A stretch of 64,000 nt of DNA, taken from positions 248,001 through 312,000 of the forward strand of contig MHZT01000034.1 in assembly GCA_001828855.1 (NCBI GenBank), in the 5' to 3' direction. The translations under genes and the position numbers were made by a program. Under the pieces are notes generated by a model. The model was not told the DNA's origin and made no database searches. It saw only the letters and a program-made list of their open reading frames with translations. Every line of letters begins with the position of its first letter. Within the stretch, counting starts at the first letter, position 1. Below are positions 1 through 64,000 of this stretch, one piece after another. The stretch is from Rhodobacterales bacterium RIFCSPHIGHO2_02_FULL_62_130. GTDB taxonomy: Bacteria; Pseudomonadota; Alphaproteobacteria; Rhodobacterales; Rhodobacteraceae.

Positions 1-1065
1 GCTGAAGCCCGCCATGACCGCGCAGGCCGACCAGTAGTTGCGCAAGCCCTGCACCGGACCGATCAGCGGGTTGCCATCGGGGGCAAAGGTGAACGGCCCG
101 TGGATCACCCGCTTGACGCCAGAGCGTTCCAGCACCGGAAAGCGGCGATAGGCAAAATTCACCGAGTCTTCGATCTTGTCGAATTGCTCGTTCAGCAATT
201 CATGGCCGAAATTCCACGGCGTGCCGTCAATCGACCACGGCTCGCAGGGTTTTTCGTAGAAACCGATGCACAACCCGCGGCCTTCCTGCCGCAGATAGGA
301 CTCGCCGCCCGGGTCCATCACATGCGGGAATTCGCGGCCCGATTTCAGGATCTCCATGATTTCGGGAATATCATCGGTGACAAGATACTGGTGCGCCATC
401 GGCAGCAGCGGCAGGTAAACCCCTGCCATCGCGCCAATTTCCCGCGCCCACAGGCCGCCCGCGTTCACCAGATGCTCGCAATAGACCGTGCCCTTTTCGG
501 TGACAACTTCCCAACCCTCGGCGGTGGGGTTGGTTTCCAGCACGCGGTTGTGCAGCACGATTTCCGCCCCGCCCATCCGTGCGGCCTTGGCATAGGCGTG
601 GGTCGTCCCCGACGGGTCCAGATGCCCGTCCAAAGGATCATACAGCGCGCCGATGATGCCTTCGAGGTTAACCATGCCATCGGTGAACTTGTTGATTTCC
701 TCTGGCCCCAGAATCTCGGTGTCCAGTCCCATATAGCGGTGCTTCGCGCGTTCGGCCTTAAGCTGGTCAAAGCGTTCCTTGTTATCCGCCAAGGTGATCC
801 CGCCAACATGGTGCAACCCGCAGGACATGCCGGTGATCGCCTCAAGCTCTTTATAAAGCCGGATGGTATAACCCTGCAGCGCCGCCATATTGGTGTCGCC
901 GTTCAGCGTATGGAAACCGCCCGCCGCGTGCCAAGTAGACCCCGATGTCAGTTCCGAGCGTTCGATCAGCATCACATCCGACCAGCCCAGTTTGGTCAGG
1001 TGATACAGCACCGAACAGCCGACCACACCGCCACCAATCACGACAACCCGCGTATGCGTTTTCAT
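1..1065 (-). CDS. Dimethylglycine/sarcosine dehydrogenase-like FAD oxidoreductase (partial, C-terminus off the window)
   Basis: Only the first 355 codons are in the window; the reading frame is open to base 1, so the gene continues to the left. The N-terminus carries a Rossmann FAD-binding stretch (VVVIGGGVVG, residues 7-16), followed by LTSGSTWHAAGG. The His in that motif is the covalent flavin attachment site in dimethylglycine and sarcosine dehydrogenases. Family members are usually about 800 residues with C-terminal folate-binding GcvT domains, so the missing half probably holds these. The expected role is oxidative demethylation of an N-methylated glycine, passing one-carbon units to tetrahydrofolate. 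The start at 1065 is the only ATG just before the FAD motif. The exact substrate cannot be told from this fragment. Confidence 0.85.
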   Translation of the reverse strand, partial: MKTHTRVVVIGGGVVGCSVLYHLTKLGWSDVMLIERSELTSGSTWHAAGGFHTLNGDTNMAALQGYTIRLYKELEAITGMSCGLHHVGGITLADNKERFDQLKAERAKHRYMGLDTEILGPEEINKFTDGMVNLEGIIGALYDPLDGHLDPSGTTHAYAKAARMGGAEIVLHNRVLETNPTAEGWEVVTEKGTVYCEHLVNAGGLWAREIGAMAGVYLPLLPMAHQYLVTDDIPEIMEILKSGREFPHVMDPGGESYLRQEGRGLCIGFYEKPCEPWSIDGTPWNFGHELLNEQFDKIEDSVNFAYRRFPVLERSGVKRVIHGPFTFAPDGNPLIGPVQGLRNYWSACAVMAGFS

Positions 1066-1261
1066 GGGGAAACCCTTCCTGACCCTGTTGGGCCGCCAAA
1101 ACAGCCCTTTTAAGCCTAGATAATGGCTTTCCGCGCCGTCGTCGTGACAAGTGCGACCAAAACACGTCGCTTTCGTGCGATGCTATCGCCAGAAAGCCGC
1201 ATCACTGGACCGCAGGGCGGCCTTGGGCTAGGCAAGGGGAAACGGCAACAGGGCAGGTGAC

Positions 1262-2887
1262 GTGATGCGGCAGGGTGGAATTGCGACGGTCTTGATCGGC
1301 TTGGCGCTTGTGCTGATGGCGATGGTGGCGATGCGTCCGCTGCTGCCGATTGACGAAACCCGCTATCTGTCGGTCGCGTGGGAGATGTGGCTGTCAAATG
1401 ATCCGGTGCATCTGACCAAGAATTTCGAAAGCTATACCCACAAGCCGCCCTTGCTGTTCTGGCTGATCAATCTGGTCTGGCTGGTCACGGGGGTTTCGGA
1501 ACTGGCTGGCCGTCTTGTCGGCCCAGCAACGGCGGTGGCGATGGTGGCGGCAACCGGCGCGCTGGCCCGCCTGTTCTGGCCCGAGGCCCCGCAAATCGCC
1601 GCCCGCGCGGTGGCAATCCTGTCCGGCTTTACGGTGTTTTTGCTGTTCGGCAGCGCCACCATGTTTGACGCGCTGCTGTCGCTGGCGACCCTTGGCGGCT
1701 TGGCGGCGCTCTGGCGGATCGGAACGGGCCAAACCAGCACGGGCCAAACCAGCACGGGCCAAACCAGCACGGGCCAAGCCAGCACGGGCCAAGCCAAAGC
1801 AGGGCAGGGCGCGCGCAACTGGATTTACTTCGGGCTGGCCCTTGCTTTCGGCATCTATGCCAAAGGGCCGGTGATCTTTGTCCACCTGATGCCCGCGCTG
1901 CTGACCCTGCCGCTCTGGGCGCCGCAACCGCCGAAACTGCCCACAATCCTGCGCGGCTTTGGCCTGTCGCTATTGGTGGCGCTTGCCCTTGTGGCGCTGT
2001 GGCTGGTGCCTGCGCTGATCACCGGCACCCCTGAATTCCGCACCGAGCTTTTGTGGACCCAATCCGCCGCCCGCGTCGCGGGGGGCATGGCGCATGACCG
2101 CCCGATCTGGTTCCTGATCGCCCTGCTGCCGGTCCTGCTGTTCCCTTGGGGCTATAGCCTTGGCCTGTGGCAGTCTTTGCGCGGCGTCTGGAGTGCCGGA
2201 CCCGCCACCCGCCTGTGCGTGATCTGGGGCGGATCGACCCTTATCCTGTTCTCGCTGATCTCGGGCAAGCAGGCGCATTACCTGTTGCCCGCCTTTCCCG
2301 CTATCGCCCTGCTGTTCGCACATGGCCTGCAATCGGCCCCCAAGACGCGGTCGCTGGCATGGCTGCCGCTGCTGCTGGCGGCAAGCGGCTTTGGTGCCAT
2401 CGGGCTGGGGCTGATTCCGGCCAAGGCCGATCTGGCACCGCTGTCGCCGGTCTGGCCGGCGCTTGCCTTTGCGATCCTGTGCCTTGGTCTGGCCGCTGCC
2501 TCCCTGCGCCTGCCACTGATCCAAGGTCATATTCTCGCAGGGGCGGGCTTTGCGCTTGGCCTGCATGGCGTCATCGCCACCACCGCACTTTATCCCGCCT
2601 ATGATGGCCGTCCCATGGCCGGGATTTTGGCTGCCAGCGCCGACGAAGGCCTTGCCGTGATCGACTACAGCTATAACGCCGAGTTCAATTTCATCGCCCG
2701 CATGACCACCCCCGTCGCCACCCCGCAAACATCCGAAGATCTTGCGGCTTGGGCCAAGGCCCATCCCAACGGCCTGATCTTTGGCCTGAAAACAAATAGT
2801 CTCCTGACAGCAGAGCCGCAGGAGACTATTCATTACATTGGGAAAGATTGGGCCATCTGGCCCGCATCCGTCATTTCTCGGGAATAA
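1262..2887 (+). CDS. Glycosyltransferase family 39-like (ArnT/PMT-type) integral membrane protein
   Basis: The 541-residue protein has many hydrophobic segments and the layout of polyprenyl-phosphate-dependent GT-C glycosyltransferases. After the first membrane helix comes P-I-D-E-T-R-Y (D31, E32), the acidic motif of this family. THKPPLLFW follows in the first periplasmic loop. The protein probably transfers a sugar from a lipid carrier to a cell-envelope acceptor; donor and acceptor are unknown. The start is either GTG at 1262 or the ATG immediately after it at 1265. Residues about 155-179 are five copies of a TGQTS-like pentapeptide encoded by a 15-bp tandem repeat. The 3' end overlaps the convergent permease gene by 17 bp. 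Confidence 0.8.
   Translation: MMRQGGIATVLIGLALVLMAMVAMRPLLPIDETRYLSVAWEMWLSNDPVHLTKNFESYTHKPPLLFWLINLVWLVTGVSELAGRLVGPATAVAMVAATGALARLFWPEAPQIAARAVAILSGFTVFLLFGSATMFDALLSLATLGGLAALWRIGTGQTSTGQTSTGQTSTGQASTGQAKAGQGARNWIYFGLALAFGIYAKGPVIFVHLMPALLTLPLWAPQPPKLPTILRGFGLSLLVALALVALWLVPALITGTPEFRTELLWTQSAARVAGGMAHDRPIWFLIALLPVLLFPWGYSLGLWQSLRGVWSAGPATRLCVIWGGSTLILFSLISGKQAHYLLPAFPAIALLFAHGLQSAPKTRSLAWLPLLLAASGFGAIGLGLIPAKADLAPLSPVWPALAFAILCLGLAAASLRLPLIQGHILAGAGFALGLHGVIATTALYPAYDGRPMAGILAASADEGLAVIDYSYNAEFNFIARMTTPVATPQTSEDLAAWAKAHPNGLIFGLKTNSLLTAEPQETIHYIGKDWAIWPASVISRE
1724..1798 (+). repeat. In-frame 15-bp tandem repeat, five units
   Basis: Five head-to-tail copies of a 15-bp unit (acgggccaaaccagc). 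The first three are identical, the fourth has one change and the fifth is degenerate at its end. Each unit encodes Thr-Gly-Gln-(Thr/Ala)-Ser, so gain or loss of a unit changes protein length without a frameshift. The array lies in a hydrophilic loop of the GT39-like gene. Confidence 0.97.
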
Positions 2888-4172
2888 GCCCGCGCGGACT
2901 GAACCGCAGCACCAACAGAAGCACCAGCCCCAAGGTCAGCAGGCGCAAATGCGGCGCGCCTTCGATCAGGTGCGCCTTCAACGCGCCATCTGCCATCGGC
3001 TGCGTGATGATGCCCATGAACACCGGCCCCGCGTTTTCCACGATCAGCCAAAGCCAGCCGATCAGCAACCCGCCCAGAACCGAGCCCCAGTTGTTGCCAG
3101 ACCCGCCCACGATCACCATCACCCAGATCAGGAAGGTAAAGCGCAGCGGCGAGTAGTTGCCGGGCGTCAACTGCCCCTCCATCGAGGTCAGCATCGCGCC
3201 CGCAATCCCCACCACCGCCGAGCCGATGATGAAAATCTGCAAATGCCGCTTGGTCACGTCTTTGCCCATCGCACTGGCCGCGATTTCATTGTCACGGATC
3301 GCGCGCATCATCCGGCCCCACGGGCTGTTCAGCGCCCGCTCCGACAGCCAGATGATTGCCAGCAGAACCAGCCCGAAGATCAGCAGATACAGCAGCTTGA
3401 CCAGAATCGTCGAAGCCCCGATCGGGTCCCAGCCATAGTTTGCGATAAAGGACAGAAAGCCGGGATCTTTTTGCAGATCAACCTCGTAAGGCACCGGCCA
3501 AGGGCGCGGCAGTTCCAGCAGGTTCTTCACCCCGCGCGCCAGCCAGTCCTCATTCTTCATCACCGCCAGCACGATCTCGGCAATGCCCAGCGTCGCAATC
3601 GCCAGATAGTCAGACCGCAACCCCAACGCGACCTTGCCAATCGCCCAAGCCGCAATCGCCGCCAGCAACCCGCCCACCGGCCATGCGATCAGCGAGGGCA
3701 GGCCAAGCCCGCCGATATTGCCCGCCGTGGCCGGATTGAACGCCTCGATCGCCGAGACCGCCGGATCGAACAGCGCGCGGAAGGCAAAGAAGCCGCCGAC
3801 CATGATCGCAGCCACGATCCAGTTGCGCGCCCGACCCTTTGCCATGCGGGTATAGGTGATGACCGCCGCCGCAATCGCGCCCACCCCGAAGGCCAGCGCC
3901 AACAGCAATTGCGGCCCGCCCGCAGCCCAGCCTTCCGGCACAGGCTTGCCCGAGACCAGCACCACCGCAAGCCCGCCAAGCGCGACCGACCCCATGATGC
4001 CGGTCGAGAACAGCCCCGCATAGCCCCATTGCATGTTCACACCCAAGGCCATGATGGCCGACAGGATGCCGATGTTCAGGATTTGCAGCGACAGGTTCCA
4101 GCTTTGGAACACACCGGTTGCGACGAACAGCAGGCCCACGCCTGCAAACAGAAGAAGGTTCCGTTGTGCCAT
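2871..4172 (-). CDS. livM: Branched-chain amino acid type ABC transporter permease (LivM family)
   Basis: A 433-residue, strongly hydrophobic protein of the LivM permease family. It contains the conserved cytoplasmic segment SPWGRMMRAIRDNEIAASAMG, which contacts the ATPases, followed by GKDVTKRHLQIFIIGSA. It is about 100 residues longer than a minimal LivM, with extra membrane segments in the N-terminal half. It is the last gene of the minus-strand operon, separated from the livH-like gene by 1 bp, and should form the inner-membrane channel with it. The solute cannot be deduced; this family also carries urea, amides and aromatic acids. The start ATG at 4172 directly follows the upstream stop. 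Confidence 0.92.
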   Translation of the reverse strand: MAQRNLLLFAGVGLLFVATGVFQSWNLSLQILNIGILSAIMALGVNMQWGYAGLFSTGIMGSVALGGLAVVLVSGKPVPEGWAAGGPQLLLALAFGVGAIAAAVITYTRMAKGRARNWIVAAIMVGGFFAFRALFDPAVSAIEAFNPATAGNIGGLGLPSLIAWPVGGLLAAIAAWAIGKVALGLRSDYLAIATLGIAEIVLAVMKNEDWLARGVKNLLELPRPWPVPYEVDLQKDPGFLSFIANYGWDPIGASTILVKLLYLLIFGLVLLAIIWLSERALNSPWGRMMRAIRDNEIAASAMGKDVTKRHLQIFIIGSAVVGIAGAMLTSMEGQLTPGNYSPLRFTFLIWVMVIVGGSGNNWGSVLGGLLIGWLWLIVENAGPVFMGIITQPMADGALKAHLIEGAPHLRLLTLGLVLLLVLRFSPRGLIPEK

Positions 4173-4173
4173 C

Positions 4174-5181
4174 TTACTTCCCCTTGAACAGGCCGGTGGG
4201 CATGAACAGCAACACGATGATCAGGATCGCAAAGCTGACCGCGAATTTATAGTCGGTGGACAGCAGTTGCAGCAGCGCATCCGGGGCCATATCGGCAGGC
4301 ACCAGATAGGTCACAACCTTTTTCCACGCATAGGTCACCATCACCTCGGAAAAGGCGATGACAAAGCCACCCGCAATCGCCCCGATGGGCGAGCCAAGGC
4401 CGCCCACAACCGCAGCCGCCGTGATCGGCAACAGCAGTTGGAAATAGACGAAGGGCCGGAAGGATTTATCCAGACCGTAAAGCGTGCCGGCAATCACCGC
4501 CAAAGCCGCTGTGATGATCCAGGCCACCTGCACCACACGGTCGGGGTTGATCCCCGACAGCAGCGCCAGATCCTCGTTATCCGAAAAGGCCCGCATCGAT
4601 TTGCCGGTGCGGGTCTTTTGCAGGAACCAGAACAGCGCCGCCACACAGATCGCCGCCGTCACCACCGTCACGGCCGTGGTGGTCTTGATCGCCAGCCCTT
4701 CGGCCAGACCGGACCAATCCTTGAACGCCTGCGCCGTCAGCACAAAGCGTTCGCCATCGGCAAAGACCTGTTCTTCGGGACCGATGATGATACGGGTCAA
4801 CCCGTTCATCATGAACATCACGCCGGTTGAAACGATCACCAGAATGATCGAAGCCGCCTTTTGCTTGCGGTAAAAGCGGTAGACAAAACGGTCCGTCCCC
4901 AGCAGCAAAGCCGCCGTCGCCGCAATCCCGATCGGCAGCGCCAGAAGGGCAGTGGGCAGCGGCCCTGCGGTGATGCCGATCGACTGGAACCACCATGTGA
5001 CAAGGATCACCACCATGGTGCCAAAGGCCATCGTGTCGCCATGGGCAAAGTTGGAAAACCGCAGGATGCCGTAAACCAGCGTCAGCCCCAATGCGCCAAG
5101 CGCAAGCTGGCTGCCATAGGCCACACCGGGGATGAAAACGAAATTCAGAAAAGCGACCAGCGCGTTCAGGATATCCATCAT
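4174..5181 (-). CDS. livH: Branched-chain amino acid type ABC transporter permease (LivH family)
   Basis: A LivH-family permease of about 335 residues with typical features: LTLVYGILRFSNFAHGD near the N-terminus and the cytoplasmic loop RTGKSMRAFSDNEDLALLSG. The start is taken as ATG at 5181 because it overlaps the stop of the small secreted protein gene as ATGA. An upstream GTG at 5193 is possible but would overlap further. It partners the LivM-like permease immediately downstream. Paralogues of this transporter are very numerous in Rhodobacteraceae, so the substrate is left open. Confidence 0.92.
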   Translation of the reverse strand: MMDILNALVAFLNFVFIPGVAYGSQLALGALGLTLVYGILRFSNFAHGDTMAFGTMVVILVTWWFQSIGITAGPLPTALLALPIGIAATAALLLGTDRFVYRFYRKQKAASIILVIVSTGVMFMMNGLTRIIIGPEEQVFADGERFVLTAQAFKDWSGLAEGLAIKTTTAVTVVTAAICVAALFWFLQKTRTGKSMRAFSDNEDLALLSGINPDRVVQVAWIITAALAVIAGTLYGLDKSFRPFVYFQLLLPITAAAVVGGLGSPIGAIAGGFVIAFSEVMVTYAWKKVVTYLVPADMAPDALLQLLSTDYKFAVSFAILIIVLLFMPTGLFKGK

Positions 5182-5534
5182 TGCACCTCGCACGTGCCGG
5201 TATAAAGGCTGTCGTCATTGCCAGGCAGCCGTGCCGTCATGGTGTAGGACATGGCGGCGGCGTCCAGATCAAGGATCATCGTGATCCCGTACTGGTTGGT
5301 TCCGGTCCAGCGGAACACATCATTGTCCTCGGTGGTCTGCGTCATCGCCACATCTTCGGCAAAGGCCCGCATCATCGGCTGTGGACCATCAGGATCGGTG
5401 ATCCGCACCGACCGTTCCTCGTCGCTGTTGGGCGTGCAGGCCGTGCCGTGGCACACTTCGGTCGGCATGCACCACAACTCGTAAGCCTGTGCCGGCCCTG
5501 CGGCCAAAGCTGCCATCATGATCAACATACGCAT
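5178..5534 (-). CDS. Small secreted protein of unknown function inside the ABC transporter operon
   Basis: 118 residues with an N-terminal signal peptide (cleavage likely after AGPAQA). Four cysteines occur in the mature part (CMPTEVC, TAC, GTC), suggesting disulfides in the periplasm. No domain is recognised. It sits between the livF- and livH-like genes, 3 bp after livF and overlapping the livH start by 4 bp, so it is translated as part of the operon. It could be an accessory periplasmic factor or simply a passenger; its placement between ATPase and permease genes is unusual. Confidence 0.75.
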   Translation of the reverse strand: MRMLIMMAALAAGPAQAYELWCMPTEVCHGTACTPNSDEERSVRITDPDGPQPMMRAFAEDVAMTQTTEDNDVFRWTGTNQYGITMILDLDAAAMSYTMTARLPGNDDSLYTGTCEVQ

Positions 5535-5537
5535 CTG

Positions 5538-6248
5538 TCAGCCCCCCAGGAATGAACGGCGAACCTCGGGGTCGGCCAAAAGGGCTTGCCCTGTGTCGGT
5601 GAACCGGTTGGCCCCCTGCACAAGCACATAGCCTTTGTCTGCAATATCAAGCGCTTGGCGCGCGTTCTGCTCGACCATCAGGATCGAGATGCCGGTGCGC
5701 GCCACCTCGATGATGCGGTCAAACAACTCGTCCATGACGATGGGCGACACGCCCGCCGTGGGTTCGTCCAGCATCAGAACCTTGGGGCGCGTCATCAAGG
5801 CACGACCCACCGCCACCTGCTGGCGCTGCCCCCCCGACAATTCACCCGCCGCCTGATAGCGTTTCTGCTTCAGGATCGGGAACAGGTCATAGACCTGCGC
5901 CATGGTGTCGGCGATATCATCGGTGCGGATGAACGCGCCCATCTCAAGGTTTTCCTCCACCGTCATGGTGGTGAAAATGTTGTGGGTCTGCGGCACAAAG
6001 CCCATCCCCTTGCGGACGCGGGCCTGCGGCGTCAGCTTGGTTATATCCTCGCCCTGCAGTTTCACCGCGCCCCCGCGCAGGTTCAGCATGCCGAACACCG
6101 CCTTCATCGCCGTGGATTTGCCCGCGCCATTCGGGCCGACAATCACCGCGATCTGGCCTTTTTCGACCGCAATCGTGCAGGAGTGCAGAATATCAACCGC
6201 GCCATAGCCGCCGGTCATGTTCTCGCCAATCAGGAAAGGTTCAGCCAC
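5538..6248 (-). CDS. livF: ABC transporter ATP-binding protein (LivF family)
   Basis: 236 residues with the full ABC ATPase signature: Walker A GPNGAGKST near residue 38, signature LSGGQRQQ, and Walker B VLMLDEPTAG. The length and the early GYGAVDILHSC segment are those of LivF. It energises uptake with the LivG-like ATPase and the two permeases. About 100 bp separate it from livG, and that gap holds two perfect hairpins, so its expression may be set separately from livG by mRNA processing or pausing. Confidence 0.93.
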   Translation of the reverse strand: MAEPFLIGENMTGGYGAVDILHSCTIAVEKGQIAVIVGPNGAGKSTAMKAVFGMLNLRGGAVKLQGEDITKLTPQARVRKGMGFVPQTHNIFTTMTVEENLEMGAFIRTDDIADTMAQVYDLFPILKQKRYQAAGELSGGQRQQVAVGRALMTRPKVLMLDEPTAGVSPIVMDELFDRIIEVARTGISILMVEQNARQALDIADKGYVLVQGANRFTDTGQALLADPEVRRSFLGG

Positions 6249-6268
6249 AGCACACCCCGCCTGCCAAA

Positions 6269-6327
6269 GAAAATTTTTCGTCCGAAAAATTTTCGCGCCC
6301 CGAAGAATTTTCGTCCGAAAATTCTTC
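6269..6327 (-). promoter_or_regulatory. Two consecutive perfect hairpins in the livG-livF intergenic gap
   Basis: Positions 6269-6294 and 6302-6327 are each perfect inverted repeats with 12-bp arms and a 2-bp centre (effective hexaloop). The arms are A/T-rich with a CG closing pair and the two hairpins are related but not identical. They lie between two genes of one operon and lack a U-tract. A processing site, 3'-end stabiliser or partial terminator is therefore more likely than full termination. Confidence 0.8.
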
Positions 6328-6346
6328 TACCCAAACCGCCGGAAGC

Positions 6347-7135
6347 TTAGACATGGGCCTCCTCCTTCAATTTGTTCTTCAGGCCGGTGCCAAGATAGGC
6401 CTCGATCACCCGCTCGTTGTTTTTGACTTCATCGACCGTGCCTTGCGCCAGAACCTTGCCCTCGGCCATGCAGATCACCGGATCACAGAGGCGTCCGATG
6501 AAATCCATGTCATGCTCGATCACGCAGAAGGTATAGCCGCGTTCCTTGTTCAGCCGCACAATCGCGTCGCCGATGGTGTTCAGCAGAGTGCGGTTCACGC
6601 CTGCGCCCACTTCGTCCAGAAACACGATCTTGGCATCCACCATCATGGTGCGCCCCAGTTCCAGCAGCTTTTTCTGCCCGCCCGAGATGTTCGAAGCGCG
6701 CTGGTCGGCCAGATGCGAGATGGTCAGGAACTCCAGCACCTCATCGGCCTTGTCACGGATGCGGCGCTCTTCCTCGGCCACTGCCCCGCGGCGGAAGCAG
6801 GCGTTGAACAGCGATTCCCCCGATTGGCGCGCTGGCACCATCATCAGGTTTTCGCGCACCGTCATGCTGCCGAATTCATGCGCGATCTGGAAGGTCCGCA
6901 GCAGGCCCTTGGCGAATAGTTCATGCGGCGGCAGGCCGGTGATATCCTCACCATCCATCATCACGCGCCCCGAGGTCGGCGGCAGACGCCCCGCGATCAC
7001 GTTGAACAGCGTGGTCTTGCCCGCCCCGTTCGGCCCGATCAACCCTGTGATCGATCCGGTCTTGATCTCCAGCGATGCACCGTCAACGGCATGGAAGCCG
7101 CCGAAATGCCTGTGAAGGTTTTCGACAACAATCAT
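6347..7135 (-). CDS. livG: ABC transporter ATP-binding protein (LivG family)
   Basis: 262 residues. Walker A is GPNGAGKTT, the signature loop is NISGGQKKLLELGR, and the switch histidine is in CVIEHDMDF. The Walker B end reads FLDEVGAGV, with Val where most ABC proteins have Pro (DEP). The catalytic Glu is kept, so activity is expected. It works with LivF and the permeases; the binding-protein gene is upstream in the same direction. The start at 7135 (MIVVENLHRHFGG) fits the family N-terminus. Confidence 0.93.
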   Translation of the reverse strand: MIVVENLHRHFGGFHAVDGASLEIKTGSITGLIGPNGAGKTTLFNVIAGRLPPTSGRVMMDGEDITGLPPHELFAKGLLRTFQIAHEFGSMTVRENLMMVPARQSGESLFNACFRRGAVAEEERRIRDKADEVLEFLTISHLADQRASNISGGQKKLLELGRTMMVDAKIVFLDEVGAGVNRTLLNTIGDAIVRLNKERGYTFCVIEHDMDFIGRLCDPVICMAEGKVLAQGTVDEVKNNERVIEAYLGTGLKNKLKEEAHV

Positions 7136-7256
7136 CTGTTATCCCCCTGCGATGGCGCCTCTTGTCAGCGGTAACACCGCTGCGGGCTGCCTTTTCTATG
7201 GCAACGGCCCGAGGTCAAGCCCCGGGCCGCGTCCAATTTACGAACCTAGCCGAAAA

Positions 7257-7308
7257 TTATCGGCCCGACAGTCATCGGCCCGAAGATCAACGGCCCTGCG
7301 TTCAACGG
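7257..7308 (-). repeat. Degenerate 15-bp tandem repeat after the binding-protein gene
   Basis: Three 15-bp units with a shared (a/t)cggcccg-like core occur back to back at 7257-7301. A fourth partial copy runs into the binding-protein stop codon. On the minus strand this is the 3' UTR between the binding-protein gene and livG. It may reflect duplication of the gene's last codons past the stop, or a structured spacer; either is inference. Confidence 0.6.
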
Positions 7309-8492
7309 AAAGTGACGGTTTCGAACTTGCCGCCTTTGACTTCGAACTGCTTGTAACGGCCAGCGGCTTCGCCCGGTCCGATCAGCTCAACGCCCGAAGC
7401 GCCGTCATAGTCGATGTCCACGCCTTGCGCGATCAGCTCAAGCGCCTTGCCGATCTCGCCGGGCAGGATTTTCTCGCCCGGAGCGTTGGCAACGTCCAGA
7501 ACCTTGTCCTTGTAGACCTTCGGATCGGACGAGCCTGCCGCCTGGATGGCCAGCATCAGCAGCGCCGCTGCGTCATAGGATTCCATCGAATAGGGCGAGG
7601 TCGCATCGAAAGTCGCCGCTGCGGTTTTGCCCATTTCGGTCAGAACAGCCGCGCCGGGCGAATCCGACTGGGCAACCTGCCCGTAGGAGCCGTCCAAAGC
7701 CGGACCGATGGCCAGCGGCAGGTTGTCGCCCACCATGCCACCCGGCAGACCGAAGGTCGTGAAGGCACCGGTGTCCAGCGAGTTCTGGATGATGCCTTTG
7801 CCGCCTTGGTCAAGGTAGCCTGCCACAACCAGCAGGTCGCCGCCCGCAGCAGCCAAAGCCGCGACTTCGGCCGAATAGTCGGCCTTGCCGTCTTCGTGCG
7901 GCACGTTGATCGTCACAACGCCGCCCTTGGCTGTGAAGGCACCGGCAATCGCTTCGGCCAGACCCTTGCCGTAGTCGTTGTTGGTATAGGTCAGCGCGAT
8001 CGACTTGACGCCCTTTTCCATCAGGATGTCGGCCATGACTTCGCCTTCGCGCGCATCCGACGGGGCGGTGCGGAAGAACAGACCGTCATCTTCGGCAGCC
8101 GTCAGGGCAGGCGAGGTGGCCGAGGGCGAGATCATCACGATGCCGTTCGGGCGCGCGACGTTCTGCAGCACAGCACCGGTCACGCCCGAGCAGTCGCCGC
8201 CAACCATGCCTTTGATGCCTTCAGCCGTCACCAGACGTTCCGCCGCAGCCGTGCCGGCAGCCGCATCACCGCAGGTCGAGTCGGCACGCACCGGAACGAA
8301 AACCATCCCGTTTGCCACTTTGCCCGAAGCATTCGCTTCCGACATGGCCAGTTCGGCCGCATTGGCCATATGGCCGGTCAGCGATTCGATAGGACCGGTG
8401 AAACCGATCAGAATCCCCAGTTTGACATCCTCAGCCGAGGCAGCGCCTGCCAGCAAAGCGGTGGCTGCCGAAGCAAGAAGCAGTTTTTTCAT
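7302..8492 (-). CDS. Periplasmic substrate-binding protein of a branched-chain amino acid type ABC transporter
   Basis: 396 residues beginning with a clear signal peptide (MKKLLLASAATALLAGAASA). The mature protein opens with EDVKLGILIGFTGPIESLTG and has the two-lobed Peripla_BP_6 layout, including TNNDYGKGL in the hinge region. It captures the solute in the periplasm for the LivGFHM-like complex encoded downstream. As the first gene of the operon, and separated by 166 bp from livG, it is probably the most highly expressed, as is usual for binding proteins. Substrate is unknown. Confidence 0.92.
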   Translation of the reverse strand: MKKLLLASAATALLAGAASAEDVKLGILIGFTGPIESLTGHMANAAELAMSEANASGKVANGMVFVPVRADSTCGDAAAGTAAAERLVTAEGIKGMVGGDCSGVTGAVLQNVARPNGIVMISPSATSPALTAAEDDGLFFRTAPSDAREGEVMADILMEKGVKSIALTYTNNDYGKGLAEAIAGAFTAKGGVVTINVPHEDGKADYSAEVAALAAAGGDLLVVAGYLDQGGKGIIQNSLDTGAFTTFGLPGGMVGDNLPLAIGPALDGSYGQVAQSDSPGAAVLTEMGKTAAATFDATSPYSMESYDAAALLMLAIQAAGSSDPKVYKDKVLDVANAPGEKILPGEIGKALELIAQGVDIDYDGASGVELIGPGEAAGRYKQFEVKGGKFETVTFR

Positions 8493-8632
8493 TGTTATCT
8501 CCCATGTTGGATCGCAATCCTTCGACGAAGCTAGAGTAGCTTTTCAGAAAAGAAAAGCGCCTTGGCGACGGGCTTCTGAAATTTGTCGACAGCGTGCCGA
8601 CTGGATGCAGGCGTGGACTGGCGCGGGCAGAT

Positions 8633-8647
8633 GTGACGCTACGTCAC
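8633..8647. promoter_or_regulatory. Candidate operator between the ABC operon and the DUF4189 gene
   Basis: A perfect inverted repeat with 6-bp arms and a 3-bp centre (gtgacgctacgtcac). It lies in the divergent intergenic region between the binding-protein gene and the DUF4189 gene. It is a plausible dimeric regulator site but a single instance; no regulator can be assigned. Confidence 0.35.
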
Positions 8648-8750
8648 TCTGTGCAAAAGACGGGCAGGGGGCGGCGCGTTGCCATCTTGACGAAAACCGC
8701 GCCGATCCCCACCTTTGAGACAGGCGGCTTTGGCGCCTGAAAGGGATACG

Positions 8751-9116
8751 ATGAAGAAGATCGCTTTGATCGCAGTTCTGGCCGCTCCGTTCGGCTTTGC
8801 TGGCACGGCTGCACTGGCCGAGGGGCTTTATGCGGCCATCGCGTTTTCCCCCTCGACCGGTCTGTCCGGGTCGGGGTGGAACTTTGACACCGATGCGGAC
8901 GCCGAAAGCGAAGCCGCGTCGCAATGCGGTGTGGATGACTGCTATACCGCTGTCGTGTTCCAGCAATGCGGGGCCATCGCGGTCGGTGATGGCTATGGCA
9001 TGGGCTTTGCCGAAGGTGGCTCGGTTGACAGCGCCAAGGAAACCGCGCTGGCAAGTTGCGGCGAATACACCACGAATTGCCAGATCACGCAGTCTTTCTG
9101 CAACGAAGGCTTCTGA
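8751..9116 (+). CDS. DUF4189-type secreted cysteine-rich protein
   Basis: 121 residues. The start is the ATG at 8751, preceded by aaaggga at ribosome-binding distance and followed by a signal peptide (MKKIALIAVLAAPFGFAGTA...). The mature part has the DUF4189 pattern LYAAIAFSPSTG...GWNFDTDADAESEAASQCG with paired cysteines (QCGVDDC, QQCG, ASCG, NCQ, FC). The domain occurs in secreted proteins of proteobacteria and its function is unknown. It stands alone between a divergent operon and a convergent regulator gene. Confidence 0.85.
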   Translation: MKKIALIAVLAAPFGFAGTAALAEGLYAAIAFSPSTGLSGSGWNFDTDADAESEAASQCGVDDCYTAVVFQQCGAIAVGDGYGMGFAEGGSVDSAKETALASCGEYTTNCQITQSFCNEGF

Positions 9117-9135
9117 TCAGGCAAATGCGGTTGCG

Positions 9136-9159
9136 TGTGATCCGGTTCACCGGATCACA
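9136..9159. terminator. Hairpin between the DUF4189 gene and the convergent GlxA-type regulator
   Basis: A perfect stem of 10 bp with a 4-base loop, placed between two convergent stop codons. No U-run follows, so it may act bidirectionally as a 3'-end structure rather than a classical intrinsic terminator. Confidence 0.6.
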
Positions 9160-9184
9160 GCCAAAGGCGTGAGCCTATAATTCC

Positions 9185-10213
9185 TCAGATTGACAGCCGA
9201 ACCCCGATACCGGGGCTTGTCGGCATACCCTGCGCCCCGCGCTCCCGATACGGCGTGGTATTATAGTGGCTGCGATAGCATTTCGAGAAATGCGACGGGC
9301 TGGCAAATCCGCAGGCCAAGGCCACGTTGATCACACTCATATCCGTCTGCATCAACAGGTTGCGCGCCTTTTGCAGCCGCAACTCCATGTAATACCGCTT
9401 GGGGCTGCGGTTCAGATAGCGGCGGAACAATCGTTCAAGCTGCCGCGTTGACATGCCCACCTCTTCAGCCAGATCGGCGGGCGACATCGGATCTTCGATA
9501 TTGCCCTCCATCATCTGGATCACTTGGCTCAGCTTAGGATGCCGCACCCCGATCCGCGTCGGGATCGACAGCCGCTGGGTGTCCTGATCGGTGCGGATGG
9601 TGGAATAGATCATCAGATCGGCCACGTTATTGGCCAGATCCTCACCATGATCCGAGGCAATGATCCGCAGCATCAGGTCAATCGAGGAAATCCCCCCCGC
9701 CGTGGACCAGCGGTTGCCATCCATCACGAAAACCGATTTCGTCAGCCGCACCTCGTCGAATTCTTCCGCGAAACCGTCCTGATTTTCCCAGTGGATCGTC
9801 GCTTTCTTGCCATCCAGCAGCCCCGCCTTGGCCAGCGCATAGGCCCCGGTGCAAAGCCCGCCAATCGCCACCCCGCGCCGCGCCTCACGCCGCAGCCATG
9901 AAATCACACCCTTGGTGGTGGTCTTTTGAATATCAATGCCGCCGCAGACCAGAATGGTATCCTCGCGGTCCACCTCATCCAGCCCGAAATCCACCTTGAA
10001 GGTGGCCCCGTTCGAGCAGGTCTTTTCCACCCCGCCTTCGCCCGCCAGCGCCCACGTATACACTGGATAGCCCATGACATGATTGGCCAGCCGCAGCGGC
10101 TCGATGGCGCCGGCGAAATTGATCATGGTAAACTTGTCGAGCAGCAGAAAGACAAAGCGGCGCGGGGCGTCGGCCTTGGTGACCGTGGTGGCTTTGCGCG
10201 GAGAGGTTGACAT
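9185..10213 (-). CDS. GlxA family transcriptional regulator (DJ-1/PfpI-like domain plus AraC-type HTH)
   Basis: 342 residues. The N-terminal half (about 17-190) is a class I glutamine amidotransferase-like sensor domain with RFVFLLLDKFTMINFAGAIEPLR and GGLCTGAYALAKAGLLDG. The C-terminal half (about 230-325) is an AraC family double helix-turn-helix, with MSTRQLERLFRRYLNRSPKR and GFASPSHFSKCYRSHY. Characterised relatives (GbdR, CdhR, ArgR types) control catabolism of quaternary amines, carnitine or arginine, but the ligand here is unknown. No catabolic operon is adjacent; the divergent neighbour is DAHP synthase. Confidence 0.9.
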   Translation of the reverse strand: MSTSPRKATTVTKADAPRRFVFLLLDKFTMINFAGAIEPLRLANHVMGYPVYTWALAGEGGVEKTCSNGATFKVDFGLDEVDREDTILVCGGIDIQKTTTKGVISWLRREARRGVAIGGLCTGAYALAKAGLLDGKKATIHWENQDGFAEEFDEVRLTKSVFVMDGNRWSTAGGISSIDLMLRIIASDHGEDLANNVADLMIYSTIRTDQDTQRLSIPTRIGVRHPKLSQVIQMMEGNIEDPMSPADLAEEVGMSTRQLERLFRRYLNRSPKRYYMELRLQKARNLLMQTDMSVINVALACGFASPSHFSKCYRSHYNTTPYRERGAQGMPTSPGIGVRLSI

Positions 10214-10365
10214 GATGCGACCTGTTTGTGTCGTTTATGGCGCAAGGAAACAGGAAAATCGGCGGCCCGCAAGGCCATTCCCGCCATCATCGCAGCTTTC
10301 GCCCTTTGCATTGCCGCTTATTTTTTCTATACCGCGCTCCGATACCGCTAACGGAGGGATACCCC

Positions 10366-11736
10366 ATGACCAAGGGTTGGACGAAATCGGACTGGCGCGC
10401 GAAACCCCGTGTGCAGATGCCCGATTACCCCGATACTGCCGCACTCAACGCCGCCGAGGCGCAGCTGGCCAAGTATCCTCCGCTGGTATTTGCGGGCGAG
10501 GCGCGCAAGCTGAAAAAGCAACTGGCTTTGGCAGCCGAGGGCAAAGCCTTCCTGCTGCAAGGCGGCGACTGCGCCGAAAGCTTTGCCGAGTTCTCTGCCG
10601 ACAACATCCGCGACACCTTCCGCGTGATGCTGCAAATGGCGGTCGTGCTGACCTATGGCGCGAAAGTTCCCGTGATCAAGGTGGGCCGCATGGCAGGCCA
10701 ATTCGCCAAGCCGCGTTCCGCCCCCACCGAAGTGATCGGCGGCGTCGAATACCCGTCCTACCGCGGTGACATCATCAACGGCTTTGACGCCACGGTCGAG
10801 GCACGCCAGCCCGATCCGCAGCGCATGCTGCAGGCCTATACCCAAGCCGCCGCCAGCCTGAACCTGCTGCGCGCGTTTTCCACCGGCGGTTTTGCCGATA
10901 TCCACCGTGTCCATTCTTGGACCCTTGGCTTTGCCGAACATGACAAGGCCGAACGTTACCGTGAGTTGTCGAACCGCATCTCTGACGCGCTCGATTTCAT
11001 GAACGCCGCAGGCGTGAACGCCGAAACCGCGCATACGCTGTCCACCGTCGATTTCTACACCAGCCACGAATCCTTGCTGCTGGAATATGAAGAGGCGCTT
11101 TGCCGCGTCGACAGCATCACCGGCCAGAACGTCGCAGGTTCCGGCCATATGATCTGGATCGGCGACCGCACCCGTCAGCCCGACGGCGCGCATGTCGAAT
11201 TCGCGCGCGGCGTGCTGAACCCGATCGGGTTGAAATGCGGCCCCACCACCACCGCCGACGACCTCAAGGTGCTGATGGCCAAGCTGAACCCGCAGAACGA
11301 GGCGGGACGCCTGACCCTGATCGCGCGCTTTGGCGCGGGCAAGGTCGGCGATAACCTGCCGCGCCTGATCAAGGCCGTTCAGGAAGAAGGCGCCAACGTC
11401 GTCTGGTCCTGCGATCCGATGCATGGCAACACCATCAAGGCGGCCTCGGGCTATAAGACCCGTCCGTTTGAATCGGTGCTGCGCGAGGTTCGCGAATTCT
11501 TCCAGATCCACAAGGCCGAAGGCACCATCCCCGGCGGCGTGCATTTTGAAATGACGGGTCAGGACGTGACCGAATGCACCGGTGGCCTGCGCGCCGTGCT
11601 GGATGAGAATCTGGCCGACCGCTATCACACCGCCTGCGATCCGCGCCTGAACGCATCGCAATCACTGGAACTGGCATTCCTTGTGTCCGAAGAACTGTCC
11701 TCGCAACGCGAACAGGCCCGCCGCGTCGCACTTTGA
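10366..11736 (+). CDS. aroG: Class II 3-deoxy-7-phosphoheptulonate (DAHP) synthase
   Basis: 456 residues. It catalyses the first step of the shikimate pathway, condensing phosphoenolpyruvate with erythrose 4-phosphate. Hallmarks of the plant-like class II enzyme are all present: [40 protein letters not shown] and [10 protein letters not shown]. The ATG at 10366 is chosen over upstream in-frame codons because acggaggg sits just before it and [14 protein letters not shown] is the usual family N-terminus. It is monocistronic. The later pathway genes aroK and aroB are also in the window but 45 kb away. Confidence 0.95.
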
Positions 11737-11741
11737 TGGAT

Positions 11742-11892
11742 GTGGCGGGGGGAACCCCGCCATACCCAAACCGACCTTTATGGCGGGGTGAACCCCGCCC
11801 TACCCCCTAAACCACCCGTATCCGTAGGGCGGGGTTCACCCCGCCTTACCCACGCCGATCCGTCCGCAATGGCAGGGTGAACCCCGCCTACG
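11742..11892. repeat. Cluster of four palindromic intergenic repeats (family A)
   Basis: Four copies of a 22-26 bp palindrome with a cggggtgaaccccg or cggggttcaccccg core lie at 11742-11765, 11781-11803, 11824-11849 and 11870-11892, in mixed orientation. They fill the gap between the DAHP synthase stop and the convergent PAS protein gene. The same element recurs at 18586-18836 and 58054-58077. Each can fold as a GC-rich hairpin, like REP elements. No other feature is seen in this gap. Confidence 0.9.
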
Positions 11893-11908
11893 AACCAAAC
11901 CGGCCCGA

Positions 11909-12565
11909 TCACCCCTCCCGACTGCTGACCAGACGCAAATGCGGCACCCCGCGCGGCGGCCTTGGTGCTAATTCGGCCTGCACATCGCTTGGCACCACCT
12001 GCAACGGCTCGCGCACCAGACCCGAAATTGCAAAGCGTCGCGGCACCCGTCCGATCACGCCTTCGCTTGCCAGACACCCCAGCGCCAGATCAGGCTCGCC
12101 CTTCGATCCGGTCACAGGCAACAGCATCAACCGCCCTGACAGCACCCCGCGTCCGATACCCCGCTCGGCCTCAAGCCAGACATCCAGCACCGCAGGCGTG
12201 GTAAACACCGCATCCAGCGCCTCGGAGAACCGCGCGCGGGCGGCAGGCTCGAACAACGCCGTCATCGGCATCCCCCGCGCCTCCATTCCCAGCAGGTCAT
12301 GCAGATGCATCCCCGCCAGCCGGAACCGTGCATGACCGGGCGCGATGCGTTCAACCAGAAACACCTGCTCCAGCGCCTCGGCAATGCCGCGCGGATCAAT
12401 CTGGTCGCGGCGGGGCAGGGTGCGGCCCTCGCGCAGCGCCTCCCAATAGGCGCGCACCTCTTGGATGGCGGGAAATGCAGGCTGCGCGCCGCCACCACGC
12501 CGCTTGCCGAAATAGGTCAGCACCATATCCTTACCCCGACTTGCAGCGCCGCCCCACGTTTCCAT
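11909..12565 (-). CDS. PAS-domain protein (PAS_5/DUF1488-like family)
   Basis: 218 residues. The core IQEVRAYWEALREGRTLPRRD...LEQVFLVERI...RFRLAGMHLHDLLGMEARGMP is typical of the PAS_5 family of alphaproteobacterial single-domain PAS proteins. There is no output domain, so it is probably a ligand-binding or protein-interaction module. Starts at 12565 (METWGG) or 12526 (MVLTYFG) are both possible. The open frame continues far upstream to 13519, but that part lies antisense to yicC and is not coding. Confidence 0.75.
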   Translation of the reverse strand: METWGGAASRGKDMVLTYFGKRRGGGAQPAFPAIQEVRAYWEALREGRTLPRRDQIDPRGIAEALEQVFLVERIAPGHARFRLAGMHLHDLLGMEARGMPMTALFEPAARARFSEALDAVFTTPAVLDVWLEAERGIGRGVLSGRLMLLPVTGSKGEPDLALGCLASEGVIGRVPRRFAISGLVREPLQVVPSDVQAELAPRPPRGVPHLRLVSSREG

Positions 12566-12680
12566 GGTTAACTCTGCCGCAACACCTGTTACCAAGACCT
12601 TAATATACTGCAGACCCGCAAAGTTTTGCGGAAAATCTCGACAAATGGTAAACACCGCCAAACAGCGCAGGAGCCTGCCC

Positions 12681-13580
12681 ATGACCATCTCGATGACCGG
12701 ATTCGCCGCCGCCCGCGGGCAGGGCGCGGGGCATAGCTGGGCTTGGGACATCCGCGCGGTCAACGGCAAGGGGCTGGATTTGCGCCTGCGCGTGCCGGAC
12801 TGGATTGATGGCCTTGAACTTGCGCTGCGCGGCGAACTCTCGCGCGCCCTGCAACGCGGCAATGTCAGCCTGTCGCTCAAGGTCGCCCGCGATGGTCTGG
12901 CCGATGGGGCCGAGGGCATGCGGGTGAACACCCCCGCGCTGGCCTCTGTTCTGGCCGCGCTGAAGCAGGTCGAAGACGCCGCGATGGCCGCAGGAGTCAC
13001 GCTGGGCCAGCCGACAGGCGCCGATGTTCTGGCGGTGCGGGGGGTGCTGGACACCTCCTCCGCCGAGATCGACACCGCCCCCCTGCGCGCCGCCATCCTT
13101 GCCGATCTGCCCGCATTACTGCGTGATTTCAACATGATGCGCGCCGCCGAAGGGGCCGCCCTGCACAGCGTCATCACCGGCCAGCTTGACCGCATCGCCA
13201 CCCTTGCTGCCGATGCCGCGACCGAGGCCCAGGCCCGCCGCGACGCCGCAGCCACCACCCTGCGCGACGCCCTGACCCGCGTTCTGGCCAATGCCGAGGG
13301 TGTGGACGAAACGCGCCTCGCGCAGGAACTTGCGCTGATCGCGGTGAAAAACGACGTGACCGAAGAACTCGACCGCCTTTCGGCCCATGTCGATGCCGCC
13401 CGTTTGCTTTTGGCAGAATCCGCCCCCGTGGGCCGCAAATTCGATTTCCTGATGCAGGAATTCATGCGCGAGGCCAATACGCTCTGTTCCAAATCGCAGG
13501 CGCTTGCCCTGACCCGCATCGGGCTTGACCTTAAGACGGTGATAGACCAAATGCGCGAACAGGTTCAAAACGTGGAATAA
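12681..13580 (+). CDS. yicC: YicC family endoribonuclease-like protein
   Basis: 299 residues beginning [14 protein letters not shown], the conserved YicC N-terminus. It ends with [14 protein letters not shown]...[19 protein letters not shown], the conserved C-terminal domain. YicC proteins are RNases implicated in RNA turnover and stationary-phase survival. The ATG at 12681 follows gcaggag. It precedes gmk by 4 bp, and a yicC-gmk pair is a common arrangement, so co-transcription is expected. Confidence 0.93.
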
Positions 13581-13584
13581 ATCA

Positions 13585-14217
13585 ATGCGCCGTGGGCTTT
13601 TGCTGATCCTCTCCTCTCCTTCCGGCGCTGGCAAATCGACGCTGGCGCGGCGGTTGATGTCGTGGGACCGGACCATCCGCTTTTCGGTCTCGGCCACCAC
13701 CCGCCAACCCAGACCGGGCGAGGAAGACGGGCGCGAATATTACTTCCGTTCGCGCGAGGTCTTTGAAACCATGGTGAAAACCGGCGAGATGTTGGAACAT
13801 GCCGAGGTGTTCGGCAACCTTTACGGATCGCCCAAAGGTCCGGTCGAGGCCGCGATGAAAGAGGGGCGCGATACGCTCTTTGACATCGACTGGCAGGGCG
13901 GCCAGCAGATCCGCAATTCGTCCTTGGGCCGTGATGTGGTGTCGATCTTTGTGCTGCCGCCCTCGATTGCCGAACTTGAATCCCGCCTGCGGGGCCGCGC
14001 GCAGGACAGCGATGAGGTGATCGCAGGCCGCATGGCGAAAAGCCGCGACGAAATCAGCCATTGGGCCGAATATGACTATGTGATCGTCAATCGCGATATT
14101 GATACTGCTTTCAATGAGTTGACGACCATTCTTCAAGCAGAGCGCCTGAAACGCGACCGCCAGCCTGACCTGTCGGAATTCGTCCGCACCCTGAACACCG
14201 AGTTTGCATCCCGATGA
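13585..14217 (+). CDS. gmk: Guanylate kinase
   Basis: 210 residues. It converts GMP and ATP to GDP and ADP. The P-loop is [10 protein letters not shown] (about residues 9-18), followed by [21 protein letters not shown], the GMP-binding region with conserved Arg and Tyr. [11 protein letters not shown] is also present. The length is normal for the family. The gene lies 4 bp after yicC, and its stop overlaps the start of the carbonic anhydrase-like gene by 4 bp (ATGA). Confidence 0.97.
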
Positions 14218-14732
14218 TCTATTCCCTTGACGGCATCGCCCCCGAAATCGGCCCCGAAGCTTGGGTCGCCGACACCGCCGTTCTGATCGGCAAGATCGTG
14301 CTGGAGGCGGGCGCGAACATCTGGTTCGGTGCGGTCTTGCGCGGCGATAATGAGGAAATCCGCGTTGGCGCTGGATCAAATGTGCAAGAAAACAGCGTCT
14401 TGCACACCGACATGGGCTATCCGCTGACCATCGGCGCGAACTGCACCATCGGCCACAAGGCGATGCTGCACGGCTGCACCATTGGCGAAGGCTCGCTGAT
14501 CGGGATGGGGGCCACGGTGCTGAATGGCGCAAAGATCGGGCGCGGTTGCCTGATCGGGGCGGGCGCGCTGATCACCGAAGGCAAAGAGATTCCAGACGGG
14601 TCGCTGGTGATGGGCAGCCCCGGCAAGGTGGTGCGAGTCTTGGATGCCGAAGCACAGGCGCGGCTTCTGAAATCCGCCGCAGGCTACCGCGCCAATGCGG
14701 CGCGCTTTGCCAAGGGATTGAAGCTGCTTTAG
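14214..14732 (+). CDS. Gamma-class carbonic anhydrase family protein (left-handed beta-helix)
   Basis: 172 residues of hexapeptide repeats forming a left-handed beta-helix, with a short C-terminal helix. Candidate zinc ligands H64, H81 and H86 occur in SVLHTD and IGHKAMLHG, with spacing like that of Cam-type gamma-carbonic anhydrases. Many members of this clade (YrdA, PaaY, CaiE relatives) lack demonstrated carbonic anhydrase activity, so hydration of CO2 is possible rather than certain. The gene overlaps gmk by 4 bp and ends the yicC-gmk operon. Confidence 0.88.
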
Positions 14733-14742
14733 AAAATCAAAA

Positions 14743-14760
14743 GGGGGCCATGTGGCCCCC
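14743..14760 (-). terminator. Terminator of the DUF1127 gene, shared with the convergent operon
   Basis: A perfect 8-bp stem (gggggcca/tggccccc) with a 2-bp centre. On the minus strand it is followed by a T-rich tract, as expected for intrinsic termination of the DUF1127 transcript. It also lies 10 bp after the carbonic anhydrase-like stop on the plus strand. Confidence 0.75.
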
Positions 14761-14785
14761 TATCCGTCGCATCTGTCGGGCAGGT

Positions 14786-14947
14786 TTAGCCCCAGACAGC
14801 CTTGCGGGCGATGAGGTGTGCATCTTCGGGGAAGATGCCCAGATCAAGGGCCACACGGCGCTCCATACCGGCGATCTCGTCGCGGGTGCGGCGGTAAAGC
14901 GCGCGTTTTGCAGCAGCTTCACGCAGTTGGGCAATGATCGATTTCAT
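14786..14947 (-). CDS. DUF1127 small basic protein
   Basis: 53 residues: begins MKSIIAQLREAAAKRALYRR, continues TRDEIAGMERRVALDLGIF and ends ARKAVWG. This is the DUF1127 pattern, a short Arg-rich helix pair followed by a LGI/LGL-type motif. In Rhodobacter relatives DUF1127 proteins are RNA-binding factors that influence stress small-RNA processing, and in agrobacteria they affect phosphate and carbon metabolism. It lies downstream of gap behind its own terminator. A gcgctaaca-type palindrome like those near the gap genes lies about 75 bp upstream of its start. Confidence 0.85.
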   Translation of the reverse strand: MKSIIAQLREAAAKRALYRRTRDEIAGMERRVALDLGIFPEDAHLIARKAVWG

Positions 14948-15021
14948 GGTCTTTCCTTTCGTCGTCGCGATGGTTGGCCCGAATGGCTTTCCCCTTTCGC
15001 ATGGTCAGAATATAGGAATGA

Positions 15022-15035
15022 TGCTTGCGCTAACA
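15022..15035. promoter_or_regulatory. GCGCTAAC-core operator-like site upstream of DUF1127
   Basis: The 14-mer tgcttgcgctaaca differs at one position from the site at 16183-16196 before gap and closely matches both arms of the inverted repeat before the second gap gene. The recurrence suggests one regulator acting on this cluster. Confidence 0.55.
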
Positions 15036-15090
15036 ACGCACGATGCTGCGGTGCGGCATTGCGTCCAGCGCATAGCTTCTCGCCAAGAAA

Positions 15091-15117
15091 AAAAGGGCCA
15101 CCCGAAGGCGACCCTTT
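15091..15117 (-). terminator. Intrinsic terminator after gap
   Basis: On the minus strand a GC-rich stem with a TTCG loop (agggtcgcc / ggtggccct, one mismatch) is followed by an uninterrupted run of T. It starts 24 bp after the gap stop codon, so it should end the gap transcript before the DUF1127 promoter region. Confidence 0.85.
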
Positions 15118-15141
15118 GAAAATCCAGCGGATTATCTGTGC

Positions 15142-16143
15142 TTAGATCAGTTTCCCCATCGCCACAGCCGTATCAGCCATGCGGTTCGAGAAGCCCCACT
15201 CATTGTCATACCAGGACAGAATCCGAACCATCGTGCCTTCCATGACCTTGGTCTGGTCCATGTGGAATACCGACGAATGCGGGTCATGGTTGAAGTCCGA
15301 AGACACATTCGGCTGGTCGGTAAAGCCAAGAATCCCCTTCAAAGACCCGTTTGCCGCAGCACGGATGGCGTCATTCACCTCGGCCACCGTCGTTTCGCGC
15401 ATGGCTTCGAACACCAGATCCACCACGGAGACGTTCGGCGTCGGCACACGGATGGCCACACCGTCCAACTTGCCCTTCAACTCGGGCAACACCAGACCCA
15501 CGGCCTTGGCAGCACCCGTCGAGGTCGGGATCATCGACAAGGCAGCAGCCCGCCCGCGATAGAGATCCTTGTGCATGGTATCCAGCGTCGGCTGGTCGCC
15601 GGTATAGCTGTGGATCGTGGTCATAAAGCCGCGCTTGATGCCGATGGCGTCGTTCAGCACCTTGGCCACCGGAGACAGGCAGTTGGTGGTGCAGGAGGCA
15701 TTCGACACCACAATATCAGCCGAAGTCAAAGTGTTATGGTTCACACCGTAAACGATGGTCTTGTCCGCGCCATCGCCGGGGGCCGAGATCAGCACCCGCT
15801 TTGCGCCATTCTCAAGATGCGGCAGGCATTTTTCCTTGCTGGTGAAAATGCCGGTGCATTCCATCACCACGTCGATGTGGCCCCAAGGCAGATCAGCCGG
15901 ATTGCGGATTGCCGTTACCATGATCGGGCCACGACCGACATCGATGCTGTCCGCCGTGGTCGTCACGGTCGCCGGAAACCGGCCATGCACCGAATCAAAG
16001 CGCAGCAGATGCGCGTTGGTCTCCACCGGTCCCAGATCGTTGATCGCGACCACCTCGATATCGGTGCGGCCCGATTCGATGATCGCGCGCAGCACGTTGC
16101 GGCCAATACGGCCAAACCCATTGATGGCAACCTTGACGGTCAT
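15142..16143 (-). CDS. gap: Glyceraldehyde-3-phosphate dehydrogenase (type I), first copy
   Basis: 333 residues. It interconverts glyceraldehyde 3-phosphate and 1,3-bisphosphoglycerate. It has the NAD-binding [10 protein letters not shown] motif, the catalytic Cys in [10 protein letters not shown] and the His in [10 protein letters not shown]. Asp36 in VVAINDLG is present, which favours NAD+. The start at 16143 gives the canonical [11 protein letters not shown]; upstream in-frame codons to 16203 are unlikely. It is the last of three minus-strand genes (second gap, 47-residue protein, this gene), with a candidate operator at 16183-16196 and its own terminator. Confidence 0.96.
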
Positions 16144-16182
16144 AGCAATCCTCCTGAAATCCAAGCGCGACTCACGCGCGGA

Positions 16183-16196
16183 TGCTAGCGCTAACA
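16183..16196. promoter_or_regulatory. GCGCTAAC-core palindrome upstream of gap
   Basis: tgctagcgctaaca, an almost symmetric 14-mer located 40-53 bp upstream of the gap start codon. It resembles LacI-family operators. In Rhodobacter the LacI-type regulator CceR controls central carbon genes and, from memory, binds a TTAGCGCTAA-like palindrome. Assignment to CceR is inference. Confidence 0.6.
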
Positions 16197-16236
16197 TCAT
16201 CAAAACGACGAAAAACTCAACGGCAGTTTGTGCCGT

Positions 16237-16380
16237 TTAGCGCCAGAATGAAACAAATTCGATAAGGTCAGTCAGTTTTTGCAACAGAAAGAACGACGCA
16301 ACAGCGTCGTTCAGCGTCACATCAGCCAGAATTGCGGCCGCAATCGTGGCGGCCATCACCAAAGCTATTCGGTCAGTCAC
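16237..16380 (-). CDS. 47-residue membrane-type protein between the two gap genes (GTG start)
   Basis: Starts with GTG at 16380, 10 bp after the stop of the upstream gap copy. The whole spacer is cggaggggtc, an excellent ribosome-binding site, which supports this unusual start. The protein opens with a hydrophobic segment (TDRIALVMAATIAAAILAD) followed by TLNDAVASFFLLQKLTDLIEF and ends FWR. It has one or two membrane-associated helices and a charged tail. No domain is known to me, although similar short ORFs ending in FWR occur in related genomes to the best of my recollection. Co-translation with gap suggests a role linked to it, not shown. Confidence 0.75.
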   Translation of the reverse strand: MTDRIALVMAATIAAAILADVTLNDAVASFFLLQKLTDLIEFVSFWR

Positions 16381-16390
16381 GACCCCTCCG

Positions 16391-17389
16391 TTATTGGAGG
16401 AGCCGCCCCATCACGCCAGCCACGTCGGCCATGCGGCAAGAGAAGCCCCATTCATTGTCATACCATGCCAGAACGCGGACAAGTTTGCCCACAACTTTGG
16501 TTTGGTCAGGGGCGAAGATAGACGAATAGGACGTGTGATTGAAGTCGATCGAGACCTTCGGCTCGGGGTCGTAAGACATTACCATGCCCATGTAACCCGC
16601 AGCGGCCTCGCGCACGATCTCGTTGACCTCGTTCACGGTCACCGATTTGCCCGCCACGAAGGTCAGATCGACGGCCGAGACGTTGGGGGTCGGCACGCGG
16701 ATGGCCGAGCCGTCCAGCTTGCCCGCCAGTTCCGGCAGCACCTCGCCAATCGCCTTGCCGGCACCGGTCGAGGTGGGGATCATCGCCATGGCCGCCGCGC
16801 GGGCGCGATACAGGTCCTTGTGGCGGCGGTCCAGCGTCGGCTGGTCGCCGGTATAGCTGTGAATGGTGGTCATCACGCCGGCTTCGATGCCGATGGTATC
16901 ATTCAGCACCTTGGCCAGCGGGGCAAGGCAGTTGGTGGTGCAAGAGGCGTTGGAAACCACCAGATGCTCCAGCCCCAACTGGCGGTGGTTCACGCCGTAA
17001 ACCACGGTCTTGTCGGCGCGCTTGGCGGGGGCGGACACCAGAACCCGCTTGGCCCCGCGCCCCAGATGGACGGCGGCCTTGTCGCGGTCATTGAACTTGC
17101 CGGTGCATTCCAGCACCACATCCACCCCGTCCCAGTCCAGTTCCTCGGGGTTGTAGGTGGACATCACGCGGATCGGGCCACGGCCAAGGTCAAGCTCGTT
17201 GCCCGACACTTTCACCACCCCCGGAAAGCGGCCATGCACCGAGTCGTATTTCAGCAGATGCGCGTTGGTCTCGATCGGCCCTGTCGCATTGATTGCCACC
17301 ACCTGCACATCGTTGCGCGCGCTTTCGGCGATATGCGCCAGCGTGCAGCGCCCGATGCGTCCGAAACCGTTGATGCCGATGGTGATCAT
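16391..17389 (-). CDS. gap: Glyceraldehyde-3-phosphate dehydrogenase (type I), second copy
   Basis: 332 residues, clearly paralogous to the copy at 15142-16143. It keeps [10 protein letters not shown] and [10 protein letters not shown], so the active site is intact. The cofactor loop differs: VVAINATG has Ala35 where the first copy has Asp36. Loss of this Asp in other GAPDHs allows NADP+ use, so this copy may be the biosynthetic or Calvin-cycle type enzyme; that is an inference. The start at 17389 gives MITIGINGFG. A strong inverted repeat lies about 90-115 bp upstream. It is the first gene of a small operon with the 47-residue protein. Confidence 0.95.
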   Translation of the reverse strand: MITIGINGFGRIGRCTLAHIAESARNDVQVVAINATGPIETNAHLLKYDSVHGRFPGVVKVSGNELDLGRGPIRVMSTYNPEELDWDGVDVVLECTGKFNDRDKAAVHLGRGAKRVLVSAPAKRADKTVVYGVNHRQLGLEHLVVSNASCTTNCLAPLAKVLNDTIGIEAGVMTTIHSYTGDQPTLDRRHKDLYRARAAAMAMIPTSTGAGKAIGEVLPELAGKLDGSAIRVPTPNVSAVDLTFVAGKSVTVNEVNEIVREAAAGYMGMVMSYDPEPKVSIDFNHTSYSSIFAPDQTKVVGKLVRVLAWYDNEWGFSCRMADVAGVMGRLLQ

Positions 17390-17474
17390 CTTGCGTCCCT
17401 TTGCTGTCTGGATAGCTTGGGCTATAGCGAAGCAGAACTGGTCGGGAAAGTCGAAAAACGACACAAATTCATGG

Positions 17475-17507
17475 TGTTAGCGCAAACTTGCGCTGTTTGC
17501 GCTAACT
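17475..17507. promoter_or_regulatory. Inverted pair of GCGCTAAC-core sites upstream of the second gap gene
   Basis: Two 12-bp arms (gttagcgcaaac and its exact complement) separated by 7 bp, at 17476-17487 and 17495-17506. Each arm by itself also matches the single sites at 15022 and 16183. It lies in the divergent region between gap and the DUF808 gene, where a tetrameric or cooperative repressor could act on both. Confidence 0.7.
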
Positions 17508-17594
17508 GGTTGCGCCAACACCTTGCCAAGCCGCCTTTGCCTTTGGCCCCGTCAGCCCTTACATAGACCAAAGTCAAAAACGAACGGGGCAGGG

Positions 17595-18566
17595 ATGAGC
17601 GGATTACTCGCACTTTTGGACGATGTGGCGGCGATTGCCAAGGTGGCGGCGGCTTCGGTCGATGATATTGCGGCGGCGGCGGCCAAGGCTGGGGCCAAGG
17701 CGGCGGGGGTGGTGATCGACGATGCCGCCGTGACGCCGAAGTATGTGCATGGATTCGAGGCAAAGCGCGAATTGCCGATCATCTGGCGCATCGCGCTTGG
17801 CTCGGTGAAGAACAAGCTGGTGATCCTGCTGCCCGGCCTTCTGGCGCTGAATTACGTCCTGCCGCAGGCGATCACGCCCTTGCTGATGATCGGCGGGGCC
17901 TATCTGTGCTTTGAGGGCGCGGAGAAGGTCTATCACGTTCTGGCCCCGCATGGCGATGCGGCGGTCGAGGAAGATTACGACACCAAGGACGCTGCCCATC
18001 TGGAAGAGGAAAAGGTCGCAGGCGCGATCAAGACCGATTTCATCCTGTCCGCCGAGATCATGACGATTGCGCTTGCCACCGTCGAAAGCCCCAGCTTCTG
18101 GATGCAGGCGGTCACGCTGGCGGTTGTCGGCATCTTCATCACCGCCGCCGTTTATGGCGCGGTTGCGCTGATCGTGAAGATGGACGACATCGGCCTGCAC
18201 ATGGCCGCCAACCGCAAAACCGCCGCCGCCCGCGCCTTTGGCCGGGGCCTTGTCGTCGCCATGCCGAAACTGATGAGCCTGCTCTCCACCGTCGGCACGC
18301 TGGCGATGTTGTGGGTGGGCGGCAATATCGTCATCCACGGCATGGAGGTGCTGGGTCTGCACGAGCCTTACGGCACCATCCACAATCTGGCGGTCGCGGC
18401 AGCGGCGCTGGTGCCGCAGGCGGCAGGATTTGTCGAATGGGCCGTCACAGCGGCTTGTGACGGCGTGCTGGGGCTGATCCTTGGCGTGGCGCTGATCCCG
18501 CTTGCGACGCGGGTGATCGGGCCGGTTCTGGCGGCGGTAACGGGCAAGAAAAAAGCCGCGCATTAA
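17595..18566 (+). CDS. DUF808 (YedI-like) inner membrane protein
   Basis: 323 residues. It begins MSGLLALLDDVAAIAKVAAASVDDIAAAA, the conserved DUF808 N-terminus. VHGFEAKRELPIIWRIALGS and GGAYLCFEGAEKVYH are also family-typical, and several hydrophobic segments follow. The biochemical role of the family is not known. It is transcribed away from the gap genes. Its stop codon lies inside a strong terminator hairpin. Confidence 0.9.
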   Translation: MSGLLALLDDVAAIAKVAAASVDDIAAAAAKAGAKAAGVVIDDAAVTPKYVHGFEAKRELPIIWRIALGSVKNKLVILLPGLLALNYVLPQAITPLLMIGGAYLCFEGAEKVYHVLAPHGDAAVEEDYDTKDAAHLEEEKVAGAIKTDFILSAEIMTIALATVESPSFWMQAVTLAVVGIFITAAVYGAVALIVKMDDIGLHMAANRKTAAARAFGRGLVVAMPKLMSLLSTVGTLAMLWVGGNIVIHGMEVLGLHEPYGTIHNLAVAAAALVPQAAGFVEWAVTAACDGVLGLILGVALIPLATRVIGPVLAAVTGKKKAAH

Positions 18567-18577
18567 GCGCGGCTTTT
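18551..18577 (+). terminator. Intrinsic terminator of the DUF808 gene
   Basis: An 11-bp perfect stem (aaaagccgcgc / gcgcggctttt) with a 5-base loop, overlapping the stop codon and ending in a T-run. The A-run on the other arm makes it potentially bidirectional. Confidence 0.9.
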
Positions 18578-18585
18578 GGGTGGGA

Positions 18586-18836
18586 GTCGGGGTGAACCCC
18601 GACCTACAAGCGCGTCGTAGGGCGGGTTCACCCCGCCAGATCCCGCACCACCCCGCCATACAATCTCACACCGCACCCGTAGGGCGGGGTTCACCCCGCC
18701 ACTATTTGTTTCGCGATCATCGGGCGCAAAATGGCAACGGCCGCGCGGGTGGCGCGGCCGTTTCGGATGAGTCGGGGCGAACCCCGATTACGCGTGGATT
18801 GCGTTGGGTGGGAGTCGGGGTGAACCCCGACCTACG
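18586..18836. repeat. Cluster of five palindromic intergenic repeats (family A) plus a hairpin
   Basis: Copies at 18586-18607, 18617-18638, 18679-18702, 18771-18792 and 18814-18836 share the gg(c/t)gaaccccg or ggttcacccc core with the cluster at 11742-11892, in both orientations. A separate perfect 11-bp hairpin with a 5-base centre is at 18736-18762. Together they occupy the gap between the DUF808 and tkt stop codons; no gene is seen there. Confidence 0.9.
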
Positions 18837-18865
18837 CCAACCGATCACCCCGCCAAACGCGGCCC

Positions 18866-20923
18866 TTACAACAGCGACTTCACCGTCGCGACGGCATTCT
18901 CTGCCGTGATGCCAAACTCCTTGTAAAGCCGCTCCATCGGGGCCGACGCGCCAAAGCTGGACATGCCGACAAAGCCTGCCTTGCCATCGCGGCCACGCTC
19001 GCCCAACAGCCAGCGATCCCAGCCCTGACGCACGCCCGCTTCGATTGCCACGCGCACGGGGCCTGCGGGCAGCACCTTCTTGCGATAGGCTTCGTCCTGC
19101 GCGGCAAACAGCTCCATGCAGGGCATGGACACCACACGGGTGCCAATGCCTTCGGCCTCAAGCGCCTCACGGGCCTTCAGCGCGATCTCCACCTCGGACC
19201 CCGTGGCCATCAGGATCACCTGACGCTTGCCCGTGGCCTCGGCCAGCACATAGGCCCCCTTGGCCGAGAGGTTGGTATTGGTATGAACCTTGCGCACCGT
19301 CGGCAGGTTCTGACGCGACAGCGCCAGCACCGAAGGCGTGGTTTTCTGCGTGAAGGCAATCTCCCAAGCCTCGGCCACTTCGACCAGATCGGCAGGGCGG
19401 AACACCAGCGTGTTCGGAGTCGCACGGCTGATCGCCAGATGCTCGACCGGCTGGTGCGTCGGGCCATCCTCGCCCAGACCGATGGAGTCATGCGTCATCA
19501 CATAAACCACCGGCACACCCATCAGCGCCGACAGACGCATGGAAGGCCGCGCATAGTCGGTAAAGCACATGAAGGTGCCGGAATAGGGCCGCACGCCGCC
19601 ATGCAGCGCCATGCCGTTCATCGCCGCCGCCATCCCGTGTTCGCGGATGCCGTAATAGACATAGCGGCCCTTGCGGTCCTCAACGCCAAACACGCCCAGA
19701 TCGGCGGTCTTGGTGTTGTTCGATCCGGTCAGGTCAGCCGATCCCCCGATGGTCTCGGTCAGAATCGGGTTCACCGCTGCCAGCACCTTTTCGCTTGCCG
19801 AACGGGTCGCCAGCTTGGGCGCATCCGCCGAAGCCGCCTTCTTCACCGCGCGCACGGCACCGGCCAACTTTGCCGGCGCGTCACCTGCGAAAATCCGCGC
19901 AAATTCTGCCTGCTTGGCCGCTGACAGCGCGCCCAGACGGGCCTTCCATTCCGCATGGGCCGCAGCGCCCCGCGCGCCAAAAGCCTCCCACTGCGCCTTT
20001 ACATCAGCGGGAATTTCAAACGCCGCATAGGGCCAGCCGTAAGACTCTTTCGCGGCCTTCATCTGCGCCGCATCGGTCAGCGCGCCGTGGCCCTTCGAGG
20101 TGTCCTGCGCGGCATGACCCAGCGCGATATGCGTCTTGCAGTCAATCAGGGCAGGGCGCGGGCTGGCCTTGGCCGCCGTGATCGCGCGGTCGATATCCAC
20201 CGGATCATGGCCGTCACAGGAGAACACATCCCAACCCGAGGCCGCAAAGCGCGCGCGTTGGTCGGTGATGTCCGACAGCGACACCTTGCCGTCAATGGTG
20301 ATACCGTTGTTGTCCCACATTACGATCAGACGCGACAGCGCCTGCTTACCCGCCAAAGCGATGGCTTCCTGCGAAACACCTTCCATCAAGCAACCGTCTC
20401 CGGCGATGACATAGGTGTAGTGATCCTGAATCTTCGCACCCCAACGCGCGCGCAGGTTTTCCTCGGCAATCGCGAAACCGACAGCATTGGCAATGCCCTG
20501 ACCCAGCGGGCCGGTCGTCGTCTCAACGCCTGCAACGTGACCATATTCCGGATGGCCCGCCGTGATCGCACCCCACTGGCGGAAGTTCTTGATCTGCTCC
20601 AGCGTCATGTCGGCATAGCCGGTCAGATACAGCAGCGAATAGATCAGCATAGACCCATGCCCCGCCGACAGGATGAACCGGTCGCGGTCTTCCCAGCGCG
20701 GGGCCTTGGGATCAAACTTCAGATGCTTTTCAAACAGAACCGTTGCCACATCTGCCATGCCCATCGGCATGCCCGAATGGCCGGAATTCGCCGCCGCCAC
20801 CGCGTCAAGCGTCAAGGTGCGGATCGCGCAGGCGCGCATCCAGTGATCGGGGTGGCTCGCGCGAAGGGATTGAATGTCCAAGGCCGTGATCCTGTTCCTG
20901 AAGGGCTGGGGTTGCGGCTGCAT
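18866..20923 (-). CDS. tkt: Transketolase
   Basis: Up to 685 residues. This thiamine diphosphate enzyme of the pentose phosphate (and, where present, Calvin) pathway moves two-carbon units between sugar phosphates. It shows [13 protein letters not shown], the cofactor motif GDGCLMEG, and the pyrimidine-domain segment [15 protein letters not shown]. The ATG at 20923 gives a 14-residue leader ([14 protein letters not shown]) not expected in the family. A TTG at 20881, giving (M)[13 protein letters not shown], would match usual transketolase N-termini and follows an agga. The start is therefore uncertain. It neighbours the gap genes functionally and is divergent from the zapA operon. Confidence 0.96.
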
Positions 20924-20992
20924 AGCACCCTATGCGGCAAGATCAAGCACGCGCGGCAAGCTGTTGTTCGGAAAGGGGCGGTCAGCGCCGCA

Positions 20993-21006
20993 GCATTGCG
21001 CTAAGA
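20993..21006. promoter_or_regulatory. Weak GCGCTAA-type site in the tkt upstream region
   Basis: gcattgcgctaaga matches the sites near the gap genes in the central tgcgctaa but deviates at the end. It lies between the divergent tkt and coiled-coil genes. It is listed because tkt would be a sensible co-regulated target; on its own it could be chance. Confidence 0.3.
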
Positions 21007-21082
21007 TCAACTTCAGGACGGTCTGCGGCGATTCGCTTTGCGGGCCTTGACGTGACTTGGACGACAGAAAGGGCGAAAGCCG

Positions 21083-21577
21083 ATGCAGCAGATCGCGGAA
21101 CTTGAACGACGGATCACAGCCGCGCTGGAACGTATCGGGCGTGGGGTGGACGGTCTTGCCGCGCAACCCGGACCGATCACCGGCATCGACCCCGAAGACG
21201 TCGCCCGCCTGAACGAGGCGCTGGACGAAGAACGCATGGCCAACGCGCAACTCTCCGAACGCCTGCGCGCCGTGCGCGACAAAGAGGCGGAAACCAAAGC
21301 CGCGCTGAACGCCCGCATCGCCGATCTGACCCGTCAGGACGAAGAGCGCGGGTCCGAGTTGAACCGCCTGCGCCGCACCGTCGCCCATCTGACCGACGAA
21401 ATTTCCGCCCTGCGTGCCACGGCTCAGAGTGGTTTGGCCGATCCTGCCCAGATCAACCGCGCGCTTCTGGCCGAACTTTCGGCCCTGCGTGCCACCCGCG
21501 CCGCCGAGGCTGCCGAACTGGCCGATATCGTCGCCGCCCTGAACCCGCTGATCGAAGAGGCCCGCACCCATGCCTGA
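21083..21577 (+). CDS. Coiled-coil protein of unknown function encoded with ZapA
   Basis: 164 residues, mostly charged heptad-like helix from about residue 45 to 145 (LNEALDEERMANAQLSERLR and similar). The N-terminal helix is MQQIAELERRITAALERIGRG. No signal peptide or membrane segment. The 3' end overlaps zapA by 8 bp, so the two are translationally coupled. By context it may act in cell division or be a ZapA partner, comparable to the ZapB role, but no sequence homology to ZapB is claimed. Confidence 0.85.
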   Translation: MQQIAELERRITAALERIGRGVDGLAAQPGPITGIDPEDVARLNEALDEERMANAQLSERLRAVRDKEAETKAALNARIADLTRQDEERGSELNRLRRTVAHLTDEISALRATAQSGLADPAQINRALLAELSALRATRAAEAAELADIVAALNPLIEEARTHA

Positions 21578-21941
21578 TCTGGAAATCACCATCGGGGGCC
21601 GTGCCTTCTCGGTTGCCTGCCAGCCCGGCGAGGAACATTTCCTGCGCTCTGCCGCCCAGATGCTGGATACCGAAGCCCAACCCCTGCTGGCCCAGCTTGG
21701 CCGCCTTCCCGAAGCCCGCATGCTGCTGATGGCGGGTCTGATGCTTGCCGACAAGACGGCGGCGGTCGAGGATGAGAATCGCACGCTGAAGGCCAAGGTT
21801 GCCGAACTTGAATCGCGGCCGGCGGTCGAAAAGGAAAAGGTCGAAGTGCCGGTGATCCCGCCCGCCGTCACCGAAACGCTGGCCGAAATCGCAGCCCGTG
21901 CCGAGGCGCTTGCCGCCAAACTGGAAGAATCCCGCGCCTGA
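21570..21941 (+). CDS. zapA: Cell division protein ZapA
   Basis: 123 residues. MPDLEITIGGRAFSVACQPGEEHFLRSAAQMLD is the typical ZapA N-terminal beta-hairpin and helix, followed by MLLMAGLMLADKTAAVEDENRTLKAKVAELE, the dimerisation coiled coil. ZapA binds FtsZ and stabilises the Z-ring. The C-terminal tail is longer than in E. coli, as often in alphaproteobacteria. It is the second gene of a two-gene operon. The downstream hairpin at 21951-21973 is followed by a cccttaacctt tract. Confidence 0.9.
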   Translation: MPDLEITIGGRAFSVACQPGEEHFLRSAAQMLDTEAQPLLAQLGRLPEARMLLMAGLMLADKTAAVEDENRTLKAKVAELESRPAVEKEKVEVPVIPPAVTETLAEIAARAEALAAKLEESRA

Positions 21942-21950
21942 AACAAAAAA

Positions 21951-21973
21951 GGGCCGCATGAAACGCGCGGCCC
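21951..21973 (+). terminator. Probable terminator after zapA
   Basis: A 7-bp GC stem (gggccgc / gcggccc) with a 9-base loop, preceded by a run of A and followed by a weak T-containing tract, 10 bp after the zapA stop. Confidence 0.6.
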
Positions 21974-21990
21974 CCTTAACCTTAATTCTT

Positions 21991-22018
21991 CCCCCGATCC
22001 TCTTCGTAAAAATATCCC
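21991..22018. repeat. 28-bp intergenic repeat (family B), copy 1
   Basis: cccccgatcctcttcgt followed by A-rich sequence and tatccc. It matches the reverse complement of 29580-29609 with one mismatch over 28 bp. It lies between zapA and glutaredoxin and is followed by two further perfect hairpins at 22030-22052 (10-bp stem, 3-base loop) and about 22056-22073 (poly-G/poly-C stem). Confidence 0.85.
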
Positions 22019-22081
22019 GGGGGGAAGGCTGTGTTTTCTGCAAGAAAACACAGGCTGGGGGGCTGGCCCCCCGACACGGCC

Positions 22082-22444
22082 TCACCCAGCGTTGGCCTCA
22101 CGGATTTTCTCGGCGGCCGCCTTGTCATAAGCCACGCCATTGGCCTCGAACAGCGCATCCAGCTCGCCCGAAAGCGTCATCTCGGTGACAATGTCGCAGC
22201 CGCCGACGAACTCGCCTTTGACATAAAGCTGCGGGATCGTCGGCCAGTCCGAGAAATCCTTGATGCCCTGACGGATTTCCGCATCGGCCAGCACGTTCAC
22301 ATCGGCGAACTCGACGCCCATGTAATTCAGCACGCCTGCGACGCGGGACGAGAACCCGCATTGCGGCATCATCTTGGTGCCTTTCATGAACAGCACCACA
22401 TCGTTCTTCTGTACAGTCTCGCGGATTTGGTCCTGCGCGCTCAT
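22082..22444 (-). CDS. grxD: Monothiol glutaredoxin (Grx4 family)
   Basis: 120 residues starting at MSAQDQIRETVQKNDVVLFMKG; the ATG at 22444 is preferred to the in-frame one at 22495. The active site is PQCGFS, followed by WPTIPQLYVKGEFVGGCDI. These are hallmarks of monothiol CGFS glutaredoxins, which bind and deliver [2Fe-2S] clusters, often in a heterodimer with BolA. bolA lies just upstream on the same strand, separated only by a 35-codon ORF, which supports that partnership. Confidence 0.96.
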   Translation of the reverse strand: MSAQDQIRETVQKNDVVLFMKGTKMMPQCGFSSRVAGVLNYMGVEFADVNVLADAEIRQGIKDFSDWPTIPQLYVKGEFVGGCDIVTEMTLSGELDALFEANGVAYDKAAAEKIREANAG

Positions 22445-22481
22445 CTTTTTATCCTCGGGGTTCGGTGTTTCGTCGAATGTC

Positions 22482-22589
22482 TTAAACGGCGGCAAATATC
22501 TGGAAGGGCAGGGCGATCAGACGACCCAGATCGGCACCGCCCTGACCCAGCCAGATCAGCATTGCCGCCCATGGGTCAATCTCGACCAT
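22482..22589 (-). CDS. Small ORF (35 residues) between bolA and glutaredoxin
   Basis: Starts 2 bp after the bolA stop codon and encodes MVEIDPWAAMLIWLGQGG, then ADLGRLIALPFQIFAAV. It is amphipathic to hydrophobic with one likely membrane-associating helix. The tight spacing suggests translational coupling with bolA and grxD. No family is recognised; conservation elsewhere would be needed to be confident. Confidence 0.5.
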   Translation of the reverse strand: MVEIDPWAAMLIWLGQGGADLGRLIALPFQIFAAV

Positions 22590-22591
22590 GG

Positions 22592-22834
22592 CTATTCCGG
22601 CGCTTTGGTGGTCAGCGCCAGCGCATGCAACTCGCCATTGGCCCCGTCCATCTTGCCCTTCAGGCTGGCATAGACCGCGCGCTGTTGCTGCACGCGGTTC
22701 ATGCCCTTGAAGCTGGCGTCGATCACTTCGGCGGCCCAATGGTTGCCGTCGCCCGCAAGGTCGGTGATGGTGATGCGGGCTTCGGGGAACGAAGCACGGA
22801 TCAGGGCTTCGATGTCGCGGGCTTCCATAGCCAT
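22592..22834 (-). CDS. bolA: BolA family protein
   Basis: About 80 residues, beginning MAMEARDIEALIRASFPEARITI. The BolA core continues with DGNHWAAEVIDASFKGMNRVQQQRAVYASL; the invariant His is H in GNHWAAEV, a cluster ligand in Grx-BolA complexes. The ATG at 22834 (or 22828) gives the standard length; the open frame extends to 22954 but adds no family sequence. It forms an operon with the 35-residue ORF and grxD and is likely involved in iron-sulfur trafficking or iron sensing. Confidence 0.94.
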   Translation of the reverse strand: MAMEARDIEALIRASFPEARITITDLAGDGNHWAAEVIDASFKGMNRVQQQRAVYASLKGKMDGANGELHALALTTKAPE

Positions 22835-22913
22835 GACCGGATTCCTTATCGTTATGCTTGGGAATGTAAGGCGCAGGGCAGGGGGCCGCAAGACCCCGAT
22901 CAATCCCATCTGC

Positions 22914-23402
22914 CTAGCCGCGCCGCGCCAGCCACTCATCCCGCAACATGCCAAACAGCATCAGATCCACGGCGCGCCCCAAGACAGGCCGATACCAATG
23001 CCCGCGCAAGCGCCCTTCCAGCGTAAAGCCCGACCGCTCGTAAACCCTTTGCGCGCGCGGGTTTTCCGAACTGGCATCCAGCCACAGCCGCTTGGCCTGC
23101 AACTGCTGGAAGGCAAAATCGATCATATCGTCCAGAAACTGCCGCCCCGCGCCCGAACCGGCCTGCGCCAGCGCCAGCCGCCGCAACTCGATCCGCCCCG
23201 ACGGATCACCGATTTCACAATAAAGCGCAAAACCGGCGGCCTGTCCGTCCTGCTCCCAGATCAGCAGCCGGTGCGCCGGATTGGCCAGATGCGCGGCCAG
23301 CGCCGCCTCGTCGTCGTCGCTGATAAAGGGCGCATAGTCGGGCCGCTGCGCCAGCCCGCGGATAAAGCCGAAATCGGCAAAACGCGCGGGCCGCAGGGTC
23401 AT
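22914..23402 (-). CDS. GNAT family N-acetyltransferase
   Basis: 162 residues with the GNAT fold: [17 protein letters not shown] at the start, [25 protein letters not shown] as the acetyl-CoA binding motif (R/Q-x-x-G-x-G/A), and [28 protein letters not shown] near the end. The end resembles RimJ/RimL-type enzymes. The acceptor is unknown. Its ATG overlaps the purL stop as ATGA, so it is co-translated with purL. Confidence 0.88.
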
Positions 23403-25555
23403 GCCACCGCTGCCGCGAAGGCCCCGCGATAGAGCACGGACAGATCGGCCAGTTTCGCAACCGAAGCGCCCAGCCGCACATCCGCGCCGCCAAAGCTGCC
23501 GACCCGCGCCACCGGCACGCCCGCAGCCACACCCGCCGCGATCAACGCCGCCGCTTGGGCTTCAGATGCCGCCACCAGATAGCGCGCCTGATCTTCGCCG
23601 AACAACTGCCCGATGTCGGCACTGTCCAGCGTCAGGCCCACATTGCCCGCATCCGCCATCTCGAAGGCCGCCAGCGCAAGCCCGCCGTCCGACAGATCGG
23701 TGATCGCGCCAATATTGCCACGGTTTGCCAGCACCAGCGCGCCCGCAGCCGCCTCTGCCGCCAGATCAACCGCAGGCGCATCGCCCGCTTCGATCCCGAA
23801 GGCCTCGGCCAGCAGCGCCGACTGTCCCAGATGGCCCGCCGTTGCCCCGATCAGCACCGCGACATCGCCCGCCTTGGCCAGACCGGAAATCAGCTCGTCG
23901 ATCTTGCACAGACCCACGGCACCAATCGTCGGCGTCGGCAGAATGCCCGTGCCATCGGTCTCGTTATACAAAGACACGTTGCCCGACACGATCGGCATAT
24001 CGAGTGCCGCCACAGCCGCGCCGATGCCCTTCACCGCGCCCACCAACTGCCCCATGATCTCGGGCTTTTCGGGGTTGCCGAAGTTCAGGTTGTCGGTGGT
24101 CGCCAAGGGCCGCGCGCCCACGGAAATCAGGTTCCGGTAAGCTTCCGCCACCGCCTGCTTGCCGCCTTCAAACGGGTTCGCCTTGACATAACGGGGCGTC
24201 ACGTCCGAGGTGAACGCCAGCGCCTTGTCGGTGCCATGCACCCGCACCACGCCCGCGCCCAGACCCGGCGTGCGGATGGTGTCGGCGCCAACCTGACAGT
24301 CATACTGCTCATAGACCCAAGCCTTGTGGGCATAAGACGCCGACCCGATCAGCGCGCGCAAGCCATCGATGGGATCAATCGCCGGAACCGCGCCCAAGGG
24401 GGCGGCGGCGGGGGTTTCCACCCAAGGCCGGTCATATTCGGGGGCCGAAGACGACAATTTCGACAGCGGCAGATCGGCCTTCACCTCATTGCCCAGCAGG
24501 ATCAGGAAGCGGTCTTCGGGGATGGTTTCGCCCACGATGGCGAAATCGAGATCCCATTTCACAAAGATCGCGCGGGCCTCGTCTTCCATTTCCGGCTTCA
24601 GCACCATCAGCATCCGCTCTTGGGATTCCGACAGCATCATCTCGTAGGCGGTCATATTCTGTTCGCGCTGCGGCACCGCATCAAGGTTCAACTTGATGCC
24701 CAAGCCGCCCTTGTCGCCCATTTCCACCGCCGAACAGGTCAGGCCAGCCGCCCCCATGTCCTGAATGGAAATCACAGCCCCCGATGCCATCAGCTCAAGG
24801 CACGCCTCAAGCAGACGCTTTTCGGTGAAGGGGTCGCCAACCTGCACGGTGGGGCGCTTTTCCTCGATGGTGTCGTCGAACTCGGCAGAGGCCATCGTGG
24901 CCCCGCCAACTCCGTCACGCCCCGTTTTGGCCCCCAGATAGACCACCGGCATCCCCACGCCCGAAGCCACCGAGTAGAAAATCTTGTCCGCATCGGCCAG
25001 ACCCGCCGCAAAGGCGTTCACAAGGCAGTTGCCGTTATAGGATTTGTGGAAGCGCACTTCGCCCCCCACGGTCGGCACGCCAAAGGCATTGCCGTAACCG
25101 CCCACGCCTTCCACCACGCCCTTGACCAGATAGGCGGTCTTGGGATGCGACGGCACGCCGAAAGACAGCGAGTTCATCGCCGCAATCGGGCGCGCGCCCA
25201 TGGTGAACACATCGCGCAAAATACCGCCAACGCCGGTGGCAGCACCCTGATGCGGCTCGATATAGCTGGGGTGGTTGTGGCTTTCCATCTTGAAGATGAC
25301 AGCCTGACCGTCGCCAATATCCACAACGCCCGCGTTTTCCCCCGGCCCGCAGATCACCTGTGGACCCGTCGTCGGCAGGGTCCGCAGCCATTTCTTCGAC
25401 GACTTGTAGGAACAATGCTCGTTCCACATCGCCGAGAAGATGCCCAACTCGGTATAGGTCGGCTCGCGTCCGATGATCTCCAGCAAACGCTGATATTCGT
25501 CGGGCTTCATCCCATGCTGGGCAACAAGCTCGGGCGTGATTGCGGGTTCGGTCAT
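23399..25555 (-). CDS. purL: Phosphoribosylformylglycinamidine synthase II
   Basis: 718 residues, the small PurL form that works with PurS and PurQ (neither is in the window). It converts FGAR, glutamine and ATP to FGAM in purine synthesis. Family motifs include [38 protein letters not shown] and [19 protein letters not shown]. The start at 25555 ([15 protein letters not shown]) is preferred because ggggaag lies at correct distance; an ATG two codons upstream at 25561 is too close to it. The open frame to 25927 is not coding upstream. Confidence 0.97.
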
Positions 25556-25780
25556 GGCCATCTTCCCCAAATGTAAGCGGATTGCGCGCGTCATAGGGCA
25601 GAAGGTGCGCGCGGGAAAGGGGCGCTGGCCGCCTTGCCCGATTTTTTCGCGCGATGCGGGTTTGCAGCGACTCGGCCGGTTGGCGGCATCATCTGCAATT
25701 TGTGGCCCGCCGGAATTGCAGGCAAATCCAATGAAAACCTGCCCTTGGCGCGGCAAAACAACAAAACACCCCCTGAAACC

Positions 25781-25808
25781 AAAAAAAAGGCCGAGCTTTC
25801 GCTCGGCC
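25781..25808 (-). terminator. Strong intrinsic terminator downstream of the LysR gene
   Basis: On the minus strand: an 8-bp perfect stem ggccgagc/gctcggcc with a GAAA tetraloop (closed by C-G), directly followed by eight T. This is a near-ideal Rho-independent terminator. It lies about 155 bp after the LysR stop, leaving a transcribed 3' region that may be a small RNA. Confidence 0.92.
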
Positions 25809-25963
25809 AAGTCCAACAGGGAGGTATGAGATACGAGAAAAAGCTCAATCGCATCTCGAGGCCTATTTAGGCGTTGGGGGTGATTCCTGCAACCGCAACA
25901 ACGCTGCACGTGCAGCATTGCCGCCATGCGCCTGACGCATGGCTGGCGGCTAACACGCTGAAT
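25809..25963 (-). ncRNA. Possible 3' UTR-derived small RNA after the LysR gene
   Basis: 155 bases between the LysR stop and the terminator contain gctgcacgtgcagc (perfect palindrome), a catgcg...cgcatg stem and a pyrimidine-rich catacctccctg segment just before the terminator stem. A CCUCC anti-Shine-Dalgarno motif near a terminator is typical of several alphaproteobacterial small RNAs. No sequence match to a named RNA is claimed. Confidence 0.4.
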
Positions 25964-26857
25964 CTAAACTTGGTGACGCTTGCGGAAGGCCATGATTTCG
26001 TCGGTGACGAATTCGCGGAACGCCTGCACCCGCTTGGAGTGGCGCAATTCTTCGGGATAGGCGAGGAAGACCGGCACTTCGGTCGACTCTGTTTCCGGCA
26101 GCACGCGCACCAGATGCGGGAAATCCTCGGTGATGTAATCGGGCAGAACCCCGATGCCCAGATGGTTCAAAACCCCCTGCAACACCCCGAAATAGTTGTT
26201 CACCGTCAGCATCGACGGAATATCAAAGCTCATGATGTCGGCCACAAGGTTTGCACCCGCCGCCACCTGCGCCGTGCCGGAATGCTGGCAGATCAACCTG
26301 TGCTGGGTGAAATCTTCCATCTTGGACGGCGTTCCCGCCTCGGCCAGATATTCCGGCGTCGCGTAAAGCCGCATCTTGATATTCATCAACCGCTTGCGGA
26401 TCAGATCGGCTTGGCTGGGTTCCTTCATGCGGATGGCCACATCGGCCTCGCGCATCGGCAGATCCAGCACCCGTTCCTCCAGCATCAGGTCGATTTTCAG
26501 ACTGGGATATTTCTTGTACAGCGCAGGCAGACGCGGAGCCAGCCACAGCGTGCCAAAGCCCGTCGTCGTCGTGACGCGCAATTCGCCGAACACCTCGTCC
26601 TCGGAATCCCTGATCCGCGCCGCCGTGGCGTCCAGCCGCTTGACCATCTGCTGCGTCGCGTCAAACAGCAATTCGCCCTGTTCAGTCAGGATCAACCCCC
26701 GCGCATGGCGGTGGAACAACGTCACAGACAGGCTTTCCTCAAGCGCGCGGATCTGGCGGCTGACCGCCGATTGCGACAGGTGCAACACCTCGCCGGCATG
26801 GGTCAGACTGCCCTTGTCGGCCACCGCATGAAAAATCCTCAGTTTGTCCCAATCCAT
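25964..26857 (-). CDS. LysR family transcriptional regulator
   Basis: 297 residues. The N-terminal winged helix (MDWDKLRIFHAVADKGSLTHAGEVLHLSQSAVSRQIRALEE, residues 1-41) is unmistakable. It is followed by the linker helix and a two-lobe effector domain. The start at 26857 is preferred to 26893, whose extra residues (IGCDKKKKAGQ) are not family-like. The effector and targets are unknown. The gene is divergent from murI by about 280 bp and is followed by a structured 3' region and a strong terminator. Confidence 0.92.
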   Translation of the reverse strand: MDWDKLRIFHAVADKGSLTHAGEVLHLSQSAVSRQIRALEESLSVTLFHRHARGLILTEQGELLFDATQQMVKRLDATAARIRDSEDEVFGELRVTTTTGFGTLWLAPRLPALYKKYPSLKIDLMLEERVLDLPMREADVAIRMKEPSQADLIRKRLMNIKMRLYATPEYLAEAGTPSKMEDFTQHRLICQHSGTAQVAAGANLVADIMSFDIPSMLTVNNYFGVLQGVLNHLGIGVLPDYITEDFPHLVRVLPETESTEVPVFLAYPEELRHSKRVQAFREFVTDEIMAFRKRHQV

Positions 26858-27134
26858 CTGCCCAGCCTTTTTTTTCTTGTCGCAACCTATCACGAAGGGT
26901 CGTTACTTAAGCAGTAAAATACGGCTGTAAATGCGTGAAACGCATAAATACCTTCGGCGCCCGCCTGAAATAAAGGCCTTTGTCGCGCAAACAGGCTGTT
27001 TCCCGACGCGCGGGCCGGTGCCACCCTTGCCGACGCGCCGCGCAACCTATGCGCTTTCGCCCGCCCCGCTTCCGTCCTATTATCACGGCCACGAAGTCGA
27101 GGCGAAATACAAAACCCGGTAAACGGAGGGCGTT

Positions 27135-27947
27135 ATGGCAGTTGGTGTATTCGATTCCGGCCTTGGTGGCCTGACCGTTCTGGACGCCCTGCGAAAGCGT
27201 CTGCCCGATGTGCCGTTCGTGTATTTTGGCGACAACGCCCATGCGCCCTATGGCGTCCGCACCCATGACGACATCTTCAACCTGACCTGCGCCGCAACCG
27301 AACGCCTTTGGGCCGAAGGCTGCGATCTGGTCATTCTGGCCTGTAACACCGCCTCGGCCGCCGCGCTGAAGCGGATGCAGGAAACATGGCTGCCACCGGG
27401 CAAGCGGGTGCTGGGCGTGTTCGTGCCGCTGATCGAGGCGCTGACCGAACGGCAATGGGGCGACAATTCCCCCCCGCGCGAGGTGGCTGTGAAACATGTC
27501 GCCCTTTTCGCCACCCCAGCCACCGTCGCCTCCCGCGCCTTCCAGCGCGAACTGGCCTTCCGCGCCATCGGTGTCGATGTCGAGGCCCAGCCCTGCGGTG
27601 GCGTCGTCGATGCCATCGAACAGGGCGATGAAATTCTGGCCGAAGCCTTGGTCCGCAGCCATGTCGAGGCGTTGAAGCGCCGGATGCCGCATCCGCAGGC
27701 GGCCATCCTTGGTTGCACCCATTACCCTCTGATGCAGAAAACCTTTGCCGAGGCGCTTGGCCCCGATGTCAAAGTCTATTCCCAAGCCAATCTGGTGGCG
27801 GAATCGCTGGCCGATTACCTGACCCGCCGCCCCGAAATGCTGGGGTCCGGCACGCAATCGAAATTCCTGACAACGGGCGATCCGGTCTCGGTTTCCAGCA
27901 AAGCCACGCAGTTTCTCCGCAAGCAGGTGGTTTTCGAGGCGGCCTGA
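27135..27947 (+). CDS. murI: Glutamate racemase
   Basis: 270 residues. It makes D-glutamate for peptidoglycan. [19 protein letters not shown] is the usual N-terminus with the catalytic-site Asp/Ser pair. The two catalytic cysteines are in ILACNTASA and LGCTHYPL. The start ATG at 27135 follows aaacggaggg. It stands alone, followed by the longest gene-poor gap in the window. Confidence 0.95.
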
Positions 27948-28232
27948 CAGGCGCGCGCGCCACAAGGCAACAGCCTGCTCAAGCCGCACCGGCGGTATCC
28001 TGACTCGCTTTGGGATGTTTGGGCGATAGTCCGAATATACGACATCTTATCGAACGATAGGATGCAGTTGCATGATTTGTTGTGTCACTTGGCCGCATCG
28101 CAGGCGTCCTGCCCGACTTCGTGAAAGCGGGCTTGGCGTCTTTGTGATCGCCAGCGAATGGGCCTCCTGATGTGCAACTTTTCTACAGCCGCTACCTGCG
28201 TGTCCCATAGAATCGCCAAGGCAGTTCTCGAC

Positions 28233-28418
28233 ATGGTGACCGCGCCCCGCATTCAACCGCAGGATCAGCTTTTGGCCGTTCTTGATGCCGCATTGGCGGA
28301 TGTAAGCTGTGTTGTCCGCTGTGACACCGAAACCGACGCGCCGGCAAAATGCACCGCCATTCTGCAAGCCATGCGGGACAAGCTGGCCCTGCATGCAGCA
28401 GGCAACTGCACTGGCTGA
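28233..28418 (+). CDS. Doubtful small ORF (61 residues)
   Basis: From ATG at 28233 the frame encodes MVTAPRIQPQDQLLAVLDAA, then LADVSCVVRCDTETDAPAKC and a C-terminal helix QAMRDKLALHAAG. The amino acid balance is protein-like, with three cysteines, but there is no good ribosome-binding site and no recognised family. A longer version from 28158 is possible. An overlapping minus-strand ORF is less protein-like. Confidence 0.3.
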   Translation: MVTAPRIQPQDQLLAVLDAALADVSCVVRCDTETDAPAKCTAILQAMRDKLALHAAGNCTG

Positions 28419-28576
28419 TCCAGATCATCCGGCCTTGCCCCCGTGCGCGCCTGCTGTCTGGTCATGTGGCCCTGCCGAACTGCAGAATTTGCTCCCCCTG
28501 CAACCCTTCCACGACCCGCCGCCGCGCAATCCCTTTCAAGGCCCGCGCTTTGGTCAGCTATCGTGCCGGAGACAGG

Positions 28577-28609
28577 GCAGCACAGGCCCGATTTTCTTGC
28601 CTGTGCTGC
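28577..28609. promoter_or_regulatory. Perfect 11-bp inverted repeat upstream of the DUF1684 gene
   Basis: gcagcacaggc and its exact complement flank an 11-base T-rich loop. An A/T-rich promoter-like region follows immediately. It could terminate an upstream transcript or be an operator; the sequence does not decide. Confidence 0.5.
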
Positions 28610-28762
28610 GGCAAGTGTTAATAATGTGTGAATATAACAGGGTAAGATATTGAAATATAATGACTAAAAAAGGTCCCGCGTTGGGACGCCTGCTTTGCTT
28701 CCCCGCTTGCCCGCGCGCGCAGTCCGGTCCATCCTGATCCGGATGAAACCGGAAGGCCGCCC

Positions 28763-29515
28763 ATGATCCCGCTCGACCAGCACCGCCAAGCCCGTCTGAC
28801 CGCCCTTGCCGCCGAGGATGGCTGGCTCAACCTGACCGACCGTGTCGAGATCGCCCCCGGCCCGCAAACCGTGGGCAGCGATGCCGGAAACGGGGTGCAG
28901 CTTTCCCGCGGCCCCGCATATCTTGGCACCCTGAACGCCACGCCCGCAGGCTACAGCTTTCAAACCGCCGCAGGCACCACAGCCGCTTTTGTCGCGCCCC
29001 CCGAAGCCCCGCCGCAGTTGCGCGTCGATCCCTTCCTGCTGGAAATCCACACGGTCGGCGACCAACCCGCCCTGCGGGTCCGCGACCTGACCCTGCCGCG
29101 CAACGTCCTGCTGCGCTATTTCCCTACCGATCCTGCATGGATCATCCGCGCCCGCTGGCAAGCCCTGCAAACCCCCGTCGCTCAGGCCATCGACCAGAAG
29201 GGCGGCACCGCCACCACCGTCACCCTGACCCACACCGCCCATTTCACCCGTGACGGCCAAGACATCACGCTGCTTGCCACCCACTGGAAAGGCGGCAAGC
29301 CCATGTTCGTGATCCGCGACGCCACATCGGGCCGCGAAACCTATGCCGCCTCGCGCTTCCTGATCGGCGAGGACGCGACCGACAGCGAAATCACCCTCGA
29401 CTTCAACCGCGCCTTCAACCCACCCTGCGCCTTCACCGATTTCGCGATCTGCCCGCTGCCCCCGCGCGAAAACATCCTGCCCTTCGCTGTCGCCGCCGGT
29501 GAATTGAAACCCTGA
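28763..29515 (+). CDS. DUF1684 family protein
   Basis: 250 residues. The C-terminal half carries the conserved DUF1684 signature: ETYAASRFL, then LDFNRAFNPPCAFTDFAICPLPPRENILPFAVAAGE. The N-terminal half is beta-rich (GPQTVGSDAGNGVQLSRGPAYLGTL). There is no signal peptide. The family is widespread and uncharacterised. Monocistronic, with an A/T-rich candidate promoter upstream and repeat elements downstream. Confidence 0.88.
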   Translation: MIPLDQHRQARLTALAAEDGWLNLTDRVEIAPGPQTVGSDAGNGVQLSRGPAYLGTLNATPAGYSFQTAAGTTAAFVAPPEAPPQLRVDPFLLEIHTVGDQPALRVRDLTLPRNVLLRYFPTDPAWIIRARWQALQTPVAQAIDQKGGTATTVTLTHTAHFTRDGQDITLLATHWKGGKPMFVIRDATSGRETYAASRFLIGEDATDSEITLDFNRAFNPPCAFTDFAICPLPPRENILPFAVAAGELKP

Positions 29516-29540
29516 CGGTTTCATCTTGGCCCAAATACTC

Positions 29541-29581
29541 CCGCCGGAGGCTTCCGGCCTTGCAGCAAAAGCCTCCGGCGG
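29541..29581. repeat. Inverted repeat of the family B intergenic element
   Basis: A 13-bp perfect stem (ccgccggaggctt and its complement) with a 15-base loop, directly abutting the family B 28-mer. It could serve as a 3'-end hairpin for the DUF1684 gene. Confidence 0.8.
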
Positions 29582-29609
29582 GGATATTTTCACGAAGAGG
29601 ATCGGGGGG
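29580..29609. repeat. 28-bp intergenic repeat (family B), copy 2
   Basis: Reverse complement of the element at 21991-22018 with one mismatch (shared core cgatcctcttcgt). Both copies lie just downstream of plus-strand genes and beside strong hairpins, so the family appears to mark gene 3' ends. Confidence 0.85.
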
Positions 29610-29622
29610 GCCACAGCCATGC

Positions 29623-29653
29623 AAAAGGCCGCCCCGATCAAGGGCGGCCTTTT
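29623..29653. terminator. Bidirectional terminator between DUF1684 and efp
   Basis: A 12-bp perfect stem (aaaaggccgccc / gggcggcctttt) with a 7-base loop, A-rich on one side and T-rich on the other. It is positioned to end efp on the minus strand. Confidence 0.85.
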
Positions 29654-29672
29654 CATGCGATAGAGGCGCAGA

Positions 29673-30239
29673 TCAGTCCTGCGCGCGGCCTTGGTAGGAG
29701 TAATCCTCGGTGTTGATCACGATGCGGGTGCCTGCGCCGATATGCGGCGGCACCATCACGCGGATACCGTTCGAGCAGGTCGCGGGCTTGTAAGACGACG
29801 AGGCGGTTTGCCCCTTCACCACAGGCTCGGTCTCGGTGATTTCCACGGTGACTTTCTGCGGCAGTTCAATCGCAATCGCCACGCCGTCATAGGTTTTCAG
29901 GTAGACCTTGATGCCTTCGGTCAGGAACACCTTGTCATCACCCACCACATCGGGATGCACGGCGAATTGCTCGTAGGTGGTCGGCTCCATGAAGTGATAG
30001 CCTTCGCCGTCCTCATACAGGAAGTCATACTCGCGCTCGTCCACGTTGGCCTTTTCCACCATCTCGGTGGTGCGCCAGCGTTCTGCCACCTTCACACCGT
30101 CCGAAATGCGGCGCATATCGACCGAAGTCGTCGGCGTGCCTTTGCCGGGGTGGAAGTTTTCCGCCTTGAGAACGGCATAAAGTTTGCCGTCCATCTCGAC
30201 GACATTGCCTTTGCGAAGGCTGGAGGCGATGACTTTCAC
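29673..30239 (-). CDS. efp: Elongation factor P
   Basis: 188 residues, three beta-barrel domains of standard EF-P length. It rescues ribosomes stalled at polyproline. The modification loop is HPGKGTP with Lys33, the residue that EpmA beta-lysylates in E. coli. The presence of epmA in the divergent position (spacing 100 bp) fits. Start ATG at 30239 gives the usual [21 protein letters not shown]. Confidence 0.97.
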
Positions 30240-30339
30240 GGGTCGTTTCCTTGTTCTTGGGCGACAGCTTGGCTCTGGCGCGCGGCGTCTTGCGGATATA
30301 TCTGGCGCGCCTCTATCCTATCTGTGCAGGAATCTCCAG

Positions 30340-31389
30340 ATGAAAGCCGACAAATCCGATCTTCCATGGTGGGACGCCACCCGCCACGCCGACCGCCGCC
30401 CAGCACTTCTGGCGCGCAACCGGATTCAGGCGGGGATACGTGGCTGGCTGGCAGCACAGGATTTCATCGAGGTGGACCCGTCCGCCTTGCAGGTCAGCCC
30501 TGGCAACGAGGCGCATCTGCATGCTTTTGGCACGGATGCCATCGGCAATGACGGGGTGCCGCGCCGGATGTATCTGCACACCTCGCCCGAGTTTGCGATG
30601 AAAAAGCTGCTGGCGGCGGGTGAGGTGCGGATTGCCGCATTCGCCCATGTCTGGCGCAACCGCGAGCGTGGTGCGCGCCATTCGCCCGAGTTTACCATGC
30701 TGGAATGGTATCGCGTCGGGCAGGGCTATGAGGTGCTTATGGCCGATTGCATGGATTTCCTGCGGCTCGCCGTTACTGCGGCCGGGGCCACGCATCTGCT
30801 CTATCGCGATCTGGCCTGCGATCCTTTTGCGGAACCCGAGCGGTTGTCGGTGGCTGATGCCTTCCAGCGCTATGCGGGGATTGATCTGCTGGCCACAGTC
30901 GATGCGACAGGCGTGCCGGATGCGGTGGCGCTTGCCGCGCAGATGGCGCGGGCGGGGATGCGGTTGGCGGATGATGACACATGGTCTGACATGCTAAGCC
31001 GTGTGCTGGTCGAGCGGGTCGAGCCTCATCTTGGCATGGCCTGCGTCACCATCCTTGACCGCTATCCCATCGCCGAGGCCGCCCTTGCCCGCCCCGCCGC
31101 CGATGACCCGCGCGTTGCCGAACGGTTCGAGCTTTATGCCTGCGGGGTGGAGCTGGCCAACGGCTTTGGAGAGTTGACCAACCCCGCAGAGCAGCGCATC
31201 CGTTTTCAGGCCGAGATGGCCGAAAAAAGCCGCGTCTATGGCGAGACCTACCCGATTGACGAGGATTTTCTAGCGGCCCTTGCCCATATGCCCGATGCCA
31301 GCGGCATCGCCATGGGCTTTGACCGGCTGGTGATGCTGGCGACCGGCGCGCCCAATATCGACGATGTGATCTGGGCGCCAGTTGGCTGA
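30340..31389 (+). CDS. epmA: EF-P lysine aminoacylase (EpmA/GenX)
   Basis: 349 residues, a truncated class II lysyl-tRNA synthetase catalytic core without an anticodon-binding domain, as expected for EpmA. Class II motif 2 appears as WRNRERGARHSPEFTMLEWY and motif 3 as GIAMGFDRLVML; LANGFGELTNPAEQ is also typical. It attaches (R)-beta-lysine or lysine to EF-P Lys33. EpmB (lysine 2,3-aminomutase) is not in the window. The start at 30340 is chosen because upstream residues overlap the efp region and are not family-like. Confidence 0.95.
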   Translation: MKADKSDLPWWDATRHADRRPALLARNRIQAGIRGWLAAQDFIEVDPSALQVSPGNEAHLHAFGTDAIGNDGVPRRMYLHTSPEFAMKKLLAAGEVRIAAFAHVWRNRERGARHSPEFTMLEWYRVGQGYEVLMADCMDFLRLAVTAAGATHLLYRDLACDPFAEPERLSVADAFQRYAGIDLLATVDATGVPDAVALAAQMARAGMRLADDDTWSDMLSRVLVERVEPHLGMACVTILDRYPIAEAALARPAADDPRVAERFELYACGVELANGFGELTNPAEQRIRFQAEMAEKSRVYGETYPIDEDFLAALAHMPDASGIAMGFDRLVMLATGAPNIDDVIWAPVG

Positions 31390-31494
31390 AACGGGGGTAG
31401 GGTGCGTGATCCTCACGCACCTTTGCGCGCAATCCGCTTGCATCGCGCCCCTGTCCGTTTCAAACACGGGGCCAGTTTGCAAAAGGGGGCCGTC

Positions 31495-32523
31495 ATGAAG
31501 CACAGGATCGCCATTCTCGGCGCGTCGGGATATACGGGGGCAGAACTTGTCCGCCTGATCGCCACACATCCTTCGATGGAAATCGTGGCGCTGTCGGCTG
31601 ACCGCAAGGCCGGTCAGACCATGGCCGAGGTGTTCCCCTTCCTGCGCCATCTTGACCTGCCGCGCCTGCAAAAGATCGACGAGATTGATTTCTCGAATGT
31701 CGATCTTGCTTTCTGCGCGCTGCCCCATGCCACCACACAAGTCGTCGTCTCGGCCCTGCCGCGCGATCTGAAAATCGTGGACCTGTCGGCAGATTTCCGA
31801 CTGCGTGACGTGGCCGAATATGAAAAATGGTATGGCCAGCCCCACACCGCCCCCGACCTTCAGGCCGAGGCGGTTTACGGGCTGACAGAGTTCTACCGCG
31901 ACGAAATCCGTACCGCGCGTCTGGTCGCAGGCACGGGCTGCAATGCGGCCACCGGCCAATACGCCTTGCGCCCGCTGATTGCGGCGGGGGTGATTGATCT
32001 GGACTCTATCCTGATCGACCTTAAGGCAGGCGTTTCGGGGGCGGGCCGCAGCTTGAAGGAAAACCTGCTGCACGCCGAACTTTCAGGCGGGACACACAGC
32101 TATTCGGCGGGCGGCAAGCACCGGCACTTGGGCGAGTTCGATCAGGAATTCTCGAAAATCGCCGGTCGCCCCGTGCATGTGCAGTTCACGCCGCACCTCT
32201 TGCCGATGAACCGCGGGATTCTGGAAACCGTCTATGTGCAGGGCGATGCCAAGACCGTGCATCAGACGCTTGTGGACGCCTATAAGGACGAAACCTTCAT
32301 TCAGGTGCTACCCTTTGGCGCACTCCCCTCGACACGCGATATTGCAGGGTCCAATTACTGCCATATCGGGGTGATCGGGGATCGTATTGCGGGGCGGGCG
32401 GTGGTTGTGGCGGTGCTGGACAACCTGACCAAGGGGTCTTCCGGCCAAGCGATCCAGAACGCGAACCTGATGCTGGGGATCGAGGAAACCGCAGGGCTGA
32501 TGCTAGCGCCGGTTTTTCCGTAA
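31495..32523 (+). CDS. argC: N-acetyl-gamma-glutamyl-phosphate reductase
   Basis: 342 residues, type 1 ArgC. It performs the NADPH-dependent third step of arginine synthesis. The Rossmann motif is [15 protein letters not shown] and the catalytic Cys149 lies in [27 protein letters not shown] is also conserved. Start ATG at 31495 with aaaaggggg upstream. No other arg biosynthetic gene is adjacent. Confidence 0.97.
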
Positions 32524-32532
32524 GGGGTTGAT

Positions 32533-32991
32533 ATGGCAGGCATGCAGGGGCTGAAAAAACGGCGACGCATACAGGTGATCCTGTTTGCGTTTCTGGGGTT
32601 GGTCGTGGCGACGGGGCTGATCGGCTATGCCATGCAGGACGGGATCAACTTTTTCCGCTCGCCCACGCAGGTGGTGCAAGAACCACCTGCAACGGGCGAG
32701 GTGTTCCGCATTGGCGGGTTGGTGGAAACCGGTAGTCTAGTGCGCGGGCAAAGCGAGACTGTGACCTTTTCGGTGACCGATACTACCACTTCGGTGCCGG
32801 TCAGCTTTACCGGTGTGCTGCCCGATCTTTTCGCCGAAGGGGCCGGGATGGTCGGCACGGGGTCAATGCAGGACGGCACCTTTGTGGCCACCGAAATCCT
32901 TGCAAAACATGACGAATCCTACATGCCCAAAGAGGTGGTGGACGCGCTGAAAGAGCAGGGCGTTTATGTGGAACCTGCCAAGACCGAGTAG
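32533..32991 (+). CDS. ccmE: Cytochrome c maturation protein CcmE (heme chaperone)
   Basis: 152 residues: one N-terminal membrane helix (RIQVILFAFLGLVVATGLIGYAM) and a periplasmic beta-barrel. The heme-binding signature is AKHDESYMP with His126 and Tyr130, the residues that bind heme covalently and axially in System I CcmE. The rest of the ccm operon is not in the window; isolated ccmE is common in this group. It begins 10 bp after argC, so it may share that transcript. Confidence 0.95.
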   Translation: MAGMQGLKKRRRIQVILFAFLGLVVATGLIGYAMQDGINFFRSPTQVVQEPPATGEVFRIGGLVETGSLVRGQSETVTFSVTDTTTSVPVSFTGVLPDLFAEGAGMVGTGSMQDGTFVATEILAKHDESYMPKEVVDALKEQGVYVEPAKTE

Positions 32992-33064
32992 GCCGCGCGC
33001 CGCAATCAGCGCAGATTAACGGATTTGGCCCAGCATGACCCTTGGGAAACCGATGGGGCATGCG

Positions 33065-33676
33065 ATGAAATCAGTGCAGGATCTGGCCGCCGAGATTGTC
33101 GCCCGCGAGGGTGGCTTTGTGAATGATCCCGATGATCCGGGCGGGGCCACGAACCATGGCGTCACGCTGGGAACGCTGCGCCGTCTTGGGATCGACATCA
33201 ACCGTGACACGCGGATTGACGTGGCCGATGTGCGGGCGCTGACCCGCGCACAAGCGGTTGATATTTATGTGGAACACTATTTCACCCGCACAGGGATCGG
33301 CGCGCTGCCGCAAGTGTTGCAGGCTTCGGTCTTTGATATGTATGTCAATGCGGGTGGCAATGCCGTGAAGGTGTTGCAGCGGTTGCTGGCGGATATGGGC
33401 TATCCCTGCGATCCTGACGGGCAGATCGGACCGCAAACCATCCGTGCCGCACAGATGGCCTTTGACGCGGCCCCGTCTCATCTGGCCGACGCTTACGGCA
33501 TTGCGCGGCGGAACTACTATTACGCGCTGGCCGATGCCCGCCCTGCCAGCCGCAAATTCGCGCGCAGGCGCGATGGCGGCAAGGGCGGCTGGATCACGCG
33601 GGCCGAGGAATTCATCGCCCCGCGCTATCATCTGAGCGAGGCACAGCATCAGGCGCGGGTGGCGGCATGGGCTTGA
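33065..33676 (+). CDS. Holin-associated N-acetylmuramidase (GH108 endolysin with peptidoglycan-binding domain)
   Basis: 203 residues. The GH108 N-terminus includes IVAREGGFVNDPDDPGGATN with the catalytic Glu in EGG. A C-terminal PG_binding_3-type region follows (DPDGQIGPQTIRAAQ). It cleaves glycan strands of peptidoglycan. There is no signal peptide, so a holin is needed for export, and the next gene encodes one, overlapping by 10 bp. Starts at 33035 and 33053 are also in frame; 33065 gives the expected MKSVQDLAAEIVA. Proteins of this type lyse cells for gene transfer agent release in Rhodobacter. Confidence 0.9.
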   Translation: MKSVQDLAAEIVAREGGFVNDPDDPGGATNHGVTLGTLRRLGIDINRDTRIDVADVRALTRAQAVDIYVEHYFTRTGIGALPQVLQASVFDMYVNAGGNAVKVLQRLLADMGYPCDPDGQIGPQTIRAAQMAFDAAPSHLADAYGIARRNYYYALADARPASRKFARRRDGGKGGWITRAEEFIAPRYHLSEAQHQARVAAWA

Positions 33677-34158
33677 TCGGCAATCTGACCGGCGCACCTG
33701 CCGCCGTTACGGCTCTTGGCGATGCCGCGCGGGGTGTGGCCGAGGTGTTCGTGCCATCTGCCACCAAGCGGATGGAGTTGTCAGCCGAGGCGCAGATGGC
33801 GGCGCTGCGGCAATTGGGGGCGGAATATGACAACGCCCCGACAGGCTGGTTTGACAGTCTTGTGAACGGGCTGAACCGGCTGCCACGGCCCTTGCTGGCC
33901 TTTGGCACCATCGGGCTTTTTGTCTATGCGATGGCCGATCCGCAGGCTTTTGCGCTGCGGATGGTGGGGCTGAACGCGGTGCCGGAACCGCTGTGGTGGC
34001 TTTTGGGGGCGGTGGTGGCCTTTTACTTTGGCGCACGCGAAACTTATTACTTCCGCAACCGTCCCGTGCAGATTCCGCCCGCTTTGGCCGAAAATCCCGT
34101 GAAAGCCGAAGAAAACCCCGCTTTGGCCGACTGGCGGGCGGGGCAGGGTGCGGGCTGA
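33667..34158 (+). CDS. Holin family protein
   Basis: 163 residues. Two adjacent hydrophobic segments lie at about residues 77-95 ([16 protein letters not shown]) and 108-124 ([15 protein letters not shown]), followed by [11 protein letters not shown] and a charged tail. It should form the membrane lesion that lets the upstream endolysin reach the wall. The start overlaps the endolysin gene, so the pair is one cassette. No phage structural genes are nearby. Confidence 0.85.
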
Positions 34159-34217
34159 TCCTTGACCTGTCTTGCCGCCTCTGGCATTCCCGATGGGGTA
34201 AGACAGGAAATGATCAA

Positions 34218-35963
34218 ATGAACCTCTTTGCCGAAATCCGCAGCCTTGTGACCGCCAGCCTTGATGCCCTTGTAACCGAGGGCGTGCTGCCGCAGGGTCT
34301 GGATTACGCCCAAGTCGCGGTGGAACCTCCGCGCGATGCGGCGCATGGCGATATGGCGACCAATGCCGCGATGGTGCTGGCGAAACCCGCAGGCATGCAG
34401 CCGCGCGCCATCGCGGATGCACTTGCCGCGCGTCTGGCAACCGATCCGCGCGTGACGGGGGCCGAGGTGGCGGGGCCGGGCTTCCTGAACTTGCGGCTTT
34501 CGCCTGTGGTCTGGCAATCGGTGGTCAAGGCGGCGCTGGTCGAAGGCACGGGCTTTGGCAAATCGACGCTGGGGCAGGGCAAGCGGGTGAACGTCGAATT
34601 CGTGTCCGCCAACCCGACGGGTCCGATGCATGTGGGCCATGTGCGTGGCGCGGTGGTGGGCGACGCGCTTAGCCGCCTTCTGGCCTATGCGGGCTGGGAT
34701 GTGACGCGGGAATATTACATCAACGACGGCGGCGCGCAGGTGGATGTGCTGGCGCGGTCGGCCTTTGAACGCTACCGCGAGGCCAACGGACTGGAGCCTG
34801 AAATCCGCGAGGGGCTGTATCCCGGCGATTATCTGATCCCCGTAGGCGAGGCGTTGAAGGCCAAATACGGGACCAGCCTGCTGGATCAGCCGGAATCGGT
34901 CTGGCTTGCCGATATACGTGAATTCGCCACCGAAATGATGATGGAGGAAATTCGCGGCGATCTGGCGCAACTTGGCGTCAAGATGGATGTCTATTCGTCG
35001 GAAAAGGCGCTTTATGGCACAGGCCAGATCGAGGCCGCCATTCAGGCGCTGCGCGATATGGGCCTGATCTATGAAGGCGTGCTGGAGCCGCCGAAAGGCA
35101 AGACCCCCGACGATTGGGAGCCGCGCGAGCAGACCCTGTTCCGCAGCACCGCGCATGGCGATGACGTGGACCGTCCGGTGATGAAATCGGACGGGTCATG
35201 GACCTATTTTGCGCCCGATATTGCCTATCATTACAACAAGGTGCAGCGCGGCTTTGATGAGCTGATCGACATCTTCGGCGCCGATCACGGTGGCTATGTC
35301 AAGCGCATGAAGGCCGCCGTTTCGGCGCTTTCGGGTGGTCGCGTGCCGCTGGACATCAAACTGGTGCAACTGGTCAAGCTGTACAAGAACGGCGAGCCGT
35401 TCAAGATGTCAAAGCGCGCCGGCACCTTCGTGACCCTGCGCGATGTGGTCGAGCAGGCGGGCGCGGATGTGACCCGCTTTATGATGCTGACGCGCAAGAA
35501 CGATGTGACGCTGGATTTCGACTTTGCCAAGGTGCTGGAGCAGTCGAAAGACAATCCGGTGTTCTACGTGCAATACGCCAATGCGCGGATCAACTCGGTG
35601 ATGCGGAAGTCGGTCGAGGCCGGTATTGATTGCGGCGATGCGGCGCTTTCCGGCGCGGATCTGGGTATCCTGACCCATCCGGCCGAGATTGAAATGGCCA
35701 AGAAAATCGCCGAATGGCCGCGTCTGGTGGAAATTGCTGCCAAGGGCAACGAACCCCACCGCATCGCGTTTTACCTGTTCGAACTGGCCTCGGAATTCCA
35801 TGGGCTGTGGAACAAGGGCAACGACGATACCAGCCTTCGTTTCGTGCAAGAGGGCAATGCCGCAACATCTGCGGCAAAAATTGCACTCGCCCGTGCCGTC
35901 GGCGTTGTGATTTCGGCGGGCTTGGGTATCCTTGGTGTCACTCCGGTTGAAGAAATGCGCTGA
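34218..35963 (+). CDS. argS: Arginyl-tRNA synthetase
   Basis: 581 residues, class I synthetase. The HIGH-equivalent is PMHVGHVRG and the KMSKS-equivalent is [10 protein letters not shown]; the C-terminal DALR-type anticodon domain is present. Start ATG at 34218 with acaggaaatg upstream. It is followed by the SPOR protein gene, nagZ and scpAB, an order typical of Rhodobacterales. Confidence 0.97.
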
Positions 35964-36040
35964 CAAGGCGTCGTGACCAGATGAGCAGGCAAGAAAAAGC
36001 GGGGGGTGGCACGCATCGCGCCCTGCACATGAGGCAAAGC

Positions 36041-36985
36041 ATGGCAGACGTGGAATTCGATGATTTCGGAGGCGGTTATGCTACAGGCAAAGCCGGTCAG
36101 TTCAGTCGTGTGGTCAACCTTGCCGGGGCTGTTTGTTCGCTCGCGCTGATCGCGGGGCTGGGCATCTGGGGGTATAAGCTGGCGGTGCGGGATGTCACGG
36201 GCATTCCGGTGATCCGCGCGCTGGAAGGGCCGCTGCGGATCGCGCCGGAAAATCCGGGCGGCGAAGTAGCCGATAATCAAGGGCTTTCGGTGAATGCCGT
36301 CGCGGCGGCTGGCACGGCCTTGCCGCTGCCCGAAACGCTGGTGCTTGCGCCGCGTCCGGTCGAGTTGGCGGTCGATGACGGGGCGGGGTTGATTGATCCG
36401 GATGCCCCCGTAGCGGTTGCCGAGCCGACTGACCTTGGGATGGAGCCTGCCGCATTGCCCGATGTGGTGGCGAATGACGCGGCCCCGCAAACCGAAGCGG
36501 ATGCTGTGGCGCTGGCCTTGGCCGAGGCTTTGGCTGAAGGTGCCGAACCGCTGACCCCGCTTGAAGACGATGACACAGCATTGGCGGCGATGGAGGCAGA
36601 GGCAGATCCCGGCAACGGTCTTGCCAAATCGCCGCGCCCGATGCCGCGTCCGCGCAGTTTGCCCGCCGAGGCCGCGCAACCCGCTGCTGCCTCTGTTGCC
36701 GCTCCGGCCGAGATTGACCCAACAACCATTGCCGCCGGCACCCGCCTTGTCCAACTTGGGGCTTTCGACGATGCCGAAACGGCGCGCGCGGAATGGGCCA
36801 AGTTGCAGGGGCAATTTGGCGATCTGATCTCCGGCAAGGCGATGGTGGTGCAAAGCGCCCAAAGCGGCGGGCGCACGTTCTACCGCCTGCGCGCGCATGG
36901 CTTTGCCGATGAGGATGAGGCCCGCCGTTTTTGTGCTGCCCTTCTGGCAGAAAATGCCGCCTGCATTCCGGTCGCGCATAGATGA
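36041..36985 (+). CDS. SPOR-domain membrane protein
   Basis: 314 residues. A single membrane helix at about 25-43 (VVNLAGAVCSLALIAGLGIWGY) is followed by a long Ala/Pro/Glu-rich periplasmic linker and a C-terminal SPOR domain from about residue 235 (GTRLVQLGAFDDAETARAEW ... ENAACIPVAHR). SPOR domains bind denuded glycan at division septa. Start taken at 36041 (MADVEFDDFG) with gaggcaa upstream; 36029 and 35981 are alternatives. The stop overlaps the nagZ start by 4 bp, linking septal glycan binding with muropeptide recycling. Confidence 0.88.
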   Translation: MADVEFDDFGGGYATGKAGQFSRVVNLAGAVCSLALIAGLGIWGYKLAVRDVTGIPVIRALEGPLRIAPENPGGEVADNQGLSVNAVAAAGTALPLPETLVLAPRPVELAVDDGAGLIDPDAPVAVAEPTDLGMEPAALPDVVANDAAPQTEADAVALALAEALAEGAEPLTPLEDDDTALAAMEAEADPGNGLAKSPRPMPRPRSLPAEAAQPAAASVAAPAEIDPTTIAAGTRLVQLGAFDDAETARAEWAKLQGQFGDLISGKAMVVQSAQSGGRTFYRLRAHGFADEDEARRFCAALLAENAACIPVAHR

Positions 36986-38004
36986 GCCTGCTTGGCACGG
37001 GCGCTGCGATCTTTGGCTGTGAAGGTGCCGTGCTGGGGGCGGATGAGGCGGCGTTCTTCCGCGATTTCGATCCGCTTGGTTTTATCATCTTCGCCCGCAA
37101 CGTTGAAACTCCCGACCAGTTGCGCCGCCTGACCACCGATTTGCGCGCCTGTGTCGGGCGGGATGCGATGATTCTGGTGGATCAGGAGGGCGGGCGGGTG
37201 CAACGCCTGCGCCCGCCTTACTGGCGGGAATGGCAGCCACCGTTGGATACGGTGCGGCAAGCGGGCCAAGGTGCCGCGCGGGCGATGTGGCTGCGATCCC
37301 GCCTGATTGCAGATGAATTGCGGGCCGTGGGGATCGATGCCAATTGTGCGCCCGTGGCCGATATTGCGGGGCAGCTGACCCATCCGTTCCTGCGTAACCG
37401 CTGCTATGGCCAAGACGTGGAAACCGTGGTGGAGATCGCGCGCGCAGTGGCGGATGGCCATCTGGCGGGCGGGGTTTTGCCGGTGGTCAAGCATATGCCG
37501 GGGCATGGCCGGTCACAGAACGACACGCATCTGGACCTGCCGACCGTCGCGGTGGATCGGAATACGCTCGGCCTGACAGACTTTGCGCCGTTCAGGGCGC
37601 TGGCCGATCTGCCGATGGCGATGACCGCGCATATCGTGTTTTCGGCCTATGACAACCGCCCCGCGACGCAATCGCCTGCGATGATCCGGATGATCCGTGA
37701 CGAGATCGGCTTTCAAGGCCTGCTGATGACGGATGATCTGAACATGCAGGCGCTGTCGGGCGATCTGGGCGCGCGCACGGCGCTGTCGATGGCGGCGGGT
37801 TGCGATATTGCGCTGCACTGCAAGGGTGATCTGGCAGAAATGCAGGCTGTTGCAGAGGCGGCTGGCGCGATGACGCCTGCCGCGCTGTCCCGCGCCGCCG
37901 CAGCCTTGGCGCAACGCCGCGCCCCCGAAGCCGTTGACATCGCCGCCCTTGAGGCCGAGTTTTCAGACCTGATGCAATCTGACCTTGGGCAACCAAATGG
38001 CTGA
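36982..38004 (+). CDS. nagZ: Beta-N-acetylhexosaminidase (NagZ)
   Basis: 340 residues, glycoside hydrolase family 3. It removes GlcNAc from 1,6-anhydro-muropeptides in cell wall recycling. The mobile loop with the catalytic His/Asp is KHMPGHGRSQNDTHLDLP, and the nucleophile Asp lies in LLMTDDLNMQAL. DQEGGRVQRLRPP is also family-typical. It overlaps the SPOR gene by 4 bp and scpA by 8 bp. Confidence 0.95.
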   Translation: MSLLGTGAAIFGCEGAVLGADEAAFFRDFDPLGFIIFARNVETPDQLRRLTTDLRACVGRDAMILVDQEGGRVQRLRPPYWREWQPPLDTVRQAGQGAARAMWLRSRLIADELRAVGIDANCAPVADIAGQLTHPFLRNRCYGQDVETVVEIARAVADGHLAGGVLPVVKHMPGHGRSQNDTHLDLPTVAVDRNTLGLTDFAPFRALADLPMAMTAHIVFSAYDNRPATQSPAMIRMIRDEIGFQGLLMTDDLNMQALSGDLGARTALSMAAGCDIALHCKGDLAEMQAVAEAAGAMTPAALSRAAAALAQRRAPEAVDIAALEAEFSDLMQSDLGQPNG

Positions 38005-38794
38005 ACCCGGCGACGATTGGGGCAACCCCGAGCGTGTCTCTCCGGCGGAACGGCTGGAAGGCGAGGCGTTGATTGTCGATGTCGATGGCTTTGAAGGGCC
38101 GCTCGATTTGCTGTTGACGCTATCGCGCACGCAAAAGGTCGATCTGCGGCGGATTTCCGTGCTGCAACTGGCCGAGCAATATCTGGTCTTCGTGGAACGC
38201 GCCCGCGCGCTGCGGATCGAACTGGCGGCGGATTATCTGGTGATGGCGGCGTGGCTGGCCTTTCTGAAATCCCGCCTGCTGCTGCCGCCCGAACCGGGTG
38301 AGGCGGGGCCATCGGCCGAGGATCTGGCCGCGCATCTGGCCTTTCAGCTCGAACGCCTGTCGGCCATGCGTGAGGCCGCTGCGCGGCTGATGGCGCGCGA
38401 TCAGTTGGGCCGCGATTTCTTTGCGCGCGGGGTGCCGGAAGAGGTCGCACGCAAGACCAGTGTGACCTATTCGGCCACGCTGCTGGACCTGATGCGGGCC
38501 TATTCCCGCATCCGTACCCGAGATGAATTCCGCCCCTATGCCTTTGACCGCAAAGATGTTTACACGCTGGCAGATGCGCTGGCGCGGATGCGCGGGCTGC
38601 TGGGCTATGCGGGGGAATGGTCTGATCTGACCAGCTTTTTGCCCGATGGCTGGGAGGCGACGCCCGCGCGGCGACGGTCGGCGACTGCTGCCCATTTCGC
38701 TGCCGTGCTGGAAATGGCCAAGCGCGGGCAGGTGAAGTTGAAGCAGGGCGAAACCTTTGCGCCGATCATGATCCGGCGGGTGGACACACCATGA
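37997..38794 (+). CDS. scpA: Segregation and condensation protein A
   Basis: 265 residues, kleisin subunit of the SMC condensin. DGFEGPLDLLLTLSRTQKVDL is the conserved N-terminal start of the kleisin. YLVMAAWLAFLKSRLLLP and a C-terminal winged helix follow. ATG at 37997 overlaps nagZ by 8 bp; the longer frame from 37985 has no better start. scpB follows with a 4-bp overlap. Confidence 0.95.
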   Translation: MAEPGDDWGNPERVSPAERLEGEALIVDVDGFEGPLDLLLTLSRTQKVDLRRISVLQLAEQYLVFVERARALRIELAADYLVMAAWLAFLKSRLLLPPEPGEAGPSAEDLAAHLAFQLERLSAMREAAARLMARDQLGRDFFARGVPEEVARKTSVTYSATLLDLMRAYSRIRTRDEFRPYAFDRKDVYTLADALARMRGLLGYAGEWSDLTSFLPDGWEATPARRRSATAAHFAAVLEMAKRGQVKLKQGETFAPIMIRRVDTP

Positions 38795-39429
38795 GCGAAC
38801 CGACCGAGAAAAGCCTGTTTGACGCCCCGCCCATGGGCGAGCAGGAGCGTATGGTCGAGGCGATCCTGTTTGCCTCTACAGAACCCGTGACACTGGCGGA
38901 ACTGCTGTCGCGGATGCCGCATGGCTGCGACCCTGCCGAGGCTTTGGTGACGCTGCGCCGCCGCTATGACGGGCGGGGGGTGCAACTGCTGAAGGTGGGT
39001 GATGCCTATGCCTTCCGCACCGCCGCCGATCTTGGCTATCTGATGCAAAAAGAGGTGACCGAGGCGCGCAAACTGTCACGCGCGGCGATCGAGACTTTGG
39101 CGATCGTGGCCTATCATCAGCCGGTGACGCGGGCGGAAATCGAGGAAATCCGAGGGGTTGCGGTCAGCCGTGGCACGATTGACCAGTTGCTGGAACTGGA
39201 CTGGATCAGGCTGGGTCGGCGGCGGATGACACCGGGGCGGCCCGTGACTTTCGTGGTCACACCGCATTTTCTGGATCATTTCGGCCTTGAATCCGCCCGC
39301 GATCTGCCCGGTATCAAAGAATTGCGCGCCGCAGGGCTGCTGGACAGCCGCCCCTTGCCGGGCGGACTTGGCGGACCTTCGGATGAGGACGAAGCCACAA
39401 CCGGCCAAAGTGAATTGTTCGAGGATTGA
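38791..39429 (+). CDS. scpB: Segregation and condensation protein B
   Basis: 212 residues, tandem winged-helix KITE subunit of SMC-ScpAB. Conserved segments are VEAILFASTEPVTLAELLSRMP and AIETLAIVAYHQPVTRAEIEEIRGVAVSRGTI. The C-terminal tail is acidic. Translationally coupled to scpA and followed by a 68-residue protein gene. Confidence 0.96.
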   Translation: MSEPTEKSLFDAPPMGEQERMVEAILFASTEPVTLAELLSRMPHGCDPAEALVTLRRRYDGRGVQLLKVGDAYAFRTAADLGYLMQKEVTEARKLSRAAIETLAIVAYHQPVTRAEIEEIRGVAVSRGTIDQLLELDWIRLGRRRMTPGRPVTFVVTPHFLDHFGLESARDLPGIKELRAAGLLDSRPLPGGLGGPSDEDEATTGQSELFED

Positions 39430-39439
39430 GGGGAAGCAG

Positions 39440-39646
39440 ATGGACTTGAACCGGATCATCCAGATGATCGTGAACAGCGTGATCCGAAAACTGGTCGGGC
39501 GCGCGGTGGATCATGGCATCGACTATGCGTCTCGGGGTGGCAAAGACCCGTCCGAGATGACGGAGGCAGAACGCGACCAGTCCCGCTCGGCCAAGGATCT
39601 GGCGAAACGTGCGCGGCAGGTGTCGCGGCTGACGCGGCGGTTCTAG
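39440..39646 (+). CDS. Small protein of unknown function downstream of scpB
   Basis: 68 residues, starting MDLNRIIQMIVNSVIRKLVG, then RAVDHGIDYASRGGKDPSEM and a basic end (RARQVSRLTRRF). The ATG at 39440 is 10 bp after scpB, preceded by gaggggaagc, a good ribosome-binding site. N-terminal amphipathic helix, basic C-terminus; possibly membrane- or nucleic acid-associated. Position suggests it belongs to the scpAB transcript. Confidence 0.75.
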   Translation: MDLNRIIQMIVNSVIRKLVGRAVDHGIDYASRGGKDPSEMTEAERDQSRSAKDLAKRARQVSRLTRRF

Positions 39647-39660
39647 AGCCGGAAAAAGAT

Positions 39661-39688
39661 CCATGGGGCGGTTTTTGCCGCCCCATGG
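39661..39688 (+). terminator. Terminator between the scpB operon and the convergent methyltransferase gene
   Basis: An 11-bp perfect stem (ccatggggcgg / ccgccccatgg) with a 6-base T-rich loop, 14 bp past the stop of the 68-residue protein. Lies between convergent genes. Confidence 0.75.
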
Positions 39689-39702
39689 GTAAGATCGGGT
39701 TC

Positions 39703-40683
39703 TTAGCCGCGCGAACGACGCCCGCCACGGCGGCCCGAGGTGGCTGCCGATGCTGCGGTCGAGGCTTCGGCAAAGGTCAGACCACCTTCGACGGCTTCCA
39801 GCACTTTGGCAAAGCGAATCCACTCACCACCATTGGCGTCATGGTTCATCAGGAAGTTGGCTGCGCGGATGGCCTCCATCTCGACCTGACGCACGGGGTT
39901 CATAATGGCCGAAGTCATGCCCGCGCCAATCGCCATCGGCAGGAAGGCCGCGTTGATGCCGTGACGGTGCGGCAGGCCGAACGAGATGTTCGAGGCACCG
40001 CAGGTCGTGTTCACGCCCAGTTCTTCACGCAGGCGGCGCACAAGGGCGAACACCTGCTGACCAGCCGACCCCATAGCGCCCACCGGCATCACCAGCGGGT
40101 CCACCACGATGTCATGCGCGGGAATGCCGTAATCGGCGGCGCGCTGCACGATCTTTTTCGCGACTTCAAAGCGCACGTCGGGGTCTTGGGAAATGCCGGT
40201 GTCGTCGTTGGAAATCGCCACGACCGGCACGTTGTATTTCTTGACCAGCGGCAGCACCAGCTCCAGACGCTCTTCTTCACCGGTGACCGAGTTCAGCAGC
40301 GGGCGGCCTTCGCAGGCCATCAGACCGGCTTCCAGCGCACCCGGAACCGAGGAGTCGATGCACAGCGGCACATCCACAGCCTCTTGGATACGCAGGATCA
40401 ACTCGCGCATCAGCGGCGGTTCGACAAAGTTGTTGTCGGCATAGCGCGGGTCTTCGGCCATCTTGTTGGTGAACACAGCGCCCGAGTTCACGTCCAGAAC
40501 GGTCGCACCGCAGGTAACCTGCTCGATGGCGTCCTTCAGCACGGTTTCGAAATTGCCAGCTTCCAGTTCAGCCGCCAGTTTCTTGCGGCCAGTCGGGTTG
40601 ATCCGCTCGCCGATGACGCAGAAGGGCTCGTCAAAGCCGATGACGACGGTTTTGGTTTTCGATTCGATGACAGTCCGTGTCAT
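39703..40683 (-). CDS. Pterin-binding methyltransferase, component of a split cobalamin-dependent methionine synthase
   Basis: 326 residues. The core is a TIM-barrel pterin-binding domain with FCVIGERINPTGRKKLAAEL, DVNSGAVF, CIDSSVPGALEAGL and NISFGLPHRHGINAAF, as in the methyltetrahydrofolate-binding domain of MetH. The homocysteine- and cobalamin-binding domains are absent. Related alphaproteobacteria encode MetH as separate polypeptides, and this fits the pterin-binding piece. The C-terminus is an Ala/Arg/Gly-rich tail (SGRRGGRRSRG). It follows a MetF-like gene by 12 bp on the same strand. Confidence 0.88.
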   Translation of the reverse strand: MTRTVIESKTKTVVIGFDEPFCVIGERINPTGRKKLAAELEAGNFETVLKDAIEQVTCGATVLDVNSGAVFTNKMAEDPRYADNNFVEPPLMRELILRIQEAVDVPLCIDSSVPGALEAGLMACEGRPLLNSVTGEEERLELVLPLVKKYNVPVVAISNDDTGISQDPDVRFEVAKKIVQRAADYGIPAHDIVVDPLVMPVGAMGSAGQQVFALVRRLREELGVNTTCGASNISFGLPHRHGINAAFLPMAIGAGMTSAIMNPVRQVEMEAIRAANFLMNHDANGGEWIRFAKVLEAVEGGLTFAEASTAASAATSGRRGGRRSRG

Positions 40684-40695
40684 GGGGTGCAGTCC

Positions 40696-41610
40696 TTATG
40701 CTTGATTGGCCGGAACGCCCGAAGCGCCGCCGTTTTCGGTAACCCAAGTGGCGTTGGTCTTGATGCCGCCAAGGGGGAAGAAGTGGACCTGTTCGATGCC
40801 GAAGGCCGGATTTTTGGCCTTATGCGCGGCAAGGGCGGCAACAAACTCGGTCGGCTCGTAGGGCAGCAGCAGTTTGGTCACGTCCATCGCGCGCTTTTGC
40901 AGCACGCGCAGGGATGCGCCCACACCGCAGGAAATCGCAAACTTGATCAGGGTTTGCAGCTTGGCGGGGCCAGCCACACCGATATGCACCGGCAGCTTGA
41001 CGCCTTCGGCGGCCAGACGGTCCACCCATGCGATCACCGGATCAGCCTCAAAGCAGAACTGGGTGGCCATGGCGATCTTGGCATCGGTGCGTTCCGAAAA
41101 CGCCGACTTCCAGCGTGCGGCTTCCATCACCGCGCGGTCCGATCCATCGGGGTCGATGTCCTTGTTACCTTCGGGGTGGCCTGCGACGTGCAGACGGTCA
41201 AAGCCGTCAAAGGCACCGCTTTCCAGAAGCTGCATCGAGGAATGGTAATCGCCATGCGGCGTGGCCACGCCACCAGCTAGCAGCAGGCCTTGGCGCACGC
41301 CGACATCCTTGTAGCGGCCAACCCAATCGGTCAGCGTCGCCTTGTCCTTGATGATGCGCGCGGGGAAGTGCGGCATCACGTCATAGCCCTCGGCCCCGAT
41401 ACGCTTGGCGGTGGCGACCATCTCTTCGATGGGCGTGCCTTCGATATGGGCAATATAGACACGGGTGCCTTTCGGCAGCAGGGCGCGGAAGTCTTCGACC
41501 TTCTCGGCGGTGCGCGGCATCACCTCGATCGAGTAGCCTTTCAGGAAGGACTCGAGAGCGTCGCTGTTGCCAGCAGGTTTGGTGTCTTTGCGGAAGAAAC
41601 TCAGGGCCAT
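40696..41610 (-). CDS. Methylenetetrahydrofolate reductase-like protein (MetF family)
   Basis: 304 residues. The N-terminus SIEVMPRTAEKVEDFRALLPKGTRVYIAHIEGTP, the LLLAGGVATPHGDYHSS loop and AGHPEGNKDIDPDGSD are MetF family features. It would supply 5-methyltetrahydrofolate to the downstream pterin-binding methyltransferase. This is a divergent subgroup, so activity as a classical MetF is likely rather than certain. Second gene of a three-gene operon. Confidence 0.85.
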   Translation of the reverse strand: MALSFFRKDTKPAGNSDALESFLKGYSIEVMPRTAEKVEDFRALLPKGTRVYIAHIEGTPIEEMVATAKRIGAEGYDVMPHFPARIIKDKATLTDWVGRYKDVGVRQGLLLAGGVATPHGDYHSSMQLLESGAFDGFDRLHVAGHPEGNKDIDPDGSDRAVMEAARWKSAFSERTDAKIAMATQFCFEADPVIAWVDRLAAEGVKLPVHIGVAGPAKLQTLIKFAISCGVGASLRVLQKRAMDVTKLLLPYEPTEFVAALAAHKAKNPAFGIEQVHFFPLGGIKTNATWVTENGGASGVPANQA

Positions 41611-41629
41611 TGGGGCCTCCCTTGCATGG

Positions 41630-41932
41630 TCAGGCTTGCGCCCAGCCTTCGGCGTTGATCAGCGCCTTCAGGCGCTCGGTGTCGTATTCGGCGTCAAGGC
41701 GGGCGGCCTCGGATTTGGCAATCTCGGCAGGCTCGCCCTCCACCGCATAGGGGGCGGCTTTGCGCCATTCGGCCAGATAATCATCGGCATCCTTGGCGCC
41801 GATCTTCATGGCGCAACGGTCAATCGCCTGTTCAAAGCGTTCGGGCAGTTGCACCTTCGATCCCGACCGGCCTTTTCCGACGATCACCTGCGCCGGAATA
41901 TCACGCCAAAAGACCACTGTTACATCCGGCAT
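41630..41932 (-). CDS. Virulence factor family protein (PF13769-like), leader of the methionine operon
   Basis: 100 residues from ATG at 41932: begins MPDVTVVFWRDIPAQVIVGK, followed by VQLPERFEQAIDRCAMKIGAKDADDYLAEW. This matches the short protein family named virulence factor, of unknown activity, that recurs next to MetF-like genes in Rhodobacteraceae. The open frame to 42112 upstream is not family-like. The gene precedes the MetF-like gene by 19 bp, so a one-carbon or methionine-related role is plausible despite the family name. Confidence 0.8.
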   Translation of the reverse strand: MPDVTVVFWRDIPAQVIVGKGRSGSKVQLPERFEQAIDRCAMKIGAKDADDYLAEWRKAAPYAVEGEPAEIAKSEAARLDAEYDTERLKALINAEGWAQA

Positions 41933-42189
41933 AGGCCTGATTCCCCGCTGTTTGCTTGTCATTCGTTTTAGCGCCCATCCCCGACAGGCAGTGTCGGATT
42001 TCGACATGGAATAGGTCGCTTGCGACCCCGCTTGCTTGGTAGCGACCAAAGCAGGCTTGCACCATCCCGCATGGATGGAAAACTTCTCATACAAAACATG
42101 AAGAGCCGGCAAAGAGCAGGGGCGCGTCGGTCCTTGTCAGCGCACGGCATCACGACTACCTTGGGGATAACCACCTATGGAGGGCGATC

Positions 42190-43326
42190 ATGGCGCCCGA
42201 GCGTCCCCGGGGGGCGGACGCGATACATGCTGCGGTCGAGGCGCCTTTCGGTGCCTCCTTGCAGTCCCCGTCGGTCCCCCCCGCAACAGGGTCAGGGCAG
42301 CTTTATGCGGCCGTGGACCTTGGCACAAATTCGTGCCGGATGCTGATTGCCCAGCCGCGGGGCAGTCAGTTCTCGGTCGTGGACAGCTTTTCCAAGACTG
42401 TCCAGCTTGGCGTCGGGCTTGAAGCCTCGGGGCGGCTTTCGCGTGCCTCGATGGGGCGCACGATGCAGGCGCTGCGGATCTGCCAGAAGAAGATCGAACA
42501 GCATGGCGTCAAACGGATGCGGCTGGTGGCGACCGAAGCCTGTCGGCGGGCGAAAAACTCGCGCGAGTTCATGAAACAGGTGCGGCGGGAAACCGGCCTG
42601 CAGGTGGAAATCATCGCCGCCGAAGAAGAGGCGCGGCTGGCAGTGATTTCCTGCGCGCCGCTGGTCTCGGCCAAGACCGAACAGTTGTTGGTGGTCGATA
42701 TTGGCGGCGGATCAACCGAATTGGTCTGGGTGGATCTGTCCGGTGTGGCCCCCGATGATCGCGCGCGGTCGATCATGCGGCTGCATCGCGGCTTTAGCGG
42801 CCAGCCCGAAGGTGGGGCGCGGGTGGTAGACTGGATTTCGGTGCCGCTGGGGGTGGCGACGCTGAAGGACCAGTTTCAGGATGTAGAGGACGACGGTGCG
42901 CGCTTTGCCTTGATGAGTTGGTTCTTCGAGGAAAACCTGTCCAGCTTTTCGCCCTATAATTCCGCGCAGGCGCGCGAGGGGTTCCAGATTATCGGCACCT
43001 CCGGCACGGTGACGACGGTGGCCGCATCCTATCTGGGCCTGCGCCGCTATGACCGCACCAAGGTGGACGGGTTGCAGATGACAAGCGACCAGATCGACCT
43101 TGTGATCCGCGATTACCTGTCGCTTGGTCCCGAAGGCCGGCGCACCGATCCGCGTATCGGGCGCGACCGGCACACGCTTATCATGTCCGGCGCGGCTATC
43201 CTTCAGGCGCTGATGCGGATATGGCCAACAGATCGCCTTTCGGTGGCCGACCGCGGCCTGCGCGAGGGCCTATTATATGCACAGATGAGCGCTGATGGCG
43301 TTCTAGAGGACGGACCGTTCCAATGA
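42190..43326 (+). CDS. Ppx/GppA phosphatase family protein (exopolyphosphatase or pppGpp phosphatase)
   Basis: 378 residues of the actin-like ASKHA phosphatase fold. The phosphate loops are [14 protein letters not shown] and [14 protein letters not shown], and GTSGTVTT is the third nucleotide-associated motif. Such enzymes hydrolyse polyphosphate or pppGpp; sequence alone does not separate the two. Start ATG at 42190 with ggagggcg upstream, although residues 1-38 are low-complexity and a later start cannot be excluded. Overlaps rlmE by 4 bp. Confidence 0.92.
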
Positions 43327-44078
43327 CCGAGAAAAACACCTCAGGCCGGGGCCAGCGCGAGCTGCGCGTTCGGGTGAAAACCGCCAAGGGGCGCAAGCTG
43401 TCGTCGACGCTGTGGCTGGAGCGGCAGTTGAATGATCCTTACGTGATCCGCGCCAAGAAGGAAGGGTTTCGCGGCCGCGCGGCCTATAAGATTTCCGAAC
43501 TGGATGACAAATACGGCTTCCTCGTGCCGGGCGCGCGGGTGGTAGACCTTGGCTGCGCGCCGGGGGGGTGGTGTCAGGTGGCGGTCAAACGGGTCAACGC
43601 CTTGGGCGATAATCCGAAAAAGCCGATCGGCACCGTTCTGGGCATCGACCTGCAAGAGATCGAACCGATTGCAGGCGCGCAGATCCACCAGCTTGATTTC
43701 CTGTCGGATGAGGCCGACGCGTTGGTCAAGGGCTGGCTGGGCGGGCCTGCCGATGTGGTGATGTCGGACATGGCGGCGGCGGCCTCGGGGCATAAAGGCA
43801 CCGACCACCTGCGGATCATCGCGCTGATCGAGGCGGCTTTGGCCTTTGCCTTTGACGTGCTGGAAGAGGGCGGCACCTTTGTCGCCAAGGTTCTGGCAGG
43901 GGGCGCGGAAAACGAGATGCAGGCGCAGTTGAAAAAGTCGTTCAAGAAGGTCGCCAATGTCAAACCGCCCGCAAGCAGGGCCGACAGTTCCGAGAAATTC
44001 GTGGTGGCGCAGGGCTTCCGCGGCAAGGCTACGCTGACCGGATCGTTCAAGCCCTTGGGAGATGACGAGCAGGAGTGA
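43323..44078 (+). CDS. rlmE: 23S rRNA 2'-O-methyltransferase RlmE (FtsJ/RrmJ)
   Basis: 251 residues. It methylates the ribose of U2552 (E. coli numbering) in 23S rRNA. The S-adenosylmethionine motif is [13 protein letters not shown], preceded by [13 protein letters not shown]. The Lys/Asp catalytic positions of the family are present, including [13 protein letters not shown]. It is about 40 residues longer than E. coli RrmJ. Coupled to ppx/gppA upstream, as in many Rhodobacterales. Confidence 0.95.
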
Positions 44079-44115
44079 TCGCCGGATCTAAACAATGCCG
44101 ATCCGTCAAAACCAC

Positions 44116-44142
44116 AAAAGGCGCCCGAGGGGGCGCCTTTTT
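44116..44142 (+). terminator. Terminator of the ppx-rlmE operon
   Basis: aaaaggcgcc paired with ggcgcctttt around a short loop, followed by T residues and located 38 bp past rlmE. Faces the convergent DUF882 gene. Confidence 0.88.
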
Positions 44143-44174
44143 GCATAAAACTTTAGGCGTAGTCGAAACGGTGA

Positions 44175-44744
44175 TCAGCCGCCCCAAGTCCGAACGGGGC
44201 CGCAATCCATATGGACGAAGTTGGAGCGGGGATAGTGGCCGACGCCACCTGCCGAGCATGCCTCGGCTGCGCGAGCCATCTGGCTGACGCTGCGCGACTT
44301 CAACCGCAGGTCCGCCGCCTGACCTTTCATGTGCAGCGAATTCTTCGCCACACCGCGCGAGTTCGACCGCAGCATCGCGTTGGTCGCGGGGCTGCGATAG
44401 CCCGACAGCAGCATATAGGGTTCGTTAACATCCAGCAGACGGTGGGCAGCCGCAATAATATCGAAGTTGCCCGCATCCATCTTCATCACCTCATCCGAGC
44501 GCCAGTCGCGCATGAAGTGGTTGATTTCCTTCAAAACTTCGGGAATGTATTCGCCTTCGACCCAGTAGATCGTGTCAATGCTTTCGCCGGTGCGGCCCGA
44601 ATACATCCGGATGCGGCGGATGTCGCCTGCGCCTTTCAGCAACCCGAAGGCGTTCGAATAGGTGGGGGCTGCAACCAAAGCCGTGGCCGCAAATACGCCC
44701 AGCAGTCCACGCCGCGTGATCCCGGTAGAGTTTGTGTTCGACAT
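44175..44744 (-). CDS. DUF882 / M15-like YcbK family protein exported by Tat
   Basis: 189 residues. The N-terminus has a twin-arginine motif (ITRRGLLGVFAATALVAAPTYSNA). The domain after it is DUF882 (YcbK-like), related to D,D-carboxypeptidases of the M15 family, with zinc-ligand candidates in SLHMKGQAADLRL and FVHMDCG. It probably acts on peptidoglycan in the periplasm. It is divergent from an L,D-transpeptidase gene, the same pairing seen in enteric ycbB-ycbK. Confidence 0.9.
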   Translation of the reverse strand: MSNTNSTGITRRGLLGVFAATALVAAPTYSNAFGLLKGAGDIRRIRMYSGRTGESIDTIYWVEGEYIPEVLKEINHFMRDWRSDEVMKMDAGNFDIIAAAHRLLDVNEPYMLLSGYRSPATNAMLRSNSRGVAKNSLHMKGQAADLRLKSRSVSQMARAAEACSAGGVGHYPRSNFVHMDCGPVRTWGG

Positions 44745-45099
44745 TCTGTGCGCCTGTCCCGTCGCTGGTCTTTGACCGCCTGTTCCGGCGGATTAATTCT
44801 GCCACTTCATCCCCAAGTGCATCCACGTTATTGCACAAGGCGTGCCAAAGCCCAACAGAAGAAACCCGATCCGCGACTCACTCTGGCAGCAATAGGCAAA
44901 AAATTGCTGAATGCGGCTTTGCCAAGCGGGGGATTCCGCGCGCGGCGATTGCGTTGCGGAATTGCGACAATCCGGCCCTCATGGCCGCCGCCGCACCCGC
45001 CCCCCTGCGCGAGATCGGTTTACACTTTCCGTAATTTAAGGAAATGATGGGGAAATGTGACAAGGCAACTGCCGCCCGACACAAGGAAGTGTTTGTCCG
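44745..45099. other. 355-bp divergent promoter region
   Basis: Intergenic between the DUF882 and L,D-transpeptidase genes. No conserved ORF. It includes an A/T-richer stretch near 45020-45056 (tttacactttccgtaatttaaggaaatga), a plausible promoter for the transpeptidase. Confidence 0.5.
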
Positions 45100-46707
45100 A
45101 TGCGTGTTTTCGCGATTTCTTGCAGGCCGTTGCGCCTGATGACGGCGGCCTTGGCGCTTGGGGTGTTCCTGCCGCTTGCTACGCCGCTGACAGCGCAGGT
45201 GTCCTCCTTTGCCCGCTCGATGGCCGAGGCCGCCTCTGAGGATGAGGTGGTGGCGGCGTTCTACCGCAACCGCAATTACCAGACGCTTTGGACCGGCCCG
45301 CAAGATCAGGCGCGGCGCAATGCCTTGCTGACGGCCTTTGCCGGGGCATCGCTGCACGGCCTGCCCACTGACCGCTATGATGCAGCGGCACTGACGGCGC
45401 GCTTTGCGGCTGCGGTGACAGAGGGCGATGTCGGTCGGCTTGAGGTTGATCTGACCCGCGCGTTTCTGGCCTATGGCCGCGATCTGCAATCTGGCGTGCT
45501 GGAGCCGCACAAGGTCGATGCGGGCATCCTGCGGGAGCCGGTACGGGTAGACCCCGCGCTGTTGCTGGCCGGGGTGCAAACCTTGGATACGGCAGGGTTC
45601 TTGCGCGATCTCGCACCGAAAGCGCCGGAATATGCGCGGCTGATGAAGGAAAAGCTGCGGCTGGAAGGGCTGATCGCGACTGGCGAGACTCCGACTTATG
45701 TGGCGGGCAAGCTGCAACCGGGCGATAGCGGCCCGCAAGTGGTGGCGCTGCGCGACCGTCTGGCCGAGTTGGGCTTTCTGGGTCGCACCGCCACGCAGGA
45801 CTATGACCGCCTGATTGTCAGCGCCGTGCAGCGCTTTCAGCTTGACCAAGGGCTGAATGCCGATGGTGTGGCGGGCGAAAGCACGGTCGATGCGCTGAAC
45901 ATGTCGGCGCAGGATCGGCTGCAATCGGTCGTCGTGGCAATGGAACGGTTGCGCTGGTTTGGCGATACCCCGCGCGGGGCGCGGCATATCTGGGTGAATC
46001 AACCCGATTTTACTGCCAAGATCATCGATGACGGCTATGTCACCTTCCAGACCCGCGTTGTGATCGGCAAGAACGTGCCGGATCAGCGCAGCCCCGAATT
46101 CTCGGACGAGATGGAATATATGGTGGTTAACCCTAGCTGGGGTGTGCCGCGCTCGATCATCGTCAAGGAATATCTGCCGCTATTGCAGCAAAATCCAAAT
46201 GCGGTTGGGCATTTGCAGGTGGTCGATTCACGCGGGCGGGTTGTGCCGCGCGGGTCGGTCAATTTTGCGGCCTATTCGGCGGGCAGCTTCCCCTTCGGTC
46301 TGCGCCAGCCGCCTTCGGATGGCAATGCGCTGGGGAAGGTAAAGTTCATGTTCCCGAACCCGAACAACATCTACCTGCACGACACGCCCACGAAAAACCT
46401 TTTCGCCAATGAGGTGCGCGCCTATAGCCATGGCTGTATCCGTCTGGGTGATCCGATGGATTTTGCCTATACGCTGATGGCGCCGCAATCCGATGATCCC
46501 AAGGCCGAGTTTCAGGCCGATCTGGACACGGGCCGCGAAACCAATGTCAGCTTTGACACCCATATCCCCGTGCATCTGGTCTATTTCACCGCCTGGCCCA
46601 CGCCCAAGGGCGGGATTGCCTATCGCCGCGATGTCTATGGCCGCGATGGCCGGATATTTGAGGCTTTGCAGCAGGCAGGGGTAGTGCTGGACGGGGTTCA
46701 GGGCTAA
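45100..46707 (+). CDS. L,D-transpeptidase (YcbB/LdtD-like) with peptidoglycan-binding domain
   Basis: 535 residues. Signal peptide ([21 protein letters not shown]), a YcbB-type N-terminal scaffold domain, a PG_binding_1 domain at about 205-270 ([21 protein letters not shown]), then a YkuD catalytic domain. The catalytic motif is [10 protein letters not shown] with His444 and Cys446. It makes 3-3 crosslinks in peptidoglycan or attaches proteins. The YkuD insertion and length match LdtD/LdtF-like large enzymes. A different overlapping frame from 45057 was rejected. Confidence 0.93.
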
Positions 46708-46738
46708 ATCTTTGCCCTTAACCGGCCGGAGATTGCCC

Positions 46739-47845
46739 ATGCCTTATAGCATCCGTGACATCGCAACTGCCTTGGGGGCAGAGGCCGAAGGCGATCTTGA
46801 TATCACCGTCAGCGGTGCGGCAGAGCCTGCTTTGGCTAGCGCAAGCCAGTTGGCGTTGGCGATGGACCCGAAATATGCGCCGGGCTTGTCCAAGGGACAG
46901 GCGCAGGCGGCGCTGCTATGGCTGGGGGCGGATTGGCGGGCTTTGGGGCTGAAGGCGGCGATCTTTGCGCCGCGCGGGCGGCTGGCGATGGCGGGGCTGT
47001 CGGTGATGCTGGACCCCGGACCGCAGATTGCGGCGGGGGCGCATCCGATGTCGGTGATCGATGCAAGCGCGCAGATCGGCGACGGGGCGGCGATTGCGCC
47101 TTTCGTGACCATCGGCGCAGGCGCGCGCATCGGGGCGCGGGCGCGGATCGCAAGCCATGTGTCGATTGCAGAAGGCGCGGTGATCGGGGATGACGCGCTG
47201 ATCCTGCAAGGCGCGCGGATCGGTGCGCGGGTAAAAATCGGGGACCGGTTCATCTGCCAACCGGGGGCTGTGATCGGGGCTGACGGCTTTTCTTTCGTGA
47301 CGCCCGAGAAGTCAGGGGTTGAAGAAGTTCGCGCAACCCTCGGGCATCGTGATGAAATCCGCAAACAAAGCTGGTCGCGGATTCATTCTTTAGGGGCGGT
47401 GACGCTGGGCGATGATGTGGAAATCGGCGCCAATTCGGTGATCGATCGCGGCACCATCCGCGATACGCTGATCGGGTCCGGCACCAAGCTGGATAACCTT
47501 GTCCACATCGGTCACAATGTTCAGGTCGGGCGCGATTGCCTGCTCTGCGGGCAGGTCGGCATTGCCGGATCAGCGCGGATCGGGGATCGCGTGGTGTTGG
47601 CGGGACAATGCGGCGTCAATGACAATATCTTTGTCGGCGATGATGTGATTGCCGGCGGTGGCACCAAGATTTTCACCAATGCGCCGGCGGGGCGGGTGCT
47701 GCTGGGCTATCCGGCGGTCAAGATGGAAACCCATGTCGAGTTGCAAAAGGCGCTGCGCCGCCTGCCGCGTCTGGCCACTCGGGTGGCAGCCCTTGAGAAG
47801 GCGCAGGGCGAGGGTGACATTCCCTTGTCACAAGACCGCGATTAG
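46739..47845 (+). CDS. lpxD: UDP-3-O-(3-hydroxyacyl)glucosamine N-acyltransferase
   Basis: 368 residues. LpxD adds the N-linked hydroxyacyl chain in lipid A synthesis. A short N-terminal uridine-binding domain is followed by many hexapeptide repeats ([20 protein letters not shown] onward) and a C-terminal helix. The catalytic His lies in [14 protein letters not shown]. Start ATG at 46739 ([13 protein letters not shown]). It is followed by an ACP and a ketoacyl synthase gene, probably for the dedicated acyl supply. Confidence 0.95.
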
Positions 47846-47875
47846 GGTCTGCCCAAAGCGCAAAGGAAGCCGTGC

Positions 47876-48139
47876 ATGAGCCAATCAATTCAGGAACAAG
47901 TCATCGCCATTCTTGCCGAACAGGCGGTTCTGGATGTCTCGGACGTGTCGCTTGACGCCACGCTTGCGGCGCTTGGTCTGGACAGTCTGGGGCTGGTCGA
48001 GACGATTTTTGCCATTGAGGAACGCTTTGACATCTCGGTTCCGTTCAACGCCAATGATCCCGCGCAATCGGGTTTCGATCTGTCCTCGGTGGCGTCGATC
48101 ATTGCGGCGGTACAGGCGTTGATCGCCGCGAAAGCATGA
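47876..48139 (+). CDS. Acyl carrier protein
   Basis: 87 residues with the phosphopantetheine attachment motif GLDSLGLVE (Ser37). It is more divergent than housekeeping AcpP and carries an acidic, Ala-rich sequence. It lies 30 bp after lpxD and overlaps the KAS gene by 4 bp, so it likely carries a specialised acyl chain, perhaps for lipid A. It is not AcpXL by sequence as far as can be seen. Confidence 0.9.
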   Translation: MSQSIQEQVIAILAEQAVLDVSDVSLDATLAALGLDSLGLVETIFAIEERFDISVPFNANDPAQSGFDLSSVASIIAAVQALIAAKA

Positions 48140-49341
48140 GACGGGTTGTCATCACCGGGGCTGGCACCGTCAACCCGCTGGCGCAGGATGTAGAGGGCAG
48201 CTTTGCGGCCCTGAGCGAAGGGCGTTGCGCCATCGCGCCGCTGGATCTGCCGGATGTGGAGCGTTTGGCGATCAAGATTGGCGCGCAGGTGCAGGGCTGG
48301 CAGGCTGAGGCGCATTTCACCCGATCCGAGATCGCGCTTTATGACCGCTTTACCCAATTCGCGCTGGTGGCGGCGCGGCAGGCTGTCGCGCAATCGGGGC
48401 TGGTGTTCGCAGGCGATTTGGCGGCGCGGTCAGGCGTGGTGCTTGGCACGGCAGGGGGCGGGCTGACGACACAGGACGACAGCTATCGCACCGTTTATGC
48501 CGAGGGCAAGAACCGGGTGCATCCCTTCGTGGTGCCGCGCCTGATGCACAATTCCGCCGCCGCGCAGATTTCCATCGCGCATGATCTGCAGGGGCCGGGG
48601 TTCTCGGTGGCCACGGCCTGCGCCAGCTCCAATCATGCGATGGGGCTGGCGTTCCAGATGGTGCGGTCAGGTATGGCGCCGGTGATGCTGACGGGCGGGG
48701 CCGAGGCGATGCTGTGCTTTGGCGGATTGAAAGCGTGGGAGGGGCTGCGGGTGATGTCGCCCGATGGCTGCCGCCCCTTCAGCGCCAATCGCAACGGCAT
48801 GGTGATGGGCGAGGGGGCTGCGGTCTATGTCTTTGAAGACCATGACCACGCCCGCGCCCGCGGTGCGCCCGTGCTGGCCGAGGTGATTGGCTTTGCGATG
48901 GGATCGGATGCCTCTGACATCGTGATGCCCTTGCCCGAGGGGGCTGCGCGGGTGATGCGGGCGGCGCTGGCGGATGCGGGGCTGCCCCCTGATGCGGTGG
49001 GCTATATCAACGCGCATGGCACCGGCACCGCCGCGAATGACCGCAGCGAGGTCGCCGCAATCCGTCAGGTCTTTGGCGATCACGCCGACCGCCTGCTGGT
49101 CAGTTCGACCAAATCCATGCACGGGCATCTGATCGGGGCTGCCGGAGGGGTAGAGCTTCTGGCATGCCTGCTGGCGCTGCAAGGCACAGTCGCGCCGACC
49201 ATTAGCCACCAGATTGCAGACCCCGAATGTGCGCTGGATGTGGTGGCGAATGTGGCACGGCGGGCCGAGATCGAGGTGGTGATGTCGAACGCCTTTGCCT
49301 TTGGCGGGATGAACGCGGTGCTGCTGCTGCGCCGCCCCTAG
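48136..49341 (+). CDS. Beta-ketoacyl-ACP synthase (FabF/KAS II-like)
   Basis: 401 residues. The catalytic triad is complete: Cys162 in TACASS, His in NAHGTGTAANDRSE, and His in KSMHGHLIGAAG. These are FabF-type condensing enzyme features. Encoded with a dedicated ACP and lpxD, it probably elongates an acyl chain for lipid A or a secondary lipid. No dehydratase or reductase gene is adjacent. The genomic fabF for bulk fatty acids is presumably elsewhere. Confidence 0.93.
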   Translation: MRRVVITGAGTVNPLAQDVEGSFAALSEGRCAIAPLDLPDVERLAIKIGAQVQGWQAEAHFTRSEIALYDRFTQFALVAARQAVAQSGLVFAGDLAARSGVVLGTAGGGLTTQDDSYRTVYAEGKNRVHPFVVPRLMHNSAAAQISIAHDLQGPGFSVATACASSNHAMGLAFQMVRSGMAPVMLTGGAEAMLCFGGLKAWEGLRVMSPDGCRPFSANRNGMVMGEGAAVYVFEDHDHARARGAPVLAEVIGFAMGSDASDIVMPLPEGAARVMRAALADAGLPPDAVGYINAHGTGTAANDRSEVAAIRQVFGDHADRLLVSSTKSMHGHLIGAAGGVELLACLLALQGTVAPTISHQIADPECALDVVANVARRAEIEVVMSNAFAFGGMNAVLLLRRP

Positions 49342-49347
49342 AAAGAC

Positions 49348-49374
49348 AAAACCCCGCCGTTTCGGGCGGGGTTT
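49348..49374. terminator. Bidirectional terminator between KAS and IalB genes
   Basis: aaaccccgcc paired with ggcggggttt around a small loop, located 7 bp after the KAS stop and 20 bp before the IalB stop. Confidence 0.88.
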
Positions 49375-49395
49375 GCAAAGCGGATGTTTGACGGC

Positions 49396-50040
49396 TTATT
49401 CAGCCGGTTTCTGCAGGGTCAGCGCCACGGCTTCAAAGCCGGCAGTAAACCCTTTCAAAGACACGTCCAGATTGACCTTTTGATCGGGGGCCACGGCGGG
49501 AACGATGGTAAGCGTAGCCTTGTTGCCCTTTTTGAACTGGTCGATCTCTTCGGCCGTGAAGCCGACGCGCGCAACGCAGCCAATCGCGGCGCAGAAGGTA
49601 AAGGGGTAAAGCTTGGGCTTGTTGGTGTCGATTGCGATGGTCAGATTTGCGGTCAGCAGCGTTTCTAGCGGCACGATCACGGTGGCACCGGCAGCGGCTT
49701 CACCGGCGTCGGCCAGCGGGAACATGCTGATCTCGGCAACGGCATTGCCGCTTCCGTCTTTGAGCAGTTGGTAAAGCTGGCAAGGGTCCGAACCATCTTC
49801 GGTTTTCACACAGCGCTGTTCCCAGGATTCGAAGGTTGCGGAAACGTAGTTTGTCCCCACGCCGCCTTCCGCTGCCGCTTCCTGGGTTCCCATCGACAGG
49901 TTATCCGTCGTCGGTGCATCGGCTGCCACCGGCGGTTCAGTCGGTGTGGTGGTTTCCTGACCATAGGCCAAAGGCACAAAGGCAAAGGCCGCAAGGCCAA
50001 GCGAAAGCATAAGTTTGCGGGAAAGGGCGGTCATCGACAT
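49396..50040 (-). CDS. Invasion-associated locus B (IalB) family protein
   Basis: About 214 residues. Signal peptide (LSRKLMLSLGLAAFAFVPLAYG), a low-complexity Thr/Pro/Ala segment, then the IalB domain with conserved cysteines: WEQRCVKTEDGSDPCQLYQLL and TFCAAIGCVARVGF. These periplasmic proteins affect stress survival or outer-membrane interactions; the name comes from Bartonella. The start is taken at 50040 with aaagaga upstream; ATG at 50055 is in frame too. Confidence 0.9.
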   Translation of the reverse strand: MSMTALSRKLMLSLGLAAFAFVPLAYGQETTTPTEPPVAADAPTTDNLSMGTQEAAAEGGVGTNYVSATFESWEQRCVKTEDGSDPCQLYQLLKDGSGNAVAEISMFPLADAGEAAAGATVIVPLETLLTANLTIAIDTNKPKLYPFTFCAAIGCVARVGFTAEEIDQFKKGNKATLTIVPAVAPDQKVNLDVSLKGFTAGFEAVALTLQKPAE

Positions 50041-50055
50041 TGCTGTCTCTTTCAT

Positions 50056-50508
50056 CGTTGAGCGGGTATCGTTGTGCTGCGAGTGCCTCTAGCACGGCGC
50101 GGGGGCCAAGTCAGGTGCGAAAAACGTGACCCCTCCGTGGCTTTTGGCAGGAACCCGCCGATGCGGCAAAGCCCTGTGATCAAAAGAAAAAGGGCCAGTC
50201 ACCTGGCCCTTTTTCATTGTATTTTTTTGCTCCCTGTCGGACTGGCCGACTTGATGGGCAGACGCTACGGCGGTTTGGAAGACTCGTCAACAGGGATTTT
50301 TCATGGCTTTGTCACAGAAAAACATGAAAAAAAGCCGCGCCATTTTACCGGCGCGGACAGTCTGACAGGGAGGGTGACACGACACGGTGCCGAATGCGGC
50401 TCCGGTCAAGATCAAGACTGGCAGGAATGGGTTAACAATGTATTTTGACGGCGGGGCGGACTGCAAATTGCTGTGGCGCTGCGTTTTTTCAATCGGTCGG
50501 AGTTGGCA
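50056..50508. other. Intergenic region before the HerA-like gene
   Basis: About 450 bp with no convincing gene. A bidirectional hairpin (aaaagggccag/ctggccctttt, 4-base loop) sits at 50188-50214 and an imperfect gccgcgc...gcgcgg stem near 50333. The stretch 50219-50460 probably holds the promoter for the HerA-like gene. Confidence 0.6.
50188..50214. terminator. Bidirectional hairpin in the IalB-HerA intergenic region
   Basis: Perfect 11-bp stem aaaagggccag/ctggccctttt with a 4-base loop and T/A flanks. No gene ends nearby, so it may terminate an unannotated short transcript. Confidence 0.65.
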
Positions 50509-52059
50509 ATGGGCGAGACGATTTTTGTCGGCGGTGGTGGCGAGGGTTATGGGCTGCCGCAAAACCTGTTGCTGAAATATGGCAACCGTCATGGGCTGAT
50601 TGCGGGGGCAACCGGCACCGGCAAAACGGTTACGCTGCAAGTGCTGGCCGAGGGCTTTTCCGCCGAGGGCGTGCCGGTGTTCATGGCCGATGTGAAGGGC
50701 GATCTGTCGGGGTTGGGGGCTTCGGGTTCCGCCAGCCACAAACTGCACGAGGCCTTTTCCAAACGCGCCGCGACCATCGGCCTTGATCTGCATTACCGCG
50801 CCTTTCCAGTGACGTTCTGGGACATGTTCGGCCAGCAAGGCCACCCGATTCGCGCCACGGTGGCCGAGATGGGGCCGCTGTTGCTGTCGCGCTTGCTGGA
50901 ACTGACAGAACCGCAAGAGGGCGTGCTGAACGTGGCCTTCCGGCTGGCGGACGAGGAAGAACTGCCGCTGCTGGATCTGAAAGACTTGCAAGCGCTGCTG
51001 GCCTTTGTGGCAGAGCATGATTCCGAGATTTCGGCGCGTTACGGGCTGGTGTCCTCGACATCCATCGGCGCGATTCAGCGCCGCCTTCTGGTGCTGGAGA
51101 ATCAGGGCGCGACGCAGATGTTTGGCGAACCGGCGCTGGATCTGGCCGATCTGATGCAGGTAGATGAAAGCGGGGCAGGGCGGATCAACATTCTGGCCGC
51201 CGACAAGCTGATGAACAGCCCGCGGCTTTATGCGACCTTCCTGTTGTGGCTGCTGTCGGAGCTGTTCGAAAACCTGCCCGAGGTGGGCGATCCCGATAAA
51301 CCCAAGCTGGTGTTCTTTTTCGACGAGGCGCATCTTTTGTTCACCGATGCCCCCAAGGCCTTGGTTTCAAAGGTGGAACAGGTGGCGCGGCTGATCCGGT
51401 CCAAAGGGGTGGGCGTCTATTTCATCACGCAGAACCCTGCCGATGTGCCGGAAATGATTCTGGGGCAACTGGGGAACCGCGTGCAGCACGCCCTGCGCGC
51501 CTTTACCGCCAAAGATCAGAAAGACCTGCGGCTGGCCTCCGAGACCTACCGGCCCAATCCGCGCTTTGCCACCGATGACGCGATCCGCGATGTGGGGACA
51601 GGCGAGGCCGTGACCTCGTTCCTTGAGGCAAAGGGCATTCCCGGCATTGTCGAGCGCACGCTGATCCGCCCGCCCTCGTCACAACTGGGGCCGATCGATC
51701 CGGCCTTGCGGGCGCAACTGATGGCTGGATCAAGGCTGGGTGCGAAATATACCACCACGATTGACCGCGACAGCGCCTATGAACGGCTGCGCGCGCGTGC
51801 CGAGAAAGCCGCGCACGAGGTGGCACGGACCGAGGCCGAGGAAACCCGCCGTGTTGAGGAAGACCGCGAGTTCCGCAAGGCGCGGCGTTATGATGGCGGC
51901 ACGGCAGAAGGCGCGGACGCCCCGAAAAAGCGCACAAGCTCCAGCCGGTCGGATTCCATCGGCGAGGCCTTTGCCAAAAGCTTTGCGCGCCAGTTGGGAT
52001 CGCGCACCGGGCAGGCGGTGGTGCGCGGTGTGCTGGGATCGATCTTTGGCAAACGCTAA
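50509..52059 (+). CDS. HerA-like ATPase/helicase (DUF853 family)
   Basis: 516 residues. N-terminal MGETIFVGGGGEGYGLPQNLLLKYGNRHGLIAGATGTGKT contains the Walker A motif; FFFDEAHLLF is Walker B. LIRSKGVGVYFITQNPADVPE is family-typical. It is a hexameric RecA-fold ATPase of the FtsK-HerA superfamily with a role in DNA metabolism that is not well defined. Start ATG at 50509 with cggag upstream; GTG at 50473 would add 12 residues. Its stop overlaps the convergent CNNM gene by 4 bp. Confidence 0.92.
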   Translation: MGETIFVGGGGEGYGLPQNLLLKYGNRHGLIAGATGTGKTVTLQVLAEGFSAEGVPVFMADVKGDLSGLGASGSASHKLHEAFSKRAATIGLDLHYRAFPVTFWDMFGQQGHPIRATVAEMGPLLLSRLLELTEPQEGVLNVAFRLADEEELPLLDLKDLQALLAFVAEHDSEISARYGLVSSTSIGAIQRRLLVLENQGATQMFGEPALDLADLMQVDESGAGRINILAADKLMNSPRLYATFLLWLLSELFENLPEVGDPDKPKLVFFFDEAHLLFTDAPKALVSKVEQVARLIRSKGVGVYFITQNPADVPEMILGQLGNRVQHALRAFTAKDQKDLRLASETYRPNPRFATDDAIRDVGTGEAVTSFLEAKGIPGIVERTLIRPPSSQLGPIDPALRAQLMAGSRLGAKYTTTIDRDSAYERLRARAEKAAHEVARTEAEETRRVEEDREFRKARRYDGGTAEGADAPKKRTSSSRSDSIGEAFAKSFARQLGSRTGQAVVRGVLGSIFGKR

Positions 52060-53351
52060 AGCGGGCGCAGCTTGATCTTGGTCAGGCGGTTTTCGCGGCG
52101 CTGCGCCACTTCAAACCGAAAGCCGTGAAAGCTGAAGGCCATGCCTTCGGTGGGAATCATCTGCGCTTCGTGAATGACAAGGCCCGCAAGCGTGTTGGCC
52201 TCGTCATCGGGCAGCCGCCAGTCCATCGCGCGGTTCAGATCGCGGATCGTGGCCGCGCCATCGACCAGATAATCCCCCGACGCCGTGGGTTTCAGCGCCG
52301 AGGACCGATCCACCACGTCGAATTCGTCGGTGATCTCGCCTACGATTTCCTCAAGGATGTCTTCCAGCGTGATCAGACCTTGCAGCGCGCCATATTCATC
52401 GACGACCAGCGCGAAATGCGCGTGGCGTTTCAGAAATTCGCGCATCTGTTCATCCAGCGCGGTGGTTTCCGGGATGAAATAGGGTTTCATCGCCACTTTC
52501 ACGATGTCCAGCCCCGCGACCGAAGCCTCGGGTCCGCGCGTCAGACGATCCGCCTCGCGCAGAAGGTCTTTGGCATGGACGACGCCCAGAATATTTTCCT
52601 CATTGTCGCGAAAGACCGGCAGGCGGGAATGGGCCGAGGCCAGAACCCGCGTGATGATCGCATCGGGGGGCAGGTCGGCATCGATCATTTCGATCTGGCG
52701 GCGGTGGCGCATGATCTCGTCCACCGTGCGATCTGACAGATCCAGCGCGCCCAGCAGACGGTCCCGCGCTTCTTTCTCCACAGCCCCCTCGAAATGGCCC
52801 ATGGCGATGGCCCCAGCGATCTCGGCCCGCAGGGCAAGGATATGGCGGTTGGGATCGGTTTTCAGCCCGAACAGCCGCAGAATCGCATCCGATAGCCCCC
52901 GCACCAGTGCCAGCAGCGGCCCAACCAGCCAGATCAACCCGCGCACGGTGGCTGCCGTTCGCAGGGCGGTGGTTTCGGGATGGGTGGCGGCAAGGGTCTT
53001 GGGCAGCACCTCGCCAAAGATCAGCACCAGAAGCGTGACAGCCAGCACCGCCAGCACGCCACCTGCCTCCAGCCCGTGTCGCAGCACAAGGCCAGCCGCG
53101 AGCACCGCGGCGCTGACCTTGGCGACGATGCGCCCCAGCAACAGCGTACCGACCATGCGTTCGTTATCCTCGATCACCGCCAGCGCCGCGACCGCGCCGC
53201 GTGCGCCCTTGTCGGCCAGTGATTTCAGCGCTGCGCGCGGTGCGGCGTTCAGGGCGGTATCGGCAGCGGAAAAGAAGGCAGACACCAGCAGCCAGAACAG
53301 GATGCCAAGGAGCGATAGCCAAGGGTCAGCAAGGGGCAAGGGCGGTTCCAT
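52056..53351 (-). CDS. CNNM/CBS domain protein (HlyC/CorC family)
   Basis: 431 residues: four hydrophobic segments in an N-terminal CNNM (DUF21) domain (about 15-190, including FFSAADTALNAAPRA), a CBS pair at about 205-330 (MRHRRQIEMI; VVDEYGALQGLITLEDILEEIVGEI), and a C-terminal CorC_HlyC domain ending RENRLTKIKL. Members are implicated in magnesium efflux or tolerance and, in some clades, in cobalt resistance. It lies downstream of xerD on the same strand in reverse order. Confidence 0.92.
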   Translation of the reverse strand: MEPPLPLADPWLSLLGILFWLLVSAFFSAADTALNAAPRAALKSLADKGARGAVAALAVIEDNERMVGTLLLGRIVAKVSAAVLAAGLVLRHGLEAGGVLAVLAVTLLVLIFGEVLPKTLAATHPETTALRTAATVRGLIWLVGPLLALVRGLSDAILRLFGLKTDPNRHILALRAEIAGAIAMGHFEGAVEKEARDRLLGALDLSDRTVDEIMRHRRQIEMIDADLPPDAIITRVLASAHSRLPVFRDNEENILGVVHAKDLLREADRLTRGPEASVAGLDIVKVAMKPYFIPETTALDEQMREFLKRHAHFALVVDEYGALQGLITLEDILEEIVGEITDEFDVVDRSSALKPTASGDYLVDGAATIRDLNRAMDWRLPDDEANTLAGLVIHEAQMIPTEGMAFSFHGFRFEVAQRRENRLTKIKLRPL

Positions 53352-53446
53352 CGGTCAGATCAAATTTGCGTTTCGGGCGGGATTTCGGGCAGTCAATCGG
53401 GCGGGCAATCGTGCGGGCTTTTGGATGGGCAGGCGGCAGGCGCGGC

Positions 53447-54403
53447 TCAGGGTTTGCGCGCCAAAGGGTGATGCGTCAGCACCAGATCTTTCAGGTGTTC
53501 GTCAAGCACATGGGTGTAAATCTCGGTGGTGGCCACATCGGCATGGCCCAGAAGGGTCTGGATCACCCGCAGATCGGCCCCGCCTGCCAGCAGATGCGTG
53601 GCAAAGGCATGGCGTAGGGTATGGGGCGTTACGGAATCGGGATCAACGCCGCCCATAGCCGCGATCTGTTTGATCAGCAGGTAGAAATGCTGGCGGGTCA
53701 GATGGCCTTCGGCCCCGCTGCCGGGGAACAGGTGGCGGGCCTGTAGCGCGGGCATGGGCGGGCGTCGGGCGCTATGGGCCTGATCTTCGGCGGCATCGCG
53801 GGCCGCAAGCCAAGCGTCAATCGCGGCGCGGGCGGGGGAGGACAGCGGCACCATGCGTTCTTTGTCGCCTTTGCCGCGCACAAGGATCATGCGCGGACTG
53901 CCCCTCACTGCAGCCACGGGCAGCGTGACCAGTTCGGAAACCCGCATCCCCGTCGCGTAAAGCAGTTCCACCAGCGCGCAATTCCGCAAGCGGTCAAAAT
54001 CCGTGCGGCCAAAGCTGCGGGCGGCGTCCAGAAGCCGCGTGACATCTTCCTCGCTCAGGGTGGCTGGCAGGCGTTGCGCGGCACCCGGCCCCGAAATCCG
54101 CAGGGCAGGGTTGCTGGCGCACCAGCCTTCGTCATGGGCAAAGCGGTAAAGCTGGCGCACCGCCGACAAGCGCCGCGCGCGGGTGGCTTTGGACAGGCCT
54201 TCGGCCTCGCAGCGCATCAGGTAGGTTTCCACATCCGCGCGGGTCAGCGTCTCAAGCGTCAGCTTGTGATGGGCGACAAAGCCGGTGAAATCCTTCAGAT
54301 CGCGGCCATAGGCCAGCAAGGTGTTACGCGCGGCCCCCAGATCCGCCGCCTGCGCGGCCAGAAAGGTGGAAATCCAGCCCTCCATGCTGCGCGGCGCGGC
54401 CAT
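53447..54403 (-). CDS. xerD: Site-specific tyrosine recombinase XerD-type
   Basis: 318 residues. It resolves chromosome dimers at dif with a partner XerC. An N-terminal SAM-like core-binding domain (MEGWISTFLAAQAADLGAARNTLLAYGRDL) is followed by the catalytic domain with the Arg in TGMRVSELV, the Lys in GKGDKERMVPL, HTLRHAFATHLL, GHADVATTEIYTHV (the nucleophile Tyr). The aroK-adjacent location is typical of alphaproteobacterial xerD. A housekeeping enzyme, not an island integrase. Confidence 0.92.
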   Translation of the reverse strand: MAAPRSMEGWISTFLAAQAADLGAARNTLLAYGRDLKDFTGFVAHHKLTLETLTRADVETYLMRCEAEGLSKATRARRLSAVRQLYRFAHDEGWCASNPALRISGPGAAQRLPATLSEEDVTRLLDAARSFGRTDFDRLRNCALVELLYATGMRVSELVTLPVAAVRGSPRMILVRGKGDKERMVPLSSPARAAIDAWLAARDAAEDQAHSARRPPMPALQARHLFPGSGAEGHLTRQHFYLLIKQIAAMGGVDPDSVTPHTLRHAFATHLLAGGADLRVIQTLLGHADVATTEIYTHVLDEHLKDLVLTHHPLARKP

Positions 54404-54406
54404 GCC

Positions 54407-55993
54407 CTAGCCCCGCCGTTCCAGCAGCATCAGTTCAAGCGCGGTGTGGCGGGCCACATCCTCAAGCCCAAGCTTGCGAAGCGCGGTCAGGCCGATGGTG
54501 ACATCGGGCAGGTTGCCGCGCAGACCGCTTTCGATCCGTCCCATCGCCAGCAAGATCGCCTCGCCAATGCGGCCCTGATCGACAAGCGGGGTGAAATCCT
54601 CGGTCAAAGCCGCGCCGTCGAATGCCGGAGCAATCGCCCGCGCCATGCTGTCGGGGGCGGCCAGTCCCGCCACCGAACCTGTCGCCAGTCCGGCCAGAAA
54701 CGCCGCCCGCGCATCGCCTGCGGTGGGGACATTGGCGGCAAGACGCTGATAGGCGGGCGACAGCAGGCCCAATTCATAGGAAATCCGCGCGGCATCCCCC
54801 GTCAGCGGCAGTTTCGCCAGCGCCTCGGCGTAAAGCGTGGCGAAAGGCACCTCAAGCTCCACATCCTTCATGCGGGCATAGGCCAGCGGCAGGCGCTGTT
54901 CGACGATCAGCACATCGCCCTTGGTCAGCGCCTCGTCAAAGTTCTGGAAAGCATCCACACGGTCCCAGACCCCGCCTGACGCCGCAGGGGTGCGCTGAGT
55001 GTAAAGGCCCAGCAGGACATTGGGCGCCACCGCCCCCGCCTTGGCCAGCCGCTCTGCCGCCTCGATATGGGCTTTCCATCCCGCCCGCTCGGACAATTCG
55101 GCATGGGCAAAGGCGGGCGGCAGGGTGGCGGTGGGCAAAGGTTCGCCCAAGGCATCATAAATCCGCCAGACCAGCGGTGTGACCGGCTTGGGCGGCTGTG
55201 GCATATCTTCGCCCTCGAACAGATCGGGGTCCAGAAAGCGCGACAGCAGCGCATCTTCGATCTCGGTGATATTGCCCAAAGCCTTGGCGGTTTGCAGCGT
55301 CAGTGCGGCGGCATTCCAGTCATCGGCGCGGGCAAGGCAGAACACGCGCGCGGTCAGCGTCGGCGCAAGGGACGGAATATCGCGCATCGTTTCGCAGGCG
55401 CGATCCTCGGCCCCGGTCAGCAGCGCCACGTCAAAGGCCCGTCGAAACAGTTCGGCCGAGGTGATCGGGCCTGCCGCCTCAAGCAAGGCCTGTGCCTGCT
55501 CCAGCGCGCCGATCTCCAGCAGTTTGTCAATCCGCGCGATCAACAGTGCCGAATCCGCGCCCGCATCGGCGGGGGCTTCGGACTCGGCCAGAAGCAGGGT
55601 CAAGAGCAGGGCTTGCAAGGAGGGCAGCCCCTCCAGCCGTACTGCCGAAAGCGCCGCAATCACCTCGGCGGTCTTGCCCAAGCCCCAAAGATCATGCGGA
55701 AATCCGGTGACATCGGGCGGCAGCAACCCCACAGAATCAGGCGAAGGCGCGCCCAGCACCGAAACCGCAACCGAATCCGGCAGAGCGCCATTCGTGGAAA
55801 CAGCCACCTCGCCGGGGGTGGAGGGCTGATTGGCCACGCTGCCCGTGCCGTGATCCACCCCATTGCCCGCCGGGGCCGAAACCGACTGCGACAGCCAGTC
55901 TATTGCCGAAAGCGGTGCTTCGGCATGGCCTGCCTGCACGGTCAGCACCGACAGAATCAGGGCCGCCCGCAGGCAGGCAGGGTTAATCGGCAT
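54407..55993 (-). CDS. Large exported protein of unknown function upstream of xerD
   Basis: 528 residues with a signal peptide (ACLRAALILSVLTVQAGHA). The rest is Ala/Leu-rich helix with a repeat-like character (LLIARIDKLLEIGALEQAQALLEAAG; LFRRAFDVALLTGAEDRACE), suggestive of TPR-like repeats. No domain can be named. It ends 3 bp before xerD and its ATG overlaps the stop of the upstream 44-residue gene, so all three share an mRNA. Probably periplasmic; conserved position in related genomes is my expectation, not proven here. Confidence 0.8.
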   Translation of the reverse strand: MPINPACLRAALILSVLTVQAGHAEAPLSAIDWLSQSVSAPAGNGVDHGTGSVANQPSTPGEVAVSTNGALPDSVAVSVLGAPSPDSVGLLPPDVTGFPHDLWGLGKTAEVIAALSAVRLEGLPSLQALLLTLLLAESEAPADAGADSALLIARIDKLLEIGALEQAQALLEAAGPITSAELFRRAFDVALLTGAEDRACETMRDIPSLAPTLTARVFCLARADDWNAAALTLQTAKALGNITEIEDALLSRFLDPDLFEGEDMPQPPKPVTPLVWRIYDALGEPLPTATLPPAFAHAELSERAGWKAHIEAAERLAKAGAVAPNVLLGLYTQRTPAASGGVWDRVDAFQNFDEALTKGDVLIVEQRLPLAYARMKDVELEVPFATLYAEALAKLPLTGDAARISYELGLLSPAYQRLAANVPTAGDARAAFLAGLATGSVAGLAAPDSMARAIAPAFDGAALTEDFTPLVDQGRIGEAILLAMGRIESGLRGNLPDVTIGLTALRKLGLEDVARHTALELMLLERRG

Positions 55994-56117
55994 GAAGTGT
56001 CACCGGCTTGGTCACCTCTTGGGCCACAGGCGACAGATCTGCCACATAGGCAAACCCCGTCAGCCCCAGAAAGCCCAATACCGCCAGCCCCAGCACCAGT
56101 TTGATGATGCGCCCCAT
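55983..56117 (-). CDS. 44-residue single-pass membrane protein
   Basis: ATG at 56117 begins MGRIIKLVLGLAVLGFLGLT, a membrane helix with a basic N-terminus, followed by GFAYVADLSPVAQEVTKPVT and a short acidic end. The gene overlaps the next gene (the 528-residue protein) by 11 bp, which argues for real translation. No ORF caller would take it at this length. Function unknown; possible partner of the exported protein. Confidence 0.65.
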   Translation of the reverse strand: MGRIIKLVLGLAVLGFLGLTGFAYVADLSPVAQEVTKPVTLHAD

Positions 56118-56304
56118 GCCCGTTCCGCCTTGCCTTGTGCCACCGGTTCACTCCGGCGGCAGATTTTCCTGTGTCGCCGCACCAAGCGGCGGCCTCGTTC
56201 CGATTATATATGGCATTTGCGCCAAGTTCACGCCATTCAGGGAAGAAAGATTTGCCGGTGGCAGATGCCCGCCACCAAGGGCAGCAAGACGGACAAGGAC
56301 GGGA

Positions 56305-56847
56305 ATGGTGCGGCTGAAGAAAACCGTCGTGATGGTCGGGATGATGGGGGCTGGCAAAACCGCCGTCGGCACGGCGCTTGCGCGTCAGCTTGGCGTGCCG
56401 TTCCTTGATTCGGATGAAGAGATCGTGCGGGCGGCGGATCGCTCGATCGCCGAGATTTTCGAACGTGACGGCGAGTCGTTTTTCCGCGCCCGCGAAACCG
56501 AGGTGCTGGGGCGGCTGTTGCGGGGAACCCCTTGTGTGCTGTCCACCGGCGGCGGCGCGTTTCTGTCCGAGGGCAATCGCCGTCTGATCACCGAAGCCGG
56601 AATTTCAGTCTGGTTGCGGGCCGATCTGGATATTCTGTGGCAGCGTGTGCGCCACAAGACCACCCGCCCGCTTTTGCGAACCCCCAACCCGCGCGAGACT
56701 TTGCGCGCGCTTTACGAGGCGCGACTTCCCTTCTACCAGATGGCAGATGTGGCGGTGGACTCGTCTGCTGATTTGTCTGTCGAGGATATGGCGCGGCATG
56801 TGATTGATGCGCTTGCCACGCGGACAGACGTTCTGGAAAGGGACTGA
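56305..56847 (+). CDS. aroK: Shikimate kinase
   Basis: 180 residues. It phosphorylates shikimate at the 3-hydroxyl. Walker A is GMMGAGKTAVG, the substrate Asp/Arg motifs are in FLDSDEEIVR and FFRARETEVL, and the STGGGAF loop binds shikimate. The ATG at 56305 is preferred because it follows aaggacggga and starts MVRLKKTVVMVG; the open frame extends upstream into unrelated sequence. aroB follows at 1 bp, the usual aroKB operon. Confidence 0.95.
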   Translation: MVRLKKTVVMVGMMGAGKTAVGTALARQLGVPFLDSDEEIVRAADRSIAEIFERDGESFFRARETEVLGRLLRGTPCVLSTGGGAFLSEGNRRLITEAGISVWLRADLDILWQRVRHKTTRPLLRTPNPRETLRALYEARLPFYQMADVAVDSSADLSVEDMARHVIDALATRTDVLERD

Positions 56848-56848
56848 G

Positions 56849-57979
56849 ATGGCGATGGATGGGGCAAGCATCGATGTGGTGCCGGTAGAGCTTGGCACGC
56901 GCAGCTATGAGGTGCGGATCGGGCAGGGGCTGCTTGCACGCGCCGCCACCGAGATTGCACCGCTGCTGCGTCGTCGCAAGGTCGCGGTGATCACCGATGA
57001 CACCGTGGCCGCGACGCATCTGATGGAACTGGCCCGCGCCTTCGAGATGGCGGGAATCACGCTGACCGCTTTGACAATTCCGCCGGGCGAGCAGTCCAAG
57101 GGCTGGCCGCAACTGGCGCGCTGCGTGGAATGGCTGCTGGAGCAGAAGGTGGAACGCCGCGATGTGGTGGTGGCCTTTGGCGGCGGTGTGGTGGGCGATC
57201 TTGTGGGCTTTGCCTCGGCCATCCTGCGGCGCGGGGTGCGCTTTGTGCAGATCCCCACGACGCTGCTGGCGCAGGTTGACAGCTCGGTCGGGGGCAAGAC
57301 GGGGATCAACACCGCGCAGGGCAAGAACCTTGTGGGGGCATTTCATCAGCCCAGCCTTGTCTTGGCCGATATCGACGTGCTGGAAACCCTGCCTGCGCGC
57401 GATTTTCTGGCAGGTTATGGCGAGGTGGTGAAATACGGTCTGCTGGGCGACGCCGCGTTCTTTGACTGGCTTGAGGTGAACGGCCCTGATCTGGCCCGTG
57501 ATCCGGCCAAGCGCCAATATGCGGTAACCCGTTCGGTGCAGATGAAGGCAGGCATCGTGTCACGCGATGAAACCGAGGAAGGCGAGCGTGCGCTTTTGAA
57601 CCTTGGCCACACCTTCTGTCACGCGCTGGAAAAGGCCACCGGCTATGGCGACCGGCTGCTGCACGGCGAGGGCGTGGCCATCGGCTGCGCGCTGGCGTTC
57701 GAGGTGTCGCAGCGGTTGGGCCTGTGTTCGCAAGAAGCCCCCAGCCGCGTGCGCGCGCATCTGCGGGCGATGGGAACCAAGGTTGATATTGCCGACATTC
57801 ACGGTAGCTTGCCCTCGGCCGAGGCGCTTTTGGCGCTGATGGGGCAGGACAAGAAAGTTGTCGATGGCAAGCTGCGCTTCATTCTTGCCCGCGGGATCGG
57901 TGAGGCTTTTGTCGCCGATGATGTGCCGCATGACGTTGTGCTAGGCGTGCTGACCGAGGCACTGGCGGCGAAACGCTGA
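56849..57979 (+). CDS. aroB: 3-dehydroquinate synthase
   Basis: 376 residues, the second step of the shikimate pathway, using NAD+ and a divalent metal. Signatures are GVVGDLVGFASAILRRGV, LAQVDSSVGGKTGINTAQGKN and LNLGHTFCHALE with the metal-binding His. It begins 1 bp after the aroK stop (or at the in-frame ATG 56855). Followed by intergenic sequence containing one family A palindrome. Confidence 0.97.
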   Translation: MAMDGASIDVVPVELGTRSYEVRIGQGLLARAATEIAPLLRRRKVAVITDDTVAATHLMELARAFEMAGITLTALTIPPGEQSKGWPQLARCVEWLLEQKVERRDVVVAFGGGVVGDLVGFASAILRRGVRFVQIPTTLLAQVDSSVGGKTGINTAQGKNLVGAFHQPSLVLADIDVLETLPARDFLAGYGEVVKYGLLGDAAFFDWLEVNGPDLARDPAKRQYAVTRSVQMKAGIVSRDETEEGERALLNLGHTFCHALEKATGYGDRLLHGEGVAIGCALAFEVSQRLGLCSQEAPSRVRAHLRAMGTKVDIADIHGSLPSAEALLALMGQDKKVVDGKLRFILARGIGEAFVADDVPHDVVLGVLTEALAAKR

Positions 57980-58053
57980 CCGAAAAGGACGGACGGATTT
58001 CGGCCCGACCGTTTGGCGGGCGGGATGTGCCAGTGAGTGGCAGCGGCGGCAGA

Positions 58054-58077
58054 GTCGGGGTGAACCCCGACCTACGG
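58054..58077. repeat. Palindromic intergenic repeat (family A), single copy
   Basis: gtcggggtgaaccccgacct and a few flanking bases, identical in core to copies at 18586 and 18814. Between the stop of aroB and the stop of the convergent EamA gene; no other feature there. Confidence 0.9.
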
Positions 58078-58107
58078 GTGGGTAGCGGGGGCATTGGTTA
58101 TGGGGGG

Positions 58108-60261
<2,154 letters not shown>

Positions 60262-60348
60262 CGCGGGCAGGCCGATAGCACCAAATCTAACCATTTGCGC
60301 CCTTGCCGCTGTCGGATCACAGGCGCATGATTGCGATGCTTTCGGTGG

Positions 60349-60379
60349 TTGACACCCCTTCACCCCACCCCCAGATATG
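60349..60379 (+). promoter_or_regulatory. Possible promoter of lon
   Basis: ttgaca at 60349-60354 with agatat or gatatg 18-19 bp downstream. The spacing is slightly long and C-rich; a heat-shock-type sigma factor is another option. Low certainty. Confidence 0.35.
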
Positions 60380-60452
60380 TAGGCCGAATGTGGGGAAGAC
60401 TGGTGCTGCCGATGAACGGGGCGACGTCTTCCTGCCAGACAAGGAAACGCAA

Positions 60453-62861
60453 ATGACTGACGCATTGTCCACGAGCTATCCGGTCCTGCCGCTGCGCGAC
60501 ATCGTGGTATTCCCGCACATGATCGTGCCGCTGTTTGTTGGCCGCGAAAAATCCGTCCGCGCCTTGGAAGAGGTGATGGCAGATGACAAGCAGATCCTGC
60601 TGTCCAGCCAAATCGACCCCTCGGTCGATGATCCGGCCACCGATGGCATCTACCGCGTCGGTGTGCTGGCCAACGTGCTGCAACTGCTGAAACTTCCTGA
60701 TGGCACCGTGAAGGTGCTGGTAGAAGGCAAGGCGCGGGTCAAGATCACCGAATTTGTCGAAAATCCCTCGTTCTTTGAGGCGCGGGCCGAAAAGCTGTCG
60801 GAAACCGATGGGGACAAGGCCACCGTCGAGGCGCTGCTGCGCGGCGTCACCGATGAATTCGAACGCTATGCCAAGATCAAGAAGAACATCCCCGAAGAGG
60901 CGCTTGCCGCCGTGTCCGAGGCACGCGAACCCGCGCGTCTGGCCGATCTGGTGGCGGGGCATCTGGGCATTGACGTAGCACTCAAGCAGGACCTGCTGGA
61001 AACGCTGGACGTGGCCGAGCGGCTTGAGAAGGTTTACGGCCAGATGCAGGGCGAAATGTCCGTGCTGCAGGTCGAGAAAAAGATCAAGACCCGCGTCAAA
61101 TCGCAGATGGAGCGGACGCAGCGTGAATATTACCTGAATGAGCAGATGAAGGCCATTCAGAAGGAACTTGGCGACGGCGAGGAAGGCCAGAACGAAGTGG
61201 CCGAACTGGAAGAGCGGATCAAGAAAACCGCCCTGTCCAAAGAGGCCCGTGACAAGGCGGAAGGTGAGCTGAAAAAGCTCAAATCCATGTCGCCGATGTC
61301 GGCCGAAGCGACCGTGGTGCGGAACTATCTCGATTGGTTGCTGGGCGTGCCGTGGGGCGCAAAATCCCGCGTCAAGAAAGATCTGGCGGCGGCGCAAAAG
61401 GTGCTGGATTCCGATCACTACGGTCTGGAAAAGGTGAAAGAGCGCATCGTCGAATATCTGGCGGTGCAGGCGCGCTCGACCAAGCTGAAGGGGCCGATCC
61501 TGTGCCTTGTCGGCCCTCCGGGTGTTGGCAAAACCTCGCTTGGCCGCTCGGTTGCGAAGGCCACGGGGCGCGAGTTTATCCGCATTTCATTGGGCGGGGT
61601 GCGTGACGAATCCGAAATTCGCGGCCACCGTCGCACCTATATCGGCTCGATGCCGGGCAAGATCATTCAGGCGCTGAAAAAGGCGAAGACCACCAACCCG
61701 CTGATCCTGCTGGATGAAATCGACAAGATGGGGCAGGATTTCCGTGGCGATCCGGCATCCGCGATGCTTGAGGTGCTTGATCCCGAACAGAACTCGACCT
61801 TCGTCGATCACTATCTTGAGGTGGAATATGACCTCTCGAACGTGATGTTCATTACCACCGCCAACAGCTACAACATGCCCGGCCCGCTGCTGGACCGGAT
61901 GGAGATCATTTCTCTGGCCGGCTACACCGAGGACGAAAAGCGCGAAATCGCCAAGGGCCACCTGATCGCCAAGCAGATCGAGGGCCATGCGCTTAAAAAG
62001 GGTGAGTTCAGCATTACCGACGAGGCGCTGACCGAGATCATCCGCACCTATACCCGCGAAGCCGGTGTGCGGAACCTTGAGCGCGAGATTGCGAAACTCG
62101 CCCGCAAGGCGGTGACGCAGATCGTGCAAAAGACCACCAAGACGGTGGAAGTCACCGAGGACAAGCTGGAAGGCTTCCTTGGCGTCAAACGCTATCGCTA
62201 TGGTCTGGCCGAGGCGACGGATCAGGTCGGTGTGGTCACCGGACTGGCATGGACCTCAGTCGGCGGCGACCTGCTGCAGATCGAGGCGCTGCGTTTGCCG
62301 GGCAAGGGCCGGATGAAGACAACCGGCAAGCTGGGCGATGTGATGAAGGAATCCATTGACGCTGCGGCGTCCTTTGTCCGCTCGATCAGCCCCGAATTGG
62401 GGGTGAAGCCGCCGAAGTTCGAAACGATGGACATCCACGTTCACGTCCCCGATGGCGCGACCCCGAAAGACGGGCCTTCGGCGGGTCTGGCGATGGTGAC
62501 GGCGATCGTGTCGGTTCTGACCGGGATTCCGGTGCGTAAAGACATCGCCATGACCGGTGAAGTGTCCTTGCGTGGCAATGCGATGGCGATTGGTGGGCTG
62601 AAAGAAAAGCTGCTCGCGGCGCTGCGCGGCGGGATCAAGACGGTGTTTATCCCCGAAGAAAACGAAAAGGATCTGACCGAGATTCCCGATAACGTGAAGG
62701 CCGGTCTGACCATCATTCCGGTGTCCAACGTGCGCGAAGTGCTGAAGCAGGCATTGGTGCGTCAGCCGGAACCCGTGGAATGGGATGAGGCCGCAGAAGA
62801 GGCCGCCGCCGCTGCCCGTGCGCTGGCTGCGGGCAACGTGGCCTCACCCACCGCGCATTAA
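60453..62861 (+). CDS. lon: ATP-dependent protease Lon
   Basis: 802 residues. It degrades misfolded and regulatory proteins in the cytoplasm. An N-terminal LAN domain ([23 protein letters not shown]), an AAA+ module (Walker [12 protein letters not shown]), and a Ser-Lys protease with PKDGPSAG (Ser676) and [10 protein letters not shown] (Lys719), 43 residues apart as in E. coli. The start at 60453 ([16 protein letters not shown]) follows aaggaaacgc; 60303 is in frame but adds a non-conserved leader. Ends at a strong terminator. Confidence 0.97.
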
Positions 62862-62878
62862 GCGTTTGAAATCAGAAC

Positions 62879-62907
62879 AAAAGGCGCATCCAGTGGCTGC
62901 GCCTTTT
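62879..62907. terminator. Bidirectional terminator between lon and the S74-like gene
   Basis: Stem aaaaggcgca/tgcgcctttt with a 9-base loop, 17 bp past lon, with A/T flanks on both sides. Its T side serves lon; the A side also faces the convergent gene at 62915. Confidence 0.9.
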
Positions 62908-62914
62908 GCTTTGG

Positions 62915-63340
62915 TCAGTGGACGCGCCGCATGGTCAGGCCCAACTTGCCATAATCTACCGCCAGATAGCCCAGCGGCAGTTTGCGGATAGCAGTCGGAT
63001 GCATTACGGCCACATCCTGCGCCATCACACCCTCATAGACCGCAGAGTCACCGATATACCGGTAATGATACAGCGGCAGGCCAAGCCGCGTCGTGCCAAC
63101 CCGCACCACATCGGTTTTCAGCCGCGCATCGCTGGGCGAAACCGACTCGCCGCCCGAAGTCAAAGCGGCCGCAACCACCAGCAGCAAGAGCAACGGCACG
63201 ATCACACCCCCTGCCGAAGAGCTGGCGGCGGCCTCGATCACCTCAGGCTCCATGACCGGCTCGGCGACGCCTCCGGCAAGGCCGAAGCCGACAGAAAAGT
63301 GGATTGCAGCGGTGGAACAAAGAAGCAGGCGTTTCATCAT
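62915..63340 (-). CDS. Small exported or membrane protein with an S74-like chaperone motif
   Basis: 141 residues. The N-terminus looks like a signal peptide (MMKRLLLCSTAAIHFSVGFG), a hydrophobic segment follows at about 45-62 (GGVIVPLLLLLVVAAALT), then a compact C-terminal domain begins SPSDARLKTDVVRVGTTRLG. The SDxxxK dyad (Ser and Lys five apart) matches the self-cleaving Peptidase_S74 intramolecular chaperone found at the end of phage tail spikes. The rest, LYHYRYIGDSAVYEGVMAQDV, also fits that family. No tail-fibre domain precedes it. It is convergent with lon. Confidence 0.7.
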   Translation of the reverse strand: MMKRLLLCSTAAIHFSVGFGLAGGVAEPVMEPEVIEAAASSSAGGVIVPLLLLLVVAAALTSGGESVSPSDARLKTDVVRVGTTRLGLPLYHYRYIGDSAVYEGVMAQDVAVMHPTAIRKLPLGYLAVDYGKLGLTMRRVH

Positions 63341-63501
63341 TGTCTCCGATTATGGTTGCACCGGCATCATGCGCCCGCGCGGTCTTTGCGTCAAAGCTGC
63401 ATTTGTCGCATAAAGTGACGCGGACTATCTTTTGTTTCTGACGCGGACAGTGCAGGCTGCCACAGTTTCCAATGTGGCAACAAACAGGGATAAGAAACGC
63501 G

Positions 63502-63912
63502 ATGGCAACGAAAAAGACGGCTCCAAAAGCGGGTGCAGCCAAGACAGCCAAACCCGAGGCCAAGCCGAAAGCCGCCCTATCGAATGTCGTGCCGATCGCG
63601 GCCGAGCCAAGCGCGGCAGCCGTAGCTGCCACGACCCTGCGCGTGCGCGATCTGGTTGATCGTGTGGCCGAGGCGACAGGTGCGAAAAAGAAAGATGCGC
63701 GCGAGATTGTCGAGGCCACGCTGGCCGCCCTTGGCACCGCGATTGACGCGGGCGATGTGCTAAATCTGCCGCCCCTTGGCAAGCTGCGGGTCAGCCGCGC
63801 GGCAAGCGGGGAAACGGGCGCGGCCACGTTGAAACTGCGTCGTGGCGGAACGGTGAAAGCCAATGAAAAAGCAGACAAAGAGGGTCTTGCAGAGGCCGGA
63901 GAAGACAGCTAA
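63502..63912 (+). CDS. HU-like DNA-binding protein with Ala/Lys-rich N-terminal extension
   Basis: 136 residues. The first about 40 are low-complexity ATKKTAPKAGAAKTAKPEAK-type sequence, as in histone H1-like or nucleoid-associated extensions. From about residue 45 the HU/IHF fold follows (LRVRDLVDRVAEATGAKKKDAREIVEATLAAL). The DNA-binding arm is weakly conserved. ATG at 63502 chosen over 63472. It lies directly upstream of tRNA-Val and may act as an auxiliary nucleoid protein. Confidence 0.82.
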   Translation: MATKKTAPKAGAAKTAKPEAKPKAALSNVVPIAAEPSAAAVAATTLRVRDLVDRVAEATGAKKKDAREIVEATLAALGTAIDAGDVLNLPPLGKLRVSRAASGETGAATLKLRRGGTVKANEKADKEGLAEAGEDS

Positions 63913-63925
63913 ACACCGCGCCAAC

Positions 63926-64000
63926 GGGAGATTAGCTCAGTGGTAGAGCGCTTCGTTCACATCGAAGATGTCAGGGGTTCAAATCCCTTATCTCCCACCA
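63926..64000 (+). tRNA. tRNA-Val(CAC)
   Basis: 75 nt cloverleaf: acceptor GGGAGAT pairs with ATCTCCC, D-arm GCTC/GAGC, anticodon stem CTTCG/CGAAG with loop TTCACAT (anticodon CAC, reading GUG), T-arm AGGGG/CCCTT with loop TTCAAAT, and an encoded CCA end. It reaches exactly to the end of the window. Confidence 0.97.

Follow-up and report, generated by a model that had tools for sequence, protein, structure and literature searches.

What controls a cluster in which two gap genes lie beside a small gene of DUF1127 type, and does a single regulator act on all three? The window analyzed here is the whole stretch of 64,000 nucleotides of a Rhodobacteraceae genome that contains this cluster. An earlier note had proposed that one regulator, binding a palindrome like that of the LacI-family protein CceR, controls both gap copies, the DUF1127 gene and possibly tkt. 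We consider it likely that gap1, gap2 and the DUF1127-like gene carry CceR/GapR operators, that the two gap genes are switched oppositely, and that gap1 and the small protein are made together. The features are summarized in Table 1.

Table 1. Features of the gap/DUF1127-like cluster and the claimed tkt site, in window coordinates
Feature	Position	Strand	Remark
Terminator-like hairpin after DUF1127-like gene	14742..14761	-	
DUF1127-like gene, 53 aa	14786..14947	-	PF06568 18.1 bits, E 0.0022
Promoter-like TTGTTA-16-TATATT of DUF1127-like gene	15009..15036	-	-35 hexamer overlaps operator
DUF1127-like operator (putative), TGTTAGCGCAAGCA on - strand	15022..15035	.	88 bases upstream of start codon; matrix rank 4
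Terminator-like hairpin between gap1 and DUF1127-like gene, after gap1	15092..15117	-	
gap1, type I GAPDH, NDL at coenzyme position	15142..16143	-	TIGR01534
gap1 operator (putative), TGTTAGCGCTAGCA on - strand	16183..16196	.	matrix rank 1
-35-like TTGAGT of gap1	16215..16220	-	24 bases upstream of operator start
gap2, type I GAPDH, NAT at coenzyme position (Asp replaced)	16391..17389	-	TIGR01534
-10-like TATAGC of gap2	17421..17426	-	62 bases after proximal operator start
gap2 operator (putative), proximal	17475..17488	.	matrix joint rank 2
gap2 operator (putative), middle	17494..17507	.	19 bases from proximal; matrix joint rank 2
gap2 operator (putative), distal, weaker	17507..17520	.	13 bases further; matrix rank 7
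Claimed tkt site, not an operator	20993..21006	.	score -2.5

Palindromic sites in the window

tgcttgcgctaaca is present at 15022-15035 and tgctagcgctaaca at 16183-16196. Two further sites, each 14 bp long, occupy 17475-17488 and 17494-17507 and are mirror images of one another. The exact letters of each were checked in the window, and the single sites and the inverted pair named in the earlier note are real. We scored the window using a matrix built from 107 sites from relatives only, excluding the window's own genome. Among 63,987 window positions the site at 16183 ranks first, those at 17475 and 17494 are joint second and that at 15022 is fourth, so that these four hold ranks 1-4. For gap2 there is also a third site at 17507-17520, weaker and absent from the earlier note, which ranks seventh. 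There are five matches to TGTTNGCGCNAACA in the window with at most one mismatch, all inside the gap/DUF1127 cluster; with at most two mismatches there are 10 where 3.55 would be expected, and this count of 10 was not attained in any of 100 shuffles. The bare core GCGCTAA occurs seven times in the window where 5.22 are expected; this is no enrichment, and we have dropped it as evidence.

The claim of a weaker operator for tkt at 20993-21006 fell. This match scores -2.5, ranks 221 of 63,987 and departs from the consensus at five of 14 letters (counted by eye), and no site with three or fewer mismatches occurs in the 250 bases upstream of any of 18 tkt orthologues. A single CceR-type co-regulator is supported for both gap genes and the DUF1127-like gene, and not for tkt.

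Conservation and genomic distribution of the sites

Conservation of the sites upstream of orthologues, on which the earlier note had staked its proposal, holds for all three of these genes. A gap1 site with at most two mismatches is found in 35 of 36 orthologues in relatives carrying the LacI gene discussed below, and the remaining one has none even at three mismatches; the count is deduplicated and leaves out 13 of 49 stretches with no resolvable gap1. In genomes without that LacI, no gap1 site is found in the 11 checked (the other 12 of the 23 such genomes lie outside the count). In R. capsulatus, R. aestuarii and five Paracoccus the best gap1 site has at least three mismatches.

At gap2 a site with three or fewer mismatches is present in all 49 LacI-carrying relatives covered, and in 28 of the 49 at two or fewer. 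Two or more sites, allowing up to four mismatches, occur in 48 of 49; among 60 scrambled palindromes the highest figure was four of 49. Of the 51 relatives whose copy reaches at least 76% identity, 49 are represented here, although the last one taken, G127, reads 75-76%; gap2 copies of lower identity in other relatives are outside the set.

The DUF1127-like gene gives 66 matches in 52 of 148 relatives, of which six are not included as separate rows. A site with three or fewer mismatches lies upstream in 28 of 45 relatives (22 with two or fewer, six with three), and the DUF1127-like promoters of the other 17 have no such site. These counts are deduplicated and omit nine of 59 copies whose start was not resolved; for G034 the copy scored has no site and its tandem neighbor has one. 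Scrambled palindromes at two or fewer mismatches are found in 0.3% of DUF1127-like promoters on average and 4.8% at maximum, in a set that holds some genomes twice.

The earlier note had also staked its proposal on the sites not being equally frequent in coding DNA, and here too it stands. Of 23 genomic sites with two or fewer mismatches, 18 are upstream of genes, three are coding and two are unresolved after reading the flanking ORFs. Genes of this genome preceded by sites include edd, zwf, pyk, glpX, glgP and the genes for a DeoC/LacD aldolase and a pfkB-type sugar kinase; fba has a single site and pckA a tandem pair. The resulting target set spans glycolysis, the Entner-Doudoroff pathway and gluconeogenesis, as in the CceR/GapR regulon. 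At three mismatches the genome count is 86 for the consensus and 167 for the reversed control, a difference that the CGCG core of the reversed pattern may explain. Our evidence rests instead on sites that are near-perfect, on comparison with scrambled palindromes and on the matrix. The loose pattern TGNTNGCGCNANCA with one mismatch (283 genome-wide, against 215 for the reversed control) was rejected as too loose.

The candidate regulator

There are 15 LacI genes in the genome. Exactly one of these (on G000:C30) has the motif in the 400 bases upstream, where there are two sites, and orthologues of it (at least 63% identity) are present in 125 of 148 relatives. A site with at most two mismatches is found at 16 of 30 cceR loci, a count in which the own-genome cceR is scored as lacking one, its two sites having been missed because its start was projected too far upstream. 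Near-perfect sites average 2.2 per genome in relatives with this LacI and 0.52 in those without it (148 relatives), and the reversed-pattern control is flat across the same groups (0.70 and 0.83). This co-occurrence is not free of ancestry, as the LacI-less genomes may represent a few lineages; G090 has four near-perfect sites, yet no LacI orthologue was detected. The best NCBIfam match of the protein is the gluconate repressor GntR, below cut-off (289.8 versus 400 bits). We take it as the candidate CceR and infer its identity with RSP_1663.

LacI operators resemble one another, and a second LacI (on G000:C36) is 44% identical to the candidate. Another of the 15 family members recognizing a similar CG-centered palindrome might therefore bind the sites in place of CceR. 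We regard this as very unlikely, given that the candidate is alone among them in carrying the motif upstream of its own gene, that near-perfect sites track its presence across the 148 relatives and that the targets overlap the CceR/GapR list.

The sites also agree with the published CceR/GapR motif, as the earlier note had supposed. The RSP_1663 motif is given as [A/G/T]GTT-N6-8-AAC[A/C/T] in the relevant passage of PMC4344238; the gap1 and gap2 sites fit it, and the DUF1127-like operator is off in one half-site.

Direction of control at gap1 and gap2

The two gap products differ at the coenzyme position, which reads DL in 34 of 36 gap1 orthologues and AT, AP or AS in 46 of 49 gap2 orthologues, the other two and three respectively not being parsed. 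Judged by this residue gap1 would be an NAD-type GAPDH, and gap2, with the Asp replaced, is probably the gluconeogenic enzyme.

The direction of control in this genome is deduced from operator position only. At gap1 the operator lies over the -10 region, which suggests repression, whereas gap2 and pckA have tandem arrays upstream, which suggest activation. CceR could instead act alike on gap1, gap2 and the small gene, or in reverse on one of them, which we think appreciably less probable than opposite switching. In its favor, the DUF1127-like layout is kept in few relatives (five of 31), and the rule that arrays activate and single sites repress is not clean: according to the passage on the mutant, both PckA and Fba decrease in a Paracoccus cceR mutant (PMC11323563), and fba has a single site. 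Yet pckA, which is lowered in the same mutant, has the tandem layout of gap2, and keeps it in 25 of 29 relatives with a spacing of 20-21 in 23 of the 25. At gap1, moreover, TTGA occurs at the identical 24-base offset in 27 of 35 promoters of relatives with a site (41 of 54 once named loci and the window are included). Of 67 gap2 promoters, 37 have a -10-like motif 59-63 bases past the proximal operator, so that this feature is not universal.

The DUF1127-like gene

The small protein scores below the Pfam PF06568 gathering cut-off (18.1 versus 23.3 bits). It has the roughly 50 residues, the arginine richness (eight of 53, counted by eye) and the DLGI-type core of alignment A1, in which nine of 20 members match PF06568 at E 0.01 and two of the 20 are other DUF1127 paralogues of this genome added as references. 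An Rfam scan of 13000-22500 gave no match at gathering score.

The -35 hexamer TTGTTA overlaps the operator in this genome, and the site could be just a core-promoter element that fits the matrix by chance; two promoter-like sites were found in this stretch compared with 1.1 expected. Such a coincidence seems very improbable in view of the relatives. Among 31 copies with a site, 12 have the T before TG, and five of the 31 also have a -10-like motif behind it; the other 19 lack the T, and hence this -35, yet keep the palindrome. The distance from site to start also varies, between 40 and 125 bases in 28 of 31. We thus retain the reading as an operator, for which the predicted direction of control is least firm of the three genes.

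Proposed mechanism

The scheme joins sites, conservation, spacing and co-occurrence with the LacI, all observed, to a regulator, a ligand and two modes of action drawn from the literature. A dimer of CceR, which switches Rhodobacteraceae between glycolysis and gluconeogenesis, would bind TGTTAGCGCTAACA and remain on the DNA when sugar is scarce. It would then cover the gap1 -10 region and the -35 of this genome's DUF1127-like gene, so that both genes would be shut off, and from the tandem array upstream of the gap2 promoter it would assist RNA polymerase. The ligand of CceR is named as 6-phosphogluconate in the passage used from PMC5507952. As this builds up CceR would leave the DNA, gap1 and gap2 would switch oppositely and the small protein would be made with gap1.

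Relation to known systems

The operator and ligand of FruR/Cra, from enteric bacteria, differ from those of CceR, and FruR/Cra belongs to another orthologous group. It is likewise a LacI-family switch, described in a passage of PMC4052901 as repressing glycolytic and activating gluconeogenic genes. Closer is the CceR/GapR regulon of Rhodobacteraceae (RSP_1663), which, in the passages of PMC4052901, PMC4344238 and PMC11323563 that describe it, is alike in palindrome, LacI regulator and autoregulation, with edd, zwf, gapA, gapB, pykA, pckA, fba and a sugar kinase as common targets. As gapA and gapB are placed in the GapR regulon in the passage from PMC4052901, gap1 and gap2 were already predicted as targets in print. 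The tandem arrays at gap2 and pckA, found here, are undescribed in those passages. The DUF1127-like gene and glpX are missing from the target lists in the same passages, and the former appears to be a new CceR target relative to these lists, the CceR ChIP list lying outside the comparison.

CcaF1, the DUF1127 RNA-binding protein of R. sphaeroides described in passages of PMC10253847, is also very small, but has 71 residues versus 53 here, where the protein falls below the Pfam cut-off. Its type of locus has CcsR-type sRNAs after the DUF1127 gene, whereas here a terminator-like hairpin follows directly and no sRNA array was seen; a separate CcaF1-like gene is present in this genome at G000:C40. 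The DUF1127 genes of Brucella are likewise under a carbon-metabolism regulator, VtlR, which the passage in PMC12595884 describes as LysR-type with another motif, in contrast to the LacI-family CceR.

Biological meaning

The layout of position and spacing indicates how one protein, as repressor and activator, could drive adjacent gap genes oppositely. It would also bring a small protein whose function is disputed under the control of a switch with a published ligand, making the role of the protein testable. A recent paper finds both RNA-binding and protein-binding members among DUF1127 proteins; the one here, which the earlier note took to be RNA-binding, may or may not bind RNA. In an unlikely extension, CceR would couple the sugar state to phosphate uptake, which the gap-linked DUF1127 protein would tune. 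If true, releasing gap1 together with the small protein would fit phosphate supply to glycolytic demand in much of the Rhodobacteraceae.

Predicted operators in the window and the genome

The 14-letter sites that an earlier note described upstream of the DUF1127-like gene and of the neighboring type I GAPDH genes gap1 and gap2 are all present where it placed them, and gap2 has an additional weaker site that overlaps its neighbor by one base. We constructed a symmetric matrix from 107 relatives' sites in gap1, DUF1127 and cceR promoters, excluding the genome of the window, and ranked all 63,987 window positions with it. The weaker proposal of a tkt site is not upheld. That site scores −2.5, and none of 18 tkt orthologues has a site with ≤3 mismatches.

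Features of the window with matrix ranks of the sites
Feature	Position	Strand	Rank	Remark
DUF1127-like gene (P0001, 53 aa)	14786-14947	−
gap1	15142-16143	−
gap2	16391-17389	−
DUF808 membrane protein gene (PF05661)	17595-18566	opposite		between gap2 and tkt
Branched-chain amino acid ABC ATPase gene	6347-7135	−
Class II DAHP synthase gene (PF01474)	from 10366			ATG at 10366
DUF1127-like site	from 15022		4
gap1 site	from 16183		1
gap2 sites	from 17475 and 17494		joint 2
Weaker gap2 site	17507-17520		7
ABC ATPase site	7163-7176		5	TGTCAGCGGTAACA; 28 bases upstream of gene
DAHP synthase site	10340-10353		6	CGATACCGCTAACG; ends 12 bases ahead of ATG
Claimed tkt site	20993-21006		221

The ABC ATPase gene is a possible further CceR target. 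The substrates of the DAHP synthase are PEP and erythrose-4-phosphate. The position of the DUF808 gene is kept in many named relatives.

In the 4.97 Mb genome TGTTAGCGCTAACA occurs with ≤2 mismatches at 23 places. Judged by the flanking ORFs, 18 of these lie upstream of genes and 3 within coding sequence (PEMT-type, MFS-type and glutamyl-tRNA synthetase genes), with 2 left unassigned; the sites are thus not equally frequent inside coding regions. ORFs overlapping the pyk and dehydrogenase sites lack a Pfam match and were treated as spurious. The genes downstream are edd, zwf, pyk, glpX, a pfkB-type sugar kinase, glgP, a GH13 enzyme, a DeoC/LacD aldolase gene adjoining pgk, an aldo/keto reductase, a 2-hydroxyacid dehydrogenase, a LacI gene (two sites), gap1 (one site), gap2 (two sites), the DUF1127 gene linked to gap, a CcaF1-like gene and the ABC ATPase gene. 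pckA has a tandem pair with 3 mismatches each.

The proposed regulator and conservation of the predicted sites

The LacI-family protein RSP_1663 has the predicted motif [A/G/T]GTT-N6-8-AAC[A/C/T] (PMC4344238). As GapR, its predicted targets in 13 Rhodobacteraceae genomes include gapA, gapB, edd-eda, zwf-pgl-pgi, fba, eno, pykA and pckA (PMC4052901). The reported ligand of CceR is gluconate-6-phosphate (PMC5507952), and in Paracoccus CceR reportedly represses glycolytic and activates gluconeogenic enzymes (PMC11323563). The genome of the window has 15 LacI genes above the Pfam cut-off. Just one carries the motif within 400 bases upstream, in two copies, the best match at any other having 5 mismatches. 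We infer that this gene is the RSP_1663 (CceR/GapR) counterpart. Its orthologues (≥63% identity) are found in 125 of 148 relatives, each a separate genus.

The gap2 region was taken from 49 LacI-bearing relatives selected for gap2 identity of about 76% or more. The sites are conserved at the orthologues, with ≤2 mismatches in 35 of 36 resolvable gap1 promoters, and with ≤3 in 49/49 (≤2 in 28/49) gap2 promoters. Control palindromes made by scrambling these letters match with ≤2 mismatches in an average of no more than 0.3% of promoters, and no individual scramble exceeds 5.9% in any promoter set. A site with ≤2 mismatches is present at 18 of the 79 named gap1 loci that were retained, a set with many Rhizobiales; gap1 of R. 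capsulatus, R. aestuarii and five Paracoccus has at least 3.

Near-perfect sites (≤1 mismatch) average 2.2 per genome in the 125 LacI-bearing relatives versus 0.52 in the 23 without LacI, while a reversed-pattern control gives no comparable difference (0.70 and 0.83). gap1 was fetched from 11 of the 23, and 0/11 have a site with ≤3 mismatches. One relative (G090) has four near-perfect sites elsewhere in its genome, though no LacI orthologue was detected. The gap-type DUF1127 gene was matched in 52/125 genomes with LacI versus 0/23 without. Shared ancestry may account for part of these differences.

Promoter layout and proposed direction of control

In 27 of 35 gap1 promoters TTGA begins exactly 24 bases ahead of the site, and this fixed offset therefore places the predicted operator over the −10 region. 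At gap2, 48 of 49 relatives have at least two sites of up to 4 mismatches. The two nearest the gene are spaced by 19-20 or 29-31 bases in 38/48, so the two classes are roughly one turn of the helix apart, and a −10-like motif lies 59-63 bases past the proximal site in 37/67 promoters. A tandem design recurs at pckA in 25/29 relatives. In pckA promoters (loci L343-L372) tandem near-direct repeats resembling TGGTTGCGCTAA are spaced by 20-21 bases; they represent a palindrome variant with one weak half. PckA was reported to be lowered in a Paracoccus cceR mutant (PMC11323563). Taken together, this suggests that CceR would repress gap1 and activate gap2 through the predicted operators. It may also repress the DUF1127-like gene, on a weaker footing than gap1.

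At the coenzyme position gap1 has NDL and gap2 NAT. The residue is D in 34/36 gap1 and A in 46/49 gap2 orthologues, the remainder not being parsed. In GAPDH, loss of this Asp accompanies NADP use; gap2 would thus be the gluconeogenic enzyme.

The DUF1127-like gene

We fetched 59 copies of this gene from 52 relatives, and resolved 50 in 45. The best site has ≤2 mismatches in 24, 3 in 7 and ≥4 in 19; for the 24 copies adjoining gap1 the numbers are 14, 5 and 5. Per relative, 28/45 have a site with ≤3 mismatches. In the window a promoter scan gives TTGTTA-16-TATATT, with the −35 element inside the predicted operator. This overlap is not general: among the 31 site-bearing copies, T precedes TG in 12, and 5 of these (G121, G028, G077, G022 and G111) also have a −10-like motif following it. 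In three relatives (L156, L158, L171) two gap-type DUF1127 genes stand in tandem, and the predicted operator is in the upstream 250 bases of the first copy only.

P0001 scores 18.1 bits against PF06568, under the cut-off of 23.3; five other genes in the genome attain it. Terminator-like hairpins flank the gene on both sides, and there is no Rfam match near it. Reported binding partners of DUF1127 proteins are RNA, in the case of CcaF1, or sensor kinases, among them PhoR (PMC12501420), so RNA binding is one option only for the small protein. The CcaF1-like DUF1127 gene (L338, G000:C40:211200-214000) has TGTTACCCCTAACA upstream, whose center departs from the CceR consensus, and a homologue in a relative (G104, L330) has TGTTTCCGTTAACA at a similar place.

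In the collection searched, no paper has both DUF1127 and CceR; the target may already be listed in the CceR ChIP paper or in supplementary tables. In passages of one paper with DUF1127 and glyceraldehyde-3-phosphate dehydrogenase, the latter served only as qPCR reference. gap1 and gap2 are already known as predicted CceR/GapR targets; the DUF1127-like gene would be a new addition to this known regulon.
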